A DNA stretch of 64,000 nt from Ignavibacteria bacterium (GCA_025612245.1 JAAXKQ010000006.1:186001-250000), one strand, 5' to 3'; positions 1 through 64,000 are shown, counted from the first letter of the stretch. Notes: generated by a model not told the origin, from the sequence alone. Numbers and translations: made by a program.

Positions 1-348
1 CCTGAACTCCACGCCGTCGCTCCTCATTTTCCTCAAATCCGAAAGGCTGTATACCTGAAAGCCCCCGCTGTCGGTCAATACCGGTCTATTCCAGTTCATA
101 AAACGGTGCAGCCCGCCTGCTTTTTCCAGGATTTCCGTACCCGGACGCAAGTAAAGGTGGTATGTGTTACCCAGAATTATCCTGGCATTAACGTCATTTT
201 CCAGAAATCCCTGGTTTACTGCCTTAACTGTTCCCTGTGTACCTACCGGCATGAATATCGGGGTTTCAACCCTTCCGTGCCCTGTTTCAAAGTATCCTGC
301 CCTGGCCTTTGAATTGGGATCTTTTTCTATTACTCTAAAATCGATCAA
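1..348 (-). CDS. tgt: tRNA-guanine (queuine) transglycosylase, N-terminal part
   Basis: This enzyme exchanges guanine for a queuine precursor at the wobble position of GUN-anticodon tRNAs in the cytoplasm. The visible 116 codons read [15 protein letters not shown], then [13 protein letters not shown] and [13 protein letters not shown]. These are the family's N-terminal substrate pocket, including the catalytic Asp of the DSGGFQ motif. The gene runs off the left edge, so about two thirds is missing. I chose a TTG start at 348 because the family normally has about 30 residues before FMPVGT, and no ATG lies upstream in frame; the ATG at 252 would remove conserved residues. A sigma-70-like promoter lies just upstream. 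The identification is very secure; the start is less so. Confidence 0.93.
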
Positions 349-382
349 ATTAAAACTGTTCTAAAAGCTGTCTACTGTGTAA

Positions 383-412
383 AAATTAATTTAATAGACT
401 AATTTACGTCAA
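383..412 (-). promoter_or_regulatory. putative promoter of tgt
   Basis: On the minus strand TTGACG (412-407) is followed after 18 bp by TAATTT (388-383). The expected transcription start falls about 25-30 nt before the TTG start of tgt. This was read by eye only. Confidence 0.4.
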
Positions 413-470
413 ATTTTAGTGAAGCGCTATAGAAAAGGCTAACTACAAAGCTGAGAAAGAGCAGCTTAAA

Positions 471-511
471 GGAGAAGAAAGCGGACCCCGACAAAAAAGA
501 TGGGGCCCCGC
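471..511 (-). terminator. putative terminator of the molybdenum hydroxylase operon
   Basis: A bulged hairpin (GCGG+CCCC pairing with GGGG+CCGC, loop GACAAAAAAGAT) lies between the end of the FAD subunit gene and tgt. On the minus strand it is followed by a short pyrimidine-rich tail (TTTCTTCTCC). The U-tract is weak, so this is tentative. Confidence 0.35.
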
Positions 512-566
512 CGCATAAATCCGGCTTGCACCAGGAGGCAATTGGGATTGTAAATTCTCCAAGCTT

Positions 567-1538
567 TCAGAGCTCCAGAAGAAGCCTTTTTGTAAGATTC
601 CTTACCAGGGGGACTTTGTATGCATTCTTTGAAAGAGGCTCTGCTTTCTTCAGTATCTCGGAAACCAGCTGTGCAACCGGCTCCTCGCTCAGAGCCACAC
701 CCGGGAGCTTAGCGTTCAAGGACTCATCCATCCAGGGTATTGGGGCAACGCCGCCAAAGGCGAGTTTCCCTGAAATGACCTTGCTTCCTTCTTTTCTTAT
801 TACTGCCCCCACACTGACAACTGCAAAATCCCATACGCCACGCTCCCTGAATTTAACAAAGGCGGACTTTGCATCCTGAGGGAGCTCGGGAATCTGGATT
901 TCAGTTATAATTTCCCCGGCCTTCAGGTTATTCTCGTGCTGGTAGTCATCTCCCGGCGAAACAAAAAAGTCCTTGAGCTGAACCGTTCTTGTTTTCCTGT
1001 CGCCAAATACTGTCAGCTTGGCATCCAGCGCCAAAAGAACAACCGCCAGGTCCGAGGGGTGTACAATAAAGCATGGACCGCCTCCAATTACGCAGTGGTA
1101 CTTATTCTGCCCGTCAAAGGCGTAGCACATATCGCCGCCTTTTCTCAGGCAGTTAAACTCCTCCCTGTAGTACCAGCACCTTGGGCGCTGGCACAGGTTG
1201 CCGGCAATTGTACCCAGGTTTCTTAGCTGTGGCGATGCAACGGCAAGCGCTGCATGCCTGAGGATTGGGTATTTTTCAGATATTACCGGGTTTTCGGCAA
1301 TTTCAGCGAGCTCAGTCAAGGCCCCTATCCGGAGCCCTTTACCATTGGTATAGCTGATATAATTGAGCCCCGGGACGGACTTAAGGTTAACTACTTCCTC
1401 AGGCTTTATAATGTCCTGCTTCATAAGTCCAAGCGCGTCGGTGCCTCCGGCGTAGAGCATTGCCTCATGGGGCTTTTTTTTCAGTATATCTGATGCCTCC
1501 TTAAGGCTTTTGGGCTGTATGTAATTAAAATTTTTCAT
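567..1538 (-). CDS. molybdenum hydroxylase FAD-binding subunit (PaoB/HcrB-like, with 4Fe-4S cysteines)
   Basis: This is the middle-sized subunit (about 323 aa) of a xanthine dehydrogenase/aldehyde oxidoreductase family complex. It carries electrons between the iron-sulfur subunit and an acceptor through FAD. The N-terminus KSLKEASDIL and LYAGGTDALGLMK are the FAD-binding Gly loop, and SPQLRNLGTIAGNLCQ is the second FAD motif. Between them and the C-terminal domain sits a cysteine-rich insert (CQRPRCWYYR, NCLRKGGDMC). This resembles the 4Fe-4S insert of PaoB and 4-hydroxybenzoyl-CoA reductase beta subunits. I start it at ATG 1538, where homology begins; a GTG at 1568 overlaps the upstream gene. 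It is the last gene of a three-gene operon. The substrate cannot be told from sequence. Confidence 0.9.
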   Translation of the reverse strand: MKNFNYIQPKSLKEASDILKKKPHEAMLYAGGTDALGLMKQDIIKPEEVVNLKSVPGLNYISYTNGKGLRIGALTELAEIAENPVISEKYPILRHAALAVASPQLRNLGTIAGNLCQRPRCWYYREEFNCLRKGGDMCYAFDGQNKYHCVIGGGPCFIVHPSDLAVVLLALDAKLTVFGDRKTRTVQLKDFFVSPGDDYQHENNLKAGEIITEIQIPELPQDAKSAFVKFRERGVWDFAVVSVGAVIRKEGSKVISGKLAFGGVAPIPWMDESLNAKLPGVALSEEPVAQLVSEILKKAEPLSKNAYKVPLVRNLTKRLLLEL

Positions 1539-1554
1539 CTCTTTTGAACTCCGC

Positions 1555-3855
1555 TTAATTTTTTTCACTTAAGGCCATCAGCACCTTGTCGGCCGTAATG
1601 GGCAGGCTTTTAATTCTTACGCCCGTTGCGTTGTAAACTGCGTTTGCAATTGCAGCTGCGGTCGGGATTATTGCAGGCTCGCCAACTCCCTTTACTCCGG
1701 TATTGCTTATGAGCAAGTCACCACTGCTTACAATAATCACCTCGATTTGGGGTGTTTCCATAATGGTCGGAATCTTGTAGTCGTGAATATTTGTCGTAAG
1801 GACTTTCCCCGTATACGTATCCACCACGCGTTCTTCCATGAGCGCGTAGCCTATGCCCTGAATGATTCCCCCGTGGAGCTGGTTAAAAAGTGTCTTCTGG
1901 TTTAAGACGCGCCCAATGTCGTGCGCGGCAACAACTTTAATAACTCTGACTTTTCCAGTATCCGTATCCACTTCAACCTCGGCAAACTGGGCACCAAAAG
2001 TGTTGATCTCATAGCCCTCGGGATTTGCCTCCCTGGCGCCTGTAGTTACGATCATCTTCTCGTCCAGCTTTTCAATTACTTCGCTGATTGAAATTATTTT
2101 TGCGGGATCATCTAGCCTGGACATCTTACCGGCTGAATACTTAACGTTGCTTTCAGATGTTTCAAGTATTGCCCCGGCTGCCGATATGAGTTTTCTTTTC
2201 ATCTGTTCTGATGCATCGCGCACTGCAGGCGAAACAGACGGAGCGGTCATGCTTCCACCGCTAAGGCTGCAGTATGGACAGGTTTCCGTGTCCCCAATTG
2301 TAACCTGGATTTTCTCAATCGGCAACTCCAGCACTTCAGAGGCTATCTGCGCCAGGAATGTATAGGTCCCGGTTCCAAGATCCTGCGTCCCGGCCATGAC
2401 GTGGAGGCTGGCGTCTTCATTCAGCTTAATGGTTGCATATGCAGGCGGCCCGCCGCCGCCCCACCAGATCTGGGAAGCCATTCCGATGCCTCTTCTAAAC
2501 CGCCCTTTCTCTGAACCCGCAGGCTTTCTTTTTTCTTTCCACCCTATGGCCTCCGAGCCCTTCTGATACGCATCAAGGATCAGTTTGCTCGTATAAGGCC
2601 TGTTTGAGACTGGATCAATTTCCGTGTAGTTTTTTCTTCGCAATTCCAAAGGATCCAGACCGAGCTTTTCTGCAAGGTCATCCATCATCGATTCAAAGGC
2701 AAAAGTGCCCTGAACGTGGCCCGGTGCCCTGTAGGCTCTTGCCCTTCCAAGGTTTGTAAGAACGCTGTATTCTTCGGTCCTGACGTTAGGACATTTGTAT
2801 AAGGTCCTTAGCGGCCAGCTGCAGTCGGCGTCGTTGGGGTACGCGCCCACGTTGCCGAACGAGTAATGGCTTAAAGCTAAAAGTGTTCCATCCTTTTTTG
2901 CGCCTGCCTTCAGTTTCTGCACTGAATCTGGCCTGTTGCCAACCGAAAGGTTCATTTCTTTCCTGTCCAGTGCAATTCTTACAGGACGCCCGATCTCCTT
3001 TGATATAAGGGCTGCAATGACGGAGTACTTTCCCGCTTCAAGCTTTCCACCGAAGCCGCCTCCCATGAATTTCTTTATTACCCTGACCTTGCTTGCAGGC
3101 ATGGAAAGGCTCTTTGCAATTGCGTCTCTTACGCCAAAGAGGGCCTGCGTGGAATCCCAGACCGTCAGTTTATCGCCATCCCAACTTACCACGCTGCAGT
3201 GTGCTTCTGTTGGGTTATGCACTACTACCTGAGTCGAGTATGTGTCCTCAAAAATAACGTCTGAATCCTGAAAGCCTTTTTCCACGTCCCCCCTGCTGTA
3301 AAGCGAGGGCTTGCCGTCTATTATATTACCCCAGGCATGAACCTTAGGAGCCTCAGCCTTCATGGCCTCCGAAGGATCGCTTACAAAAGGAAGAATCTCA
3401 TAGTCCACTTTTATCAGGCTTAAGGCGTCTTCTGCAATCTGCATGCTTTCGGCTACGACACAGGCAACCTCATCCCCCTGGTACCTGACTTCCGTATCGA
3501 AAAGAACCGTAGTGCCCCAGTGCCAGGGAATCACGGGACAGTTTTTATGCGTAAGTATTTTAAGTACTCCCGGGAGGTCCTCGGCCTCTGAAGTATCAAT
3601 ACTCCTAATTTTTGCGTGAGGGACCATAGAACGAAGTATCTTTGCGTACGTCATTCTTGGCAGGCTGACGTCAAAGGTAAAGGCTGCCTTTCCAGTAACC
3701 TTCTCATAGCCGTCCAAACGGGAAACAGGCTTTCCCACAACCTTCAATTCAGCATCAGGGCCCCAGGCTTTAAGTTTATCTACAGGCACCTCGGCCATTG
3801 TCTCAATTAAACCTTCATCTCCATAATACCTGGATTTTACAATTTTACGAGCCAT
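1555..3855 (-). CDS. molybdenum hydroxylase large subunit (molybdopterin-binding)
   Basis: This is the catalytic molybdopterin subunit (766 aa) of a xanthine dehydrogenase/aldehyde oxidoreductase family enzyme. It hydroxylates a carbonyl- or N-heterocycle-type substrate. Family landmarks are KVTGKAAFTFDV near the N-terminus (aldehyde oxidase a/b hammerhead), KFMGGGFGGK, GRARAYRAPGHVQGTF, and near the C-terminus GVKGVGEPAIIPTAAA, which carries the active-site Glu. The start at ATG 3855 is preceded by GGAGGAG. The gene has no signal peptide. Export would therefore be by hitch-hiking with the Tat-signal iron-sulfur subunit encoded just upstream, as in PaoABC. Downstream, the FAD-subunit start follows within about 20 bp. 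The substrate is unknown. Confidence 0.92.
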   Translation of the reverse strand: MARKIVKSRYYGDEGLIETMAEVPVDKLKAWGPDAELKVVGKPVSRLDGYEKVTGKAAFTFDVSLPRMTYAKILRSMVPHAKIRSIDTSEAEDLPGVLKILTHKNCPVIPWHWGTTVLFDTEVRYQGDEVACVVAESMQIAEDALSLIKVDYEILPFVSDPSEAMKAEAPKVHAWGNIIDGKPSLYSRGDVEKGFQDSDVIFEDTYSTQVVVHNPTEAHCSVVSWDGDKLTVWDSTQALFGVRDAIAKSLSMPASKVRVIKKFMGGGFGGKLEAGKYSVIAALISKEIGRPVRIALDRKEMNLSVGNRPDSVQKLKAGAKKDGTLLALSHYSFGNVGAYPNDADCSWPLRTLYKCPNVRTEEYSVLTNLGRARAYRAPGHVQGTFAFESMMDDLAEKLGLDPLELRRKNYTEIDPVSNRPYTSKLILDAYQKGSEAIGWKEKRKPAGSEKGRFRRGIGMASQIWWGGGGPPAYATIKLNEDASLHVMAGTQDLGTGTYTFLAQIASEVLELPIEKIQVTIGDTETCPYCSLSGGSMTAPSVSPAVRDASEQMKRKLISAAGAILETSESNVKYSAGKMSRLDDPAKIISISEVIEKLDEKMIVTTGAREANPEGYEINTFGAQFAEVEVDTDTGKVRVIKVVAAHDIGRVLNQKTLFNQLHGGIIQGIGYALMEERVVDTYTGKVLTTNIHDYKIPTIMETPQIEVIIVSSGDLLISNTGVKGVGEPAIIPTAAAIANAVYNATGVRIKSLPITADKVLMALSEKN

Positions 3856-3976
3856 TGCTCCTCCGGGAAATCGAACTTGCTTTTGTTAAATTTTCAAAAT
3901 TTCTTCTTTTTTTTAAGCCTCATGCAAACATTCCGGGGTTATATCCCAGGCAGGCTTTCTTTTTTTCTTGCAGCAG

Positions 3977-4609
3977 TTACTTTAATTCTGCAGTCTCCGA
4001 ACCGGCCTTTTCTGCTGCAGCCAGCACGGATTCAATTATGTTCGGATAAGCCGCGCAGCGGCATACATTTCCCGACATACCTTCCAGCACATCCTGCCTG
4101 GTAGGTTTGGGATTCTTAAGCAGCAGTGCCTCTGCAGCCATGACCTGCCCCGGGGTACAGAAGCCGCACTGAAGCCCATCATGATCTATAAATGCCTGCT
4201 GAATGGGATGCAGATTTTCCCCCTTCATTATGCCTTCGATTGTGGTCACCTCTTTTCCCTCGGCATCAAGCGCCAGTATATGGCACGAATAGACGGCTTT
4301 TTTATCCAGTAGCACTGTACATCCGCCGCACTCGCCGTTATTGCAAGCCACTTTGGTCCCCGTGAGTCCCAGCTTCTCTCGCAGGACTTCGGCAAGCGTC
4401 GTTCTGGGCTCTACCAGAAGATGCGCCTGTTTGCCGTTAACTTTTAACGTAAGGGGCACACTCAAGATTAGCTTTTCAGAATTTTTCTTCAGGGCTTCCG
4501 CAGCCTTTGCAATTCCGGGAGTCAGAACATAGCTGCCGATTATGCCGGAGCCAACACCCTGCAGGAATTTCCTTCTTGAAATTCCTCCCTTTTTTGAATC
4601 TTTGCTCAT
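3977..4609 (-). CDS. molybdenum hydroxylase 2Fe-2S subunit with Tat signal
   Basis: This is the small electron-transfer subunit (210 aa) with two 2Fe-2S clusters. The N-terminus has a twin-arginine motif SRRKFLQG followed by a hydrophobic stretch, predicting Tat export of the folded complex. The plant-type ferredoxin cluster is CNNGECGGCTVLL, and the C-terminal helical cluster domain has CGFCTPGQ and CRCAAYP. I chose ATG 4609 because it has a GAGGA sequence upstream. The ATG at 4645 would sit only about 5 nt from the likely transcription start. It is first in the operon with the molybdopterin and FAD subunits and closely resembles PaoA/YagT-type periplasmic oxidoreductases. Confidence 0.92.
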   Translation of the reverse strand: MSKDSKKGGISRRKFLQGVGSGIIGSYVLTPGIAKAAEALKKNSEKLILSVPLTLKVNGKQAHLLVEPRTTLAEVLREKLGLTGTKVACNNGECGGCTVLLDKKAVYSCHILALDAEGKEVTTIEGIMKGENLHPIQQAFIDHDGLQCGFCTPGQVMAAEALLLKNPKPTRQDVLEGMSGNVCRCAAYPNIIESVLAAAEKAGSETAELK

Positions 4610-4656
4610 AGCCGATTCCTCAGATCTCAATATAATGGTTGTCATTTTATGCCCTT

Positions 4657-4685
4657 AAATTAAAAAAGCCTTGGACATCTTTCAA
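4657..4685 (-). promoter_or_regulatory. putative promoter of the molybdenum hydroxylase operon
   Basis: On the minus strand TTGAAA (4685-4680), a 17-bp spacer and TAATTT (4662-4657) precede the operon. The position supports the internal ATG at 4609 as the first start codon. Confidence 0.45.
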
Positions 4686-4717
4686 GAATTTATTTTCCCG
4701 CGTTGTAATTTGGGCCC

Positions 4718-5701
4718 TCAGCCTTCACTGATTTCCTGAATGCTGCCTTTCTTGGGAATTTTTATGGTGTACTCTTTCCCATTCTTGACCGTCAGGTTGT
4801 TTTCCCTCAGCCAGGGATTGAATATCTTGAGCAGCTTATAATTTATCCCGTGTTGCACTGAAAAGTCAGCCAGGTTCGAAATGTCCGAGGTCACCTTTAC
4901 TTCATCATACTCCAGAGTGCTGTAAAGGTCCTCTTTTTTTATGAGATAACCATAGTCCTGCGGATGCGTAAATATGGCTTTTACGGCCAGAATTCTCGCA
5001 ACATAGCGTGAAGTCTCCTCACCAAGAAGAAGGTTGTAGTAATTTTTCACTTTCTGTCTTTCCTGCTGCTTGGAAATTCCCGTAAGCCCCATATTATAGG
5101 AAGCAGCCGTAAGCGTCCAGCTTTTGAACTGATTGTATGCATATTTAATGTAATCGCAGGCTGCCTGCGTCGATTTTTCGACGTTATAGCGTTCATCCAC
5201 CTCACTATCCACCTGAAGCCCGTATCTTTCGGCCGAGCTCTGTGTAAACTGCCAGAAGCCCACGGCTCCTGCAGGAGAGATTAGGTGTTCGAAATTGCTT
5301 TCGATGACTACGATGTACTTGAAGTCCTCCGGAATGCCGTTTTTTTTCAGTATCGGTTCAATTACCGGGAACCACCTGTTGGCCCGCTTTATTCCAAGGA
5401 GCGTTGCAGAATGATAGTATGTATTTACTATCAGTTCCCGTTCGAACCTTTCCCTTACAAATACGTTATTTAGCGGAACCGCCTCGCCGCAGAAGTCCAT
5501 TTTCTCCGGCAGCACAGGCGAAATGATCTGGTACTTCTGCGGAAATTCCTGTGCCTGACTACTACTGCCTAAGCCGTAGCTTCTTTTTACCTCAGGAAGG
5601 TTGCTGAAAAAGTATATTCCCGATAGCGCCAGAACGGCACCTGAAAGAAAGCTTATTATGTTTCCGCCGGAAAACTTCCCTGCCCCAAAGAATTTCCTCA
5701 T
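4718..5701 (-). CDS. membrane-anchored lytic transglycosylase (SLT, MltD-like)
   Basis: This 327-aa protein cleaves peptidoglycan between MurNAc and GlcNAc in the periplasm. A hydrophobic segment at about residues 15-35 (IISFLSGAVLALSGIYFF) is a signal anchor. The SLT goose-lysozyme-type domain has IESNFEHLISPAGAVGFWQF, with the catalytic Glu in the IESN motif, then YIKYAYNQF and AASYNMG. The C-terminal part (SVQHGINYKLLKIFNPWLRE and the end KEYTIKIPKKG) looks like a single LysM-type wall-binding module. ATG 5701 has AAGGG at good spacing; ATG 5710 is the alternative. It stands alone, divergent from the beta-CASP hydrolase gene. Confidence 0.88.
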   Translation of the reverse strand: MRKFFGAGKFSGGNIISFLSGAVLALSGIYFFSNLPEVKRSYGLGSSSQAQEFPQKYQIISPVLPEKMDFCGEAVPLNNVFVRERFERELIVNTYYHSATLLGIKRANRWFPVIEPILKKNGIPEDFKYIVVIESNFEHLISPAGAVGFWQFTQSSAERYGLQVDSEVDERYNVEKSTQAACDYIKYAYNQFKSWTLTAASYNMGLTGISKQQERQKVKNYYNLLLGEETSRYVARILAVKAIFTHPQDYGYLIKKEDLYSTLEYDEVKVTSDISNLADFSVQHGINYKLLKIFNPWLRENNLTVKNGKEYTIKIPKKGSIQEISEG

Positions 5702-5855
5702 TTTTCTCATCCCTTCTGTAAGATTTCCTTTTTAAGTTAATATATTTATTATGGAGGATAATGCAAACCATTGCGCCTTGGCGTGGAAGTACAAGGGCTA
5801 TTTTGAAGTATGCCCCATTGACGGCTTTAATGATAAAATTTTCCTTGGCTCTACA

Positions 5856-5884
5856 TTGAATCTCTTGTTAACTTTGGATAGATT
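5856..5884 (+). promoter_or_regulatory. putative promoter of the 5.9-10.7 kb operon
   Basis: TTGAAT (5856-5861), a 17-bp spacer and TAGATT (5879-5884) precede the ATG at 5908. This gives a short leader of about 15-20 nt. Confidence 0.42.
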
Positions 5885-5907
5885 AAAACCAAAATTAGGA
5901 TTACTCT

Positions 5908-7305
5908 ATGCAGATCAGTTTTATCGGAGCAGCCCGTACGGTTACAGGCTCCATGCATTTAATTAAAGCCAACGGAACGTCTTTTCTCCTCGATTGCGGA
6001 TTATATCAGGGTAAAAGAAAACTGGCCTATGAGATCAACAAGAATTTCACCGCGTTCGATCCTGCGGAAATTGACTTTGTGATACTTTCACACGCACACA
6101 TCGACCACGCAGGCAACCTCCCGAACCTGGTCAGGTCGGGTTTTAAGGGTAATATCTATTCCACGTTCGCCACACGCGACCTGGCTTCAGTCATGCTGCG
6201 CGACAGCGCATTTATCCAGCAGAAGGATGTCGAGTACGTAAACAAAAAGAGGAAGAAAAAAGGGCAGAATCCCTTTAGCCCCCTCTACTCGATGCAGGAC
6301 GTGGAAGAAACAATAGCGAGGTTCGTTGGATTGAACTACCACAGGGAATTCCAGCTGACCCCGGAGATTAAACTTACATTCTTCGAGGCCGGTCATATAC
6401 TGGGTTCTGCAATTTCATTCCTCACAATAAACGAAAACGGCAGGATCACTAACCTCGGCTTTACGGGGGACCTTGGGAGAGAGAACCTTCCTATACTTAA
6501 GGATCCGGAGAAAATCCCGGACGTCGATTTCTTTATTTCAGAGGCGACCTACGGGGGAAGATTCCACGACAATGCCGAAGAGACAGAGAAAAAGCTTGCC
6601 GAAGTAATCAATAAAGCAGTCTCAAGGAAAGCCAAAATAATTGTTCCTTCATTTAGCGTCGGGCGCACGCAGGAGATGGTTTACTGGCTTAATAACATTT
6701 TCGAAAAAGGCATGGCAGAAAGAATACCGATCTATGTTGACAGTCCGTTATCCGTAAATGCTACGGATATTTTCCGCATGCACAGCGAATGCTTCGATTT
6801 TGACATCTCGCAGTACCTGATTCAAAACAAGGATCCTTTCGGCTTCAACAAGCTCACCTACATCAAGGACGTGGAAGAATCGAAGGCTCTTAACAAAGTA
6901 GAAGGCCCATGCATGATCATGGCCAGCTCTGGAATGGCTGAAGCCGGAAGAATACTTCATCACCTGGCCAATAACATTGAGAATGAAAATAATATTATAT
7001 TAATTGTAGGTTATTCCGCAGAAAATACTCTGGGCCGAAAGATTGTTGAAAGGGAGCCGGTGGTAAAGATCTTCGGAGAAGAATATTGCCTCAAAGCCGA
7101 AGTCGTAGTAATGAACTCCCTGAGTGCTCATGCCGACTCCAACGAGCTTCTTGGCTATTTTAACCAGTTTGATAAAGACAGGGTCCAGAATATCTTCCTC
7201 GTTCACGGGGATTTAGACCAGCAGCAGAAGTTCTGTACCAGGTTAAGATCCATTGGTTACAACAATATCACTATTCCGGAAAAAGGAGATGTTTTTGAAA
7301 TTTAG
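5908..7305 (+). CDS. metallo-beta-lactamase / beta-CASP family hydrolase (RNase-like)
   Basis: This 465-aa cytoplasmic protein of the beta-CASP branch of metallo-beta-lactamases probably processes RNA, like archaeal/bacterial CPSF-type nucleases. The metal-binding signature LSHAHIDHAGNLP is at about residue 59. Further landmarks are FEAGHILGSA, FTGDLGRENLPIL, the beta-CASP segment with FSVGRTQEM, and ASSGMAEAGRI. The C-terminal zinc-dependent metallo-hydrolase/RNA-specificity part has SAHADSNELL and FLVHGDL. Length is normal for the family. It is first in a plus-strand run, and the following lipoprotein gene overlaps its 3' end. The exact substrate cannot be assigned. Confidence 0.9.
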   Translation: MQISFIGAARTVTGSMHLIKANGTSFLLDCGLYQGKRKLAYEINKNFTAFDPAEIDFVILSHAHIDHAGNLPNLVRSGFKGNIYSTFATRDLASVMLRDSAFIQQKDVEYVNKKRKKKGQNPFSPLYSMQDVEETIARFVGLNYHREFQLTPEIKLTFFEAGHILGSAISFLTINENGRITNLGFTGDLGRENLPILKDPEKIPDVDFFISEATYGGRFHDNAEETEKKLAEVINKAVSRKAKIIVPSFSVGRTQEMVYWLNNIFEKGMAERIPIYVDSPLSVNATDIFRMHSECFDFDISQYLIQNKDPFGFNKLTYIKDVEESKALNKVEGPCMIMASSGMAEAGRILHHLANNIENENNIILIVGYSAENTLGRKIVEREPVVKIFGEEYCLKAEVVVMNSLSAHADSNELLGYFNQFDKDRVQNIFLVHGDLDQQQKFCTRLRSIGYNNITIPEKGDVFEI

Positions 7306-8272
7306 GACTATCATGCTCCTGATCCTCTTAAGCTTTATTTCCGGCTGTGGAAGAGAGGATCTTGTAAATACACCTGGCCCCGGGCTCCCGCCCGCGGTTC
7401 CCGAAGGGCTGGAGGTGGTTGCAGCGCATGACGGCAGCATACTTATCGACTGGAAGCCCAACGCTGAGGTAAACCTGAAGGGCTACTACGTCTATAAAGG
7501 GGTAAATGATTCCGTTTCATTAAAAATGGTTTCACTTACCTCTGATGCATATTTTCTGGACGACTCGCTTTCCTACGATTCAACTTATTTCTATAAAGTC
7601 TCTGCGGTTGATGACAACGGCAATGAGAGCAACAGGACTTACTTCGTCAAGGCACGCCCCGTAAACTTGTATGCTCCAAGGGCCGTTTACTCGCTTGAGG
7701 TAAATGCCCGCAACTGGATCGATTCGGTCTCGGTTTTCTTAAGCTGGCAGCCCAATACGGAAGGCGACATTCTCGGCTACGAGGTCTATAGAAGCGAATC
7801 TCCCGATTTCACCCCGGTAGAAGGAAACTTTCTTGGCTTGTCCAAGGAACCCAGTTTTCTGGATACCCGCGACCTGAAAAGATATGTTACTTATTACTAC
7901 AAGCTTATTACAGTCGACAAGGCCGGCCTGCGGAGCAATCCGGGACCTGAGGCTTCAGATATGATCCTTGGAATTCCGGAAATTGTATTTCCCCAAAACG
8001 GCAGCACGGTCGATTACTTTGACAGCTTTGTCATCAGAGCCATATCCGTTCCGGCACATTATAAGGTCATTCTGCAGTCGAACCAGTACTTTGGAGAGAT
8101 CTGGAGCACAGAATTTTCGAGCTCCAAGGTAAACGATACACTTCAGGTCAAGATCAGAGGCGTTTCCTTAAACCAGAATTCTCCTTATTACTGGCGGGTT
8201 ATTACGTTTACCAACGATTATGGCGAGCCTAACAGTATATCTGCATTGAATCACTTTACAATTAGACCCTGA
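7295..8272 (+). CDS. lipoprotein with two fibronectin type III domains
   Basis: This is a predicted lipoprotein of about 325 aa. A short basic/hydrophobic signal ends in the lipobox FISGC. Two FN3-like repeats follow, each about 95 residues, with the hallmarks VAAHDGSILIDWKPN...GYYVYKG and SVFLSWQPN...GYEVYRS, each ending in a YYKL/FYKVSAVD-type strand. The C-terminal 90 residues (IVFPQNGSTVDYFDSFVIRA onward) look like another beta sandwich. The TTG at 7295 has AGGAG six bases upstream. The ATG at 7289 is in frame but sits directly against the SD. The gene overlaps the 3' end of the hydrolase and is followed after 3 nt by an outer-membrane barrel gene, suggesting the two act together at the outer membrane. 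Function unknown. Confidence 0.75.
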   Translation: MKFRTIMLLILLSFISGCGREDLVNTPGPGLPPAVPEGLEVVAAHDGSILIDWKPNAEVNLKGYYVYKGVNDSVSLKMVSLTSDAYFLDDSLSYDSTYFYKVSAVDDNGNESNRTYFVKARPVNLYAPRAVYSLEVNARNWIDSVSVFLSWQPNTEGDILGYEVYRSESPDFTPVEGNFLGLSKEPSFLDTRDLKRYVTYYYKLITVDKAGLRSNPGPEASDMILGIPEIVFPQNGSTVDYFDSFVIRAISVPAHYKVILQSNQYFGEIWSTEFSSSKVNDTLQVKIRGVSLNQNSPYYWRVITFTNDYGEPNSISALNHFTIRP

Positions 8273-8275
8273 ACT

Positions 8276-10198
8276 GTGAAAGCCGCTGCAACCATATTTA
8301 CCCTGGCACTTATGCTTTCGGCTTCTCTTTTTGCGCAGAGCAGCCCTGACAGCCTGAGCTTTAATACGTCGCAGTGGGAGAAAAAGCTTTTTAGCACAAA
8401 ATTCGACAAGCTCCTGAGCACATATACCCTTGGCAGCAGCCTTAAATTCGGAGGGAGGTTCGATAAATTCTTCGTCGGCATAAACGAAAGTTATAACTCC
8501 ACGCTTATACAAACAACTCCAAAGAATATTAAGGACGAGCAGTACTTCTCCTTTATTACCGAGTACGCGCTCAACAGCTTTATGAGCCTTGGAATAATGG
8601 CCAATAACGATATCCTTTCCGATAACAGAAAAATTGCACTCAATCAGGCATCCTTACTGAACGGATCTTTCTACACGAAATTCAAGCCCATGGAAAGAGT
8701 ATTTATTACCCCTTCTTTGGGCTACTCGAACAACAATCAGATCGGGCAATACGACTACGGCACAATCTATGGCATTGAAGGGCTGGCCGATAACCTGGCT
8801 CTGGCCGACATGAATATCTCTTCGCTTGTGAAATTTCAGAACGAGGACATTTCCCCGAGAAAAAATGCACTCCGTTTATTCAATGCCAGCATCAGCAACG
8901 ATCTTGGAGGCTCCTTCGGAAATGTGCTGGGAGCTTCGTTCTACCAGAACAGGAAAGATTTTTATTTCAGCGCCGACTCAATTTCTGCCGCACAGTTTAA
9001 TATCATTAACAACATTCAGTCCAGAATTGAAAGCAACTACTTTGTTCAGGACCGCTTCGTTTATAGCAAGCCTTCAGACGATTTTTCTTTTGACCTGACG
9101 GGAAGGGCAATCTGGAGAAATGTCGACCGCGATACCCGTTACCGGGTTCTTAGCAACGTCTCCCCTTCGCTTTTTGACGTGAGGGTAGAGGAATTCAGGC
9201 TTGAAGTGGAGTCGAACTACATGTACCATACTACAGACTTTGACGGCTCCTTCAGGGTGGATTACTCGGAAAGAGATGAAAAGCACGTCGTGAAGAAAAT
9301 CAGCGAGACAAACGTATTCCTTCAGGAGGAAAGAATTAAATCCTACGAGGAGAGGGTTAGGCTCGAAAGCCAGAAGAACAACATTGCCGAAAAAATTTCC
9401 CTGTCACTCAACGGGAACTTCAGGCTCAGCCAGAGCGACTTTCTTTCCATAAGCCTTTTTCATAACAAACTCCGCTACGATACGCCCAGCGAAGAGAACT
9501 TTGATGACCGCGATGAGCTGATGTCAATTTTCCGCGTGCTCTACATCAGAAAACTTTCTCCTTTCTTTGACGCTTTCCTTAACCTGGAGGCTAACCTCAA
9601 CCACATCGTCTACATTTTTGCCGAAAGGAGTTCAAACAACAATTTTACGCGCCTCTTAAAGCTCAGTACCGGGGGCGACTTTAAAAGCCAGGTCATTAAC
9701 TCAAAGAATACCTTCGAAGTCTCTGCAAATTACTCGGTATACGACTTCGAGGACATTAAATCAAACTTCAGGAGTTTTTCCTTCAGACAGATGTCAATGC
9801 AGGACTCAACGACCATCCGCCTGAAAAAAAAGCTTGCCTTTACCGTCTTCGGCTCACTAAAGTTTTCAGAGCAGGGGGACTTCAACTGGACGAGGTTTAC
9901 GGGTAAACCGGTAAGAAACCTGGAAGAGATTTATTTTGAACCCAAGCTTAACTACAGGCTGAAGGAATTATCACTTGCCATGGGAATCAGGTACCTGACG
10001 CTTAAAACGTTTTCTTTCCAGGATAAGATAAAAAAAAGAGAGTCCGACTACCGCAGCTTAGGGCCGGTTGCCGAGATCACTCTCCGCCTTAACAGCAGGC
10101 TTAATCTCAGGATTTACGGCTGGTATGAGCTCATCCGGGCCGATGGGCTGAGAAGAAAGCTTCCGAACATGAACATGCAGTTAAACTGGGAATTTTAG
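8276..10198 (+). CDS. large outer-membrane beta-barrel protein, function unknown
   Basis: I do not recognise a named family. The 640-aa protein begins at GTG with a clear signal peptide (LALMLSASLFAQ). The rest is dominated by alternating aromatic/polar beta strands with short turns. It ends in MNMQLNWEF, the terminal Phe being typical of outer-membrane barrels recognised by the BAM machinery. Strand-like repeats (LTGRAIWRNVDRD, FRVDYSERDEK, LSLNGNFRLSQSDF, LNYRLKELSLAMGIRY) occur throughout. It starts 3 nt after the FN3 lipoprotein stop, so the pair is translationally coupled. Size suggests a barrel of well over 16 strands. A partner role with the lipoprotein is inference. Confidence 0.7.
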   Translation: MKAAATIFTLALMLSASLFAQSSPDSLSFNTSQWEKKLFSTKFDKLLSTYTLGSSLKFGGRFDKFFVGINESYNSTLIQTTPKNIKDEQYFSFITEYALNSFMSLGIMANNDILSDNRKIALNQASLLNGSFYTKFKPMERVFITPSLGYSNNNQIGQYDYGTIYGIEGLADNLALADMNISSLVKFQNEDISPRKNALRLFNASISNDLGGSFGNVLGASFYQNRKDFYFSADSISAAQFNIINNIQSRIESNYFVQDRFVYSKPSDDFSFDLTGRAIWRNVDRDTRYRVLSNVSPSLFDVRVEEFRLEVESNYMYHTTDFDGSFRVDYSERDEKHVVKKISETNVFLQEERIKSYEERVRLESQKNNIAEKISLSLNGNFRLSQSDFLSISLFHNKLRYDTPSEENFDDRDELMSIFRVLYIRKLSPFFDAFLNLEANLNHIVYIFAERSSNNNFTRLLKLSTGGDFKSQVINSKNTFEVSANYSVYDFEDIKSNFRSFSFRQMSMQDSTTIRLKKKLAFTVFGSLKFSEQGDFNWTRFTGKPVRNLEEIYFEPKLNYRLKELSLAMGIRYLTLKTFSFQDKIKKRESDYRSLGPVAEITLRLNSRLNLRIYGWYELIRADGLRRKLPNMNMQLNWEF

Positions 10199-10262
10199 GC
10201 GGTTGAAAATATTATTTTTTTTCTTATTTTAAGCTGTCTCATTTTAATTAAGAGGAAAAACT

Positions 10263-10679
10263 TTGCCCAAAGAAACATACCATCTTGAGATCAACAGCGA
10301 TCCAAACAAGCTGCCTCTGGTTGAAGAGTTCCTGGAGGATATCTCAGCCGGGACAAACCTCGGCAAAGCACGGTTAAATAACCTCCTTCTTGCCGTAAAT
10401 GAGGCCATCTCAAATGCAATGATCCACGGAAACAAAGCCTCCACTGAAAAAAAAGTAAGCCTTAAGGTCGAGATCTATGAAGACGCACTGAAGGTTTACA
10501 TTAAAGATGAAGGAAAGGGGTTCAATCCCGAGGAAGTTCCCGACCCAACCTCACCGGAGAACATTTTCCGCGACAGCGGACGGGGGCTCTACATCATGAA
10601 AAGCTGCATGGATGAGGTCAGCTACAATTTTACGCCCGAAGGAACTGAACTGGTCCTTTCAATGAAGTTCGGGCAATAA
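10263..10679 (+). CDS. RsbW-like anti-sigma regulatory factor / histidine-kinase-type ATPase
   Basis: This small (138 aa) single-domain GHKL ATPase belongs to the RsbW/SpoIIAB class of serine kinase anti-sigma factors. Motifs are the N box AVNEAISNAMIHGN, the G1 box DEGKGF and the G2-like DSGRGLYIMKSCMDEV. Such proteins bind a sigma factor or phosphorylate an STAS-domain antagonist in the cytoplasm. It starts at TTG 10263, with GAGGAAAAAC upstream, and follows the barrel gene by about 65 bp in the same direction. No STAS or sigma-factor gene lies beside it in this window, so the partner is unknown. Confidence 0.85.
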   Translation: MPKETYHLEINSDPNKLPLVEEFLEDISAGTNLGKARLNNLLLAVNEAISNAMIHGNKASTEKKVSLKVEIYEDALKVYIKDEGKGFNPEEVPDPTSPENIFRDSGRGLYIMKSCMDEVSYNFTPEGTELVLSMKFGQ

Positions 10680-10719
10680 TCCCCCGCCCCGAAAAGAGGC
10701 ACCTGGTTTAATCTGCCTT

Positions 10720-10765
10720 ATTGTGGAAAGGAAACCAGCGTGCATTTTGCTGCATTTTCCACAAT
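10720..10765. promoter_or_regulatory. inverted repeat upstream of mdh
   Basis: ATTGTGGAAA (10720-10729) and TTTCCACAAT (10756-10765) form a perfect 10-bp inverted repeat with a 26-bp spacer, located 45 bp before the mdh -35 box. The spacer contains a direct repeat of TGCATTTT. It could be an operator or the end of the upstream transcript; there is no U-tract. Confidence 0.35.
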
Positions 10766-10810
10766 TTCCTGCAAATTAAATTTTTCCTAAAAAAAGCGTA
10801 TTGCCTGTTA

Positions 10811-10839
10811 TTGAAAAGAGCTTATTTTATTGATATATT
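10811..10839 (+). promoter_or_regulatory. putative mdh promoter
   Basis: TTGAAA (10811-10816), a 17-bp spacer and TATATT (10834-10839) make a close match to the sigma-70 consensus. The leader to the ATG is about 60 nt. Confidence 0.55.
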
Positions 10840-10908
10840 CCCTAAGAAATTGGGATAAATCCAATTCACTTTTCTTTTACTAAATCAAAAAAATGGGAGA
10901 GATAATAA

Positions 10909-11874
10909 ATGCCAAGAAAAAAAATTGCACTCATTGGCGGCGGACAGATTGGTGGTGTACTGACACAGCTGATTGCTCAAAAGGAACTGGCCGACGTTGT
11001 TCTTTTCGATATAGTCGCAGACCTGCCGCAGGGCAAGACACTCGATATCGCAGAAGCTTCACGCGTTGACGGTTTTGATGCTAATATTTCAGGAACGAAC
11101 ACTTATGAAGACATTAAGGACGCCGACCTGGTAATTATTACTGCCGGACTGCCGCGCAAGCCCGGTATGAGCCGCGATGATTTATTGGTAACAAATGCCA
11201 AGATTATGAAGTCTGTAGCTGAGGCTGTACGTACATATGCACCAAATGCGATTTCAATCATCATCTCAAATCCTCTGGATGCAATGGTTACATTGTTCCA
11301 GAAAGTAACAGGTTTCCCACACAGCCGCGTTATCGGTCAGGCTGGAGTTCTGGATTCCTCCCGTTTTGCTACATTTATCGCGTGGGAATTGGGCGTTTCT
11401 GTAAAGGACGTTAATGCCATGGTCTTAGGCGGCCACGGTGATACAATGGTTCCACTGGTAAGATATGCAAACGTTAACGGCATTCCCGTCATGGAAATGC
11501 TCGAAAGAAAATATAATGACGCTCAGAAAGCAAAAGAAGTAATGAATAAGATGGTCGAAAGGACAAAGATGGCTGGCGGCGAAGTTGTAAAACTTCTTAA
11601 GACCGGCTCGGCTTTCTATTCACCGGCTTCGTCGGCAATTGCAATGGCTGAGGCAGTAATTAAGGATGAGAAGCGCCTCCTGCCTGTTTGCGCTTACCTG
11701 AACGGTGAGTTCGGCGTAAACGGATACTACGTTGGTGTTCCCGCCATACTGGGAGAAAAAGGCGTCGAAAAGGTAATTGAGCTGTCTTTGATTGATGAAG
11801 AAAAATCTGCACTTGATAGTTCAGTTCAGGCGGTTAAGTCACTTGTTGCTGATATGGAAAGACTTGGATTATAA
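10909..11874 (+). CDS. mdh: malate dehydrogenase
   Basis: This enzyme interconverts malate and oxaloacetate with NAD(H) in the TCA cycle. The 321-aa protein is of the LDH-like MDH type. It has the dinucleotide-binding loop [10 protein letters not shown], the mobile-loop motif [14 protein letters not shown] and the catalytic [10 protein letters not shown]. The Arg in LPRKPGMSR, where lactate dehydrogenases carry Gln, argues for malate as substrate. A GGGAGAG ribosome-binding site precedes ATG. The gene is monocistronic, with its own promoter and a strong intrinsic terminator, and converges on rplU-rpmA. Length is normal. Confidence 0.97.
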
Positions 11875-11910
11875 AAGATTAGATAGTGTGTGAAGATCTT
11901 TAGGAAGCAA

Positions 11911-11942
11911 ATCCACCGTCCTTTAGGGCGGTGGATTTTTTT
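11911..11942 (+). terminator. intrinsic terminator of mdh
   Basis: ATCCACCGTCC pairs with GGGCGGTGGAT around a TTTA loop (11-bp stem with one G-T pair), followed directly by a run of six T. It lies between convergent mdh and rpmA and may also slow transcripts from the other side. Confidence 0.85.
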
Positions 11943-11951
11943 ATTCAATTT

Positions 11952-12212
11952 CTATTGCTCTGGCTGATAAACGCTGACATACTTTCTGTCATTACGCTTT
12001 GTCTCAAACTTTACATAGCCTTCAACTATAGCAAATAATGTATCATCACTTCCTTTTTTAACGTTGACGCCGGGATGAAGCTTGGTGCCTCTCTGCCTTA
12101 CCAGTATAGAACCGGCTGAAACCAGCTCACCACCAAATCTCTTAACCCCAAGCCTTTGGGCATTACTATCTCTACCGTTCCTGGAAGAACCTTGCCCCTT
12201 CTTATGAGCCAT
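11952..12212 (-). CDS. rpmA: 50S ribosomal protein L27
   Basis: This is an 86-aa large-subunit protein near the peptidyl-transferase centre. The N-terminus [16 protein letters not shown] and the segment GVKRFGGE are diagnostic. It begins directly with the mature sequence and lacks the cleaved extension of Firmicutes L27. It follows rplU by 16 bp in the usual L21-L27 operon. Confidence 0.97.
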
Positions 12213-12228
12213 AATTTACCTCCGGATA

Positions 12229-12537
12229 TTAACCTATCTTTGTTATTTCAATTCTGCTTAATAATTGTCTGTGACCGTTTTTAACTTTGTAGCCTTTTCT
12301 TCTCTTCTTCTTAAAAACAATCACTTTGTCATCTTTAAGGTGTTCAAGCACTCTTGCCTGAACCTTTACACCATCCAGCAAGGGGCTGCCAACCTTTGTT
12401 CCGTTTTCATCGGAAAACAAAAGGACTGAATCGAAAGTAACGTCTGTCTCGGCCTCAGCCTTCAGTCTCGGAACATAATATTTGGCTTTTTCGGTAACCT
12501 TAAATTGCTGCCCTAATATATCTACGACGGCAAACAT
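12229..12537 (-). CDS. rplU: 50S ribosomal protein L21
   Basis: This is a large-subunit protein that binds 23S rRNA. The sequence MFAVVDILGQQFKV at the start and the basic KKRRKGYKVKNGHRQ with the ending LSRIEIT are typical of L21. I place the start at ATG 12537 (102 aa) because GGAGG lies eight bases upstream and the length then equals the family norm; an upstream in-frame start at 12552 has no support. It is first in an operon with rpmA, behind a consensus-like promoter. Confidence 0.96.
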   Translation of the reverse strand: MFAVVDILGQQFKVTEKAKYYVPRLKAEAETDVTFDSVLLFSDENGTKVGSPLLDGVKVQARVLEHLKDDKVIVFKKKRRKGYKVKNGHRQLLSRIEITKIG

Positions 12538-12573
12538 CAAGAAATCCTCCAATTGATCTATTTTAAGATTGTA

Positions 12574-12602
12574 AATATATAAAATAGAGCCAAATAAGTC
12601 AA
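12574..12602 (-). promoter_or_regulatory. promoter of rplU-rpmA
   Basis: TTGACT (12602-12597), a 17-bp spacer and TATATT (12579-12574) on the minus strand lie 37 bp ahead of the rplU ATG. Confidence 0.6.
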
Positions 12603-12773
12603 TTACCTTGCAGGAAATTATTTACCAGCATCGACTCTAATTTTTCATTCTACTAAAGTACGCATAATTTCCACAGTTTTTCAACTTTTTTATTTTTCTC
12701 TTTTCCTTATTCTGCTCTTGTCCTTATTTTGCTCTTTTACCGATTATCTTTTGTGGCTAATTGAGCCTGTTTT

Positions 12774-14474
<1,701 letters not shown>

Positions 14475-14548
14475 TTATAATAAAATTTCCACGGAAGAAT
14501 TCCATAGTGAAATCACTTCCGTCGTTTTCTTTGGGGTGCAGTGCCCAC

Positions 14549-14572
14549 AAAAAAAAGGTTACTTTTTTAACC
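14549..14572 (-). terminator. intrinsic terminator overlapping the histidine kinase stop codon
   Basis: On the minus strand GGTTA-AAAAAG-TAACC forms a hairpin whose right arm contains the kinase TAA stop, followed by eight T. It closes the response regulator/histidine kinase transcript. Confidence 0.75.
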
Positions 14573-15533
14573 TGAATGAAAATTCCGAGCCCTGCCCGAC
14601 TATGCTTTCCACTTCCACACTTGAACCATGGGCTTCAACTATATGCTTTACAATTGCAAGCCCGAGTCCCGTTCCACCGGCAGCACGCGAGCGGTCCTTA
14701 TCCACCCTGAAGAACCTCTCAAATATGCGCGGAAGATCCCGCCTTGAGATCCCGATGCCGGTATCCTTAACGATAATTTTAACCGACTTTTCCTCTTCCT
14801 CGACACTAATTTCAACCGAGCCCTGGTCGGTATATTTAATTGCATTTTCAACCAGGTTTAAAATTACCTGTTTAAGCCTGTTCTTATCCCCGAAGGCCTT
14901 CAGTTCCTCCCTAAAAGGGTGAAGCTTGAGCTGAAGATTCTTCGCACTGGCTCTGGGTAAAAGCTCCTGCAAGACAGAGTCCAGAAACTCAAAGAGCTTA
15001 AAATACCTGAAGCTAAGATGCATCTCGTGCGATTCGATCATTGATATGTCTATCAGGTCGCTTAGGAGGCTATTCAGGTTTTCCGTATGCTTGTTTGCTT
15101 TTTCAAGGAAAGATCTGTTTACCTTTGGGTCGTCAATTGCACCGTCGAGGAGAGTTTCAAGGAATCCCTGGATTGCAAAAATCGGTGTCCTGAGCTCGTG
15201 GGAAACGTTGCCCAGGAATTCACTTCGGACTCTTTCCAGGTGTTTCAGGTAATTAATATCATTCTGCAGGCGCAGGAACATCTTCTTTACTTCCGACTGA
15301 AGGCTTTTAAGCCCCTTGTCCAGATGTATGTCTTCGGCAGAAGTAATCATGTCCTTTCTTATCGCATGGATTACGCTTTCAATGGAAGAAAGCTCCCTGG
15401 ACCTTTTTTCACCAATATAATACAGGACTGCCACGTCAAAGATCAGTATTGGAATAAGGAGTGTCCAAAAGCCGGTACCCTCCGGAGTCAAAAAAAGCAG
15501 CAGCAGGAGCAAAAGCCCGCTTAAGAGAAGCAC
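14559..15533 (-). CDS. PhoR-like membrane histidine kinase
   Basis: This two-component sensor has 324 aa from GTG 15533. Two closely spaced transmembrane segments (residues about 2-16 and 22-42) leave almost no periplasmic sensor loop. A coiled stretch follows, then the HisKA dimerisation domain with NVSHELRTPIFAIQGF (phospho-His). The HATPase domain has N box NLVENAIKYT, G1 DTGIGIS and G2 GGTGLGLAIVKHIVEAHG. It follows the OmpR-type regulator by 43 bp and is its likely partner. The open frame continues about 25 codons upstream of the GTG without ATG, GTG or TTG, so the true N-terminus is uncertain. Confidence 0.9.
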   Translation of the reverse strand: MLLLSGLLLLLLLFLTPEGTGFWTLLIPILIFDVAVLYYIGEKRSRELSSIESVIHAIRKDMITSAEDIHLDKGLKSLQSEVKKMFLRLQNDINYLKHLERVRSEFLGNVSHELRTPIFAIQGFLETLLDGAIDDPKVNRSFLEKANKHTENLNSLLSDLIDISMIESHEMHLSFRYFKLFEFLDSVLQELLPRASAKNLQLKLHPFREELKAFGDKNRLKQVILNLVENAIKYTDQGSVEISVEEEEKSVKIIVKDTGIGISRRDLPRIFERFFRVDKDRSRAAGGTGLGLAIVKHIVEAHGSSVEVESIVGQGSEFSFRLKK

Positions 15534-15576
15534 TTCCTTGAGTGTGTTTCCAGAAGAGATCAGGTTATTCTTTATC

Positions 15577-16278
15577 TTATTCAGGATTTTTGAAACGATA
15601 GCCTACTCCTTTAATTGTTTCAATCATGTCCGCATATTCAGTAAGCTTCTCCCTGATCTTTCTTATGTGGACGTCAATTGTTCTGTCCACGACAAAGACA
15701 TCCGTGCCCCAGATGTCGTGCAGAATTGCCTCACGGCCAAAAACCTTCCCGGGCCTTGAAGCCAGATAGCTCAAGATCTCGAATTCCTTCCTGGGGAATA
15801 TAATGACCTCACCTTCCAGTGTCACTTCGTACTTATCCCTGTTAATTTCAAGGGGGCCGATTTTAACGATGGCATTCTGACTTTTTATGCCGCCATCGGG
15901 TGCCTGGAGTTCGGATTTTCTGAGGTTTGCCTTTACACGGGCTACCAGTTTCTTTGGGGAAATAGGCTTCGAAATGAAGTCATCGGCACCAAGCTCAAGT
16001 CCTTTGATTTCATCTACCTCGGAGGACTTTGCAGTCAGAAATATGACGGGTGTATTTGAGAATTGTTCATTGTGGCGAATCTGCCTGCAGACCTCATAGC
16101 CGTCAAATTCCGGCATCATGACGTCCAGAATGATTAAATCCGGCTTATATGAAAGTTTTTCAATAGCTTCTTTTCCGTCATAAGCTGTAAAGACCTCAAA
16201 GCCTTCGCTTGTGAGGTTATATTCAAGAAACTCAACTATATCCTTTTCATCATCGGCCAGGAGTATCTTTGCTTTCAT
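15577..16278 (-). CDS. OmpR/PhoB-family response regulator
   Basis: This 233-aa transcription regulator has an N-terminal receiver domain: acidic pocket LLADDEKD, phospho-acceptor Asp52 in LIILDVMMPEFDG, and LTAKS with the conserved Lys in FISKPISP. The C-terminal winged helix ends in the motif VDRTIDVHIRKIREKL and TIKGVGYRF. It is paired with the PhoR-like kinase encoded immediately downstream. The phosphate link is suggested only by similarity; no pst or phoU genes are in view. Confidence 0.93.
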   Translation of the reverse strand: MKAKILLADDEKDIVEFLEYNLTSEGFEVFTAYDGKEAIEKLSYKPDLIILDVMMPEFDGYEVCRQIRHNEQFSNTPVIFLTAKSSEVDEIKGLELGADDFISKPISPKKLVARVKANLRKSELQAPDGGIKSQNAIVKIGPLEINRDKYEVTLEGEVIIFPRKEFEILSYLASRPGKVFGREAILHDIWGTDVFVVDRTIDVHIRKIREKLTEYADMIETIKGVGYRFKNPE

Positions 16279-16329
16279 ACTAGGTTTTCTTTAGTCGGAG
16301 AAATTATCTATGTATTAGTTCCCTTTTCA

Positions 16330-16352
16330 GCTCTCTAACTTGCCGAGAGAGC
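16330..16352 (-). terminator. stem-loop overlapping the dxs stop codon
   Basis: GCTCTCT and AGAGAGC form a 7-bp stem around the last dxs codons, and the TAG stop lies in the stem. No U-tract follows, so read-through into the response regulator gene is possible. Confidence 0.3.
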
Positions 16353-18260
16353 CCGCTGACCAGCGGCATGGGCTTTAAGGAAGAGCCTGACTCTCCCTGC
16401 AATACCCTCGGCATCCATTTCAAGCACCCTGTGAAGTTCAGCCTGCGTGCCGTGTTCAACAAACTTGTCCGGCAGCGCAATCCTTAGGATGTCGTTCTTG
16501 TAGTTCTTGTCTATAAAATACTCTGCAACAGCACTGGTGAAGCCCCCGGAAATTGAATTCTCCTCAAGCGTAATGATCCTGCCATGACGTGAGGCCACTT
16601 CATCGAGCATTTCCCGGTCGAGCGGTTTGATGAAGCGCATATTTACCACTTCACACTGAATCCCTTCCTGTGAAAGCAATTCTGCAGCCTTGAGGCTATA
16701 GTCTACCATTGACCCTACAGCCAGTAAGGCACAGTCGCCGCCTTTTGTAAGCTGTTCAGACTTGCCAATCGGAATTGCCTCAAAGCCCTGCTTTATCTCC
16801 ACACCCAGTGCGTTACCCCTTGGATAGCGGATTGCAACTGGTCCTTCCTTATATTCTGTAGCAGTATATATCATATTCCTCAGTTCGGCCTCATCCTTTG
16901 GAGCCATGATGACCATATCCGGAATGAGCCTCAGGTACGAGAGGTCAAAAGCACCGTGGTGCGTCGGCCCGTCGGCACCAACAAGCCCCGCCCTGTCGAG
17001 AACGAATACGACGTGCAGGTGCTGAAGGCTTACGTCGTGAATAATCTGGTCGAATGCCCTTTGAAGGAATGTCGAGTAAACAGAGACCACGGGAATAATG
17101 CCCTGAGTAGCCATGCCTGCGGCAAAAGTAACAGCATGTTCTTCTGCAATACCGACGTCGAAATATCTTTTGGGGAATTCTTTCTGCAGGAAGTTCAGCC
17201 CCGTGCCGTCGGGCATGGCGGCCGTAACGCCAATTACTTTCGGGTTTTCCCTTGCAATTTCCAGGAGTGCCTCACCGAAGATTTTTGTATACGACGGGGC
17301 AGCCCCGGCTTTCTTGAAAGCCACTCCGGTGAGCTTGTCGAACGGGGTTGAAGCGTGAAGCCTTTGAACGTCCTCTTCAGCGGGCTTGTAGCCCTTACCC
17401 TTCTGGGTAATTGCGTGAACGAGTATTGGTCCGTTAAGATTTTTAACTTTCTCAAAAACCTTGACAAGCTGTGCAATGTTGTGCCCGTTGACGGGCCCGA
17501 AATACCTGAAGCCAAGTGCCTCGAAGAGCATTCCGGGGGTAAGGACAGCCTTCAGGCCGTTTTCAAGCCTTGCGGCAATTCTTCTTAACCTGTCGCCCCC
17601 CTGGCCTAACCTTCCGGTAAAATCCCATACCTGTGCTCTCAGCCTGTTGTAGTCGGGATGTGTAATCATCTCGGTAAAATAGTTTGAGAACTGCCAGACA
17701 TTCGAAGTAATTGACATGTTATTATCGTTAAGGACGACAATGAGATTTGATTTCAGTACTCCCGCGTTATTCATCGCTTCATAGGCCATGCCGCCTGTCA
17801 TTGCGCCATCGCCAATTATTGCAACTACTTTCTTATCCGACTTATTTAAATCGCGGGCTGCGGCCATGCCAAGTGCAGCCGAGATAGATGTGGAAGCATG
17901 GCCTGCCCCGAAAGCGTCGTACTCGCTTTCGGCCCTTTTTAAGAATCCGCTTATTCCGTTAAACTGCCTGATTGTCGTGAGCTCGTCTCTTCTGCCAGTA
18001 AGGACTTTATGAGGGTATGCCTGGTGGCCAGTATCCCAGACTATAAGGTCCTTTGGAGTATTAAATACTCTGTGGAGTGCCACCGTAAGCTCAACTGCGC
18101 CCAGGCCACCTCCAAAATGCCCCCCGGTCCTGGAAACGACGTCAATAAGATAATCTCTTACTTCCTGGCAGAGTATTTTAAGTTCCGGTACCTGGAAGTT
18201 GCGGATGTCTGCGGGTGAATTTATGTTAAATAAGAATTTGTACTTATTTTCTTCGTTCAT
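16335..18260 (-). CDS. dxs: 1-deoxy-D-xylulose-5-phosphate synthase
   Basis: This thiamine-diphosphate enzyme condenses pyruvate and glyceraldehyde-3-phosphate, the first step of the MEP isoprenoid pathway. The 641-aa protein has the family's split transketolase layout. It shows VWDTGHQAYPHKVLTG, the TPP/Mg motif GDGAMTGGMAYEAMNNAG, the catalytic GIAEEHAVTFAAGMA and DRAGLVGADGPTHHG. Length and start are normal. It lies 18 bp downstream of xseB, forming an xseA-xseB-dxs transcription unit, a common arrangement. The two-component regulator gene follows after 56 bp. Confidence 0.97.
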   Translation of the reverse strand: MNEENKYKFLFNINSPADIRNFQVPELKILCQEVRDYLIDVVSRTGGHFGGGLGAVELTVALHRVFNTPKDLIVWDTGHQAYPHKVLTGRRDELTTIRQFNGISGFLKRAESEYDAFGAGHASTSISAALGMAAARDLNKSDKKVVAIIGDGAMTGGMAYEAMNNAGVLKSNLIVVLNDNNMSITSNVWQFSNYFTEMITHPDYNRLRAQVWDFTGRLGQGGDRLRRIAARLENGLKAVLTPGMLFEALGFRYFGPVNGHNIAQLVKVFEKVKNLNGPILVHAITQKGKGYKPAEEDVQRLHASTPFDKLTGVAFKKAGAAPSYTKIFGEALLEIARENPKVIGVTAAMPDGTGLNFLQKEFPKRYFDVGIAEEHAVTFAAGMATQGIIPVVSVYSTFLQRAFDQIIHDVSLQHLHVVFVLDRAGLVGADGPTHHGAFDLSYLRLIPDMVIMAPKDEAELRNMIYTATEYKEGPVAIRYPRGNALGVEIKQGFEAIPIGKSEQLTKGGDCALLAVGSMVDYSLKAAELLSQEGIQCEVVNMRFIKPLDREMLDEVASRHGRIITLEENSISGGFTSAVAEYFIDKNYKNDILRIALPDKFVEHGTQAELHRVLEMDAEGIAGRVRLFLKAHAAGQRALSAS

Positions 18261-18278
18261 TTTATTGTACCTGACAAA

Positions 18279-18512
18279 TTATTCTTCAATATCGTCTGAC
18301 GGCTCGCCATCCATTTCAAGGCTTTTGCGAAGGGCTGTAACTTTTACTTCGGCTTCCTTCAGCTTGCTGTAGCAAGTCTTTGAAAGCTCAATGCCTTCTT
18401 CGTAAAGGCTGATTGCCTCATCAAGCCCTATTGACTCATTGTCCAGCATTCCTGAAATCTCCTCCAGGCGCCGAAGCATATCCTCAAACGATCCCTCACT
18501 TTTTTTCTTCAT
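18279..18512 (-). CDS. xseB: exodeoxyribonuclease VII small subunit
   Basis: This 77-aa helical small subunit binds several-fold to XseA to form exonuclease VII, which degrades single-stranded DNA from both ends. The sequence FEDMLRRLEEISGMLDN and LDEAISLYEEGIEL is the classic family core. The ATG lies inside the 3' end of xseA (17-nt overlap), consistent with translational coupling. dxs follows. Confidence 0.95.
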   Translation of the reverse strand: MKKKSEGSFEDMLRRLEEISGMLDNESIGLDEAISLYEEGIELSKTCYSKLKEAEVKVTALRKSLEMDGEPSDDIEE

Positions 18513-19686
18513 AATTCTTTTTATTCACCCAAATTTCTTTATCGTGGAATTTTAATTCGGCCGGTTTTTCTTCATTAAAATCGCTGCCCCGGACTACAAA
18601 TTTAGAATCCTGGCGGACCAAGACAAAGCCCTTTTTTAATATCCTGCTTATGTCGTGTGATTCCAGGCCCTTCTCATATAGTGTAATGCGGTTCTTAAGA
18701 CTTAAGACTTTGGTGTCTAATTTCTGTTGAATCCGGTACAAAAGGTTATCCAACTGCTGTGCCCTTATGCGCAGGAGGTCCTGCGGAACCCTGAAGCCGT
18801 AGGCTTTCAGGTGACCGGCAACTTCCCGTTTTTTCCGGTCTATAATATAAAAAATATTCTCGGATGTTCTAAGTGAAAACTCTTCTAAAAAGGCAAAAAA
18901 GTCATCCTTATTGGGTGTGGCCAGTTCCATTGCAGCCGAAGGCGTTGCAGCCCTGAGATCTGCCACATAGTCTGAAATCGTAAAATCCACCTCATGGCCC
19001 ACCGCACTTATTACAGGAATGCACGAAGCAAATATTGCGCGGGCAACCACCTCTTCGTTAAATGCCCAGAGGTCCTCCAGAGAGCCTCCGCCCCTTCCGA
19101 TTATGATTAAATCTATGTCATTCCTTTCATTCAGGCATTCAATACCTTCGGCAACCGACCGGGCAGAGCCCTCACCCTGCACCCTCGCCGGATAAACCAC
19201 CAATTCAACGAGCGGGTAACGGCGTCTTGCAATTGAAACCATGTCCCTCAGGGCAGCGCCGTCAATTGCCGTTACGATGCCGATCTTTTTAGGGAATACG
19301 GGGATTGGTTTTTTGAACTCATCGTCAAAAAGCCCCTCTGCCTGCAGCTTTGCCTTCAGCCTTTCAAATGCCGCCTGAAGCTCACCAAGGCCGGCAGGCT
19401 TCATGCTCCGGACGTCCAGCTGATAGTTTCCGCGCGGAGGGTAAACCGTAATTCTACCGTTTGCCACTATCTTCATTCCGTCCTCGGGCGTAAAGAAGAC
19501 ATAATTGTTAAACCCTTTCCACATAGTACAGCATATCATTGCATTACTGTCCTTGAGGTTGAAGTACCAGTGACCCGAGACGTGCTTCTTCAGGTTGGAA
19601 ATTTCGCCTTCAATACTTATGGATGAAAAATTCTCTTCCAGCTCCTCTTTAATGAGCCGCGTGATTTCGCTGACGGATAAAGTCAT
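18496..19686 (-). CDS. xseA: exodeoxyribonuclease VII large subunit
   Basis: This is the catalytic subunit (396 aa) of exonuclease VII. An N-terminal OB-fold (ISIEGEISNLKKHVSGHWYF) binds single-stranded DNA. The catalytic domain has KKIGIVTAIDGAALRDM, IIGRGGGSLEDLWAFNEE and SAVGHEVDFTISDYVADLRA. The C-terminal coiled-coil that recruits XseB is present, and the S1-like tail ends in RQDSKFVVRGSDF. It begins at ATG 19686 and overlaps xseB. It is somewhat shorter than E. coli XseA, within family range. Confidence 0.95.
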   Translation of the reverse strand: MTLSVSEITRLIKEELEENFSSISIEGEISNLKKHVSGHWYFNLKDSNAMICCTMWKGFNNYVFFTPEDGMKIVANGRITVYPPRGNYQLDVRSMKPAGLGELQAAFERLKAKLQAEGLFDDEFKKPIPVFPKKIGIVTAIDGAALRDMVSIARRRYPLVELVVYPARVQGEGSARSVAEGIECLNERNDIDLIIIGRGGGSLEDLWAFNEEVVARAIFASCIPVISAVGHEVDFTISDYVADLRAATPSAAMELATPNKDDFFAFLEEFSLRTSENIFYIIDRKKREVAGHLKAYGFRVPQDLLRIRAQQLDNLLYRIQQKLDTKVLSLKNRITLYEKGLESHDISRILKKGFVLVRQDSKFVVRGSDFNEEKPAELKFHDKEIWVNKKNYEEKK

Positions 19687-19835
19687 TGCCTGAACACTGC
19701 CTTTTTTGGGGATATTTAATCAATGGATTTAATTCATCCTACAAATATATGAAGTTTAAGGAATAATTTTTGTTATAAAAATTGGGACCCCGAAATAGTT
19801 TCCGCGTAGGTTCAGCGGATAGCCCCCGAAGGTTT

Positions 19836-22379
19836 CTAGAATTTCACGCTGAAGCCAAAGGTCGGAATGATCGGGAACATGGAATTCACCCTCCTTCCAA
19901 GCGAAAGGTCGTCATTGATATAATAGCTATAGCCAACAACGTTATGCCTGTTATAAACGTTTATTATGTCCAGGTAGAAAGACCAGTCCAGGCTCCAGAA
20001 CTCCGTAAACCACGTAAAGCGTACGTCGAGCCTGTGGTAGTCGGGCTTTCTGGCGTTGTACCTGTCGGCATTTATGCCGTAATTGACGTCATAGATCACC
20101 TGAGGCTTTGCTCCTGCAGAGGCCTGCCGGGTGGCAATTTCCGGACTGTCGGGCTTCCCGTCCAGGTTCGTATCGACAAGTATTATCCTGGGTTTTATGC
20201 CCAATGGCACGCTGAACGGGAAGCCGGAGCCAAACTGCCAGCGCACCCCTATGTTAAAGGTTTTGCTTACCTCGTAGCTTAAAACAACATTCACCGTGTG
20301 CCTCTGGTCGTACCTGAATGGTATGGTTTCTTCGTCCTCATGCCTGTTTGCAAAAGCCAGAGCATAGGAAAGCCAGCCAGAAATTTGGCTGCTTCCAGCA
20401 ATATTCCTTTTCTCCAGAAAGAATTCAAAGCCGTAGGCCTCCCCTTTTGAATTATTGACGGGTATCTGCGTAACCGAGTCTCCGCCGAGGTATATGGGTC
20501 TTGTCCAGGCATCAGAAAATCTCGGGTCTTTTCCCGGCACCGGTTCGGTAAAAAAAGTTTTCCCTTCAACTACTTCAGGCACAATCAGGTTATTGAAACT
20601 CTTGAAGTAGCCTTCAACCTTAGCCCTCCATTCTTCCGAGAGCCAGCGTTCAAGACTTAAGACGTAGTGCAACGCCCGTTCAGCCTTGAGGCTGCGCGTG
20701 TAGGCGGGGCTGAAGTCCAGAAGCCTGTTCTGGTCCCTCAGCTTTTCATAGCCCGGTGACTGGTAGAAAACGCCCCAAACGGCTCTCAAGGTCGTAATAT
20801 CGTTCAGAGCGTAGGAAAGCGACAACCTGGGCGCCAGGTAAGGCTTTTGAAGTATCTGGTAGTAGTCCAGCCTCAGGCCCGGCTCCAGGTGCAGGTTTTC
20901 TGAAATTCTGAAGTTATTCTGCAGATAAGCCCTGTACCTGTAGTAATCCTTTATGTCCTTAATGTCCGTCGGGATCGCCCTGGAGTTAGGATTGGAAGAA
21001 ATAAAAGCCCTTAGCTCCGGAGAGAGATTAAAGCTGAAGTTTACCGTAGTCCTCATCTGGTCCAGGCCAACTCCGGCTTCAAGCTGGCTTGAGCCCCAGA
21101 AAAAAGTCAGCTTTTCGTCGTAGGAGTATTTTCTGAAAAAGAAGGATGACGTGACGCCCAGTCCAAGCAGGTAAGAAGAAAGGCTGTCAGAGGCTGAATC
21201 CTTGAATTTATCCCTGTTTAAGGACGGATCCAAAAATGCCGCTTCCAGCTGTGAATCGCCTGAATTCTTATACCAGGATATGATGAACTTGCTCAAGAGC
21301 TTTTTTGAAGGCGAGTAATGCCAGGCAAATGAAGCCAGGTCATTGCGGCTTAAGTCCTGAACACTCAGGCTGTCAGGGGTTTTTCTGTTTCTGCCGCTTA
21401 CAAGGTTCACGCCGTCGCGCGAGATGATGCCGTTAAGAAGGAACCTGTGGCCTCCGAAGGGTCCGATGGCAAGTTTTGCCTGAAAGTCGTAAAAATTGGG
21501 AAAAGAGGCGTTTTCTTCGACTAAGCCTGCTTTCTTGACAAAAGGCTCGATAATTAGGTCGTAATAAGTTCGCCTGGAGTTTACGATCCAGCTTCCCGGA
21601 AGGTTAAACGGGTTTTTACCTTCCAGCACCAGGTTTGCGTCAACAATGCTTGCATTAATGTTTCCCTGAAAGCCCGTATTCCTTGGACCCTCACGGTTTG
21701 TTACGTCCAGAACCGCCGAGAGCCTGTCGCCATATTTAGCCGGAAATCCTCCCGTGATCAGGTTTACTTCTGAAACGGCTTCTGGGTTAAACATGCTTAT
21801 TACGCCATAAAGGCGGTAGGGGTTAAAGACCTCCACGTCATCCATTATGATCAGGTTCTGGTCGGGCCCCGAGCCGCGGATTATCAGCTGCGAGGTAAAA
21901 TCGTTCGGAGCCAGCACGCCCGGTAATGACTGCAGTGTTCTTAAGACATCCTGAACAGCCCCGGGCTGAATCCTTGCCTTCTCGGGCCTCAGGTCTATTA
22001 GGCTTACGCGCGGGTCCTGCTGACTCTGCTTTCTTTCGCCCAGTACCTGCACCTCATCTGTTAGAATAACAACGGGCTTCATTTCAATATCCAGCCTTTG
22101 AGAGCCGCTTTTAATCTCAATATCCCTTAAAACGGTCTCATAGCCAACGGCACTGAAACGGATAGTGTAACTGCCTTCGGGAATTGAACCGATTTCATAG
22201 CTGCCGTTTGAGGCCGACTGTGTACCGAAATCCGTTTTTTGAAGTACAATCGTCACACCCGGAAGCGCTGACCCGTTCTCTGTTACCCTGCCTTTAAGGC
22301 TGCCAAACTGAGCAGTAACTTCACCATAACCCGTTAATAAAAGCAAGAAGAATAATATTTTCAAACATCCGCTTGTCAA
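19836..22379 (-). CDS. TonB-dependent receptor with carboxypeptidase-regulatory-like N-terminal domain
   Basis: This 847-aa outer-membrane active transporter has a signal sequence at residues 1-23 (ILFFLLLLTG...VTAQ). A CarboxypepD_reg-like beta sandwich follows (FGSLKGRVTENGSALPGVTI), then the plug domain (DVLRTLQSLPGVLAPND, LIIRGSGPDQNLIIMDDVEV). The beta-barrel ends in IPTFGFSVKF with terminal Phe. It starts at TTG with AGGAG just upstream. No SusD partner is adjacent, so I would not call it a SusC glycan system. Substrate is unknown; siderophores, oligosaccharides and peptides are all possible. A TonB gene lies 36 kb away at 58157. Confidence 0.9.
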   Translation of the reverse strand: MTSGCLKILFFLLLLTGYGEVTAQFGSLKGRVTENGSALPGVTIVLQKTDFGTQSASNGSYEIGSIPEGSYTIRFSAVGYETVLRDIEIKSGSQRLDIEMKPVVILTDEVQVLGERKQSQQDPRVSLIDLRPEKARIQPGAVQDVLRTLQSLPGVLAPNDFTSQLIIRGSGPDQNLIIMDDVEVFNPYRLYGVISMFNPEAVSEVNLITGGFPAKYGDRLSAVLDVTNREGPRNTGFQGNINASIVDANLVLEGKNPFNLPGSWIVNSRRTYYDLIIEPFVKKAGLVEENASFPNFYDFQAKLAIGPFGGHRFLLNGIISRDGVNLVSGRNRKTPDSLSVQDLSRNDLASFAWHYSPSKKLLSKFIISWYKNSGDSQLEAAFLDPSLNRDKFKDSASDSLSSYLLGLGVTSSFFFRKYSYDEKLTFFWGSSQLEAGVGLDQMRTTVNFSFNLSPELRAFISSNPNSRAIPTDIKDIKDYYRYRAYLQNNFRISENLHLEPGLRLDYYQILQKPYLAPRLSLSYALNDITTLRAVWGVFYQSPGYEKLRDQNRLLDFSPAYTRSLKAERALHYVLSLERWLSEEWRAKVEGYFKSFNNLIVPEVVEGKTFFTEPVPGKDPRFSDAWTRPIYLGGDSVTQIPVNNSKGEAYGFEFFLEKRNIAGSSQISGWLSYALAFANRHEDEETIPFRYDQRHTVNVVLSYEVSKTFNIGVRWQFGSGFPFSVPLGIKPRIILVDTNLDGKPDSPEIATRQASAGAKPQVIYDVNYGINADRYNARKPDYHRLDVRFTWFTEFWSLDWSFYLDIINVYNRHNVVGYSYYINDDLSLGRRVNSMFPIIPTFGFSVKF

Positions 22380-22480
22380 ATTTCTCCTGATGATCCCTTC
22401 CTTAATTCACTCTGCTCTCCCTGTGCCCTATTCTCAGAGAAAGCGCCCGGCAAAAGATTCCTCCTTTAAGGATTTATTCC

Positions 22481-23344
22481 TTAAAGATTCAGGTGGAAAG
22501 TAAAAAAGCCCGAATATATGCCGAGCATAATCTCGTGAAAATCGCTTCCCGCCTGCCCCGGCTTAAAATTATACCGGTACTTGGTGTAAAAGGTAAATAT
22601 ATCGTAAAGCTTGAAAAAACCAACCGACAGTTCCGGACTAATTCCGTTAAAGCCGCCAAGGTTTGTAAAGACGTTTATTCCGGGTGATACGTATTCCAAA
22701 TACGGAAGCTGGAATATGTGCTTATACCCAAAGCGCAGGAAATTTCTTTCTTCCTGTATGAGCTGGAAAATGTATGAATATTCCACAGAAAAATATCCTA
22801 CCGGGTACTTGTAGTTATTAGTTACAAGTGAAAGTATGGGGATCTCCTTCGTAAGGCTGAAATAGCTCTTACCTCCCCAGGTTACGTATCCCGGGGACGG
22901 AAGGCCGAATATTACGCCCCCGAAGCAGCACATCATAAGAAGGCTTGAGCCCCCTTGCTGCACCTCCGAGGCCTGGTTATCCACCGGATAGGCTACTTCA
23001 AAATCCTCGCTCCTACTGGTCTTTCCATCCTTATTTTCGACATAAACGACAAAGGGAATGTCCGTTGAATCAAATTCCAGGTCCGTCAGATCAATCTCAG
23101 CCTTATGCTCTTCGGCATAATTACTGGAGACAATAAACTCATATTTCCCAGCCATTACAACGCGGCTCTTGCAGCTGTCGCTCGTATAGAATGTGAGCCT
23201 GAAGGTATGCGGAAGCTCCGGCGTAATGAAGGAATCGATCAGAAAAACCTCTGTTGAATCTCCCGAAACGGACTCGTCCTGAGCCATGGAAGATGAACTT
23301 AAAACAAGGAGAACCAAAGACAGATAAAACAGTAGCTTTTTCAT
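22481..23344 (-). CDS. exported protein with N-terminal sandwich and C-terminal barrel-like strands
   Basis: I do not recognise this family. The 287-aa protein has a signal peptide (LLFYLSLVLLVLSSSSMAQ). A beta-rich region of about 100 residues (HTFRLTFYTSDSCKSRVVMAGKYEFIV) resembles an Ig-like domain. A very hydrophobic patch with two cysteines follows (LLMMCCFGGVIFGLPSPGY), then membrane-strand-like sequence ending FTFHLNL. It follows its own promoter and precedes the TonB-dependent receptor gene in the same direction with about 100 bp between. An envelope role is likely; anything more is speculation. Confidence 0.6.
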   Translation of the reverse strand: MKKLLFYLSLVLLVLSSSSMAQDESVSGDSTEVFLIDSFITPELPHTFRLTFYTSDSCKSRVVMAGKYEFIVSSNYAEEHKAEIDLTDLEFDSTDIPFVVYVENKDGKTSRSEDFEVAYPVDNQASEVQQGGSSLLMMCCFGGVIFGLPSPGYVTWGGKSYFSLTKEIPILSLVTNNYKYPVGYFSVEYSYIFQLIQEERNFLRFGYKHIFQLPYLEYVSPGINVFTNLGGFNGISPELSVGFFKLYDIFTFYTKYRYNFKPGQAGSDFHEIMLGIYSGFFTFHLNL

Positions 23345-23384
23345 AAAACCCCGGAAATGTGACTGTACAAATTCAACTTATTAC

Positions 23385-23413
23385 ATTTTACTTAAATTGC
23401 CCAACCAATGCAA
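23385..23413 (-). promoter_or_regulatory. putative promoter for the 23344-22481 envelope gene
   Basis: TTGCAT (23413-23408), a 17-bp spacer and TAAAAT (23390-23385) on the minus strand, about 40 bp before the ATG. Confidence 0.45.
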
Positions 23414-23617
23414 TACAAAACAGGCACTTGAAGATGCTCCGGCCTGAGAGTGGAAGGGAGGTTAAAACTTTCTTTTGAATTTAAAGCTTTTTTAACAACA
23501 TATTCAAGCCTGCAGCGCCTTATTCCATAATTTGAAGGCTCTGCCGCCCCTTGTTTTTATCTTGTATTTACGATAACTTTAGTCATTACTTAAATCTTAA
23601 ACTAATACAGGTGTAAA

Positions 23618-24076
23618 ATGATAGAAGAAAAGGTTACAGAACTTGGCTTTACGATCCCCGAGGCCCCAAAGCCCCTGGCTGCATACATTCCGGCCATAAA
23701 AGACGGCAGCCTGGTCTATACCGCAGGACAGCTTCCTTCGGCTTCAGGTCAGCTAAAGTATAAAGGCAAGCTCGGGAAAGAACTAACAGAAGAGGAAGGC
23801 CGGAAAGCAGCCGAGCTCTGTGCACTTAACTGCCTTAGCGTTGTAAAAGCGGTTGCAGGAAGCCTGGATAATGTTGAACGCATACTTAAGGTTACGGCCT
23901 TTGTCAACAGCGCTCCGGGGTTTACGGACCAGCCGAAGGTTGCAAACGGCGCCTCGGAATTCTTTGTAAAAGTTTTCGGTGAAGCGGGTAAACACGTCAG
24001 AAGCGCTGTCGGCGTAAGTGAGCTGCCTCTGGATGCCGCAGTGGAAGTGGAAATTATCGCAAAGCTGAAATCCTGA
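23618..24076 (+). CDS. RidA family protein (YjgF/YER057c/UK114)
   Basis: This 152-aa cytoplasmic protein is likely an enamine/imine deaminase or a related member. It has the long-form layout: PAIKDGSLVYTAGQLPS near the N-terminus and the C-terminal signature HVRSAVGVSELPLDAAVEVEII. This signature keeps the Arg that RidA uses to bind the substrate carboxylate. The ~150-aa length marks the subgroup longer than classical RidA. It starts at ATG 23618 and is transcribed alone. Substrate is not predictable. Confidence 0.9.
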   Translation: MIEEKVTELGFTIPEAPKPLAAYIPAIKDGSLVYTAGQLPSASGQLKYKGKLGKELTEEEGRKAAELCALNCLSVVKAVAGSLDNVERILKVTAFVNSAPGFTDQPKVANGASEFFVKVFGEAGKHVRSAVGVSELPLDAAVEVEIIAKLKS

Positions 24077-24137
24077 TTTTTTTGATAGAAAATGGTCAAT
24101 GCCGGCCGGAGAATGCCCCATGGTTATTGACTTTATA

Positions 24138-24167
24138 TTGAACAATCAATTTGATAAATAATATTAT
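24138..24167 (+). promoter_or_regulatory. putative promoter for the repeat lipoprotein
   Basis: TTGAAC (24138-24143), an 18-bp spacer and TATTAT (24162-24167), about 85 bp before ATG 24252. Confidence 0.35.
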
Positions 24168-24251
24168 TAAGGGTCTGCCGGTTTCTTATGCCCTGTTTCC
24201 AGCACCGAAAAGACAGTCCAATTTTTGAGAAAAAAGAGGTATCTGAAGAAA

Positions 24252-24965
24252 ATGAAATTCCTGAAATTATTCATAGTTCCTGGTTTTGTTCTTGCTTTGA
24301 TACTAAACGGCTGCTCTTCGGGCAGTAAGAGCGTCAAGACTGAAGGGCCCCGCGTCAAAGAGAAGGTTCCTGAAGTTAAGGCTCCCGTAAGTAAACCCGT
24401 AACGCTGAAATCCGTGGAAAACTGGATGTACAGCTACGACTCCGGAACACCTTCGCCACAGGGGCAGAAAATCTCTTCGGTCATATACGACAATAACGGA
24501 AATCAGACCGAAACCCTTGTTTACGCGCCGGACGGGAGAATGAGCGAAAGATACACCTATGCCTACGACAGCAAGGGTAACAGGATTGAAACCATTAAGT
24601 ACGACAGCCTGGGGCACGTCGACAGGCGTTTTGCCTATATGTACGACAAGGAGGGCCGGAAGATCAAAACAGTCGCCTACAAGCCAAACGGAACCGTGGA
24701 TAAGACATATGTTTACATTTACGACAAAAAAGACAATATTGTAGAAGAGATATGGTATAACTCAAAGGGTAAGAAGGAACAGCGCTTTACCTATACTTAT
24801 GATACCGGGGGCAGGAAAACCGAAGGCGCAAATTACAGCGCGAATAATACACTTTACTACAAATATGTCTACAAATACGACGACAAGGGCAATCTGAGCG
24901 AAGAGATCCGTTACAATAAATCGGGGGAGCCGGTAAGCGTAACCAAAAGCATCTATAATTACTGA
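24252..24965 (+). CDS. lipoprotein with YD/RHS-like tyrosine repeats
   Basis: This predicted lipoprotein is about 237 aa. The signal ends at the lipobox LILNGCSS. A short Lys/Pro/Val linker follows (KVPEVKAPVSKPV). The rest is about six units of roughly 24 residues with the pattern YxYDxKGNxxExxxYxxxGxxxx, for example YAYDSKGNRIETIKY, YMYDKEGRKIKTVAY, YIYDKKDNIVEEIWY and YKYDDKGNLSEEIRY. The repeats resemble the YD repeats of RHS/teneurin proteins, but there is no core-forming large shell or C-terminal toxin. ATG 24252 is preferred over the upstream 24225 start because it yields a clean lipoprotein signal. It is probably a surface or periplasmic binding protein; function unknown. Confidence 0.7.
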   Translation: MKFLKLFIVPGFVLALILNGCSSGSKSVKTEGPRVKEKVPEVKAPVSKPVTLKSVENWMYSYDSGTPSPQGQKISSVIYDNNGNQTETLVYAPDGRMSERYTYAYDSKGNRIETIKYDSLGHVDRRFAYMYDKEGRKIKTVAYKPNGTVDKTYVYIYDKKDNIVEEIWYNSKGKKEQRFTYTYDTGGRKTEGANYSANNTLYYKYVYKYDDKGNLSEEIRYNKSGEPVSVTKSIYNY

Positions 24966-25101
24966 TTGCACGGGCCGCTAAAAACGCATAAATAAGCGGT
25001 TTTACCCCTGTTTAGTTGCTCCTGATGAATATTGTACTGGTAGAATGATTATAAAATTATTATTTTACACGTGTTCAAATAATAATTAATCGAAAGATGC
25101 A

Positions 25102-25476
25102 ATGAGAGAAATGTTTAAGTCTAAAATACACCGCGCTACAGTCACGATGAGCGAGCTTTACTACGAAGGAAGCATAACCATAGATAAGTCGCTCATGCAA
25201 GCCGCGGATATTTTAGTTTATGAAAAAGTACAGGTTGTAAACGTTAATAATGGGGCCAGATTCGAGACATATACTCTTGAGGGTGAACCGGGCAGCGGAA
25301 TTATCTGTCTTAATGGTGCTGCAGCACGCCTTGGAGCAGTTGGCGATGAAGTAATTATTATTACATATTGCCAGATGCCTGAAGAAGAAGCAAAGCATCA
25401 CGTTCCTAAGATTGTACTCGTAGACAAACAAAATAAAATAAAGAAAATCAGCCCGGTCATCATAGAAGAGGTCTAA
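25102..25476 (+). CDS. panD: aspartate 1-decarboxylase
   Basis: This enzyme makes beta-alanine from L-aspartate for pantothenate and coenzyme A synthesis. The 124-aa proenzyme self-cleaves between Gly23 and Ser24 in YYEGSITID to form a pyruvoyl cofactor. Further landmarks are SKIHRATVT, the Tyr and Thr of FETYTLEG, and [13 protein letters not shown]. The start at 25102 gives the usual few residues before KSKIHRA. No other pantothenate genes are adjacent. Confidence 0.97.
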
Positions 25477-25615
25477 GAAGGGGGTTTTGTCTAAAAATAG
25501 TGCAAAAAAGAGGATCTTTTTCTTAAACTCTATGTATAATAATTATAGAAACGTAAAAAGATTGATTTTTTTTCATCTTTTAGTTAAAATGCCTTAGAAA
25601 TTTAAGGGTGTTATT

Positions 25616-26119
25616 ATGAAAAAAGCACTTATGATTCTGTTACTCTGTTCAGGCTTTGCATTCGGACAGTTCCGCGATCAGCTTGACAGGCAGCCTAGTG
25701 TACATGATGGAATGATCAAGACTGAAACACCGAGCATGGTTTTGGGCTTCTTAAACCCGAATAATTTCCAGATGCACCATTCCTACAGCCTGTCTTACTC
25801 AACTTTCGGAGGTAACGGCCTGGCAATGGGAGTTTATACAAATAGTATGGCTTACAAGTTTTCCGATAAGCTGAACGTTCAGCTCGACGCCAGTCTGGTC
25901 CATACACCATACAGCTCTTTTAACAAACAGGTTACAGACCAGATAAACGGAATTTACATCAGCCGGGCACAACTGAACTACCGCCCAAGCGAGAATTTTC
26001 TCATAAATGTCTCTTACAGTAATAATCCTATGCTCTATACTTCACCCTACGGATACTGGAATAACGGCGGGATGTTCGACCGCAGCCTTTTTGAAAACAA
26101 CTGGTTGTACGGAAGATAA
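25616..26119 (+). CDS. small exported protein, function unknown
   Basis: I do not recognise a family. The 167-aa protein has a signal peptide (ALMILLLCSGFAFGQ). A conserved-looking stretch MVLGFLNPNNFQMHHSYSLS is followed by alternating strands rich in Tyr, Ser and Asn (MGVYTNSMAYKFSDKLNVQ, RAQLNYRPSENFLINVSYSN). It ends with an aromatic tail NNWLYGR. The size suggests an eight-stranded barrel or a periplasmic beta protein. A strong terminator follows, so it is likely monocistronic. Confidence 0.65.
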   Translation: MKKALMILLLCSGFAFGQFRDQLDRQPSVHDGMIKTETPSMVLGFLNPNNFQMHHSYSLSYSTFGGNGLAMGVYTNSMAYKFSDKLNVQLDASLVHTPYSSFNKQVTDQINGIYISRAQLNYRPSENFLINVSYSNNPMLYTSPYGYWNNGGMFDRSLFENNWLYGR

Positions 26120-26141
26120 GATTTTTGTTAACTTCTTTTTG

Positions 26142-26177
26142 ATAACCGGGTATCCTTTTGTATCCGGTTATTTTTTT
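26142..26177 (+). terminator. intrinsic terminator after the 25616-26119 gene
   Basis: ATAACCGG pairs with CCGGTTAT and extends inward through four more weak pairs, then a run of seven T. Confidence 0.8.
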
Positions 26178-26197
26178 ATATTAAATATACTTGGAAA

Positions 26198-26683
26198 ATG
26201 CTGGATAGAAAAACCAATAAGTCGCCTAAGAATTCAGACGTTAAAAAGTCGACGGCAAACATATTTCTGAATGTGTTCATTTTTCTTCTCGGGGCAGTAA
26301 TTCTATATATGGCTTATGCCATTGTAGCTAAAATGTTGCACTCGGAAAGTACAACCGAGCTGGCTGCAAAGTCGCAAAGCCCATCGGTAATCATTCAGGC
26401 AGAAGTTCTAAACGGATGCGGCATTGGAGGAGTTGGCGACAGGTTTACCGATTTCCTCCGAAATAACAAAGTTGACGTGGTTAATGTCAGTAATTACGGT
26501 TCTTTCGACATGGATAAGACACTTGTAATTGACAGGACCGGTAATATGGCTAACGCAAAGAAGATTGCCGAAATTCTCGGCATCAAACCGGAAAACGTCA
26601 TTCAGCAGATCAATGATGAATATTTTGTGGATGTTTCGGTTGTCATTGGAAGAGACTACAGTCAATTAAAACCATTAAAGTGA
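26198..26683 (+). CDS. membrane-anchored LytR C-terminal-domain protein
   Basis: This 161-aa protein has a basic cytoplasmic N-terminus, one transmembrane segment at about residues 25-48 (IFLNVFIFLLGAVILYMAYA) and a C-terminal LytR_C-type domain (VLNGCGIGGVGDRFTDFL, VIDRTGNMANAKKIAEILG). This domain is found fused to or near LytR-CpsA-Psr enzymes and is thought to bind cell-wall or polysaccharide material. Here it stands without the catalytic LCP domain. It precedes rsfS by 10 bp, an arrangement common in Bacteroidota-related genomes. Function is inferred from the domain only. Confidence 0.8.
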   Translation: MLDRKTNKSPKNSDVKKSTANIFLNVFIFLLGAVILYMAYAIVAKMLHSESTTELAAKSQSPSVIIQAEVLNGCGIGGVGDRFTDFLRNNKVDVVNVSNYGSFDMDKTLVIDRTGNMANAKKIAEILGIKPENVIQQINDEYFVDVSVVIGRDYSQLKPLK

Positions 26684-26693
26684 GGGAATCTAT

Positions 26694-27044
26694 TTGGAAG
26701 CAAAAGAATTTGCATACAAAATCACTGATCTTATATTCAGTAAAAAAGGACACGACGTTAAAATACTCGACCTGCGTAACCTGTCTTCAATTGCAGATTA
26801 TTTCGTAATCTGCTCGGCAGACTCCGATACACAGGTTAAAGCTATTGCAGATGAAATCGATAAGGAACTCAGCAAGCAGGGCATCAAATGCTGGCACAAG
26901 GAAGGACTTACTGCCCTTAACTGGGTCCTGCTCGACTACTTTGACGTAATAGTGCACATATTCAAAAATGAATCAAGAAGATATTATAACCTTGAAAAAC
27001 TGTGGGGAGACGCCCCAACGCTTCTTGTTGAAGACAAGGCTTAA
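26694..27044 (+). CDS. rsfS: ribosome silencing factor
   Basis: This 116-aa RsfS/Iojap-family protein binds L14 of the 50S subunit and blocks subunit joining when nutrients are short. The family core KILDLRNLSSIADYFVICSADS and YYNLEKLWGDAP are clear. It starts at TTG 26694, 10 bp after the LytR_C gene with GAGGGAATC upstream. Its stop codon lies inside the left arm of a downstream hairpin. argS follows. Confidence 0.96.
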   Translation: MEAKEFAYKITDLIFSKKGHDVKILDLRNLSSIADYFVICSADSDTQVKAIADEIDKELSKQGIKCWHKEGLTALNWVLLDYFDVIVHIFKNESRRYYNLEKLWGDAPTLLVEDKA

Positions 27045-27070
27045 GCTTTTCCAAAAAGTTTAAGCCTTGT
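27034..27070 (+). terminator. hairpin overlapping the rsfS stop codon
   Basis: ACAAGGCTTAA (27034-27044) is perfectly complementary to TTAAGCCTTGT (27060-27070). The TAA stop of rsfS is in the left arm. No strong U-tract follows, so it may be an attenuating or processing hairpin before argS. Confidence 0.5.
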
Positions 27071-27122
27071 GCTTGTTTATTTCACATCTTTACCTTATCT
27101 GCTTAACTATGGGAGATATTAA

Positions 27123-28751
27123 TTGAAAAAGTACCTTATTGAAGTCTTTAGGCTCACCTCTGAAAAATTGGATTACCTGAAAGATATAGACCTTATTCTG
27201 ACAGTTCCTGCCCTGGCCAAGCACGGCGACTTTTCCACTAACGTTGCAATGCTGCTTACTAAAAAGCTGAGAAGGAACCCTAAGGAAATTGCAAACGAAA
27301 TAATCTCTGAACTCGTATACGACAAAAATATAATTGAGAAAATTGAAATTGCCGGGCCCGGGTTCATTAACTTTTATTTTTCGCCCCTGTACGTCACCAA
27401 AATTGTAAAGGATATCGTTGAAAGCAAAGATGAGTTCGGGCGCTCAAAAAAACACGCAGGCAAAAAGGCAATTGTGGAATTTGTTTCTGCAAACCCGACC
27501 GGCCCTCTTACAGTCGGACACGGAAGAAATGCAGTCTATGGCGACACGGTTGCCAATATGCTCGAATGGGTAGGCTACAGCGTGGACAGGGAATATTACT
27601 TCAACAACGCCGGACGCCAGATGAGGGTCCTGGGCGAATCCGTAAAATTCCGCTATCTTGAACTTTTGGGCCAGACTCTTGAATTCCCGGAAGACCATTA
27701 TCAGGGAGAGTACATTAAGGATATTGCAAAGGGGCTCATTGACCAATACGGCAACAAGCTCGTTGACGAGCCCGCCGATGGCATATTCAAGGCTACTGCC
27801 GAACAGGAGATATTCAAAGACATTGAAAACACTCTTAAGAGCCTCAACATAAAGTTCCAGAACTACTTCAATGAAAACAGCCTATATGAAAGCGGGAAAA
27901 TTAAAGAGCTCCTGAAGATATTTGCCGAGAGAAACCTTTCCTACGAAAAGGACGGCGCCACGTGGCTTAAGCTCACCGAACTCGGTAACGAAATGGATAA
28001 GGTTATCGTAAAGTCAACAGGAGAGCCTACGTACCGCCTGCCCGACATAGCTTATCATACGACTAAGTTTGACCGCGGATATGACCTCATAATAGACATC
28101 TTCGGTTCAGACCACAACGCCACATATCCCGACGTAATGGCGGGACTCAGGTCGCTTGGATATGATACAGACAAGGTAAAGGTCCTAATCCATCAGTTTG
28201 TCACCATCATGCAGAAAGGCGAAGTTGTCAAGATGTCTACGCGCAAGGCCAACTTCATTACGCTCGATGAACTCGTTGGAGAAGTGGGAGGCGACGTTGT
28301 CAGGTATTTCTTCAATATGCGCGGCATTTCAAGCCACCTTAACTTCGATCTCGAGCTGGCTAAAACTCAGTCCGATGAAAACCCCGTTTTCTACCTGCAG
28401 TATGCGCACGCAAGGATTTCATCAATTTTCAGGATGACCAAGGGCGAAGAGCTCCAGTTATCTGTGGAAAATCTGGATCTTCTTACATCTGAGGAGGAAC
28501 AGAACCTCTTAAAGAAACTGCACCAGTTCCAGGAGGAAATGCTCTATAGCGCGGAGAGTTTCGAGTCGCACAGGATCACTGCCTACCTTGAAGAGCTTGC
28601 AGCCCTGTTCCACAGGTTCTACACACAATGCAGGATCATTGGTTCAGAGAAAAAGCTGGCTGAGGCAAGGATCGCCCTTTGCACCGCCACGCAGACCGTC
28701 TTAAGAAACGGCCTCAAGATCCTCGGCGTCTCCGCCCCGGATAAGATGTAA
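27123..28751 (+). CDS. argS: arginyl-tRNA synthetase
   Basis: This class I synthetase (542 aa) charges tRNA-Arg. The N-terminal Add-1-like domain begins the protein. ANPTGPLTVGHGRN carries the HIGH-type motif (HGRN), and VVKMSTRKANFI is the KMSKS-type loop (KMSTR). The C-terminal anticodon-binding helices end at ILGVSAPDKM, the usual MxxLGV-APxxM finish. It starts at TTG 27123, with GGGAGATATTAA upstream. It is followed by a strong bidirectional terminator. Confidence 0.97.
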   Translation: MKKYLIEVFRLTSEKLDYLKDIDLILTVPALAKHGDFSTNVAMLLTKKLRRNPKEIANEIISELVYDKNIIEKIEIAGPGFINFYFSPLYVTKIVKDIVESKDEFGRSKKHAGKKAIVEFVSANPTGPLTVGHGRNAVYGDTVANMLEWVGYSVDREYYFNNAGRQMRVLGESVKFRYLELLGQTLEFPEDHYQGEYIKDIAKGLIDQYGNKLVDEPADGIFKATAEQEIFKDIENTLKSLNIKFQNYFNENSLYESGKIKELLKIFAERNLSYEKDGATWLKLTELGNEMDKVIVKSTGEPTYRLPDIAYHTTKFDRGYDLIIDIFGSDHNATYPDVMAGLRSLGYDTDKVKVLIHQFVTIMQKGEVVKMSTRKANFITLDELVGEVGGDVVRYFFNMRGISSHLNFDLELAKTQSDENPVFYLQYAHARISSIFRMTKGEELQLSVENLDLLTSEEEQNLLKKLHQFQEEMLYSAESFESHRITAYLEELAALFHRFYTQCRIIGSEKKLAEARIALCTATQTVLRNGLKILGVSAPDKM

Positions 28752-28770
28752 TTAGTTTATGCGTTTATGA

Positions 28771-28816
28771 AAAAGGCTGCCTCCCTGTTTTTCTCCAGGT
28801 AGCAGCCTTTTTTTTA
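28771..28816. terminator. bidirectional terminator between argS and comF
   Basis: AAAAGGCTGC pairs with GCAGCCTTTT, extended by CCTG/CAGG, with eight T on the plus side and a T-run on the minus side. It separates the two convergent genes. Confidence 0.85.
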
Positions 28817-28829
28817 TTTCTCTTTTTTA

Positions 28830-29519
28830 CTACAATGCCAGAGCAGAGGAGACGGCATAAACCTTTTCAGCACCTTTTTCCAAAAGCACCCTGCCGCACT
28901 CTGAAACCGTGGAGCCCGAGGTAATGACGTCATCAAGAACTATGATTACTTTTCCCTCCAGTCCGGCTCCACTTTTTATGCCGAAAGCACCCTTCATATT
29001 GGCTTTCCTTTCCAGGATGCTTAAAGCCGTTTGCGTTTCGGTAAACCTCTTGCGTTTGAGTATATTGTTCCTGACGGGAATTCCAGTAGCCCGGCTAAGC
29101 CCTTTTGCAATATAATACGACTGGTTATAGCCTCTTTCGGCCCTTTTTGCCGGATGGAGGGGAACAGGCAAAATCATGTCGCACTTCCAGGGAAGTATCC
29201 TGTCTTTCAGGCATTCACCCGTAAGCCTTCCAAGAAAAAGCGCGTTCTTGTAGCTGCCCCTGTACTTTATTGAGTGTATGAGGCTCTGGAAGGCTTTCCC
29301 CTCCTCAAAAAGGAATGCCGGGGCGAATTCTGAGATTACCTTTTCTTTCTCGAATTTTCTCCTGAATTCCGAAGTAATCTTATTCTGGTCGGGGCGTTTT
29401 ATGGAGCCGAGGCACCCGGGACAAATTACTTCCTCCTCCGGCCTCAGCTTCTTTTGACAGGCTGCACAAAAGCGCGGCAGAAATATGTCAACTACCGAAT
29501 TCAATCTTGCAGCATTCAC
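28830..29519 (-). CDS. ComF-family phosphoribosyltransferase-like protein
   Basis: This 229-aa protein of the ComF/GntX family is linked in other bacteria to DNA uptake. The N-terminus has a zinc-binding pair CAACQKK...CPGC. The C-terminal phosphoribosyltransferase signature is VIIVLDDVITSGSTVSECG. A conserved middle segment PLHPAKRAERGYNQS is typical. It starts at GTG 29519 with AAAGG upstream and is last in the surE-phzF-vWA-comF run. Role in competence is not shown by neighbours. Confidence 0.92.
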   Translation of the reverse strand: MNAARLNSVVDIFLPRFCAACQKKLRPEEEVICPGCLGSIKRPDQNKITSEFRRKFEKEKVISEFAPAFLFEEGKAFQSLIHSIKYRGSYKNALFLGRLTGECLKDRILPWKCDMILPVPLHPAKRAERGYNQSYYIAKGLSRATGIPVRNNILKRKRFTETQTALSILERKANMKGAFGIKSGAGLEGKVIIVLDDVITSGSTVSECGRVLLEKGAEKVYAVSSALAL

Positions 29520-29565
29520 ACCTTTTTCTCACACTGTGCTTTTATTTATGTCTGAACTTTTTTTT

Positions 29566-31716
29566 CTAAAGCATGCCTGAACGTTTCCGTAGGAACCACT
29601 CCGTGGCAAAGAAGACAATTATGCCAATTAGCATCCACTGACTGTTCCAGAGAATTATCTCGCTATTGGAGATTTTTTCCTTCAGCTTGCTCTTGCTGAT
29701 TTCATTCAGGATATTAAACAGCTGATCGTAGTTTTTCCCGTAGAAGAATCTTCCTCCCGTCTGACGTGCCAGGAGCTGCATGAGGTCCTTATCCATGCCG
29801 GGATTTATCATCTCAACTTCAACGTCGCCAATGCTGAACCTTCCGCCGTCTTTTCCGAGCAGGCGCGAGCCCTGCCTTGCAGCGCCCGAGAAGCTGTAAT
29901 CGCCGGGGTCGTTTGTCTGAAGCTTGCCCTCATAGAGTCCTCCGCCCAGGGCATTCATGGCCACGCTGTATTCATTTTTCTCGGACTTTACGTCAATCTT
30001 TACCTCGGCATCATCCACCGGATTCAAGGTTTCATTGTAAACCTGAGCCGTAAATTCCACGGTCTCGCCAAGAGAGTAAATTTTCTTTGTGGGCCTTATG
30101 GTAACCAGCTTTTGCTCTTCGCGCGTATTAAGCCACTTTGTGCCGCTTAGCATCAGGCGGTCGAATACATCCAGCCTCTTTTCGGAGGTCTCCAGCTTCC
30201 AGCGCCAGATGTTCTTTGCCAGTATGGCCACCGATTTCTTATTGCCAAGCTTTCTGGTTACGATAAGAGGATTGTTTAAGGGCACGTTGTTGACCCTTAC
30301 CCTTGCAAGGACGTTGCTCTCGGGCTTTGCATTAAGCTCTGTGTTGCTCCTTGAAACCGGGGGCAGGTTATTCCACGCATCCATCGTATTTGAAGCGTTA
30401 TTCTGAAGAAGCGGGTTCTGCATCTCGGCGGCCGTAATTAAAGGCTGCGACTCCGTATAACCCGGAGCAGTCCTGCCAATTGTAAATGGCAACTCCGGCT
30501 GCAGGATTTTCAGCTTATTGTAGTCTGTGCCTTCTGAAAGCACTATACAATAAGGTTTACCCTTGTCCCTGATTTCATGCAGTACGCGGCTTATGAGCCT
30601 CTCGGGTGTCTGTGCCGAGGGGAAGCCGACCAGGAATATTATGTTTGAGCTGTCGATGAGCTGATTCTGGTTTACGTTCTCTAAGAACCGGCTGGCCCCG
30701 GCCTGTGTAATTGTTGAAACCCTGAGGTTTTCATCCGCCTGGAGAGAGTTCTTCACGAATGACAGGTCGGGCGAAGGGCTTCCTGCAATAATGAGCGTAT
30801 TTATTTTATTATTTAATACGTTAAGGTAGAAAGGTTTATTGTTATCGGCATAAGTAAACTCGCCCGGCTGTCTGCCTACCATAACGTTCATCTTCTTTTC
30901 GCCAGGCGACTTTGCCGTATAGGAAAAATTCGCAGTCGTCATCCCGTCGCTGCTTAAGCTTACAGTCTGCTGTGCTATCTGCCTGTTGTTTTCATAAAGC
31001 GTTACCGGTACGGTTTTGCCGTTAAAACCCGCAGAGGCAATCGTAACGTTAATTGTCGTCGGGGTCATGGCATAGACATACTCGTTAAAAAGCACCCTTC
31101 TTACTTCCAGGTTGTTTCTTTTCGATGTATCCCCTACTCCTATGGTATAGACCGGTATCCCGAGCCTTTCGGCCTGAAAGACAGGATTGGAGCCGTCTGT
31201 TACCACACCGTCACTTATCATTACAATTGACGATATGTTCCTGTTTTCAGTTTTTATAGAGCTGAAAATGTTCGACAGGTTCGTCGTGCTTTCAGAAAAG
31301 TTCACCTTACCAAGGTTGTCTATTGAGATTTTATTTACTTTCGATCCGAAGGAGTATATTTCGGAATTGTTCTTAATGTCTCCCGAAGAGACCTTTTTCA
31401 GGAATTCCTGAATGGTTCCCGCCCTGTTGGTGCCATCGTCAATTTTAATTGACTTTGAATCGTCAACAAAAATGAGGTTAACCGGCTTGATTTCCTTCTT
31501 CCTGGTAATGTTCAATATTGGTTCAAAGATCGTAAAAAGAATTAAAAGCAGTGCCAGAGTCCTGATGAAAATCAGGACAAACCTGAAAGCGCTGTTTACC
31601 TGCGGAACCGTATACCTGTAGGTGTAAAAGGTATAAGCGGCGATAAGAATCAAACCGAGATAGAAATAAACAGAACTAAAGGCATAATTGATTGTCAGTT
31701 TATCGATACCAAACAT
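29566..31716 (-). CDS. vWA-domain membrane protein
   Basis: This 716-aa protein has two N-terminal transmembrane helices (about residues 14-34 and 41-63) and one at the C-terminus (MLIGIIVFFATEWFLRKR). A vWA-type domain at about residues 76-200 has an Asp-Ser-Ser metal site (FVDDSKS) and MISDGVVTDGSNP. Beta-sandwich segments follow (KKIYSLGETVEFTAQVYNE), as in large Bat-like or glutamine-amidotransferase-like membrane proteins of the Bacteroidota. Its first codon overlaps the last base of the phzF stop, so the genes are coupled. Precise function unknown; a periplasmic adhesion/assembly role is plausible. Confidence 0.75.
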   Translation of the reverse strand: MFGIDKLTINYAFSSVYFYLGLILIAAYTFYTYRYTVPQVNSAFRFVLIFIRTLALLLILFTIFEPILNITRKKEIKPVNLIFVDDSKSIKIDDGTNRAGTIQEFLKKVSSGDIKNNSEIYSFGSKVNKISIDNLGKVNFSESTTNLSNIFSSIKTENRNISSIVMISDGVVTDGSNPVFQAERLGIPVYTIGVGDTSKRNNLEVRRVLFNEYVYAMTPTTINVTIASAGFNGKTVPVTLYENNRQIAQQTVSLSSDGMTTANFSYTAKSPGEKKMNVMVGRQPGEFTYADNNKPFYLNVLNNKINTLIIAGSPSPDLSFVKNSLQADENLRVSTITQAGASRFLENVNQNQLIDSSNIIFLVGFPSAQTPERLISRVLHEIRDKGKPYCIVLSEGTDYNKLKILQPELPFTIGRTAPGYTESQPLITAAEMQNPLLQNNASNTMDAWNNLPPVSRSNTELNAKPESNVLARVRVNNVPLNNPLIVTRKLGNKKSVAILAKNIWRWKLETSEKRLDVFDRLMLSGTKWLNTREEQKLVTIRPTKKIYSLGETVEFTAQVYNETLNPVDDAEVKIDVKSEKNEYSVAMNALGGGLYEGKLQTNDPGDYSFSGAARQGSRLLGKDGGRFSIGDVEVEMINPGMDKDLMQLLARQTGGRFFYGKNYDQLFNILNEISKSKLKEKISNSEIILWNSQWMLIGIIVFFATEWFLRKRSGML

Positions 31717-32582
31717 TAAAGAGTCATTTCCCCCTTGAAAACAGTAACAGCATTGCCGCCAATAAATAAATCATTTGTTTTGGGCAAATGGGAAACGATT
31801 ATTCTTCCTGCCCTTCCAATTATATCGCCCTGTTCAAAAATTCTGGTCACGTCCTCGTCAGTTTCCGGAATGAAGCCCATTTTCTTTAATACGAGCATCA
31901 AGGGCCCGTTTGCCGATCCTGTAACGGGATCTTCATTAATTCCGTGATAAGGAGCAAAGAACCTTGAATGCGCAAAGGATTCCTTGTCGTATGTTTCCAG
32001 CGTATAGATACAGATGTCCTTAAAGCTGCACTTTTTCGTCAAATCCGAAATAAAATCAAAATTGGGCCTCATCTCCTTAAGAGCCTTCAGGCTTTCGGAA
32101 TAAACATAGAGGTAGCCGTTCTGCATCAGCTGGAAAGGATACTTGTTTGGAATGGCCTTCCGGTCAATTCCAAGGGCTTCAACGACCTCTTCACGGCAGT
32201 CCTCAAACTCCTCCATTTCCATCACAGGTATCTGCATGTAATAGGCCTCATCCTTTACAGGGCAGTTCAGTATACCCGAGATGGTTTCGAAGGTAATCCT
32301 TGGACGGTTGTTAATTTTCCCGAGCTCATAGAGGTAATGAAGCGAGGCAATTGTAGCATGCCCGCACAGTTCAACCTCAAGCTTGGGCGTAAACCACTGC
32401 AGCCTGTAATCGGCCTGTTCCGAGGAAGTTAAGAAAGCTGTTTCTGAGAGATTCATCTCCCGTGCAATTAGCTGCATTTCCTCCTTCGATAACCCCGGCC
32501 CGAAGGTGACTGCTGCGGGATTACCCTTGAAAGGAGTTTCGGTAAATGCATCAATCTGGAATATGTTATAGCTTCGTTTCAT
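31716..32582 (-). CDS. PhzF-family epimerase/isomerase
   Basis: This 288-aa protein has the diaminopimelate-epimerase fold of the PhzF family. It shows IDAFTETPFKGNPAAV, the catalytic Glu in EMNLSETAFL, PKLEVELCGHATIASLHYL and DPVTGSANGPL. Family members isomerise varied small molecules; phenazine synthesis is not implied. I prefer ATG 32582; a TTG at 32597 is also in frame and would lengthen the overlap with surE. It lies between surE and the vWA gene with overlapping ends, so the operon is tightly coupled. Confidence 0.9.
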   Translation of the reverse strand: MKRSYNIFQIDAFTETPFKGNPAAVTFGPGLSKEEMQLIAREMNLSETAFLTSSEQADYRLQWFTPKLEVELCGHATIASLHYLYELGKINNRPRITFETISGILNCPVKDEAYYMQIPVMEMEEFEDCREEVVEALGIDRKAIPNKYPFQLMQNGYLYVYSESLKALKEMRPNFDFISDLTKKCSFKDICIYTLETYDKESFAHSRFFAPYHGINEDPVTGSANGPLMLVLKKMGFIPETDEDVTRIFEQGDIIGRAGRIIVSHLPKTNDLFIGGNAVTVFKGEMTL

Positions 32583-33351
32583 AAAAAAGTTTTTCAATCT
32601 CCCAATTTTTCATTTTTTCGTAGGTCGTGTAGTCAGTCAGGTCGAAATGGATCGGCGTAACTGAAACGTACTTGTTTCTTACGGCCGCCTGGTCCGTATC
32701 CAGGTCCTTATCCACTTCAATCAGATCACCTTTAAGCCAGTAATAATTCCTTCCGTAAGGATCTTTCCTTTCCTCATAAACGTCATCCCACTTGCTCTTG
32801 CCCTGTTTTGTAAGCAGTATGCCCTGCACTTCCTCCTGTGGCAAGTCGGGCACGTTAACATTAAGCAGTGTGCCGCGGGGAAGGTCGTTCTCCCTGCTCA
32901 GAACGAGCTTTGCCATAATCTGGGCAATTTTACCCGCAAAGTCAAAATTCTGGATTGAAGTGCTGGCAATTGAAATTGCCACTGAAGGCACGTCCATAAT
33001 GGCTGCCTCCCGGGCAGCTGAAACCGTGCCTGAATAGATTATATTAATGGCCGTATTCGAGCCATGATTAATGCCCGAGAAAACCAGATCGGGCGGGGTA
33101 TTCATTATGTTTCTAACACCCATCTTTACGCAGTCGGCAGGCGTGCCGTCAACGGCGTACCCAAAAAACTCACCATTTCTAAAATACTGTGATATCCTTA
33201 AGGGAACCTGCATCGTAATTGAATGCCCTACGGCACTCTGTTCTTTGTGAGGGGCAACAACCGTTACCTCTGCAATCTCACTGAGGTATTTAGCCAGGAT
33301 CTGAATTCCAATGGAATCTATACCATCATCGTTACTGACAAGAATTCGCAA
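32566..33351 (-). CDS. surE: 5'/3'-nucleotidase SurE
   Basis: This metal-dependent nucleotidase (261 aa) removes phosphate from nucleoside monophosphates and has been tied to stationary-phase survival. The N-terminus ILVSNDDGIDSIG holds the metal-binding Asp pair, and YAVDGTPADCVKMGV and FSGINHGSN are the family motifs. It starts at TTG 33351 with GGAG about nine bases upstream. It is first in a minus-strand operon with phzF, the vWA gene and probably comF. Confidence 0.96.
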   Translation of the reverse strand: MRILVSNDDGIDSIGIQILAKYLSEIAEVTVVAPHKEQSAVGHSITMQVPLRISQYFRNGEFFGYAVDGTPADCVKMGVRNIMNTPPDLVFSGINHGSNTAINIIYSGTVSAAREAAIMDVPSVAISIASTSIQNFDFAGKIAQIMAKLVLSRENDLPRGTLLNVNVPDLPQEEVQGILLTKQGKSKWDDVYEERKDPYGRNYYWLKGDLIEVDKDLDTDQAAVRNKYVSVTPIHFDLTDYTTYEKMKNWEIEKLFYETKL

Positions 33352-33379
33352 ATTTTTTCTCCGGAATTTTATTCTCTAA

Positions 33380-33408
33380 AATATAGTAATTAAAGCCTAT
33401 ATACTCAA
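33380..33408 (-). promoter_or_regulatory. putative surE operon promoter
   Basis: TTGAGT (33408-33403), a 17-bp spacer and TATATT (33385-33380) on the minus strand, about 30 bp before the surE start. Confidence 0.5.
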
Positions 33409-33766
33409 ATTTTGAACGAATTTGGACCGGGTACTGTAACTCATTTTTATCGAAGAATTCTACGTTCTATGCTTTGGCAGGAATAATTTTTGCCCCGTGA
33501 AGTGGATTCTATAAGCCTGAATTCTTATTTTAAGCCACATCCATATCTTTATAGCAGATTAAGAATGTTTGCATTTAATGAAAAGAAGGCAATGGCCTTC
33601 CAATGAGGCTTCTTTCTGCTGTTAATTAAACGATTTAAAACCCGGGTTTGTTTCAGTAAAATTTATCACACGGGTTTTGAACGCAAAGGCTTGTTTTCAG
33701 GTTATATATTAATATCCGGAAAAATTAAACTTAATACATAAAATTAAATTACAGGTTGATATTCAA
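33409..33766. other. divergent intergenic region surE/mazG
   Basis: I see no coding sequence here. It holds a perfect 12-bp palindrome AAACCCGGGTTT at 33638-33649, with a related CGGGTTT at about 33673. A small imperfect hairpin around GAAGGCAATGGCCTTC lies near 33585-33601, and A/T-rich sequence precedes mazG. I found no convincing mazG promoter. Confidence 0.4.
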
Positions 33767-34528
33767 ATGACAGACGAAAAATTTGCTGAATTCGTAAAAA
33801 TTGTGCATAGACTTAGAAAAGAATGCCCATGGGACATGGAGCAGACACACGATTCAATCAAGGAAGCCACGCTGGAAGAAACCTACGAGGTGCTGGAAGC
33901 AATTGACAACAAGGATTATGAAGAGCTGAAAATTGAGCTTGGCGACCTTCTGCTGCACGTTGTTTTCCATTCGGTTATAGCCGAGGAAAACAAAACCTTC
34001 TCTCTTGAAGAGGTAATTGACTCCATACAAAGAAAACTCATACGCCGCCACCCCCACGTATTCGGGCAAACCGAGGTAGAAAATTCGAAAGAGGTCACCA
34101 AAAACTGGGAACAGATTAAGCTCTCAGAAGGCCGTGAATCCGTGCTTGAAGGGGTGCCGAAACAGCTCCCTTCGCTTCAAAGAGCGCACCGGCTGCAGGA
34201 AAAGGCATCCAAGGTTGGATTCGACTGGCAGGAGAAGGCAGACGTATGGAAAAAAGTACTTGAGGAAATCGAAGAGATGCACGAGAGTGAAAAAGCCGGG
34301 AACAAGGACGACCTGGAAAAAGAAGTTGGTGATGTTTTCTTCTCAATGGTTAACTATGCCAGGTTTTTAGGCATTAACCCGGAAAATGCACTCAGGAGGA
34401 CCAACGAAAAGTTCATCAGCCGGTTCGATTACGTACAGAAAAAGGTCAAGGAAACCGGCAGGCTCATTTCGGATTCGAACCTTGAGGAAATGGATAAATA
34501 CTGGGAAGAAAGTAAGAAGCTATCGTAA
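33767..34528 (+). CDS. mazG: nucleoside triphosphate pyrophosphohydrolase
   Basis: This two-domain MazG (253 aa) hydrolyses NTPs or dNTPs to monophosphates, removing aberrant nucleotides. Each half shows the all-alpha NTP-PPase acidic helices: EATLEETYEVLEAID...ELGDLLLHVVFHS in the first, and EEIEEMHES...EKEVGDVFFSMVNYARFLG in the second. The linker HPHVFGQTEVENSKEV is typical. It is transcribed alone and converges on phoH. Confidence 0.96.
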   Translation: MTDEKFAEFVKIVHRLRKECPWDMEQTHDSIKEATLEETYEVLEAIDNKDYEELKIELGDLLLHVVFHSVIAEENKTFSLEEVIDSIQRKLIRRHPHVFGQTEVENSKEVTKNWEQIKLSEGRESVLEGVPKQLPSLQRAHRLQEKASKVGFDWQEKADVWKKVLEEIEEMHESEKAGNKDDLEKEVGDVFFSMVNYARFLGINPENALRRTNEKFISRFDYVQKKVKETGRLISDSNLEEMDKYWEESKKLS

Positions 34529-34556
34529 GAAAGCAGCTTTTTTAGCGGGATTTTGG

Positions 34557-34592
34557 AAAAAGGAGAAAGAGTTCTCAGAACTCTTTCTCTCC
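34557..34592 (-). terminator. phoH terminator with stop codon in the loop
   Basis: On the minus strand GGAGAGAAAGAGTTC and GAACTCTTTCTCC pair around TGA, which is the phoH stop codon, and are followed by TTTTT. It lies between convergent mazG and phoH and could also end mazG transcripts. Confidence 0.75.
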
Positions 34593-35543
34593 TCCTGCCT
34601 GGAATTTTTCGTAAGCGTTGATGATGTCTTTTACCAGCTTATGGCGAACAACGTCACCTTTATCAAAGTAGACAAACCCCACGCCTTCGACGTCTTTTAA
34701 TATGTCCTGAATCTGCACAAGCCCGCTTACGGTCTTTGAAGGCAGATCTATCTGCGTAATGTCGCCCGTAATGATGGCCTTTGAGTTCGGCCCAAGGCGC
34801 GTTAAAAACATCTTCATCTGCATGCTGGTTGAGTTCTGTGCCTCATCCAGAATGACAAACGCGTTGTTTAATGTCCTTCCTCTCATGTAAGCCAGGGGTA
34901 CAATTTCAATTACCCCTTTTTCAATATAGCTCTTAAGCTTGTCGGAAGGCATCATATTGTCCAGCGCGTCATACAAAGGCCTCAGATAAGGATCTATCTT
35001 CTCCCTGAAGTCACCCGGCAAAAATCCCAGGCTTTCACCTGCCTCTACGGCAGGACGCGCAAGAACAATCTTGTTTACGAGCCCTTTCTTCAGAGCCGCA
35101 ACGGCAAAAGCTACGGCCAGATAGGTTTTTCCCGTACCGGCAGGACCAATAGCAAAGCAGATGTCCTGCTTTTTTACGGCCTGGAAATATTTAATCTGCG
35201 TCGGCGTTTTGGCCTTCACGACGTCGCTTTTCGAATAGAGGACAATTGTATCGTATTCTTTCTCGCTAATGATTTCCTTACCCTGAAGCGTCAACTCCAT
35301 TATGGTTATTACATCCGAGGGGCGGAGGTTTCCCGTAGTATTAAGGACATATATCATCTCCTTAAATATCTTCTCAACGGCGTCAATTTCCTCGGGTACT
35401 CCCTTGATATAAACGTTCTCTCCTCGCACGGTAATGGAAGTATTGAACCTGTCTTCGATCGGCTTAATGTTGTTGTCGTTCATTCCGAGCAAAGAAAGCA
35501 TGTCAACGCTTTCAAGTGTAAGTATTTTTTCGATCTGAGTCAT
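34575..35543 (-). CDS. PhoH family ATPase
   Basis: This 322-aa protein has an N-terminal KH-like segment (FNTSITVRGENVYIKG). Its P-loop ATPase/helicase-like domain shows Walker A GPAGTGKTYLAVA, Walker B VILDEAQNST, and the segment LARPAVEAGESLGFLPGD. PhoH/YbeZ proteins cooperate with the YbeY endonuclease in rRNA and ribosome quality control. YbeY is not in this window. Length is normal and the start at 35543 is standard. It lies behind the LysM gene but is separated by a terminator. Confidence 0.94.
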   Translation of the reverse strand: MTQIEKILTLESVDMLSLLGMNDNNIKPIEDRFNTSITVRGENVYIKGVPEEIDAVEKIFKEMIYVLNTTGNLRPSDVITIMELTLQGKEIISEKEYDTIVLYSKSDVVKAKTPTQIKYFQAVKKQDICFAIGPAGTGKTYLAVAFAVAALKKGLVNKIVLARPAVEAGESLGFLPGDFREKIDPYLRPLYDALDNMMPSDKLKSYIEKGVIEIVPLAYMRGRTLNNAFVILDEAQNSTSMQMKMFLTRLGPNSKAIITGDITQIDLPSKTVSGLVQIQDILKDVEGVGFVYFDKGDVVRHKLVKDIINAYEKFQAGGEKEF

Positions 35544-35573
35544 TTCCTAGTTCCAATCCAAGTCTTTAAATAT

Positions 35574-35608
35574 AAAAAGCCCTCTTCATCGCAAAATGAA
35601 AAGGGCTA
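35574..35608 (-). terminator. intrinsic terminator of the lipoprotein-LysM operon
   Basis: AGCCCTTTTCAT pairs with ATGAAGAGGGCT (12 bp, one G-T) around a five-base loop on the minus strand. A short U-tract follows (TTTTATATTT). Confidence 0.8.
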
Positions 35609-35640
35609 AACCTTTGTACAAAGTTAAACATTAAGATTTA

Positions 35641-36345
35641 TTACTTTGTAGTCTGATCCTTTGTGGTCTGCTGCGGAGGAGCAGGTTTATAATTTCTCCT
35701 CATCTTTTCATACTGAGCTTTTTCATCTTCAGTCAGATTCGGGATCTTGAATACCTGTTTTGGATAAATGAGGTCAGGATTCTTGATCTGGTCTCTGTTT
35801 GCCTGATAGATTTTCGGCCATGCGAAAGCATTACTATAAACATCTTTTTTCTTTGCAATGTTCCACAGGCAATCGCCTCTTACAACAGTGTAGTTCTTTT
35901 CAGCCGGAATGTCATTCCATGCATCGAGAGAACGCTGCATCTGGTTGTGAACCTTGTCAAAAAATTCAGGTAAAGCGCTGATTCTCATAGCTTTTAAGGA
36001 ATCGAGTTCTCTCTGCCTGTCAGTCTTAGGGCTTTCTTTTCTCATGATTCTGCCGTTTAATTCGCTGACGGCTCTTCTAAAATTCTCGACGTCACCTCTG
36101 GTTGCGCCAACTGAGGCATAAAGTTCATTCATACAGTCGTCAAAGCTCTGAACGCTTGTAGATTTAAGTCTGTTGACTTCACCCTGGAGTGAGTCGCGTT
36201 CTTTTGTAAGTGACTGTTTCTGTTCATTAAGACGGTTCATTTCATTTTCCCAGTCTTCCTTCTTCATTTTTTCCTGAGCAAAAGCACTTGAAGCAAGGAA
36301 TACCAAAAGGGCAAAAACACCCAGGAACAAGTTAAATTTTTTCAT
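35641..36345 (-). CDS. exported coiled-coil protein with LysM domain
   Basis: This 234-aa periplasmic protein has a signal peptide at residues 1-23 (FLGVFALLVFLASSAFAQ). A coiled coil at about 25-65 follows (EMNRLNEQKQSLTKERDSLQ), then a linker helical region. A single LysM peptidoglycan-binding domain begins at YTVVRGDCLWNIAKK and ends FKIPNLTEDE. The tail is Pro/Gln/Thr/Lys-rich. ATG 36345 has GGAGG upstream. It follows a short coiled-coil lipoprotein gene by 31 bp. Together they look like an envelope-tethering pair that links the outer membrane to peptidoglycan, which is inference. Confidence 0.85.
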   Translation of the reverse strand: MKKFNLFLGVFALLVFLASSAFAQEKMKKEDWENEMNRLNEQKQSLTKERDSLQGEVNRLKSTSVQSFDDCMNELYASVGATRGDVENFRRAVSELNGRIMRKESPKTDRQRELDSLKAMRISALPEFFDKVHNQMQRSLDAWNDIPAEKNYTVVRGDCLWNIAKKKDVYSNAFAWPKIYQANRDQIKNPDLIYPKQVFKIPNLTEDEKAQYEKMRRNYKPAPPQQTTKDQTTK

Positions 36346-36376
36346 ATATTTTCCTCCGATAAAATTCATTATTTAA

Positions 36377-36643
36377 TTACTTGGGTAATTTTTCCAAGTT
36401 ACTCTTGGTTTCTTCTTTGTCCCTTGCACACTGCTCTAATTTGGCGTTCTTTTCGCCAATTTCTCTTTCGAGTCTTGTCCTTTCACTTCTGAGTGATGTA
36501 ACATCAGAGTTCAGTGTGTTAACTTCCTGCCTCAATGACTCAAGCTGTGCCATTTCTTCATCACTTACACCACTGCATCCCGCAAATCCAATCATCCCGG
36601 CGGTCAGCAGCATAGTCACAACGAGACCTTTAGATTTGGTCAT
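36377..36643 (-). CDS. short coiled-coil lipoprotein (Lpp-like)
   Basis: This 88-aa lipoprotein has the signal MTKSKGLVVTMLLTAGMIGF and lipobox FAGCS. The mature part is one continuous heptad-type coiled coil (EEMAQLESLRQEVNTLNSDV, SLRSERTRLEREIGEKNAKL). It ends in LEKLPK with a Lys, as in Braun-type lipoproteins. A GGAGG ribosome-binding site and a near-consensus promoter suggest strong expression. It is not a sequence-proven Lpp homologue; the resemblance is architectural. It is transcribed with the LysM gene. Confidence 0.8.
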   Translation of the reverse strand: MTKSKGLVVTMLLTAGMIGFAGCSGVSDEEMAQLESLRQEVNTLNSDVTSLRSERTRLEREIGEKNAKLEQCARDKEETKSNLEKLPK

Positions 36644-36699
36644 ATGCTTCCTCCTAGTATTTTTATTTATTTAAAAAAAAGTCCGAAAGAACTTATAAT

Positions 36700-36728
36700 A
36701 TATTATTAAAATTGACCGTCTATGTCAA
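36700..36728 (-). promoter_or_regulatory. near-consensus promoter of the lipoprotein-LysM operon
   Basis: TTGACA (36728-36723), a 17-bp spacer and TAATAT (36705-36700) on the minus strand. The -35 box is perfect and the -10 is close. Confidence 0.7.
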
Positions 36729-36774
36729 GTGTATTTTAACTTTTAATTTTTGAATTATTTGAATTAAAATTTCT

Positions 36775-37455
36775 TTATATTATACGTGCCTCTGTAAAGC
36801 TGAGGTAAGAGTTTCCCGCCAGGATTATGTGGTCAAAAACGTGTATATCCATCAGTTTTCCCGCTTCAACAAGCCTTTTTGTAATTGAAATATCCTCGTT
36901 GCTCGGTTCCGGGTTTCCACTAGGGTGGTTATGCATTAATATAATGTTAGCAGAATTGTTCTCAATTGCAACTTTAAAAACCTCCCGCGGGTGAACAATG
37001 CTGGAATTAAGGTTCCCGACCGAAATCACCTCGTCCTTTATGATCTTGTTCGAGGAATTAAGGCAAAGGACGATAAAGCGTTCCTTCAGCTCATCGCGCA
37101 GAATTGGGATAAATATGTCCGCAATATCCTTTGGACCCGTAATTTTTTTGTTGAACATGAATTTTCCCTGCGAAGCTATGCGGCGGCTGAGCTCAAAGAC
37201 GGCTACCAGCGTAGCAGCTTTATCCTGCCCTATGCCGTGTCCTTTCTTGAGAGCAGCTACGGAAAGCGAGGCCAGAACGGAGAGGCTGGAGTACTTTTGC
37301 ATGAGTTCCTGAGCCAGTTCTATTACCGACTTGCCCTTTACACCCACGCGTAAAAGTATGGCAAGTAGCTCAGTGTCGCTCAGGCTCTGGGGACCGCGCA
37401 GGACGAGTTTTTCACGCGGCCTGTCATCAAGTGGCAAGTCCTTTACTTTCAGCAT
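36775..37455 (-). CDS. radC: RadC/YeeS-family JAB-domain protein
   Basis: This 226-aa protein has an N-terminal helix-hairpin-helix region (LSDTELLAILLRVG, GIGQDKAATLVAVFEL) and a C-terminal JAB1/MPN-type metal-binding domain. That domain shows HNHPSGNPEPSNEDISITKRL and the final FDHIILAGNSYLSFTEAR. The old DNA-repair assignment of radC is doubtful; the biochemical role is uncertain. ATG 37455 has GGGGGG upstream and starts the family homology (LPLDDRPREKLV); the longer frame to 37527 lacks homology. Confidence 0.93.
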   Translation of the reverse strand: MLKVKDLPLDDRPREKLVLRGPQSLSDTELLAILLRVGVKGKSVIELAQELMQKYSSLSVLASLSVAALKKGHGIGQDKAATLVAVFELSRRIASQGKFMFNKKITGPKDIADIFIPILRDELKERFIVLCLNSSNKIIKDEVISVGNLNSSIVHPREVFKVAIENNSANIILMHNHPSGNPEPSNEDISITKRLVEAGKLMDIHVFDHIILAGNSYLSFTEARII

Positions 37456-37538
37456 GGCAAGAATCCCCCCTTTTTTTGGAAAGAAAGCATTTATTTTAGG
37501 GAAAAAGCATTTTTCTGCAAAGAACAATTTAACCTCCG

Positions 37539-37560
37539 AAAAATCGGCCCCAAGGGGCCG
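37539..37560 (-). terminator. intrinsic terminator between the TPR gene and radC
   Basis: CGGCCCC pairs with GGGGCCG around a two-to-four-base loop and is flanked by five A on the plus side, giving a U-tract on the minus strand. The other side also carries T5, so it may act in both directions. Confidence 0.75.
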
Positions 37561-37586
37561 GTTTTTCGTGTATTTATTACTTTTCT

Positions 37587-38450
37587 TTATTTACACCTTT
37601 TCTTTCCGTCCAGAGCCACCTGGTTATTCGGATCCAGGTTAAGGGCCATCTCAAAATAACTGTCCGCATCCTTTAACTTCTGCGTATTAAGGCAGGCAAG
37701 GCCCAAAAAAGCGTAGGTTTCGCTGCTTGCCTCGGCATTTGAAACGTACTCGGAAAGGTGTTTTTCTGCGGACTGGTAATCCCCCAGCTGCAAATACGCC
37801 TTCCCGGCCCATTCATGGAGAGAAATTTCCCTGCCGTTTAGCTTTAAGGCCTTTTCAATTGAGGTTGTGGCGTGGAAATGCATCCCTTTTGAATAAAAGA
37901 TAATGCCGTATAAAAGGTGTACTTCCCAGCTGTTTGTAAAAAGCTCCTCGGCTTTTTTAACTGCCTCCATAGCCTCATCGTATGAGTGAAGCTCAATTTC
38001 AATTTTGGACAGGTAAATGTATGCCTCAAACTGAAATTCCGTATCAGGGCTTTTTTCCAGGTAGTTGAGGAAATTCATTTTTGCTATCTCAAAATCCTTC
38101 AGCATGAAATACGAATACCCGAGGAAAAAGTAATGTATAGGGTGCTCCTCGGGATTGAAAACAGAAAGAGCATCTATGGCCTCATCCCACATTGAATACT
38201 TTATGAGCATCTGTCCAAGAAAAAGCCTGATCTCGCTGTCGTCGGAAACGTTTTCTATATAATGCTTCAGCAGCTTTACCGAGGCATTAAAATTCCTCAT
38301 CTTGTCGTAAAGGCTGGCCAGCTTTATATAGGAAAGCGTATGTTCCGGGGTTTCAGTAATTATTCCAGAATAAATCTGTATTGCATGCAGGTATTTCCCC
38401 TGCGCTTCATAATCGGAAGCTTTCTTTAATTTATACTCCAGGTGTAGCAC
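37587..38450 (-). CDS. TPR-repeat protein
   Basis: This 287-aa protein has tandem tetratricopeptide repeats throughout (for example GKYLHAIQIYSGIITETPEH, YDEAMEAVKKAEELFTNSWE, LKDADSYFEMALNLDPNNQV). No signal peptide or membrane helix is seen, so it is probably cytoplasmic. It starts at GTG 38450, three bases after the guaA stop. It is therefore cotranscribed with guaA and closed by the terminator before radC. Partner proteins are unknown. Confidence 0.8.
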   Translation of the reverse strand: MLHLEYKLKKASDYEAQGKYLHAIQIYSGIITETPEHTLSYIKLASLYDKMRNFNASVKLLKHYIENVSDDSEIRLFLGQMLIKYSMWDEAIDALSVFNPEEHPIHYFFLGYSYFMLKDFEIAKMNFLNYLEKSPDTEFQFEAYIYLSKIEIELHSYDEAMEAVKKAEELFTNSWEVHLLYGIIFYSKGMHFHATTSIEKALKLNGREISLHEWAGKAYLQLGDYQSAEKHLSEYVSNAEASSETYAFLGLACLNTQKLKDADSYFEMALNLDPNNQVALDGKKRCK

Positions 38451-38453
38451 TCT

Positions 38454-39992
38454 TTATTCCCACTCGATTGTTGAAGGCGGCTTGGAACTTACGTCATAAA
38501 CCACACGGTTTATGCCTCTTACGTTCCTTATGATCCTGTTTGAGGCACCAGCCAGAAATTCAGCTTCAAAGGGATACCAGTCGGCTGTCATTCCGTCGGT
38601 TGATGTTACAGCCCTCAGGGCAACCACGTTTTCGTAAGTTCGGGCGTCTCCCATTACTCCAACCGTCTGCACGGGAAGCAGGACTGCAAATGCCTGCCAG
38701 ATCTTGTTATAAAGGCCGGCCTTTTTAATTTCACTAATAAAAATATCGTCAGCTTCCCTTAAAATTGCAAGCTTCTCCTCCGTTATATCCCCAAGTATCC
38801 TTACGGCAAGCCCGGGGCCGGGGAAGGGATGCCTTTCAATAAAGCTCTCCGGAAGTCCCAGCTCACGCCCGATCTTCCTGACCTCGTCCTTAAACAACTT
38901 GCGGAAGGGTTCAATGAGCTTAAGGTTCATTTTCTCAGGAAGACCCCCTACGTTGTGGTGCGATTTTATGGTAACAGATGACCCTACTACGGCAACTGAC
39001 TCAATGACGTCGGGATAGAGCGTACCCTGAACCAGGTAGGCTGCGTCTTCAAACTTTTTAGCCTCTTCCTCAAAGATCTCTATAAAAGTATTTCCGATGA
39101 TCTTTCTTTTCTTCTCGGGGTCTGTAACTCCCTTCAGCCTTTCCAGGAAAATCTCCGTGGCATCAACGTGTATTAGGCTCAGCTGGTAGTTATTCTGGAA
39201 CATCTCCACAATCTGCCGGCTTTCATCTTTACGCATTAAGCCTGTATCGACGTGTATGCATACCAGGTTGCTGCCGATAGCCTCATGGACAAGAATTGCC
39301 GCTACCGAGGAATCTACGCCTCCGCTAAGAGCGCAGATGGCCTTTTTATTGCCGACGAGGTTTTTAATGTCATTTATGCTGGACTCAATAAAGTGCTTTG
39401 GCGTCCACTCCCCTTTAAGAGCGCAGATTCGGAAGAGAAAATTATCCAGTATCTTTTTGCCCTCGGTAGAATGGGCAACCTCGGGATGGAATTGCACGCC
39501 GAATATATTTTTCTTTTCATCGGATATGGCGCATATTGGGGAATCTTCCGATGTGGCAGTCACGCTGAAGCCTTCGGGAAGCCCCGTAAGGTAGTCACCG
39601 TGGCTCATCCAGACAACCGAGTTATCGCTTACATCCTGAAAGAGCTTGCTTTCAGAGGCAATCTTCAGCCTTGCTTTGCCGTATTCCCTGCTCGTTGCGG
39701 GCTCAACCTTGCCGCCAAGTGTTTTTCCGATCAGCTGAAGACCGTAGCAGATGCCGAGTATTGGAATACCCCAGCCAAAAATCTCCTGCCCCAGGTATGG
39801 CGCCTGTTTGTCGTAGACGCTTAGTGGGCCACCCGAAAGGATTATTCCCTTTGGGTTTAACTCTTTTATCTTTTCAAGGCTTAAGCTGTATGGATGAATT
39901 TCCGAATAAACCCCGCTTTCGCGAATACGCCTAGCGATAAGCTGAGTGTACTGAGAACCAAAATCCAGTATAAGTATTAATTCTTCTTTCAT
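38454..39992 (-). CDS. guaA: GMP synthase (glutamine-hydrolysing)
   Basis: This enzyme aminates XMP to GMP in purine synthesis. The 512-aa protein has a class I glutamine amidotransferase domain: nucleophile Cys in [12 protein letters not shown], His/Glu in FHPEVAHS. The ATP-pyrophosphatase domain has the loop [12 protein letters not shown]. The GMP-synthase C-terminal dimerisation domain ends in PPSTIEWE. Length and start are normal. Confidence 0.98.
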
Positions 39993-40109
39993 TAGTTAAG
40001 AACTTCTCAATTTATAAATTATTGCAATTGGTCCCTGATCTTTTTCCCCTGTTTCAAAACAAATTTCAGATTCAGGCTTCATGCAGGGGAAGATAGAGTA
40101 ATTTTATTT

Positions 40110-40153
40110 AAAATAATAAAAACAAAATCCGTTTATTGGACAGATTTTGTTTT
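40110..40153 (-). terminator. terminator of the efp-accB-accC-gcvH operon
   Basis: AAAACAAAATC (40119-40129) pairs with GATTTTGTTTT (40143-40153) around a 13-base loop, with A/T-rich flanks on both sides. It lies between gcvH and the guaA start. Confidence 0.6.
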
Positions 40154-40195
40154 TAGTGTTTTCACTTTTCTATGTTTATAACTCTTTTGATTAGC

Positions 40196-40582
40196 TTAGT
40201 GAGCCTGTCCGATAAGCTGCTTATAGTCTTCGCTGCTTAAAAGGCCATCCAGTTCTGAAGGATCGGCTACTTCAATCTTAACCATCCAGCCCTCTCCATA
40301 AGGATCTGAATTTACGACCTGTGGCTCATCAGCAAGTTTCTTGTTGAGTTCGATTACCTTGCCGCTGCAGGGTGCGTACATGTCGCTTACAGTCTTGACG
40401 GCTTCGATTGTGCCAAAAGACTCGCCGCTTTTTACTTCTGCAATGCCGGGATCGATATCAACAAAAACCACGTCGCCTAACTCCCCCTGTGCGTAATCTG
40501 TAATTCCAACTGTACCCACGTTACCTTCAACAGATATCCATTCATGGTCTTTTGTGTACTTTAAGTTTTCCGGAACGTTCAT
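40196..40582 (-). CDS. gcvH: glycine cleavage system H protein
   Basis: This 128-aa lipoyl carrier shuttles the aminomethyl group in glycine cleavage. The lipoylation site is the Lys in GTIEAVKTVSDMYAP, and the N-terminal KYTKDHEWISVEGNVGTVGI is diagnostic. It is separated from accC by one base. The other glycine cleavage genes (gcvT, gcvP) are not here. Co-expression with the biotin-carrier genes may instead serve lipoyl relay or carboxylase-linked metabolism; this is inference. Confidence 0.96.
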   Translation of the reverse strand: MNVPENLKYTKDHEWISVEGNVGTVGITDYAQGELGDVVFVDIDPGIAEVKSGESFGTIEAVKTVSDMYAPCSGKVIELNKKLADEPQVVNSDPYGEGWMVKIEVADPSELDGLLSSEDYKQLIGQAH

Positions 40583-40583
40583 A

Positions 40584-41936
40584 TTAACCTCTGATTTTAT
40601 TTGTAAGAAATTTGTCTATAAATCCTGTATCAAATTTACCGCTTAAAAATCTTTCATCCTCGAGGACTCTTAAGTGGAAATCGGTTGTTGTTTTAATTCC
40701 CTCAATTGTCAGTTCTTCCAGGGCCCTGCGGGCTCTTGCTATTGCGTGCGGCCTGTCCTTTCCCCAGACAATAAGCTTTGCCAAAAGAGAATCATAATTC
40801 GGGGGAACGACATAATCCTGGTATATGTGTGAATCTACCCTGACGCCGAATCCGCCCGGGAAATGCAGTGAGGTGATCTTTCCGGGTGAAGGCCTGAAGC
40901 CGTTGTCCGGGTCTTCGGCATTAATTCTGAATTCAATGCTGTGTCCGTTGGGTCTTTGAGGAGGAAGTGTGTCAACACTAAGACCTGCCGCAACCCTTAT
41001 CTGCTGGCGAATCAGGTCAACCTGGTTTATCAGCTCCGTAACAGGATGTTCTACCTGAATACGCGTATTCATTTCCATGAAATAAAAATTCTTGTGCTTG
41101 TCCAGGAGGAACTCAACCGTGCCGGCGCCTTCATACTTTACTGCCATGGCGCCTTTTATGGCGGCCTCTCCCATCTTGCGCCTGATCTCTTCATCGACCG
41201 CCGGAGAAGGAGATTCCTCGATTAGTTTCTGGTGCCTCCTTTGAACCGAGCAGTCACGTTCCCCGTAGTGGTAGATATTGCCTGACTGGTCACCAAGGAT
41301 CTGGATCTCAACGTGACGCGGATTTTCAATGAATTTTTCGACGTAAACATCTGCGTTTCCAAATGCTGAACCGGCTTCTGTTCTTGCGGTCTGATAGGCT
41401 TTTTCCAGTGAACTCTCCTCGTAGACTATCCTCATCCCCTTGCCGCCTCCGCCTGCCGTTGCTTTAATGATGACCGGATAGCCGATCTCTGAGGCAATCA
41501 GCCTGGCTTCTTCAAGGGATTTTACAATTCCATCGCTTCCCGGAACAACCGGGACTCCCACGCTTTTCATCGTATCCTTGGCATAGGCCTTATCCCCCAT
41601 GGCTTTTATCATTTCCGGCGATGGCCCAATAAACTTAATATTTACTTCCTGGCAGATTTCCGAAAAGTCTGCATTTTCAGCCAAAAACCCGTATCCCGGG
41701 TGTATTGCTTCCGCCCCGGTAACCTGGGCTGCAGAAATGATGCGTGAAATATTCAGATAGCTTTCCTTTGACAGTGCAGGACCGATGCAAACAGCCTCAT
41801 CGGCAAATGTCACGTGCAGACAGTCCCTGTCGGCTTCAGAATAAACGGCTACTGTTTTAATACCGAGTTCTTTACAAGTCCTGATTATACGTAGCGCTAT
41901 TTCACCGCGGTTGGCAATTAATATCTTATTGAACAA
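40584..41936 (-). CDS. accC: acetyl-CoA carboxylase biotin carboxylase subunit
   Basis: This subunit carboxylates biotin on AccB using ATP and bicarbonate, the first half of malonyl-CoA formation. The 450-aa ATP-grasp enzyme shows [20 protein letters not shown], the glycine-rich ATP loop [14 protein letters not shown], and [16 protein letters not shown]. Length is normal. It lies 27 bp after accB and directly before gcvH. Confidence 0.97.
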
Positions 41937-41963
41937 TTAAACCTCAATTTACTTGTAATGGAC

Positions 41964-42425
41964 CTAGACCTCTATTAAAAACAAAGGCTGGTTGTATTCC
42001 ACGGGTTTGCCATTTTCCACCAGGACCTTCACAATTTTGCCTGCGACATCCGATTCTATTTCATTCATCAGCTTCATGGCTTCTATAATGCAGAGAACTT
42101 TACCCGGAGTAACGCTGTCGCCCATCTTGACAAACGAGTCAGCATCCGGGGCAGGAGCCCTGTAGAATGTACCCACAATGGGGGAACGGATTTCGTGCAG
42201 ATTTGAAGGACGGGCTTCGGCCGTCTTTTCAAGAGCCGGCATTTCCCTTTTTGGAGATGACTCTTCCGGCTGAAGAGAAACAGGCTGCATGACAGGCTGT
42301 GCATGTGAGCCGGAACTTCTTTTGGATATTTTGATTTTTGTATCGCCTTCTTCTACAGAAAAATCTGTAATTCCACTGGAATCGATCAGCTTTACAAGTT
42401 TTTTTATGAGCTCTAAATCCATCAT
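41964..42425 (-). CDS. accB: acetyl-CoA carboxylase biotin carboxyl carrier protein
   Basis: This 153-aa carrier is biotinylated on the Lys of [17 protein letters not shown]. The N-terminus ([20 protein letters not shown]) and the Pro/Ser/Glu-rich linker are typical of AccB. It follows efp by 10 bp and precedes accC. The start at 42425 is preceded by AAAGGGA. Confidence 0.96.
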
Positions 42426-42435
42426 TCCCTTTACT

Positions 42436-42999
42436 TTATTGTTTTACTCTTTCGACGTATGCACCGGTTCTTGTATCAACTCTGAGAACGTCACCCTCAT
42501 TGACAAATAAAGGGACATTTATGGTTGCGCCTGTTTCCAGTTTTGCCGGCTTGTTTGCATTAGTAGCCGTATCACCCCTGAAGCCAGGTTCAGTTTCAAC
42601 CACTTTCAGGTTTATAAAGATCGGGATTTCCACGGTCACAATGTCCGATCCGTTGAAAAGAATTTCCACCTCTTCGCTTTCTTTGAGGAAGCGTACGCCG
42701 TCATCGAAAAGCTCTGTCGCAATGGTAATCTGCTCATAGGTCTCATTGTCCATGCATACCAAGCCTGCCGGTTCCTTGTAAAGGAACTGATATTTCCTTC
42801 TTTCAACCCTTACAACGTCAACCGACTCACCGGCTCTAAAGGTATTGTCGAGCACTTTGCCGTTTCTGAGGTTTTTAAGGGTTGTACGTACGAAAGCTCC
42901 GCCTTTGCCCGGCTTTACGTGCTGGAACTCTACGATTGTATAAAGATCATTCTTAAATTTAATGATTAAGCCATTTCTGAAATCTGATGTGTCTGCCAT
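42436..42999 (-). CDS. efp: elongation factor P
   Basis: This 187-aa tRNA-shaped factor relieves ribosome stalling at polyproline stretches. It has the KOW-like N-domain with the exposed loop [10 protein letters not shown], carrying Lys at the modification site. The OB domains have YQFLYKE and [14 protein letters not shown] and end in [11 protein letters not shown]-like sequence ([12 protein letters not shown]). No epmA or epmB gene is near. It is first in the operon with accB, accC and gcvH behind a consensus-like promoter. Confidence 0.97.
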
Positions 43000-43031
43000 A
43001 ATTTCCTAAAATTTTTATTATTGAATAAAAA

Positions 43032-43060
43032 AATATAGTTACGAACGCCTATAAAGTCAA
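43032..43060 (-). promoter_or_regulatory. promoter of the efp operon
   Basis: TTGACT (43060-43055), a 17-bp spacer and TATATT (43037-43032) on the minus strand, about 30 bp before the efp ATG. Confidence 0.6.
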
Positions 43061-43150
43061 GAAATAAGAGCCATATAGGCTGTTTGCAATTCCAGTAATT
43101 ACAGTGCCTTACAGGGAGAAAATACATTGAGGGAAAGGACACGTGTGTAT

Positions 43151-43184
43151 AAAAACAAAAAGCCGTGATTTTAACCACGGCTTT
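43151..43184 (-). terminator. intrinsic terminator after the 43888-43202 TPR gene
   Basis: AAAGCCGTG and CACGGCTTT (9 bp) pair around an eight-base loop; the minus strand continues TTGTTTTT. Confidence 0.75.
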
Positions 43185-43201
43185 GAAAATTTCTTCCTTG
43201 C

Positions 43202-43888
43202 TTATTTATCCAGCGCTAAGTATTCTTCGGCCTCTCTGTTTGCCATCGAGGTCTTGTACTCGTCTTTAATTTTATTGAACTGCTCCATTGCCTTTTCTTT
43301 GTTTCCGGTCTTGTAGTAATCAATCCCGGCGCTGAGAAGGTAATCTGCATTGTTTACGTTTTCTTTTGAAACGCGGGCTGCATCCTTAAAGGAATCCGCC
43401 GCTTTGTCCATCTGATTTTTGGCTTCATAATAGCTGGCTTTACCTGCCAATGCGGCAGCCTTGAACATGTCGTTGCTTCCGCTGTAATCATCATAGTACT
43501 TGTAAGCCTCGTCGAATTTACCAAGCATGTTGTATGAATTTGCGAGAAATATCTTGGCTGTTTCCCCGCTTTCTGTGCTTCCGTATTCATCAACAATCTT
43601 TTTTAACCCGAGGATGTTAGTGCCGGCCCTGCCGTCGATTGCTTCCTGGTAAGCCCCGGAATCATATAAGCCCATTACTCTTGAGAGTTCCAGGTCAGCC
43701 TTTTCATTGTTGGCCGCCTTGTTGCTCAAATACCAGTAGACTCCCGCAACAACCACAACAAGGGCAATTGCATAGATATAAACCTGTGATTTATACTGGT
43801 CGAAAAACTTAACCGCCTGATAGTAAGAAGTTATAAGCTTGTCTTCTTTTATCTCCTTTTTGGAAATATGTTTCCTTTTTGTTAGCAC
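43202..43888 (-). CDS. membrane-anchored TPR protein (YfgM/BamD-like architecture)
   Basis: This 228-aa protein has a basic cytoplasmic N-terminus and one transmembrane helix (about residues 36-54, VYIYAIALVVVVAGVYWYL). The periplasmic part is made of helical TPR-like repeats (AKIFLANSYNMLGKFDEAYK, ALAGKASYYEAKNQMDKAAD). This layout matches YfgM-like periplasmic chaperone-associated proteins. It starts at GTG 43888 with GGGAG eight bases upstream. It ends with a strong terminator and the tRNA gene lies just upstream. Confidence 0.8.
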   Translation of the reverse strand: MLTKRKHISKKEIKEDKLITSYYQAVKFFDQYKSQVYIYAIALVVVVAGVYWYLSNKAANNEKADLELSRVMGLYDSGAYQEAIDGRAGTNILGLKKIVDEYGSTESGETAKIFLANSYNMLGKFDEAYKYYDDYSGSNDMFKAAALAGKASYYEAKNQMDKAADSFKDAARVSKENVNNADYLLSAGIDYYKTGNKEKAMEQFNKIKDEYKTSMANREAEEYLALDK

Positions 43889-43961
43889 TTTTCATCTCCC
43901 GATTAAAAATATAAAATAAACTCTTCACAAAGTATTCAGGGCTATCTCTGTCCTGAATTTG

Positions 43962-44035
43962 TACGCCCAGGAGGAATCGAACCCCCAACCTTCGGAACCG
44001 GAATCCGACGTTCTATCCAGTTGAACTATGGGCGC
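43962..44035 (-). tRNA. tRNA-Arg (anticodon CCG)
   Basis: The minus strand folds into a complete cloverleaf of 74 nt. Acceptor GCGCCCA/TGGGCGT (the first pair is a G-T wobble), D stem GTTC/GAAC, anticodon stem TCGGA/TCCGA with loop TTCCGGT giving CCG, a five-base variable loop, and T arm GGGGG/CCTCC around TTCGATT. The discriminator is A and the CCA end is not encoded. It reads the CGG codon. It stands alone between two protein genes. Confidence 0.95.
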
Positions 44036-44109
44036 ATACCTGAAGTAAAATACAAAAATTTATTCAGCAAAGCTTCATCAAAATAAAATTTATCTATAGT
44101 CTGCCGGAA

Positions 44110-45156
44110 CTACCTGATCCTTATATGATTCGAGAAAATCCAGGCTTTCTTCTCCAGATAAACTTCCACCCTGTAGGCTCCCGGTTCTGCAATATGGAAC
44201 TCGGCATCAATATTTTCCACCCTGTCGTATACTATGCCGTTTTTAATGAGCCTTATCTCCCCGCTCATATTCGGCAGTAATACCCTGAGCCTCGTGTTAT
44301 TGCGGAGGGGAACTTCCTCTCCCATCTGGAAAATTCTGTTTTCCGACTCGGCAAAGAATCTGAAGCCCGAGGCATCAGCATGATAATAATTTGCAACGAA
44401 GCATCTACCGGCTCTGAGAGCCTCATAAATAACATTTCTGGCTTTCAGCACCGATTCCGGTGTGCCATCATTTTCTATTTTCTCATATGCTAAAATATGA
44501 GTTCTGATCGATTTGAACAACACTTTATAGGGGAAAACTTCAACCTCAAAGAAGCCCAGGAGGTTAACCTTATGTGCATGCGCATCAACGCCTCCAATGC
44601 CCACTACCCTTCTTTGTGTGTTCAGATGGTCCCACAGCTCTAAAGTCTCAGACTGCGGGGCAACAATGGAACGCAAGGGATGCATGAACCACTGGTATTT
44701 GTTTTCCTCCGTCAGGCCCTCCATCCATTCCGACATATGATTCCAGATCTCGATGCCGGTAAAATCCTCCGTATCCCATTCAGTCCAGGGATAAGGGGGA
44801 TGCTCTTTCATGGAAGTCCTCTTTTCGTGCGGATGGGCAATAAAGCCGATGCCCCCGGCGTCCTTAACTTTCCGCACTATTTCCCTGGCCGGGAGCCTTG
44901 TTGAGAAGGTCTCCGAGATATTAAAAGCCAGGTAGTGGTTTTTATTCTCCTTATCGTTAATCTCACATCCGGCTAAAAGCAGCGTTCTGCCGTACCACTT
45001 TTCATATCCCTCTTTAAGAGCTCTAAGAGTATTATGATCCGTCAGAATTATGAAATCCAGACCCGCCTCGTCAGCCAAAGCAGCAATCTGGGCTACTTCG
45101 CCCGAACCGTCTGAGAAAACCGAATGGATATGTATTGCTCCAACGTATTCGACCAT
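44110..45156 (-). CDS. PHP-domain (CehA/McbA-like) metallo-hydrolase
   Basis: This 348-aa protein has a polymerase-and-histidinol-phosphatase (PHP) domain at its N-terminus: AIHIHSVFSDGSGEVAQI with the HxH metal motif, FIILTDHNTL, and HPHEKR further on. GIGGVDAHAHK is the late metal motif. The C-terminal third is beta-rich (EVPLRNNTRLRVLLPN, AYRVEVYLEKKAWIFSN), an attached sandwich. It is likely a phosphoesterase or amidohydrolase-like enzyme; substrate unknown. No signal peptide. Confidence 0.85.
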   Translation of the reverse strand: MVEYVGAIHIHSVFSDGSGEVAQIAALADEAGLDFIILTDHNTLRALKEGYEKWYGRTLLLAGCEINDKENKNHYLAFNISETFSTRLPAREIVRKVKDAGGIGFIAHPHEKRTSMKEHPPYPWTEWDTEDFTGIEIWNHMSEWMEGLTEENKYQWFMHPLRSIVAPQSETLELWDHLNTQRRVVGIGGVDAHAHKVNLLGFFEVEVFPYKVLFKSIRTHILAYEKIENDGTPESVLKARNVIYEALRAGRCFVANYYHADASGFRFFAESENRIFQMGEEVPLRNNTRLRVLLPNMSGEIRLIKNGIVYDRVENIDAEFHIAEPGAYRVEVYLEKKAWIFSNHIRIR

Positions 45157-45258
45157 AAGTCTAAATTTTGGCTGTTAAATATAGATATAATTCCAATTAG
45201 AGAAAAGAAGGAAATTTTGTCATTATGAGCCTATTCAGTGCATAAAAGCCGGGTTATT

Positions 45259-45849
45259 TCATTTTGCCCCGGACATCTGTATTGCTTCCGCGGCCATAGT
45301 GGCAAATTCAGTTTTCGGGTAGTTTTTCACTATATCCTGCCAGATAGCCCTGGCCTTAGCGATATCTCCCCTGCTGGAGGCAATTGCACCCAGATTGTAC
45401 TTCGCCTGGACATTGTTTCTGTCGTAGCCGAGGACACTGTTTACCAGTTCTTCGGCTTTGTTGAAATCTCTCCTTTCATAATATATCAGTCCGAGAGAAA
45501 ACCTTATGTCGGTCCTTTTCGGGGCCTTTTTCAGTATGTTTTCATAGATTTCAATAGCCACCTCAGGCCTGTGGGCGGCAGCCAAAAACTCGGCGTATTC
45601 CCTTGCATTGAGCGTATCGTCAGGATTCTTTTCATAATTGCTCTTTAGCGCAGACATCTTATTCTTTATATCAGCACTTAAATCTGCAGCCGAGGGGCCC
45701 TGGCCCTGCTTTAAGCCCTGATGAACGGCATCCTGGGGCATCTTACCGTTAAGCCCGGCCTTATCCGTATTTACAGTCGAAAAGATAATCAGGAACACTA
45801 TGGCCGCAGCAACAACGCCTATATAAATATAAAACGGTTTAATTTTCAT
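45259..45849 (-). CDS. membrane-anchored TPR protein
   Basis: This 196-aa protein has one N-terminal transmembrane helix (YIYIGVVAAAIVFLIIF) and about three TPR repeats in the exported part (RPEVAIEIYENILKKAPKRT, RDFNKAEELVNSVLGYDRNN, GDIAKARAIWQDIVKNYPKT). It resembles the TPR half of CcmH/NrfG-like or BamD-like envelope assembly proteins, but has no neighbour that fixes its role. The start ATG 45849 has AAGGAG a short distance upstream. Confidence 0.75.
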   Translation of the reverse strand: MKIKPFYIYIGVVAAAIVFLIIFSTVNTDKAGLNGKMPQDAVHQGLKQGQGPSAADLSADIKNKMSALKSNYEKNPDDTLNAREYAEFLAAAHRPEVAIEIYENILKKAPKRTDIRFSLGLIYYERRDFNKAEELVNSVLGYDRNNVQAKYNLGAIASSRGDIAKARAIWQDIVKNYPKTEFATMAAEAIQMSGAK

Positions 45850-46132
45850 CTATACGCTCCTTAAATATTTTTATAAATTTAGAGAGGTTCCAGAATTTAA
45901 CCGATAATATCCCCCTTTTTCAGCCTTACGATGTCATTGAATAACCAATTTAATCAGTCAGCCCAATTTAAGCAATACTATGAGGCCCTAAAAAAACGGA
46001 TTTATCTCCAAATTGAATAAAAATATAAGATGCGATATTCCATGTGAATATGTATAATATTGCCCGGCTATTAAACCCGTATTTGCCCTGGTGGGTTCCC
46101 TTTTTTTGAACATGCCAAAGCCCTGAAGAGAG
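45850..46132. other. intergenic region without recognisable genes
   Basis: I see no gene or known RNA in these roughly 280 bases between the TPR gene and the monooxygenase-like gene terminator. It is A/T-rich and has no convincing promoter. Confidence 0.5.
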
Positions 46133-46168
46133 AAAAAAAAAGGTCACTGCCTCAAAGAGAAATGACCT
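46133..46168 (-). terminator. intrinsic terminator of dapF and the monooxygenase-fold gene
   Basis: AGGTCA pairs with TGACCT around a 16-base loop, followed on the minus strand by nine T. Confidence 0.75.
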
Positions 46169-46235
46169 GAAAATAAAATCGTCAAGATGACTAAAAAAAA
46201 TGTATAACTCTGCCCTATGAGCCGTCCCTGAACTA

Positions 46236-46538
46236 TTAGTCCAGAACCTCATACATTGTGGTATACTTTGTGGAATTTTCCTTAATAAGATCTGAGAGCT
46301 TCGACATCAGGATGTCAATTCTTTCATTCTGATTGTCGTCAAAAGCTTCATATGCCTCATCGTTTTCAAAAGTATATAGTTCTTCGAAACTGTTCGTCTT
46401 ATTCTTCTTTTCATAAACCGAATAGCTAAGCAGTCCATTACTTGAAACAAGGGTCTTCAATTCGCGCATTATATTAAGATACTCATCTCTCTTGGCGGGT
46501 ATTACTTCATATTGAATTGAAAAGATAACTTTAGCCAT
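46236..46538 (-). CDS. ABM-like dimeric ferredoxin-fold protein
   Basis: This 100-aa protein matches the antibiotic-biosynthesis-monooxygenase / Dabb-like fold in pattern (VIFSIQYEVIPAKRDEYLNIMR, LLSYSVYEKKNKTNSFEELY, FENDEAYEAF). Such proteins often form dimers and may be stress, haem or quinone-type enzymes. It follows dapF by 12 bp and shares its terminator. No catalytic residues can be assigned by eye. Confidence 0.7.
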   Translation of the reverse strand: MAKVIFSIQYEVIPAKRDEYLNIMRELKTLVSSNGLLSYSVYEKKNKTNSFEELYTFENDEAYEAFDDNQNERIDILMSKLSDLIKENSTKYTTMYEVLD

Positions 46539-46550
46539 AATTTCTCCATT

Positions 46551-47414
46551 TTAAAAATATAGGTTTTTGTAAAATTCTCCGGTAAAAGTAATTACAGCCG
46601 GACCGCTCAGGGACAGATCCCTTATATTTTCTCCATCAGCCTTAAACTCTACCTTTAACTCGTCGCCCCCTTTTGTAATAAGGGTAATTGGAGACTTCAG
46701 TTCTCCCTTAAAGTAGCACACAAGGGCCGAAGCAACCGAGCCTGTTCCGCAGGCCCATGTTTCATCTTCAACTCCTCTTTCATATGTGCGTATAAAAACT
46801 TTGCCTTCAGAAATTTTAATAAAATTAACGTTTGTTCCCGCAGGGGCAAAGTCATTTAAGTATCTAATCTGCCTGCCTAAATCAAATACCGGGAATTCGT
46901 TCAAATCCCAGTAAACTTCTTTTGAACTTCCGGGCTTTAAGACAGCTTCAGCTTTTACAACAACGTGGGGTGAGCCGGTGTTGATGTAGGAAGCCTTGAT
47001 GTGCTGCCCCGATGCCATGAGGCTCATTTCAGGCCTGTAATCTTTTGGCAGGCCGAAATTAAATTTAACATAGTCAGGCCTTAAGATCTCTCCGCTATAA
47101 GTTTCCCCGTTTGAAACAAACCTTGCTCTTTGTGAAGGTATTCTGCCGCTGAAGTCCGCATACCGCAGGGCACACCTGGCGCCATTGCCGCATAAGGTAC
47201 CCGTTGAACCATCGGAATTATAATACTCCATACTGAAATTATAGCCTTCAGCATCATCAATTACAAGAACACCATCAGCACCTATACCCGTCCTCCTGGA
47301 GCACATTTTCAGTATAGCTTCAGAAGTCAAAGCCAGTTCAGGGGCCGTTTTTTTATCAAAAAGAATAAAATCGTTGCCGGCCCCGCTCATCTTTACAAAG
47401 GAAACTTTTTTCAT
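46551..47414 (-). CDS. dapF: diaminopimelate epimerase
   Basis: This enzyme converts LL- to meso-diaminopimelate for lysine and peptidoglycan. The 287-aa protein has KMSGAGNDFILFD, the first catalytic Cys in GTLCGNGARCALRY and the second in TWACGTGSVASAL. Length and start are normal. A promoter-like sequence lies just upstream. The ABM-like gene follows in the same transcript. Confidence 0.96.
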   Translation of the reverse strand: MKKVSFVKMSGAGNDFILFDKKTAPELALTSEAILKMCSRRTGIGADGVLVIDDAEGYNFSMEYYNSDGSTGTLCGNGARCALRYADFSGRIPSQRARFVSNGETYSGEILRPDYVKFNFGLPKDYRPEMSLMASGQHIKASYINTGSPHVVVKAEAVLKPGSSKEVYWDLNEFPVFDLGRQIRYLNDFAPAGTNVNFIKISEGKVFIRTYERGVEDETWACGTGSVASALVCYFKGELKSPITLITKGGDELKVEFKADGENIRDLSLSGPAVITFTGEFYKNLYF

Positions 47415-47423
47415 AGCACATCT

Positions 47424-47452
47424 AATTTAATGGAATAAATAGTCCTTTGCAA
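47424..47452 (-). promoter_or_regulatory. putative dapF promoter
   Basis: TTGCAA (47452-47447), a 17-bp spacer and TAAATT (47429-47424) on the minus strand. It is close to the ATG, giving a very short leader. Confidence 0.4.
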
Positions 47453-47824
47453 TAAGTAATTTTGTTTTTTTTACCCCTGCCATGTCCAGCTTTCCGTGGC
47501 ACCTCAGGCCCCGGAAAAGGGCAAGAGAATTGGGATTGTAGCCCGGGGAAATTTTCCTTTATTTGGGACTGATTTTTTTTCTTTCTTACTTAATTTAAGT
47601 TGTTTCTTCTTCCCGCAAATAAAAAGGGCAATAAGTGCGGGATTTTCCCCAATACATGGGAACTACCGTTTCCGTATGGGGGTTTTGACCTGGATCATAT
47701 GTTAACCTAAAAATTCTAAACTAAAGTCTTTTTAAGGCTGTCATTTTTTGGGTCTCAGCCCCCGGGGGCAGACTTTATACTCTTCCAGTGAAAAATCTTT
47801 TTAAGGAGTAATGGCTTATTCAGT
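47453..47824. other. divergent intergenic region dapF / RR-PAS gene
   Basis: No gene or known RNA is seen. It holds a perfect 12-bp palindrome GCCCCCGGGGGC at 47758-47769. This is extended by GTCT/AGAC to a longer imperfect hairpin at 47752-47773, the most GC-rich spot nearby. CCCGCA...TGCGGG near 47614-47642 can form another hairpin followed by ATTTTCC. Confidence 0.4.
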
Positions 47825-47853
47825 TTGTCACAGTTTGGATAGAGTTTTATAAA
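47825..47853 (+). promoter_or_regulatory. putative promoter of the RR-PAS gene
   Basis: TTGTCA (47825-47830), a 17-bp spacer and TATAAA (47848-47853), about 35 bp before the ATG. Confidence 0.55.
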
Positions 47854-47888
47854 GAGAGAAATTTTCACGATTTTGAAAAAGAGATGCT

Positions 47889-48686
47889 ATGAACAGTAAA
47901 ACAATGCGAATTATGATGGTTGAGGATAACCTTGGCGATGCAATGTTAATTAGCGAAATGCTTAAAGAGACCTGCAGCCAGAGATTTCTGCTTCAGCACA
48001 ACCTGCAGCTTTCTACGGCATTTGAATGCCTCAGCTATAAAAACTTTGACCTCATACTTCTGGACCTCGGGCTGCCGGACAGCCTGGGGCTCGATACTTT
48101 AAGAAAAGTGCTCGATAAGTTCCCCGGTATTCCCGTTGTCATTATGACCGGCCTGGATGACGAGGAGCTTGGCTTTGAAGCCGTCAAAATGGGAGCACAG
48201 GATTACCTCATAAAAGGGCAGATCGACAGCAACCTCCTTTTTAGAACAATCCGCTATTCCATTGAAAGGAAGAGAACCCAAGAAATTATACGCGAAAAGG
48301 AAGAACGCTTCCGCGCTACTTTTGAACAGGCAGCCGTGGGAATAGCGCACCTGACGCTTGAAGGAAGCTGGATCCTTATTAACAGAAAATTCTGCCAGAT
48401 GACAGGACACAGCCATCCGGAGCTCTTAAGACTGAAACTTCAGGACATTATGGAAAAAGAGAGCATTCCGCTGGATCTTAAAAGCATGTCGAAGAGCCTC
48501 CCAGGGCAAACCGGTTCATATTCAGTTGAAAAACGCCTTGTAAATAAAATAAGCCGACAGGAAATATGGACCCGACTGACATTTTCACTCGTAAACTCTG
48601 AATCTGATAAGCCGGCTTATTTAATTCTGGTTGCAGAGGATATTTCTGAAATGAAAAATATTGAAAAGTCACTCCAGGAGGCATAG
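47889..48686 (+). CDS. orphan response regulator with PAS domain
   Basis: This 265-aa protein begins with a receiver domain: acidic pocket MMVEDNLGD, phospho-acceptor Asp59 in LILLDLGLPD, and conserved Thr/Lys in VIMTGLDDEE and DYLIKGQ. A helical linker follows (SIERKRTQEIIREKEERF) and leads into a PAS/PAC domain (FRATFEQAAVGIAHLTLEG...FLILVAEDISEMKN). It ends at EKSLQEA, where histidine kinases of this type would continue with a HisKA domain. There is no DNA-binding or enzymatic output. It may be a complete sensor-receiver adaptor or a truncated hybrid; the sequence ends cleanly before a terminator. Confidence 0.85.
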   Translation: MNSKTMRIMMVEDNLGDAMLISEMLKETCSQRFLLQHNLQLSTAFECLSYKNFDLILLDLGLPDSLGLDTLRKVLDKFPGIPVVIMTGLDDEELGFEAVKMGAQDYLIKGQIDSNLLFRTIRYSIERKRTQEIIREKEERFRATFEQAAVGIAHLTLEGSWILINRKFCQMTGHSHPELLRLKLQDIMEKESIPLDLKSMSKSLPGQTGSYSVEKRLVNKISRQEIWTRLTFSLVNSESDKPAYLILVAEDISEMKNIEKSLQEA

Positions 48687-48703
48687 CGCTTTCCTAAAGA
48701 AAA

Positions 48704-48766
48704 ATAAAGCGCTCAAAGTAAAAGAGCTGTGAGATTACTTCCCATCCCACTCTTTGAGCGCTTTAT
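48704..48766. terminator. bidirectional terminator with alternative pairings
   Basis: ATAAAGCGCTCAAAG (48704-48718) and CTTTGAGCGCTTTAT (48752-48766) are perfectly complementary over 15 bp with a 33-base spacer. The gene stop region also carries AGCGCTTT (48685-48692), which could pair with the left arm instead. It separates two convergent genes; T-runs are weak. Confidence 0.6.
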
Positions 48767-48799
48767 AAAATTAAAAATCCTGGACTAAAAAAGTTCTTT

Positions 48800-50170
48800 T
48801 TACATCGGGAAAGGATATACGAAAGAAACCCTTGGTTCAATTTTCTTCTGCGGAACAAAGTCCACCACGTTGTCGTTGGCATCCCTGACCGGGCTGAAAG
48901 TCCAGTTGTAGACTATTGATACGAGCATAAAAGGAAGCGGTTTATAGCCGACCTCAGCATAGAGGTATGAGCGGTCGTCCAGCTTAAAGAGATCCTTTTC
49001 ATCCTCGATCTTTATCTTGTCATAACCTGCCCTTGCAACATAAGATCCGTCCTTTGGAGAGATGTCAGTTACGAGGTGAAGTATCCCGCTTTTTGGGTCC
49101 TTATCCAACCTCTGGTAGCTTCCCAGGACGTCAAATGCGTTAAATATACGTATAAGCAGCTCGCCATAGTACCCGTTACCAGGGTCTCCCAGATTCTGAA
49201 GTCTTTCGGCCTTGCTTATATATCCATCCTTTGTATTGGTATTCTTACCGCTTTTATCAACCATGAATCTCTCAATCTCGTAAAGAGAGTTGAAGTATGA
49301 AGGCAGGTAGTTATTGCCGTTAAACCTTCTTTCAAGTTTTGCCTGTGCCGTAACCAGCCCAAGCCCGTGAAGGTCCAATTTAAGTCCGAGTGCAGTACCA
49401 TGGCCGAAGTTGACAATCTTGGCGTAATCGAAGTACGGTGTGGCTGTAAACATATCGGTTATGTGTATGGGAAGACCAATATCGGCTCCAACTATTTTTG
49501 TCTTTCCCATATCTTCAAGAACATTCAGTTGCTTCGTGCTGTCGTTAAACTCTGCCTTTGTTACGCCCGAATACTTATTAAAATCCTCGGCAAATGAAGC
49601 GCCGATTTCCAGGTTGCTGATTACGGGAAACTCTGCAAGTGAAGTAAATTTAAGGGGCCTTACGTAGCCGCGCATGCCTGCAACACCTGCCTGCCCGAAG
49701 TTGCCGTAGACTGTTTCAAAGCCAAATTTGCCTAAATCCATATCCAGCTCGAGGCCAACTTTACGCACGTCAAAGCTTGGGCTGTTGTTATACATATAAA
49801 TGATGCTCCCGTGCCCCAATGTGGCATAATCGAGCGCACCAAGTCTGCCATAAAAGGAATCCCCCTTATAGCCGTATCTGACGTATCTTATCAGGCTGAG
49901 GTAGTCGGAAAATTCATTAAAATTTTCGTGGCGGACTTTCCCCTGTGTATCGAAATCGAGATTAACGTCCAGCCCCAGTCCCCAGTTCGAGAAAGAGAGT
50001 TCCGGCCTGATATGCAGTGAATAATATGGTTTCCCGTCAATCCAGGTCATTCCCATGCCGCCTTGAAGGCCTCCCTGGTTTGGGGCAGGATAGAAAGAAG
50101 GAAACTGCTGGGCATTTATCACCTGAAGGAAAGTAATCGTTAAAACAGCCATAAATAATAGTTTTTTCAT
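48800..50170 (-). CDS. outer-membrane beta-barrel protein, function unknown
   Basis: I do not recognise a named family. The 456-aa protein has a signal peptide (LLFMAVLTITFLQVINAQ) and then Pro/Gly-rich strands (GGLQGGMGMTWIDGKPYYSL). Long alternating beta strands follow, with Asp/Gly/Tyr-rich turns (IRYVRYGYKGDSFYGRLGA, LKLDLHGLGLVTAQAKLERR). It ends PRVSFVYPFPM rather than in a terminal Phe. The layout fits a barrel of about 20 strands. Transcribed alone, convergent with the RR-PAS gene. Confidence 0.7.
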   Translation of the reverse strand: MKKLLFMAVLTITFLQVINAQQFPSFYPAPNQGGLQGGMGMTWIDGKPYYSLHIRPELSFSNWGLGLDVNLDFDTQGKVRHENFNEFSDYLSLIRYVRYGYKGDSFYGRLGALDYATLGHGSIIYMYNNSPSFDVRKVGLELDMDLGKFGFETVYGNFGQAGVAGMRGYVRPLKFTSLAEFPVISNLEIGASFAEDFNKYSGVTKAEFNDSTKQLNVLEDMGKTKIVGADIGLPIHITDMFTATPYFDYAKIVNFGHGTALGLKLDLHGLGLVTAQAKLERRFNGNNYLPSYFNSLYEIERFMVDKSGKNTNTKDGYISKAERLQNLGDPGNGYYGELLIRIFNAFDVLGSYQRLDKDPKSGILHLVTDISPKDGSYVARAGYDKIKIEDEKDLFKLDDRSYLYAEVGYKPLPFMLVSIVYNWTFSPVRDANDNVVDFVPQKKIEPRVSFVYPFPM

Positions 50171-50385
50171 TTAACTCCTCATATGTTATCATGTCCTTAA
50201 AAATGTATTATCGGCAGACAGGACATTAAATTGACACCCGTTTTTTACCCCGGGTGGATGCAAATATAGGAATAAAATGGGAATTGGGCCACTCTGCAAA
50301 GAAGGGCAGAATAAATTGCATCCGGCAATCTGTTTTAAGGTAAAAGCGCAGTTTTTTTTCAGAATTGATGCTGATAAAAGAAGGA

Positions 50386-51792
50386 TTATCTCCTGCCCAG
50401 CCAAACCTCAGGGTTCTGGTTTGAACGCTCGTTCCATATCTCAAAATGAAGTATGTTGCCTTCAAGGCTCTCTCCGATCCTGCCAATCAGCGTGCCGGCT
50501 TTTACTTTAGCTCCTTCGCTTACCAGTATCTGCCCTAAGTGCCCGTAGACTGTCCGGAAACTGTTCTTATGTGTAATTATTAGGACACTTCCATAGCCCG
50601 GCACCCAGTTGACGGTCGAAACCACTCCGTCGCAGACGGCTTTGACAGCCTCATCATTGGCTTTTATGTCAATGCCGTAATTCAATGTTATAGTATTGAG
50701 CTTTGAATTTCTGTTTTCGCCAAACTTCCTGACCACACTTCCGCCGTTTACAGGCCAGTGAAGGTGCCCTTTTAAGGACGAAAAGGATTCCATTCCGCTG
50801 TATGTATGATCCTCCTCGACAGGAATTTCAGTCTCAAGCCTTTTCTCTTCCTTTACTTCTTCTTTCCTCTGGGTTACACTTTCTCTTGTAGGAGTCTGAT
50901 TTTTGGCGTTTTCCTTGTTTTTTTTCTCCTTTTCAAGCCTTAAGGCCAGAGCTTTGCGCCTTTCCTCGGCTTTTTTTCTTTCTTCGGCTTTCCTTTTTTC
51001 TTCCCTTTCGATCAGCTTTGAGATCAGGTTTCTTATCTGGCCTTCGGCTTTTTTCTTAAGCTCCAGCTCCCTGGAAAGTGAATTCTTGTCGTTTCTAAGG
51101 CCGGCAAGAATTGATTTCCTTTCAGCCAGCTTTTTATCCAGGCTTTTTTCCTCCAGCTGCTTTTCTTCTGCAATTGCCCTTTTTTCATCCCTTTCAGCTA
51201 CAAGCCTTTTCTGAATACCTGCAAGCTCAGCCTGCTTCTGCTTTAATTCTTCGATATTTTGCTGCCTCTGGAGGGATATTTTTCTCAGATACTTGTATCT
51301 TACGAGCGCCTGGTTTAAGGAGCCGGATGAAAATAATGAGCTGAGTTCGCCGCCCTTTCCGTGCTTATAGAGGTGAACGATGTATTTTGCATAAACTACT
51401 TTCAGGCGGCTGATTTCTTTTTCTATATCTGAAGCCCTGGTTTCATTTACCTCTATCTGCCTGCCTTTTTCCTCCTCCTCCGAGCGGATGGAGCTAATGA
51501 GCTGGTTCAAATAATGGTTCTGCCGGTTGTAGTTTTCAAGAATATCTATGGATAGTTTTTCTTTTTTTTGCTTTGCTTTCAGTTCACTTTCAAGCCTGTT
51601 TATCTCCTGCTTTAGGTCCTTTAGTTCGGCTTTTTTGTCGTTGATCTTCTCCTGCGCATAGAAAGGGCCTATGAAGCAGAAAATAAGCAACAAGGAGATG
51701 AATACTGCAAGAATGCCTTTGCGGAATTTCTCTCCGGGGTTAGAGCTGAGGAAACTGTGTCCGAAATATTTATCCGAGTTTAGATTATCCAT
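50386..51792 (-). CDS. EnvC-like murein hydrolase activator / M23-domain protein
   Basis: This 468-aa protein has an N-terminal membrane/signal segment (GILAVFISLLLIFCFIGPFYA) and long coiled coils (about residues 50-310, rich in Glu/Lys/Arg, e.g. KAELKDLKQEINRLESELKA). The C-terminal domain has the degenerate M23 LytM fold: LHWPVNGGSVVRKFGENRN, VNWVPGYGSVLIITHKN and VYGHLGQILVSEG. The coiled-coil plus LytM layout matches EnvC, which activates amidases at the division site. I prefer ATG 51792; a TTG at 51864 lengthens it to 492 aa without an SD. It ends the TPR-DUF4292-peptidase cluster, separated by a stem-loop. Confidence 0.9.
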   Translation of the reverse strand: MDNLNSDKYFGHSFLSSNPGEKFRKGILAVFISLLLIFCFIGPFYAQEKINDKKAELKDLKQEINRLESELKAKQKKEKLSIDILENYNRQNHYLNQLISSIRSEEEEKGRQIEVNETRASDIEKEISRLKVVYAKYIVHLYKHGKGGELSSLFSSGSLNQALVRYKYLRKISLQRQQNIEELKQKQAELAGIQKRLVAERDEKRAIAEEKQLEEKSLDKKLAERKSILAGLRNDKNSLSRELELKKKAEGQIRNLISKLIEREEKRKAEERKKAEERRKALALRLEKEKKNKENAKNQTPTRESVTQRKEEVKEEKRLETEIPVEEDHTYSGMESFSSLKGHLHWPVNGGSVVRKFGENRNSKLNTITLNYGIDIKANDEAVKAVCDGVVSTVNWVPGYGSVLIITHKNSFRTVYGHLGQILVSEGAKVKAGTLIGRIGESLEGNILHFEIWNERSNQNPEVWLGRR

Positions 51793-51892
51793 AAGATGAA
51801 AAGTCTGAGCAAAAAAAAGGATCTGGGAAAAAGTTACAGATTTATTTTCGAAAATTTTTTTCAAAATTAAAGCAGGTATTTCAGGCAGGGCT

Positions 51893-51925
51893 CTTCAAAA
51901 AGGCGGAATTTCCGCCCTTTTGAAG
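51893..51925 (-). terminator. stem-loop after the DUF4292 gene
   Basis: CTTCAAAA + GGCGGA pair with TCCGCC + TTTTGAAG with one mismatch. The U-tract is poor, so this could be a terminator or a processing site in the polycistron. Confidence 0.4.
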
Positions 51926-51936
51926 AAAAATCTCAT

Positions 51937-52725
51937 TTACCACTTTACCACTTCGGCATCTTCGGGAATTTCAAATGTAATTCTGGAGTTTTTCTTGTTC
52001 ACGTCCACCTTCCTGTATTCTATCTTAATATTCTGTTTTTGCGAATTATTCTTGATTTCAGTTAAAAACGGGACTGGAATTCCGTTAACAAGCTTGAACT
52101 TAGAGTAGCTGCCATCGAGTCTAAGGCTTTCGTCGCTGCCTAAAAGCTGGTAATTTGTAACTACCAGGTCCCTGATGTCAACCGTGTACTTGGTTTTTGC
52201 CGTCGTCAATGAATCTATGTAGGTCAGGACGTACTTATCGTAAACTATTTCATAATTTGAAGGGTTCTGCGTCAGTTTCGGCGTCAGGTTTACTGCGCCA
52301 ATAAAAGCATCCGTAAGGTCGCTAAATGACATATCGACCTTAAATATCTTCCGCAGTATGTCGCTGTTGCTGTTTCCCTTGTAAAGAGTATTGTGCATTG
52401 CGTCGTAGAAAGAAAAATCATTGCTGGTAACAAGAGCCTGTGCCAGCTCGATTCCAAACGGGCCATAAACTTCAAGGTATACAGAATCGGGCCTTTGCAT
52501 TGTTATCTTAAAGTTGGCAGTAGTATTGACCTCGGGGGTATTGATTTCTATTGTCCCCGTGCCCTCGAAGTTTTTAATTTTTCTTCTGTTGGCTTCAAGT
52601 TTTTTTGTAAGGCGTTCCGATGGCAGCAGCTCAACTTTTTCAGTTGGCTTTGACGGCACACAGCCCTCATAAATAAATGTAAAAAACGGCACTAAATAGA
52701 GCAGAACTAATAATAACTTTTTCAC
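51937..52725 (-). CDS. DUF4292 lipoprotein
   Basis: This 262-aa lipoprotein has a signal ending in the cysteine of FIYEGCVPS. It is the LolB/LppX-like DUF4292 fold: strands such as NFEGTGTIEINTPEVNTTAN, YLEVYGPFGIELAQALVTS and DFSFYDAMHNTLYKG. It is known in Bacteroidota as part of the TPR-DUF4292-EnvC neighbourhood. Its GTG start overlaps the TPR stop codon by a few bases, with GGAGAAT upstream. An outer-membrane lipid or envelope role is inferred from fold and context. Confidence 0.85.
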   Translation of the reverse strand: MKKLLLVLLYLVPFFTFIYEGCVPSKPTEKVELLPSERLTKKLEANRRKIKNFEGTGTIEINTPEVNTTANFKITMQRPDSVYLEVYGPFGIELAQALVTSNDFSFYDAMHNTLYKGNSNSDILRKIFKVDMSFSDLTDAFIGAVNLTPKLTQNPSNYEIVYDKYVLTYIDSLTTAKTKYTVDIRDLVVTNYQLLGSDESLRLDGSYSKFKLVNGIPVPFLTEIKNNSQKQNIKIEYRKVDVNKKNSRITFEIPEDAEVVKW

Positions 52726-54527
52726 AATTCTCCTTTTTCAATCTTTGTCTTAAGTTCCAGGTTGTCTGTATTTAACTGGTAGGCCTGCTGCCACATTTCT
52801 AGGGCTTTGCCTTTCTTCCCGGCTTTGAAGTTAACGTCTCCCAGGTGTTCGATCAGGGTAGAATTTGATGAATCGAGCGCAAGAGCCTTTCTTATGAACT
52901 CCTCGGCCTTTTCGTAATCTCCCATTCTGTAGAATACCCAGCCGTATGTATCGAGATAAGATGAGTTACCGGGTTCCTTCGAAACAGCTCTTTCGGCCAT
53001 TTTTAGGGCTTCCTGGAGCCTTATTCCCCTTTCAGCCAGCGAGTAGGCATAATTGTTTAGGATGAGCACATTATTTGGATCGAGGCTCAGGGCTTTGGAA
53101 TAAGCGCTGTCGCACTCGTCCCACTTTTTCTGGGAATTATAAATCATGCCCAGTGTCCCGATCAGGTCCACGTTATTTGAATCCAGTTTTAAAGCCTCTT
53201 TTATATAATGGACTGCCGAATCGGACTCCTTGAGCTGGTTTAACGTATATCCGTATGCCGAAAGGGCCGTCAGGTCATTTGGATTCAGGTAGACGGCCTT
53301 CTCCAGGAATGGCTTTGCCTCTGAATACTTATTCATCTGCGACAGCGAAAGTCCCAAAATAAGGTTGATGGGGAAATTATCCGGGAAGCTCTTAATGGCC
53401 TTATTAAGCACGCTTGCAGCCTCTTCATATTTTTTATTGTCGAAATAAAGCCCTCCCAGGCGTGTCCACGCATCAGGGTTCCATCTGGCAAGCGAAGTCA
53501 CCTCTTTGAATTCCGAAATTGCCACCGAATCCTTTCTTTCGCGCAGTGCAATTTCACCCAGAACCATCTTTACCTGCCAGTTGGAACTATCCTTATCGAG
53601 CTTTTCAAAGACCTGCCTCGTCAGGGGCAGAAGCGTTGAATCCTTCATCGACTGTGTGAGGTAAATGGACCCTATTTTTAATTTAGACTCCATAGGGACC
53701 TTGGGGCTGTCTAAAATTACACGGTACTCATCCAGCGCTTTTGTCCACTGCTCCTGCTGAATATAAATCTGTGCTTTCATTTCCCTCAGTGTAAGGTCGT
53801 CCGGAAACTTCGCTTCAAGTTCGTCAATTGAACTGATTGCCTTGTCAAGCTTATCTGCCTTAATGTAGGATTCAATAAGGAGCTTTCTGACCTCAACGTT
53901 TGAAGGGTCCAGCGTCAGGAGCTGTTCAATTGTTTTAATTGATTCATCGGTATTTCCAAGGCGCTCCTGAAGTTCGGCAATGCGCGCAAGAACGCTCCAT
54001 TCCGGCCCCGTTATTGTCAGGAGCTTCTGGTAAAGGCTCATTGCCTGAAGGGGTTTCGACTGCTGGTAAATATTTGCCAGGTTGTAGTAGGCTCCGACGT
54101 TTCCGGAGTCAAGCTTAATTATTTTTTCGTAAGCCAATGCGGCTGAATCAATCTGATGCCCGTTTGAATAGACTTCGGCAAGTACATTATAATAGTCAAC
54201 ATTTGAGGAATCGAGCTTAACGGCATTATTTATATTGCTTAAAGCAAGAGAGAGCTTGTTTGTCAGAAGGTAATCCTTTGCCAGTGAATAATAAACCCCG
54301 GCCTTCGGATCCATCCTGAGTGCGTCCTGGTACTCAACTATGGCAGATGCGTAATCCCCCTTGGCATCAGCAATGTTTCCATCTATAAAGTGTTCAATTG
54401 CTTCTTTCGACTGGAGACTTTCTACGGAATCAGCTTCCCCGGATTCATTACTCTTCTGAAGCTTGTCTGATGCACATCCGAACAGCAAAAAAGCAAGGCC
54501 AAATATTATTATTGTGTTTTTTAGCAT
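52722..54527 (-). CDS. large TPR lipoprotein
   Basis: This 601-aa lipoprotein has signal TIIIFGLAFLLFGC with a lipobox LFGC. The rest is about 15 tetratricopeptide repeats with regular SNV-D-N or YYNLA motifs (DYASAIVEYQDALRMDPKAG, SAALAYEKIIKLDSGNVGAY, ALEMWQQAYQLNTDNLELKT). It probably scaffolds envelope protein complexes. It is first in a cluster with DUF4292 and the EnvC-like gene, an arrangement typical of Bacteroidota. A palindrome lies in its promoter region. Confidence 0.85.
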   Translation of the reverse strand: MLKNTIIIFGLAFLLFGCASDKLQKSNESGEADSVESLQSKEAIEHFIDGNIADAKGDYASAIVEYQDALRMDPKAGVYYSLAKDYLLTNKLSLALSNINNAVKLDSSNVDYYNVLAEVYSNGHQIDSAALAYEKIIKLDSGNVGAYYNLANIYQQSKPLQAMSLYQKLLTITGPEWSVLARIAELQERLGNTDESIKTIEQLLTLDPSNVEVRKLLIESYIKADKLDKAISSIDELEAKFPDDLTLREMKAQIYIQQEQWTKALDEYRVILDSPKVPMESKLKIGSIYLTQSMKDSTLLPLTRQVFEKLDKDSSNWQVKMVLGEIALRERKDSVAISEFKEVTSLARWNPDAWTRLGGLYFDNKKYEEAASVLNKAIKSFPDNFPINLILGLSLSQMNKYSEAKPFLEKAVYLNPNDLTALSAYGYTLNQLKESDSAVHYIKEALKLDSNNVDLIGTLGMIYNSQKKWDECDSAYSKALSLDPNNVLILNNYAYSLAERGIRLQEALKMAERAVSKEPGNSSYLDTYGWVFYRMGDYEKAEEFIRKALALDSSNSTLIEHLGDVNFKAGKKGKALEMWQQAYQLNTDNLELKTKIEKGEL

Positions 54528-54556
54528 AAAATGTTTTATTTCTTAATTAAAGTTAC

Positions 54557-54584
54557 GTAAAATTTTACATTCAGTGTAAAATTT
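54557..54584. promoter_or_regulatory. palindromic operator-like element between the TPR and ATP-grasp genes
   Basis: AAATTTTACA and TGTAAAATTT flank TTCAG symmetrically (54560-54584), with the overlapping palindrome GTAAAATTTTAC at 54557-54568. It lies 30 bp upstream of the TPR gene start. Confidence 0.4.
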
Positions 54585-54755
54585 CCTGATTATTAACGTA
54601 CCTCATTCCCGGTTTTATACATCTGAAACGGGAAATTGTTCATAAAAATTCTATAAAACAGGGAGATTTGTTCTGCACTTAAAAACCCATTGCCCCCGGG
54701 TGCATATTAACAAGTGCATATTGTTTAATTTAACAAATTATACTATTGTTTACCT

Positions 54756-55673
54756 ATGGAAAAATTTGATCTTGCTCTTGCATATACATGGGAATATGAT
54801 GAAGATTTTATCAGGCTTATTGAGGATATGGCGCGCGGACTTCAGATTACAACATATCTGATGAGAGAAGATAATGTTTTCGACGTCATAGATAAGCTGA
54901 AACACCGTGCCTTATCGGTTTTATGCTACCTCGACAGGGCTTCCGACGTAAATGACGACTTTGAGGAAATTGCACACACTTTAACCCGCCGAAACACAAA
55001 GATATTTAACCCTTATAAACTAGTCTCACACGCAATCGACAAGGCCACAATGCACCTGGAGTTTATTACTGCCGGTCTGCATACGCCTTATTCCATCATT
55101 ATTCCCCCTTTTAGTGAGGAAGAGGAGATCTACCTGTCCCTGGATGACCTTGCAATACTCGACCGCCCTTTCATCATCAAGCCTGCAAACACCACCGGCG
55201 GTGGAATGGGCGTCGTTACCGGAGCCGAAACCTTAAAGGAAGTGCTCGAAGAAAGAATGACAAATAATGAGGACAAGTATCTCCTTCAGGAAAAGATCTA
55301 TCCGCAGATCCTGGACGGCAAGCGCGCCTGGTTCAGGTCCTTCTGGGCATTCGGCAAGGCAATCCCCTGCTGGTGGGATGACCAGACGCACTACTATTCA
55401 GAACTTACGAGCGAAGAGGTAGAGAAATTTCACCTTCAGGAACTCTTCCGCGATACGCGCAAGATTGCGAGGCTGACCGGGCTGGATTTTTTCTCTACGG
55501 AGATCGTACTGTCGACGAAGGGAAAATTCATCGTTGTCGATTATGTAAATGACCAGTGCGACATGCGCTTTCAATCCAGACACTTTGACGGCGTGCCGGA
55601 TAACATTGTAAGAAAAATTATCTACAACATGCTCCTCGTGGTTAGAAAAGTGAAACGCACGGGGCAGAAATAG
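54756..55673 (+). CDS. ATP-grasp domain protein
   Basis: This 305-aa protein has an N-terminal substrate-binding region and an ATP-grasp fold: FIIKPANTTGGGMGVV is the glycine-rich ATP loop, YLLQEKIYP the adenine-contacting strand, and FFSTEIVLSTKGKFIVVDYVN the metal-binding region, with VDYVND carrying the acidic/Asn residues. ATP-grasp enzymes ligate a carboxylate to an amine or thiol through acyl-phosphate. It has no obvious peptide, amino-acid or natural-product genes beside it, so the product is unknown. It is transcribed divergently from the TPR gene. Confidence 0.85.
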   Translation: MEKFDLALAYTWEYDEDFIRLIEDMARGLQITTYLMREDNVFDVIDKLKHRALSVLCYLDRASDVNDDFEEIAHTLTRRNTKIFNPYKLVSHAIDKATMHLEFITAGLHTPYSIIIPPFSEEEEIYLSLDDLAILDRPFIIKPANTTGGGMGVVTGAETLKEVLEERMTNNEDKYLLQEKIYPQILDGKRAWFRSFWAFGKAIPCWWDDQTHYYSELTSEEVEKFHLQELFRDTRKIARLTGLDFFSTEIVLSTKGKFIVVDYVNDQCDMRFQSRHFDGVPDNIVRKIIYNMLLVVRKVKRTGQK

Positions 55674-55784
55674 AAAATTCCCCATAAATACGTCAAGTAA
55701 GATTAATCAATCGGAGTGAAGTAAGTACAACAAAGTTGTATGTTAAAACCGGCGCGGTATCAAGCCATAAAAGAAATTTATTCG

Positions 55785-55807
55785 GGGCTGCCTGAAAAAA
55801 GCAGCCC
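55785..55807 (-). terminator. hairpin after the PorV/PorQ-like gene
   Basis: GGGCTGC pairs with GCAGCCC around a CTGAAAAAA-type loop, between the convergent ATP-grasp and barrel genes. No clear U-tract follows on the minus strand. Confidence 0.4.
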
Positions 55808-55823
55808 ACGATTGGTCTAAATG

Positions 55824-57020
55824 TTAAAAGTTGTACGACACGTTAAGAGTATATGCAAGAGTTCTTTTCCCTTCTTTTAAGCCCACGTAAGGAGCCATGG
55901 AAGAGACTGTACCGTTTGCAATTGAAGACTGGTCGAATTTTACCATAAGAGGTAGAGAACTGCTTATGACCTTTCCAACAGGAAGCTCAACTCCAAATCC
56001 ATAAGTCGTTCCCTCTACGCTTTTAGGAAACCTGTAGAAGTCCATGTTATCCCTTGTCTCCTTGAGCCATCCGCCCCTCAGGGAAAGCATCTCCAGAATT
56101 TTAATTTCGGCACCGAACGAATACCTGGTAAAATACTTTGAATTCAGGAGGTCCTGGTATTGCGCTGAGATAATGGCACTTATCAGCCGGAAGTTTCCTG
56201 ATATAAGACCGGGCCTGATTTCATAGGCGGCCGCAAGCCTCATTGCCGAAGGCAGGTAACTGCCGGTAATATCTTCGCCAGGCAGATAATACGGCCTGAG
56301 ATCTATCACGTGATCCCTTGAGTCTTCTTCAATTTCTATGTTTTCATACCGGCCTAGAATAAACTGGGCGGCAATTCTATTGTCCACGTCGGTTTTAATC
56401 TTGGAATTAGACACGTTCGAGAAACTTAAGCCTAAAGTAAGCTCGTGCCCCAATATAGCGTCTCCGAATGTAAGTTTATTCATCAATCCCGCATCCAGTG
56501 TCCATGCAGTTCTCGACAGTCTGCCCGATTCATCATCAAAGTAGTTCAGATTTATTCCGGCTTTCAGCCCCTCAAAGATATTACGCGAGTAATTGATGGA
56601 ATAAATGTTTGAATATGGGCTGGAAGGCTCGGCAAGTGAAATAAGGTTTTCCCCGGTATTCATCACCTTGAAGCCCCAGCTGAAATGCATGAAGTTAAAG
56701 CCCAGGGCGCCAAACTTGCCGAGGTTAACCCCTGCCCCGTAGGTGTCGTAGTTGGCTTTGACTCCATAAAGGAAGGTAAATTCAAGGTGTGAAATCTGTG
56801 TACTTGCACCTTCTGCCGAAAGGGATGAAGCCGCCGGGTTAAAGATGTTCATGAAGGGGCTTCCGCCGAGGGCCGCGCTCCCTCTTCCCATAGCCTCAGT
56901 CCTTGCATCAGGCTGGTTTAACAGAAGCATCTGGATTGCCTCACCCTTATAGATCTGCGCCTTAATGCCTGAAAAAGCAAAGAAAGCTCCGGCAAGAGCT
57001 AATAACAAAATTCTCCTCAT
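55824..57020 (-). CDS. PorV/PorQ-family outer-membrane protein
   Basis: This 398-aa barrel of the PorV/PorQ (UPF0164-like) family is associated in Bacteroidota with the type IX secretion system. The signal (LLLALAGAFFAFSGIKAQ) is followed by the signature start DARTEAMGRGSAALGGSPFMNIFNPAA, rich in Gly/Ala with the MGxA pattern. The barrel ends TLAYTLNVSYNF with a terminal Phe. ATG 57020 has GGAGGAG upstream. No other T9SS gene is nearby, so only the family can be asserted. Confidence 0.85.
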   Translation of the reverse strand: MRRILLLALAGAFFAFSGIKAQIYKGEAIQMLLLNQPDARTEAMGRGSAALGGSPFMNIFNPAASSLSAEGASTQISHLEFTFLYGVKANYDTYGAGVNLGKFGALGFNFMHFSWGFKVMNTGENLISLAEPSSPYSNIYSINYSRNIFEGLKAGINLNYFDDESGRLSRTAWTLDAGLMNKLTFGDAILGHELTLGLSFSNVSNSKIKTDVDNRIAAQFILGRYENIEIEEDSRDHVIDLRPYYLPGEDITGSYLPSAMRLAAAYEIRPGLISGNFRLISAIISAQYQDLLNSKYFTRYSFGAEIKILEMLSLRGGWLKETRDNMDFYRFPKSVEGTTYGFGVELPVGKVISSSLPLMVKFDQSSIANGTVSSMAPYVGLKEGKRTLAYTLNVSYNF

Positions 57021-57171
57021 GGTTATCTCCTCCAAAATCCTAGTCTTTAGTTATGGGAATGGGGTAATAAATGAGCCGGAAAGATAGGGAAATTTGTACT
57101 AAAAATCCCGGTTGAGTTAATTTCTCACAGCTCAGCCGGGTGCATAAAAAGGTATATTGCAGGGTAGTTTT

Positions 57172-58206
57172 TTAGAAGACCATGTCATCCTCAATTGTCT
57201 CAAGCATGTAAAGGTAGCTTTCATACCTTTCCACCGGAATTTTTTCTTCTTCTACTGCTGCAACCACGGCGCAGCCCGGCTCGTGGTTGTGTGTGCACGT
57301 ATTGAAGCGGCACATATCTATATATGGCTTAAACTCTATAAAGTAATGGCCGAGGTTTTCTTTTGTAATTCCGTACGGGTCAATTTCCCTAATGCCGGGG
57401 GTGTCTATTATATATGTATCCGGTTCAACTCTTACCATTATGCTTGTAACCGTCGTGTGTTTGCCTTTTTGTGTGAATGTGCTCGTCTGGCCGGTCTTAA
57501 AATTCAGTAATTCATACATACTGTTTAATAGCGATGACTTTCCCACGCCCGAGTGCCCCCAGAAGATGTTTTTCCTGCCCTTGAGGAGCCCCTTGATCTC
57601 TTCAATGCCTTCGCCTGTTACGACGCTGCTCGTAATTACATTATAGCCTACAGAGGCGTAAAGTTCCTTCCAGACTTCAGCTTCATAATCATCATCCAGG
57701 TCGGTTTTATTGATGACAAGATAAATATTAAGGCTGGAGCTTTCGCCCGCAACGATGATCCTGTCGACTGCTTTGTTGTTGAATTTCGGAATGCCTACGC
57801 TGCTTACGACAAATAAATTATCCACGTTGGCAGCAATCACCTGCTCCAGGCGCTCACCCCTGTAGCCTGCGCCTTTTATCTTCGGGGCTTTTCTGGAAAG
57901 GTAATTTTTCCTTGCCTCAATTTTATACACAATACCCGTCCCGTCGCTGTTCTCCTCAAACTCAACCTTATCGCCTACAACAGCCAGGTTCACCTTGTAA
58001 AGCTTATCTTTCTTTAAGTTATACTCATTCTTAAACTTACCCTTTACAGCACATCTTATTATATTTCCGGTTTCAGGAACAAGAACATAACAATCTTTGC
58101 TTTCAACCCTGGAAACTACACCTTTGATAAATCCTCCGCTAGTATTTTTCTGATTTTTAATTAAAGCTATACTTTTTTTCCACCCAGTATTCCACCCTGC
58201 CGCCAT
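57172..58206 (-). CDS. rsgA: ribosome small-subunit GTPase
   Basis: This circularly permuted GTPase assists 30S ribosome maturation. It has an OB-fold N-domain (IKGVVSRVESKDCYVLVPET). The GTPase motifs come in permuted order: G4 VINKTDLDD, P-loop GHSGVGKSSLLN and DTPGIREIDPYG. The zinc-finger domain is CRFNTCTHNHEPGC. Length is normal from about 58128. The only canonical in-frame start is ATG 58206, which overlaps tonB by 50 bases and codes for residues that look like an out-of-frame tonB tail. Family alignment puts the real N-terminus near 58128, where an ATC follows GGAGG. Confidence 0.93.
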   Translation of the reverse strand: MAAGWNTGWKKSIALIKNQKNTSGGFIKGVVSRVESKDCYVLVPETGNIIRCAVKGKFKNEYNLKKDKLYKVNLAVVGDKVEFEENSDGTGIVYKIEARKNYLSRKAPKIKGAGYRGERLEQVIAANVDNLFVVSSVGIPKFNNKAVDRIIVAGESSSLNIYLVINKTDLDDDYEAEVWKELYASVGYNVITSSVVTGEGIEEIKGLLKGRKNIFWGHSGVGKSSLLNSMYELLNFKTGQTSTFTQKGKHTTVTSIMVRVEPDTYIIDTPGIREIDPYGITKENLGHYFIEFKPYIDMCRFNTCTHNHEPGCAVVAAVEEEKIPVERYESYLYMLETIEDDMVF

Positions 58207-58948
58207 TATAAGTGACGGCCTCCCACCTGGACTTATAGGCGGCTTTTATGACGTTATTCAGATACCTGTATGAATTTGTTGTATTGCTGCTCACCCGGTG
58301 CTCTTTTACAAACCCGTCCGTACCAATTCTGAGTATAAGGTCGATTTCACCCTGAATGTTGTCATCAGGCTTCTCCGGCACGACTTCGAGCACCTGTCTT
58401 GGAATAAAAGGAAGCCTAGGCAGATCCCCTATTCCGCCTCCTTTCGGGTACCCCCCCAGTCCCGTTGCAATAAATATGCCTTTTCCCGTTCCTTCGGCAT
58501 TTCCGTTTCCTCCGGATGATTCCGTATTGCCGAGGCCCCTTCGGTCGGGTGAAAGGCCATCAACCTTTAAGACATCCCGTCCTTCGGTTGAAGGAAGCGG
58601 AATGTTTCCGGAACCGGCTCCTTCTTTCTCGTTTGGCTGAATGTTACCCATACCCGTGGCGGCATTCTTTGTCAGAGGCGGCTGTTCTACCGGAACGGGC
58701 AGACTGCTAATCTGTCCGGTTTCTTCCTGCGGATTTGATAAAGCTGAAACTACTTTGGGAATAACCTTCGTAGTCTCAGACCTGTGGTTTTCCACCAGTT
58801 CAACTTCCACGGAAGAAACTTTTTCGGCTTCGGGCCAGAGGACCTTATAGAAAATTATGCCCGTAAGTAAAGCTGCATGAATTCCCAGGCTTAAAAATAA
58901 GCCCAAACAGGCCTCTCCGGCAAGATTTTTTAATTTTATTAGCCGCAT
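58157..58948 (-). CDS. TonB-type energy transducer
   Basis: This 263-aa protein has an N-terminal transmembrane helix (LFLSLGIHAALLTGIIFYKV), then a Pro/Glu/Gly-rich periplasmic linker (about residues 55-170). The C-terminal TonB domain ends with a mixed aromatic strand (YNGGRVEYWVEKKYSF). It transmits proton-motive energy to TonB-dependent receptors. The exbB/exbD genes are not here. The gene ends just before rsgA. Confidence 0.8.
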   Translation of the reverse strand: MRLIKLKNLAGEACLGLFLSLGIHAALLTGIIFYKVLWPEAEKVSSVEVELVENHRSETTKVIPKVVSALSNPQEETGQISSLPVPVEQPPLTKNAATGMGNIQPNEKEGAGSGNIPLPSTEGRDVLKVDGLSPDRRGLGNTESSGGNGNAEGTGKGIFIATGLGGYPKGGGIGDLPRLPFIPRQVLEVVPEKPDDNIQGEIDLILRIGTDGFVKEHRVSSNTTNSYRYLNNVIKAAYKSRWEAVTYNGGRVEYWVEKKYSFN

Positions 58949-59032
58949 TAAAACGTCCCGGTTACAGGCATATTAAGCCCACGAAACATTTTAAAATACT
59001 GATTTTTTTTGGATTATACGAGGGATGAATTT

Positions 59033-59064
59033 GGAAGGTGGATGGAAATTTCCATGCACCTTCC
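59033..59064. repeat. long near-perfect inverted repeat downstream of the FadL-like gene
   Basis: GGAAGGTG + ATGGAAA pair with TTTCCAT + CACCTTCC with a single mismatch over 16 bases per arm and no loop to speak of. It lies between the FadL-like gene and tonB. No U-tract follows. Confidence 0.5.
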
Positions 59065-59085
59065 TCCGGAAAAATTCAATTTAGC

Positions 59086-60510
59086 TTAGAACCTGTAAGA
59101 TACTGAAAGGATGAGGTTATGGTTACGAATGTCCTGGTAAGTCCGGGATTCATTATTGCCATAGTTTTCGCCGATATCTTTCCACCATCCGTATGCATAG
59201 GCAAGATCGAAAGCAAAAGCTTCATCGGCCAGGAAACCGACACCGCCCGTTACGTACTTTCTATTCCTTTCTGAAGGATCCCCCTCGTAAGGTGACGGAT
59301 TCATTATAAAGCCACCTCTTAAGCGCAGGTTAACCTCTGGAATTGTATATTCAGCTCCCAGGTTGTAATTAACAACTCCGCGGTAGGTAGTCTTTATGTC
59401 CTTATTGTTGGCGCTCATTGTGCCTGCATCCAGCCCGCTCTTAAATTCCATCTGTGTAAAATCTATGTAAGTCACGTCCCCGCTTAATATAAGTCCCTTC
59501 AGGTTTACCGAGGCGCCGCCAGAGAACTGGTAGGGTGAGCTAATGTCGTACTCTGATGTACTGACATTCTGGAAATCCTGGAAAGGAAGATAAGTTGCAT
59601 TGGCAAATGTGCTTTGACCATTGACAGTATAAGTTTCCTTGATAGTATAAGAAGTCGGGAATTTTATGCTGGCGCCAATTCTTGCCATGGGGCTTACCTG
59701 ATATATAAAGCCTATCTTCGCATCCCAGCCCGAAATATCCCAGTCAAGAACGTCGTTGAAATAGAACTCCCTGAAGTCCGCCGTTGTTGAATCTGCCGGA
59801 TCTGTCAGAACGTTAAATCCGTATGCGTTTTTTGTATCTGTTTCGTAATAATCCCTTGAGCTGTTATAGCTTCCGGAAATAATATTTAATGTGGCACCAA
59901 GATAAATATTTCTGGCAACTTCAATGGCTCCTGAAAAAGACCACCTTCCGATGCCGCCTTTGGAAAGGATAGTGCCATCCTGGTTCAGATTACCTCTGAT
60001 GGGGGTATTACCGTTCTGGTCCGTAAGGCCGAGTTCATAGAGGATTTCATCTCCGGCATTATTTGCGATCATTGAAGAATTGGGGTTAAAGCCGTTAAAG
60101 CTCACAGCGCCGTTAAAATCCCTGTCCCTGTTATATCCAACCGCAAAAACGAGGCTTCCCCTGATTGTAGGGAAAGGAAATGCAAAGCTGAGCTGGTTAA
60201 GGTTTGTTGCGCTGTTCGAATAATCTGTAGTATTCCCGAAAAACGTGGTGCTGTTATTTTGTTTCGAATAATTAAGGCCGCCGGCAAATTCCATCCTTTT
60301 CAGCAGTCCGAAGCCTGCGGGATTAAAAGATGCCGCCGAGTAGTCGTCGCTTAAAGACTGGTATGCATTTCCCATACCAAGAGCCCTGGCGCTTGAGCCG
60401 AGGCCAATGTCGGAAAGCCGGAATGCATCAAGAGGAATTTGGGCACTCACCGCTCCGGCAAAATAACTAAAGAATAATAAGAGTGCCAAACTTAAAGCTG
60501 TATGTTTCAT
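59086..60510 (-). CDS. OmpP1/FadL-family outer-membrane barrel
   Basis: This 474-aa barrel has a signal (LALLLFFSYFAGAVSAQ) and the FadL/TodX-type start GLGSSARALGMGNAYQSLSDDYSAASFNPAG. The last residues NLILSVSYRF fit a barrel end. FadL family members pass long-chain fatty acids or aromatic hydrocarbons through a lateral or axial opening. ATG 60510 follows the upstream stop TAA directly, with GGGAGAA before it, so translation is coupled to the CxxCH lipoprotein gene. Substrate not known. Confidence 0.8.
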   Translation of the reverse strand: MKHTALSLALLLFFSYFAGAVSAQIPLDAFRLSDIGLGSSARALGMGNAYQSLSDDYSAASFNPAGFGLLKRMEFAGGLNYSKQNNSTTFFGNTTDYSNSATNLNQLSFAFPFPTIRGSLVFAVGYNRDRDFNGAVSFNGFNPNSSMIANNAGDEILYELGLTDQNGNTPIRGNLNQDGTILSKGGIGRWSFSGAIEVARNIYLGATLNIISGSYNSSRDYYETDTKNAYGFNVLTDPADSTTADFREFYFNDVLDWDISGWDAKIGFIYQVSPMARIGASIKFPTSYTIKETYTVNGQSTFANATYLPFQDFQNVSTSEYDISSPYQFSGGASVNLKGLILSGDVTYIDFTQMEFKSGLDAGTMSANNKDIKTTYRGVVNYNLGAEYTIPEVNLRLRGGFIMNPSPYEGDPSERNRKYVTGGVGFLADEAFAFDLAYAYGWWKDIGENYGNNESRTYQDIRNHNLILSVSYRF

Positions 60511-61200
60511 TTATCTTCTCCCTGAATTGCTTGATCTGCCCCCTTCGTTATTTCTGGATTTGGGCTGTTCGTTTGAATTCTTGTTTTCAGAAGAGCTCCT
60601 GGTCTCATTCCTGTTTTGATTTGTGTTATCTCCATTCTGCACGTTTGCAGGCGTCGTTGAACCGCCGCTTCCGCCTGAAGAGCCGCCAGGGTTTCTACCT
60701 GCAGGTGGTGGTGGAGGTGGAGAGGGTAATTGTCCTGTTCTTGTCTCGCCGCTCCTTCCGCCTTCCTGATCGCGGCTTTTCCCGTTATACTGTATTCCTT
60801 GTCCATCACGTCTATCTCTTGTCCTTGAGGTTCTTTCCGGAGGAGTGATATTTGACCACCAAGGTTTCTGGTAATAAAATCCATAATCGCCGTAGTACTG
60901 AGTGGGATAGTAATACTGGCCGGTATAATATTCCTCGGAATAGTATCCTTCATCCAGAAGCACCTCATCTTCCTCGTGGGCTTTGAACATCGACAGGTGC
61001 TCGCTTTGCGTCATATTTCCAGGCCTGTCCGTACTGGTATGACAGCTGGCGCAGTCGTCATAAAAATAAACCTTGCTGTTGTAAGTATAGCCGTTTTCAT
61101 CCTTTGCCTGAACGTCCGGATGCTCAACCACGGTATAGCATCCGCTAAAGGCGGAAAGTGCCGCGGTTAGTACAACGGGTATATAAAATCTTAGTCTCAT
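60511..61200 (-). CDS. lipoprotein with a single CxxCH motif and disordered tail
   Basis: I do not recognise a family. The 229-aa lipoprotein has signal RFYIPVVLTAALSAFSG and lipobox FSGC. The mature start CYTVVEHPDV is followed by VYFYDDCASCHTSTDRPGN, a c-type haem motif CASCH, about 45 residues from the N-terminus. Tyr-rich stretches (EEYYTGQYYYPTQYYGDY) follow. A Pro8-rich stretch (LPSPPPPPPAGR) leads to a Ser/Gly/Asn/Arg-rich tail ending NSGRR. No methionine ligand can be identified by eye. It starts three bases after the aromatic-rich lipoprotein gene stop and ends against the FadL-like start. Confidence 0.75.
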   Translation of the reverse strand: MRLRFYIPVVLTAALSAFSGCYTVVEHPDVQAKDENGYTYNSKVYFYDDCASCHTSTDRPGNMTQSEHLSMFKAHEEDEVLLDEGYYSEEYYTGQYYYPTQYYGDYGFYYQKPWWSNITPPERTSRTRDRRDGQGIQYNGKSRDQEGGRSGETRTGQLPSPPPPPPAGRNPGGSSGGSGGSTTPANVQNGDNTNQNRNETRSSSENKNSNEQPKSRNNEGGRSSNSGRR

Positions 61201-61203
61201 TGA

Positions 61204-62286
61204 TTACCTTCTTCTTCCAGTGCTATTTCCGCCGTTGTTCCTGGACTGCGGTGCGTTTCCTTCCCTTGAACCACTGCTGGAGCCTCTGGACTGTGGTGGA
61301 TTATAGCTCCTGTTCTCAGTTCCTCTTGATTCCCTGTTTGGAGGATTGTACTGCTGCGTTGGAGGATTGTACTGTGGCGGGTTCCCGCCCCTCTGTTCAG
61401 GTCTGTATGTGCCGTTATAGTTCCTTCTTCTGTCGTTACCTTCTCTGTTGCCGTTACGATTCTGATCAGTATTCCTGCTGCCTTCATTACGTGGGCGCGT
61501 ATAACTTCCGGAATTTGTCCTCTGCCTGTCACGCCTGTAAATCGGCTGCTGGCGCTTTTCAGGAGCATTAGTGTTCCCTTTTCTTAAAGTCGTCTTACCC
61601 TGCTGCTGCTCTCTGGTGCTTATCGAGCCGTTTCTGGTCTTAGGAGCCATGTTGGTTCTGGTATCCGTTTGAGTTCTTGGCTTAAAAAGACTTCTTCCCG
61701 TGGTATTTCTTGTAGGCGAAAGGAGATCTCTGTTCCTTAAACCGGCCGTACGACCGCCTTCACTTAATCTCGACTTCGGGTAATTGCGTGAAGGTGTATT
61801 GTATGTATACCAGTTTCCCCATCCGTAGTTATGCCCATAATGCGGATACCAGTATCCGTAGCCGGGGCCGTAATAATATGAGGGATAATAGGAGAACGGA
61901 TCGCTGTACCAGTAATTGTCGTACCAGCCTGACCAGTACCATGGAGAATACCATGGGTCGCCCCATCCTACAGAAATTCCTATATTAACGCCCGGATGGT
62001 AGCCCCAGTAATACCTTCTGTAAAATGGACGGTAAGAATCACCAATGTAATAGTTGTTAATTATCGCGCCGTCTGGATAATCACCGCCGGCATAGTATGT
62101 CGTATCCTCCGACTGGTAATTATCCCCATAAACACTGTCCCTCTGACTGTAGGAATCTTCATAATCTCTTTCATGGTACCTTCTGGAGTACCGGCCGTCA
62201 TCCGTAGCGACCTGTGTGTAGCACCCGTAAAATCCGGCAAAAGAGACAAGAAGGATCGTAAAGATTAAATAATTAAAATTTTTCAT
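61204..62286 (-). CDS. aromatic-rich lipoprotein with Arg/Asn-rich tail
   Basis: No known family is recognised. The 360-aa lipoprotein has signal NYLIFTILLVSFAGFYG and lipobox YGC. About residues 24-155 are extremely rich in Tyr, Trp, Gly, Asp and Ser (for example WYSPWYWSGWYDNYWYSDP and PSYYYGPGYGYWYPHYG). From about residue 170 on, the protein is Arg/Asn/Thr/Gln/Gly-rich (REQQQGKTTLRKG, GSRNTDQNRNGNREGN) and ends STGRRR. Such composition suggests an intrinsically disordered, possibly sticky or self-associating surface protein. It is first in the tightly coupled operon with the CxxCH lipoprotein and the FadL-like barrel. Confidence 0.75.
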   Translation of the reverse strand: MKNFNYLIFTILLVSFAGFYGCYTQVATDDGRYSRRYHERDYEDSYSQRDSVYGDNYQSEDTTYYAGGDYPDGAIINNYYIGDSYRPFYRRYYWGYHPGVNIGISVGWGDPWYSPWYWSGWYDNYWYSDPFSYYPSYYYGPGYGYWYPHYGHNYGWGNWYTYNTPSRNYPKSRLSEGGRTAGLRNRDLLSPTRNTTGRSLFKPRTQTDTRTNMAPKTRNGSISTREQQQGKTTLRKGNTNAPEKRQQPIYRRDRQRTNSGSYTRPRNEGSRNTDQNRNGNREGNDRRRNYNGTYRPEQRGGNPPQYNPPTQQYNPPNRESRGTENRSYNPPQSRGSSSGSREGNAPQSRNNGGNSTGRRR

Positions 62287-62442
62287 ATCGCCACCTTTTA
62301 AACTTCACCTTCATAAAGAAGAACAATTAATGTGCCCACTAAAATTCCCCGAATCCGGAGAAAAATGGAGAATTCTTACCTGGAAGTGTAGCAAAGAGTG
62401 AACTGCTTTGTACTGTTTCTTATACAGTATTATACAACAGTA

Positions 62443-63231
62443 TTAGAAGATTGGATTCACAAATTGTACATTTAATGCACGGTCAGCCGTCCCGGCATTG
62501 AGTTTTTTATTATTCAGCAAGTCCCTTAAGTCAAAGCCTACAGTAAAATTCTCGCTCAAAGTCCACCTGATGCCGGCATTTAAGTACCCGCTGCCATCGC
62601 CCAGGGCACTTGCCGTGTTGTCATTTATTGCGAAATCGTATTCCGCAATAAATGATAGCCTTGAACCGATTGTCTTTTCAAAACCTACGGAAAGGTTAAG
62701 ATCCTTGTCGCCATCTTCACCTTCAAGAGAGTAGTTCATTGTGCCGTGAAGGCTTAAATAGCCGAGGAACTGGAAATTTTTCGATACCGAACCGTAAAAT
62801 CCGGGGGATTTCACCTGGAAGCGGTTGACATCCTTGCCATTTATTTTTTTTACGAACTCTCCTTTTCCCTGCGAATCGAAACCAAGGGCAATTCCGGGAA
62901 CCCCGTCAGTTTCATCAAATAGCTTAACCTTAAGCATAACACCAGGCAGTTTATACCACAATGGCCTTCCGCTGCCGATAAAGTTTGCAGCCCCGTAAGA
63001 GATACCGAAGCTGAAATCCTTAAATGCCCCAACTTCAAGCCTGGAGATAAGCACTCCGGAAGGCATCATATAGAAATTTACGCCCACATGACCCTTATCC
63101 AGTACTCCTGCCGTTGGCACATCAATCAGATATTCAGATTCATTCTCTGCTTCCGAACCGGCCATTCCCTGCGGGAAAACCGCAGCAGGCAATAATAAGA
63201 CAAATAATATTAAAACTGCTTTAAGCTTCAT
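62443..63231 (-). CDS. YjbH-like outer-membrane protein
   Basis: This 262-aa protein has a signal (AVLILFVLLLPAAVFPQ) and strands with DVPTAGVLDKGHVGVNFYM near the N-terminus, a pattern seen in YjbH/DUF-type exopolysaccharide barrels. The rest is alternating strands (FSFGISYGAANFIGSGRPL, GYLSLHGTMNYSLEGEDGD, YLNAGIRWTLSENFTVGFDL). The terminal FVNPIF ends in Phe. It lies 156 bp upstream of the aromatic-rich lipoprotein gene in the same direction. The family link is weak. Confidence 0.6.
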   Translation of the reverse strand: MKLKAVLILFVLLLPAAVFPQGMAGSEAENESEYLIDVPTAGVLDKGHVGVNFYMMPSGVLISRLEVGAFKDFSFGISYGAANFIGSGRPLWYKLPGVMLKVKLFDETDGVPGIALGFDSQGKGEFVKKINGKDVNRFQVKSPGFYGSVSKNFQFLGYLSLHGTMNYSLEGEDGDKDLNLSVGFEKTIGSRLSFIAEYDFAINDNTASALGDGSGYLNAGIRWTLSENFTVGFDLRDLLNNKKLNAGTADRALNVQFVNPIF

Positions 63232-63327
63232 GGCCTTTTACCCCTGACATGAATATACTAGATTACTTTTTCCACATTCTGGAAAATTTATTTGGATTTC
63301 AGTGTTATTTTACTTTTCCTCTGCTCT

Positions 63328-63705
63328 TCAGGCCAAACTCGAAAGTACAGGAATTTCAATAATTGCCGGCAAAAGCTGAAATTCCGACCTGGCCCTTAGA
63401 ACAACCTTCCCTGAACTGCTCCTGGCTTTCAGTACAATTACTCCGTCGGGAAGATTGCTGTCCAAGACTTCAACAAGGTCCTTGCCTTCAATTATGTCAA
63501 AAACAACTGCAACTTTCCTTAGCGGCGCCCTGAAACCAAATGCATTTACCGGGACAGCTTCAATCCTGATTGTCGACTCCCCGTCGGCATAGAGTGCCTT
63601 CTGAGACAAACTGAAGGTGACTTCGTATATGTTAAATACATACTGCTTTAGAAAGTAGGAGACTATCAGCAGGACAATTAAAGCAATAATATATTGAGTC
63701 TTCAT
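63328..63705 (-). CDS. single-pass membrane protein with Ig-like domain
   Basis: This 125-aa protein has one N-terminal transmembrane helix (YIIALIVLLIVSYFLKQYVF) and an exported beta sandwich (LSQKALYADGESTIRIEAVP, VAVVFDIIEGKDLVEVLD, GVIVLKARSSSGKVVLRARS) similar in pattern to bacterial Ig-like (Big/invasin) domains. It is encoded between cysS and the YjbH-like gene in the same direction. Function unknown. Confidence 0.65.
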   Translation of the reverse strand: MKTQYIIALIVLLIVSYFLKQYVFNIYEVTFSLSQKALYADGESTIRIEAVPVNAFGFRAPLRKVAVVFDIIEGKDLVEVLDSNLPDGVIVLKARSSSGKVVLRARSEFQLLPAIIEIPVLSSLA

Positions 63706-63793
63706 ATCACGATCTTTTATTTATTGGGCAATAAACGTCAAAATTTTCCGTAAAAGCAAGAGCCCGGCTGCTTTATTTTCAGGCTTTATTATA

Positions 63794-64000
63794 TTAAGCC
63801 TCTTTATTTTTTTTGTATGTCGTCTTGTCCTTCTGATCCTGCAGAAGTATGCCTAGGTTTTTAAGCTCATCCCTTATTTTATCCGAAAGCGCAAAGTTCT
63901 TCTGCTGCCTGGCTTCCAGCCTTAGTTTTATGAGAAGTTCAATGAGATCACCTTCAAGTGAGGGCCCCTCGTCTTTGTTCTGTCCGGCACTGGAGCTAAT
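63794..64000 (-). CDS. cysS: cysteinyl-tRNA synthetase, C-terminal part
   Basis: The last 68 codons match the family's C-terminal helical domain (DLIELLIKLRLEARQQKNFA, LSDKIRDELKNLGILLQD), the DALR-type anticodon region. The N-terminal catalytic part lies beyond the right edge. The basic tail TYKKNKEA precedes the TAA stop. The family assignment is by motif only. Confidence 0.9.
   Translation of the reverse strand: MSSSAGQNKDEGPSLEGDLIELLIKLRLEARQQKNFALSDKIRDELKNLGILLQDQKDKTTYKKNKEA

Follow-up and report, generated by a model that had tools for sequence, protein, structure and literature searches.

The core of the gene set described here consists of a FadL-fold outer-membrane barrel and an aromatic-rich lipoprotein (A) encoded directly upstream of it, and the linkage of these two genes is our main result. 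A second lipoprotein (B), which carries a CxxCH motif in some lineages, is an optional third gene. The set lies in a window of 64,000 nt from an Ignavibacteria genome (G000, contig 44), where it occupies positions 59086–62286 on the minus strand. Gene A (61204–62286, minus strand) encodes a lipoprotein of 360 aa, a homologue of which is found upstream at most barrel loci. It is followed by gene B (60511–61200, minus strand), encoding a 229-aa lipoprotein in which CASCH is followed by PWW and then by a basic tail of low complexity, and by the barrel gene (59086–60510, minus strand), encoding a predicted FadL-fold outer-membrane barrel of 474 aa. The original prediction had described three minus-strand genes spaced by 3 and 0 nt, the first two encoding lipoproteins of odd composition, one of them with CASCH, and the third a FadL-type barrel. 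This description is confirmed throughout: the open reading frames are separated by 3 nt (61201–61203) and 0 nt, the signal peptides of A and B both end in GCYT, the lipobox cysteines being Cys22 of A (62221–62223, minus strand) and Cys21 of B (61138–61140, minus strand), CASCH is present in B, and the third gene scores above the Pfam Toluene_X cut-off and is predicted to adopt a FadL-type fold. The arrangement is found again in far more than 100 genomes and so is not the product of chance. We found no description of an A-B-barrel set in the open literature on Ignavibacteria, FadL, tyrosine-rich lipoproteins or hemin receptors.

Conservation of the A-barrel pair

Barrel homologues (E ≤ 1e-30) occur in 207 of the 294 Ignavibacteria genomes, almost always as a single copy, and in 57 of the 58 genomes of the order to which the window genome belongs. 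Locus counts were taken from 133 barrel neighbourhoods within the class, and A lies directly upstream of the barrel in 121 of the 124 with enough flank. This count combines 118 loci recognized by a simple rule with three recognized by inspection, as A can be seen in three of the six loci that failed the rule despite an upstream flank of 1.5 kb or more; the remaining 9 of the 133 loci end too soon upstream, at contig ends or at the limits of the stretch examined. Retention of the FadL gene alone in related genomes had been named in advance as evidence against a coupled set, and the opposite is observed, A almost always adjoining the barrel. Seven other FadL-family genes inspected in the window genome have no A-like neighbour.

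The pairing extends beyond the class. A profile search with the barrel recovers related proteins elsewhere in the phylum, and an aromatic-rich secreted protein is encoded directly upstream of the barrel in 36 of the 40 loci examined there, among them all 20 of a second batch. Nearly all of these upstream proteins contain a lipobox and end in a low-complexity tail, mostly a basic one; in some lineages (L217, L233, L235, L236 and L237), the aromatic-rich protein shows a signal peptide and no evident lipobox cysteine. In a phylum that includes major bacteria of the gut and the environment, the A-barrel pair matches core envelope machinery in the steadiness of its conservation. Its barrels outside the class presumably resemble proteins annotated as 'hemin receptor' or 'outer membrane transport protein'. 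A 'putative hemin receptor' of the PG1626 type, listed as Bacteroidetes-specific (PMC1887533), is likewise an annotated FadL-type outer-membrane protein (about 550 aa) that is widespread in the phylum, and it is possibly a member of the same family; the name 'hemin receptor' is itself only an annotation.

The composition of A is as distinctive as its position: an acidic start gives way to a Tyr/Trp-rich middle and then to an Arg-rich, low-complexity tail ending in GRRR. Averaged over 118 homologues, the first half contains 28% Tyr/Trp/Phe, while the second contains 19% Arg/Lys and 60% Ser/Gly/Asn/Pro/Gln/Thr. Behind the lipobox cysteine, 25% of residues over positions 2–40 are Asp or Glu, and an acidic stretch at this place is a feature of surface export signals in Bacteroidota. 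As judged from composition, A may be suited to contact with a membrane surface, glycans or matrix. It belongs to no Pfam or NCBIfam family, and its homologues give just two single-member Pfam matches, which look like chance; the PDB search was made with B and the barrel only. A basic C-terminal tail is common to the lipoproteins of the cluster, including A, B, the small lipoproteins of L016, L017, L023 and L024, and others; at least two Arg/Lys are found among the last four residues in 108 of 118 A and 44 of 48 B proteins versus 142 of 841 other open reading frames. Motifs resembling RNxDGGRN also recur.

The barrel and its likeness to BamG

The barrel passes the Pfam cut-off for the FadL family (Toluene_X, PF03349; 41.2 versus 29.7 bits), and 35 of 41 barrel homologues match the same model at E ≤ 0.001. 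Its AlphaFold2 model (pLDDT 91.8, pTM 0.85) has a FadL-type fold, for which the best PDB match by Foldseek is BamG of Bacteroides thetaiotaomicron (9hiv_F; E 3e-20, TM 0.69 by target), followed by E. coli FadL and then by P. gingivalis BamG. FadL and TodX both match with a probability of 1.00 and TM scores of about 0.5–0.67, and in a profile search of solved structures, TbuX and TodX come first with BamG among the best. The Foldseek scores of BamG and of true FadL transporters are close, so that a transport role is conceivable.

Two features of the barrel recall BamG in particular. The predicted strands at residues 175–199, 202–224 and 246–273 are 23–28 residues long and resemble the long-stranded extracellular pillar with which BamG docks a surface lipoprotein (PMC12611786). 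The second feature is an N-terminal tail, comprising mature residues 1–39 before an NPA motif (60325–60441, minus strand) and bearing the signature Q1-x3-D5-A-x-R8. The tail has this length in 126 of 133 class sequences, in which NPA begins at residue 40, and within the tail, D5 is kept in 127 and R8 in 124 of 128. The corresponding start is residue 33 in E. coli FadL, where the N33A and P34A mutants lie, and about 42–44 in BamG, and the tail is thus 7 residues longer than that of E. coli FadL. BamG threads its lengthened tail through the side opening, which serves FadL in transport (PMC12578637, PMC12611786), and by analogy the length of the tail argues for a plug of the side opening in the window barrel. 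Compared to FadL and TodX, then, the fold and the C-terminal half of the sequence are held in common, whereas the longer tail with its near-invariant Q1/D5 tip and the fixed lipoprotein partner are differences.

Although its model looks structurally like BamG, the window barrel is not BamG. The NCBIfam BamG model (NF053685) is its best curated match, yet the score is 54.5 bits against a cut-off of 250, and a far better candidate exists in the same genome: a 412-aa barrel scoring 237 bits, just under the cut-off, is encoded directly after a lipoprotein with a DNRLRE/CBM-like domain (L127:7964–10401; G000 contig 15), as expected of a BamH-BamG pair (PMC12611786). Because the window barrel scores low and this likely true BamG sits elsewhere beside its BamH-like neighbour, the reading in which the barrel is the organism's BamG and A and B are lipoproteins of the BAM complex is largely refuted and very improbable, even with BamG as the nearest solved fold. 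Identity with PorV, the FadL-family component of the type IX secretion system, was also rejected; 39 of 41 barrel homologues match the PorV/PorQ model (NCBIfam NF033709), but the window barrel scores 40.7 bits against a cut-off of 90, and its structural match to PorV is much weaker than that to BamG (E 8e-8 versus 3e-20).

Barrel-lipoprotein pairs are already known in SusCD, BamGH and BamG2H2, and the set can therefore be regarded as a variant among them. With BamG-BamH of the Bacteroidota BAM complex (PMC12611786, PMC12578637), it has in common the FadL-fold barrel, the lengthened and conserved N-terminal tail, the long extracellular strands and the pairing of a barrel with a putative surface lipoprotein, the bamG/bamH-like genes of the window genome also being neighbours. 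Unlike BamH, A and B lack a CBM-like match and are low-complexity proteins, aromatic or basic in character. BamG2-BamH2 of B. thetaiotaomicron (Bt1785/Bt1786; PMC12578637) is similarly a second FadL-type barrel that lies outside the main BAM complex and whose gene shares a putative operon with that of a lipoprotein; BamH2 is a folded BamH paralogue and A is not.

Lipoprotein B and its CxxCH motif

B is present at 48 of the 133 class loci, and 29 of these 48 proteins contain CxxCH, where 'no B' means no CxxCH or PWW protein between A and the barrel, a definition that may overlook a small number of divergent B genes. In all 17 genomes with a match to B (P0002), the barrel gene adjoins it. The CxxCH-bearing proteins are distributed over families f1, f2, f11, f13, f18, f19 and f22 of the class, and three further loci outside it, all of family f50, encode a B with CxxCH and HP. 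The 19 proteins lacking the motif are all of family f3, and nearly all belong to one clade. The original prediction had anticipated co-occurrence of all three genes in many related genomes with CxxCH conserved. Co-occurrence in many genomes is indeed observed, as is CxxCH in at least seven class families and one outside, but B is absent from most loci, and conservation of the motif holds for most B proteins and fails in the large f3 clade. The deepest split of the barrel tree (midpoint root) separates two groups that both contain CxxCH-bearing loci, and the B proteins without CxxCH cluster in a single clade next to the family of the window. Together with the three f50 sequences from outside the class, this distribution suits an old gene that was lost many times, with one loss of the CxxCH motif. 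In some genomes, an extra small lipoprotein of about 105–110 aa, often proline-rich, is encoded directly before the barrel gene (L010:5642–5962, L015:5672–5998, L016:5648–5965 and L023:1172–1498), where it replaces B or follows it.

The CASCH sequence of B (residues 50–54; 61039–61053, minus strand) is a candidate covalent haem site, read directly from the sequence and placed in an exported protein by the lipoprotein signal peptide. In an alignment of 29 CxxCH-bearing B proteins, C50, C53 and H54 are invariant, the homologues having been chosen for the motif; the only other invariant residues are the lipid-bearing cysteine, Tyr22, Pro28 and two tryptophans. A candidate distal ligand is His27 (His7 of the mature protein; 61120–61122, minus strand), which lies in the sequence CYTxxxHPxV. 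This histidine is present in 23 of the 29, and the other six, all of family f19, have Met6 instead, whereas it occurs in just 1 of the 19 B proteins lacking CxxCH. A c-type haem usually has His or Met as its distal ligand. The association of His7 with CxxCH gives a Fisher p of 6e-7, a value that treats kin sequences as independent and so overstates their independence; counted as events, the pattern comes down essentially to one loss (the f3 clade) and one switch.

Cytochrome c maturation proteins (PF01578) are encoded in all 76 genomes tested, many of them of CcmC and CcmF size; ResB (PF05140) is an unsuitable marker of maturation here. Because these genes are also present in genomes that lost CxxCH, they do not discriminate between the two kinds of B, and their ubiquity makes haem attachment to B possible without proving it. 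Loss of CxxCH by way of a loss of haem maturation is ruled out by the same count. None of the 29 B proteins belongs to a Pfam family, and NCBIfam likewise yielded no significant match for B. The structural model of B is poor (pLDDT 55), its formed parts being a hairpin at residues 30–42 and a short helix at the motif (51–54), and it gave no fold match in the structure search. Seven of the eight matches of the B profile in the PDB are c-type cytochromes, with none significant (E 0.05–0.9). Taken together, the motif and its co-varying His or Met suggest that B probably carries a single c-type haem near the membrane surface in some lineages.

A proposed surface complex and its alternatives

A BamGH-like complex of lipoprotein and barrel at the cell surface is indicated by the regular occurrence of A beside the barrel, by the long strands and plug-like tail of the barrel and by the acidic start of A, which resembles an export signal. 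We propose that the locus encodes an assembly on the outer face of the outer membrane in which the FadL-fold protein would serve as a scaffold, with the N-terminal tail lodged inside it and probably also in its side opening, on the pattern of BamG. Lipoprotein A would be anchored at this barrel on the outside of the cell; its aromatic region would lie close to the membrane, and its Arg-rich, disordered tail would extend into a surface glycan or matrix layer. The role of the complex would be in the envelope or matrix. In some lineages, B would join the same barrel and hold a single c-type haem, bound via CxxCH near the lipid anchor of B and with a distal ligand provided by His7 or Met6. We consider a complex of the barrel and A alone likely, while for the full arrangement, BamGH-like but distinct and with a haem-bearing B in some lineages, we regard the case as evenly balanced. 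If such a complex is real, it would add a new surface-lipoprotein/barrel assembly to the few known (SusCD, BamGH, PorV), give a testable meaning to the widespread 'hemin receptor'-type annotation and contain one of the smallest candidate c-haem sites, set beside a lipid anchor.

The barrel could instead be a working FadL-type transporter of hydrophobic compounds, with A capturing or presenting substrate through its aromatic surface and B acting as a redox helper. The placement of the barrel in the FadL family by Pfam, the ranking of TbuX and TodX in the profile search and the aromatic-rich partner all fit this reading. We nevertheless find it unlikely, as the tail exceeds that of FadL by 7 residues and its tip is invariant, which recalls BamG, a barrel that does not transport, the window barrel's family is near-universal and single-copy across lineages, and no catabolic genes were noticed beside it in the neighbourhoods inspected. 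Uptake of hydrophobic compounds, as originally suggested, finds nothing specific in its favour. The other function put forward at the outset, a surface unit for electron transfer or extracellular redox chemistry, draws on the CxxCH with its co-conserved His/Met and on the presence of haem maturation genes, but it is improbable given that the A-barrel pair occurs far more often without CxxCH than with it. Porin-cytochrome conduits of the MtrCAB type also combine an outer-membrane barrel with a CxxCH lipoprotein; unlike them, the set has a single CxxCH in all three genes, with no multihaem chain to cross the membrane through the barrel, as well as a FadL-fold barrel and a dispensable haem gene. 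Since most loci lack B and the f3 proteins lack CxxCH, redox chemistry is not the core function and is at most an add-on to the A-barrel pair.

A narrower alternative concerns B itself, in which CxxCH might bind zinc or form a disulfide, leaving B as a structural lipoprotein. CxxCH plus a histidine could also bind zinc, the ordered segment around the motif is very short in the model, and the f3 homologues do without the motif; the histidine after CxxC is, however, kept in 29 of 29 sequences, and the other conserved position alternates between His and Met, both of them usual as distal ligands of haem. We regard this alternative as doubtful, though it deserves to be kept in mind. Returning to the proposed surface complex, a bolder extension is that the pair constitutes, alongside BamGH and PorV, a third kind of machine built from a FadL barrel and a surface lipoprotein, present almost throughout the Bacteroidota and serving to organise the cell surface, and that in Ignavibacteria and one outside family it includes a miniature single-haem lipoprotein that could act on its tyrosine-rich partner, for example by oxidative cross-linking. 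We offer this extension speculatively and think it rather unlikely to hold in full.

Neighbouring genes

A 262-aa predicted outer-membrane protein with sub-threshold similarity to YjbH is encoded 156 nt upstream of A (62443–63231, minus strand). A homologue is found upstream of A in 54 of 60 class neighbourhoods and, outside the class, in L199, L200 and L212, and the gene probably forms its own transcription unit. Downstream of the barrel gene, a TonB-like protein (P0005; 58157–58948, minus strand) with a weak match to the TonB C-terminal domain was considered as a member of the set and set aside, no homologue lying near the barrel in the related loci examined. Further along, a barrel resembling the PorV/PorQ family (55824–57035, minus strand; 66.9 bits versus a cut-off of 90) is encoded immediately downstream of an rsgA-like gene. 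A cysS-like gene lies further upstream of the 262-aa neighbour in the window as well as in L113, L139 and L155.
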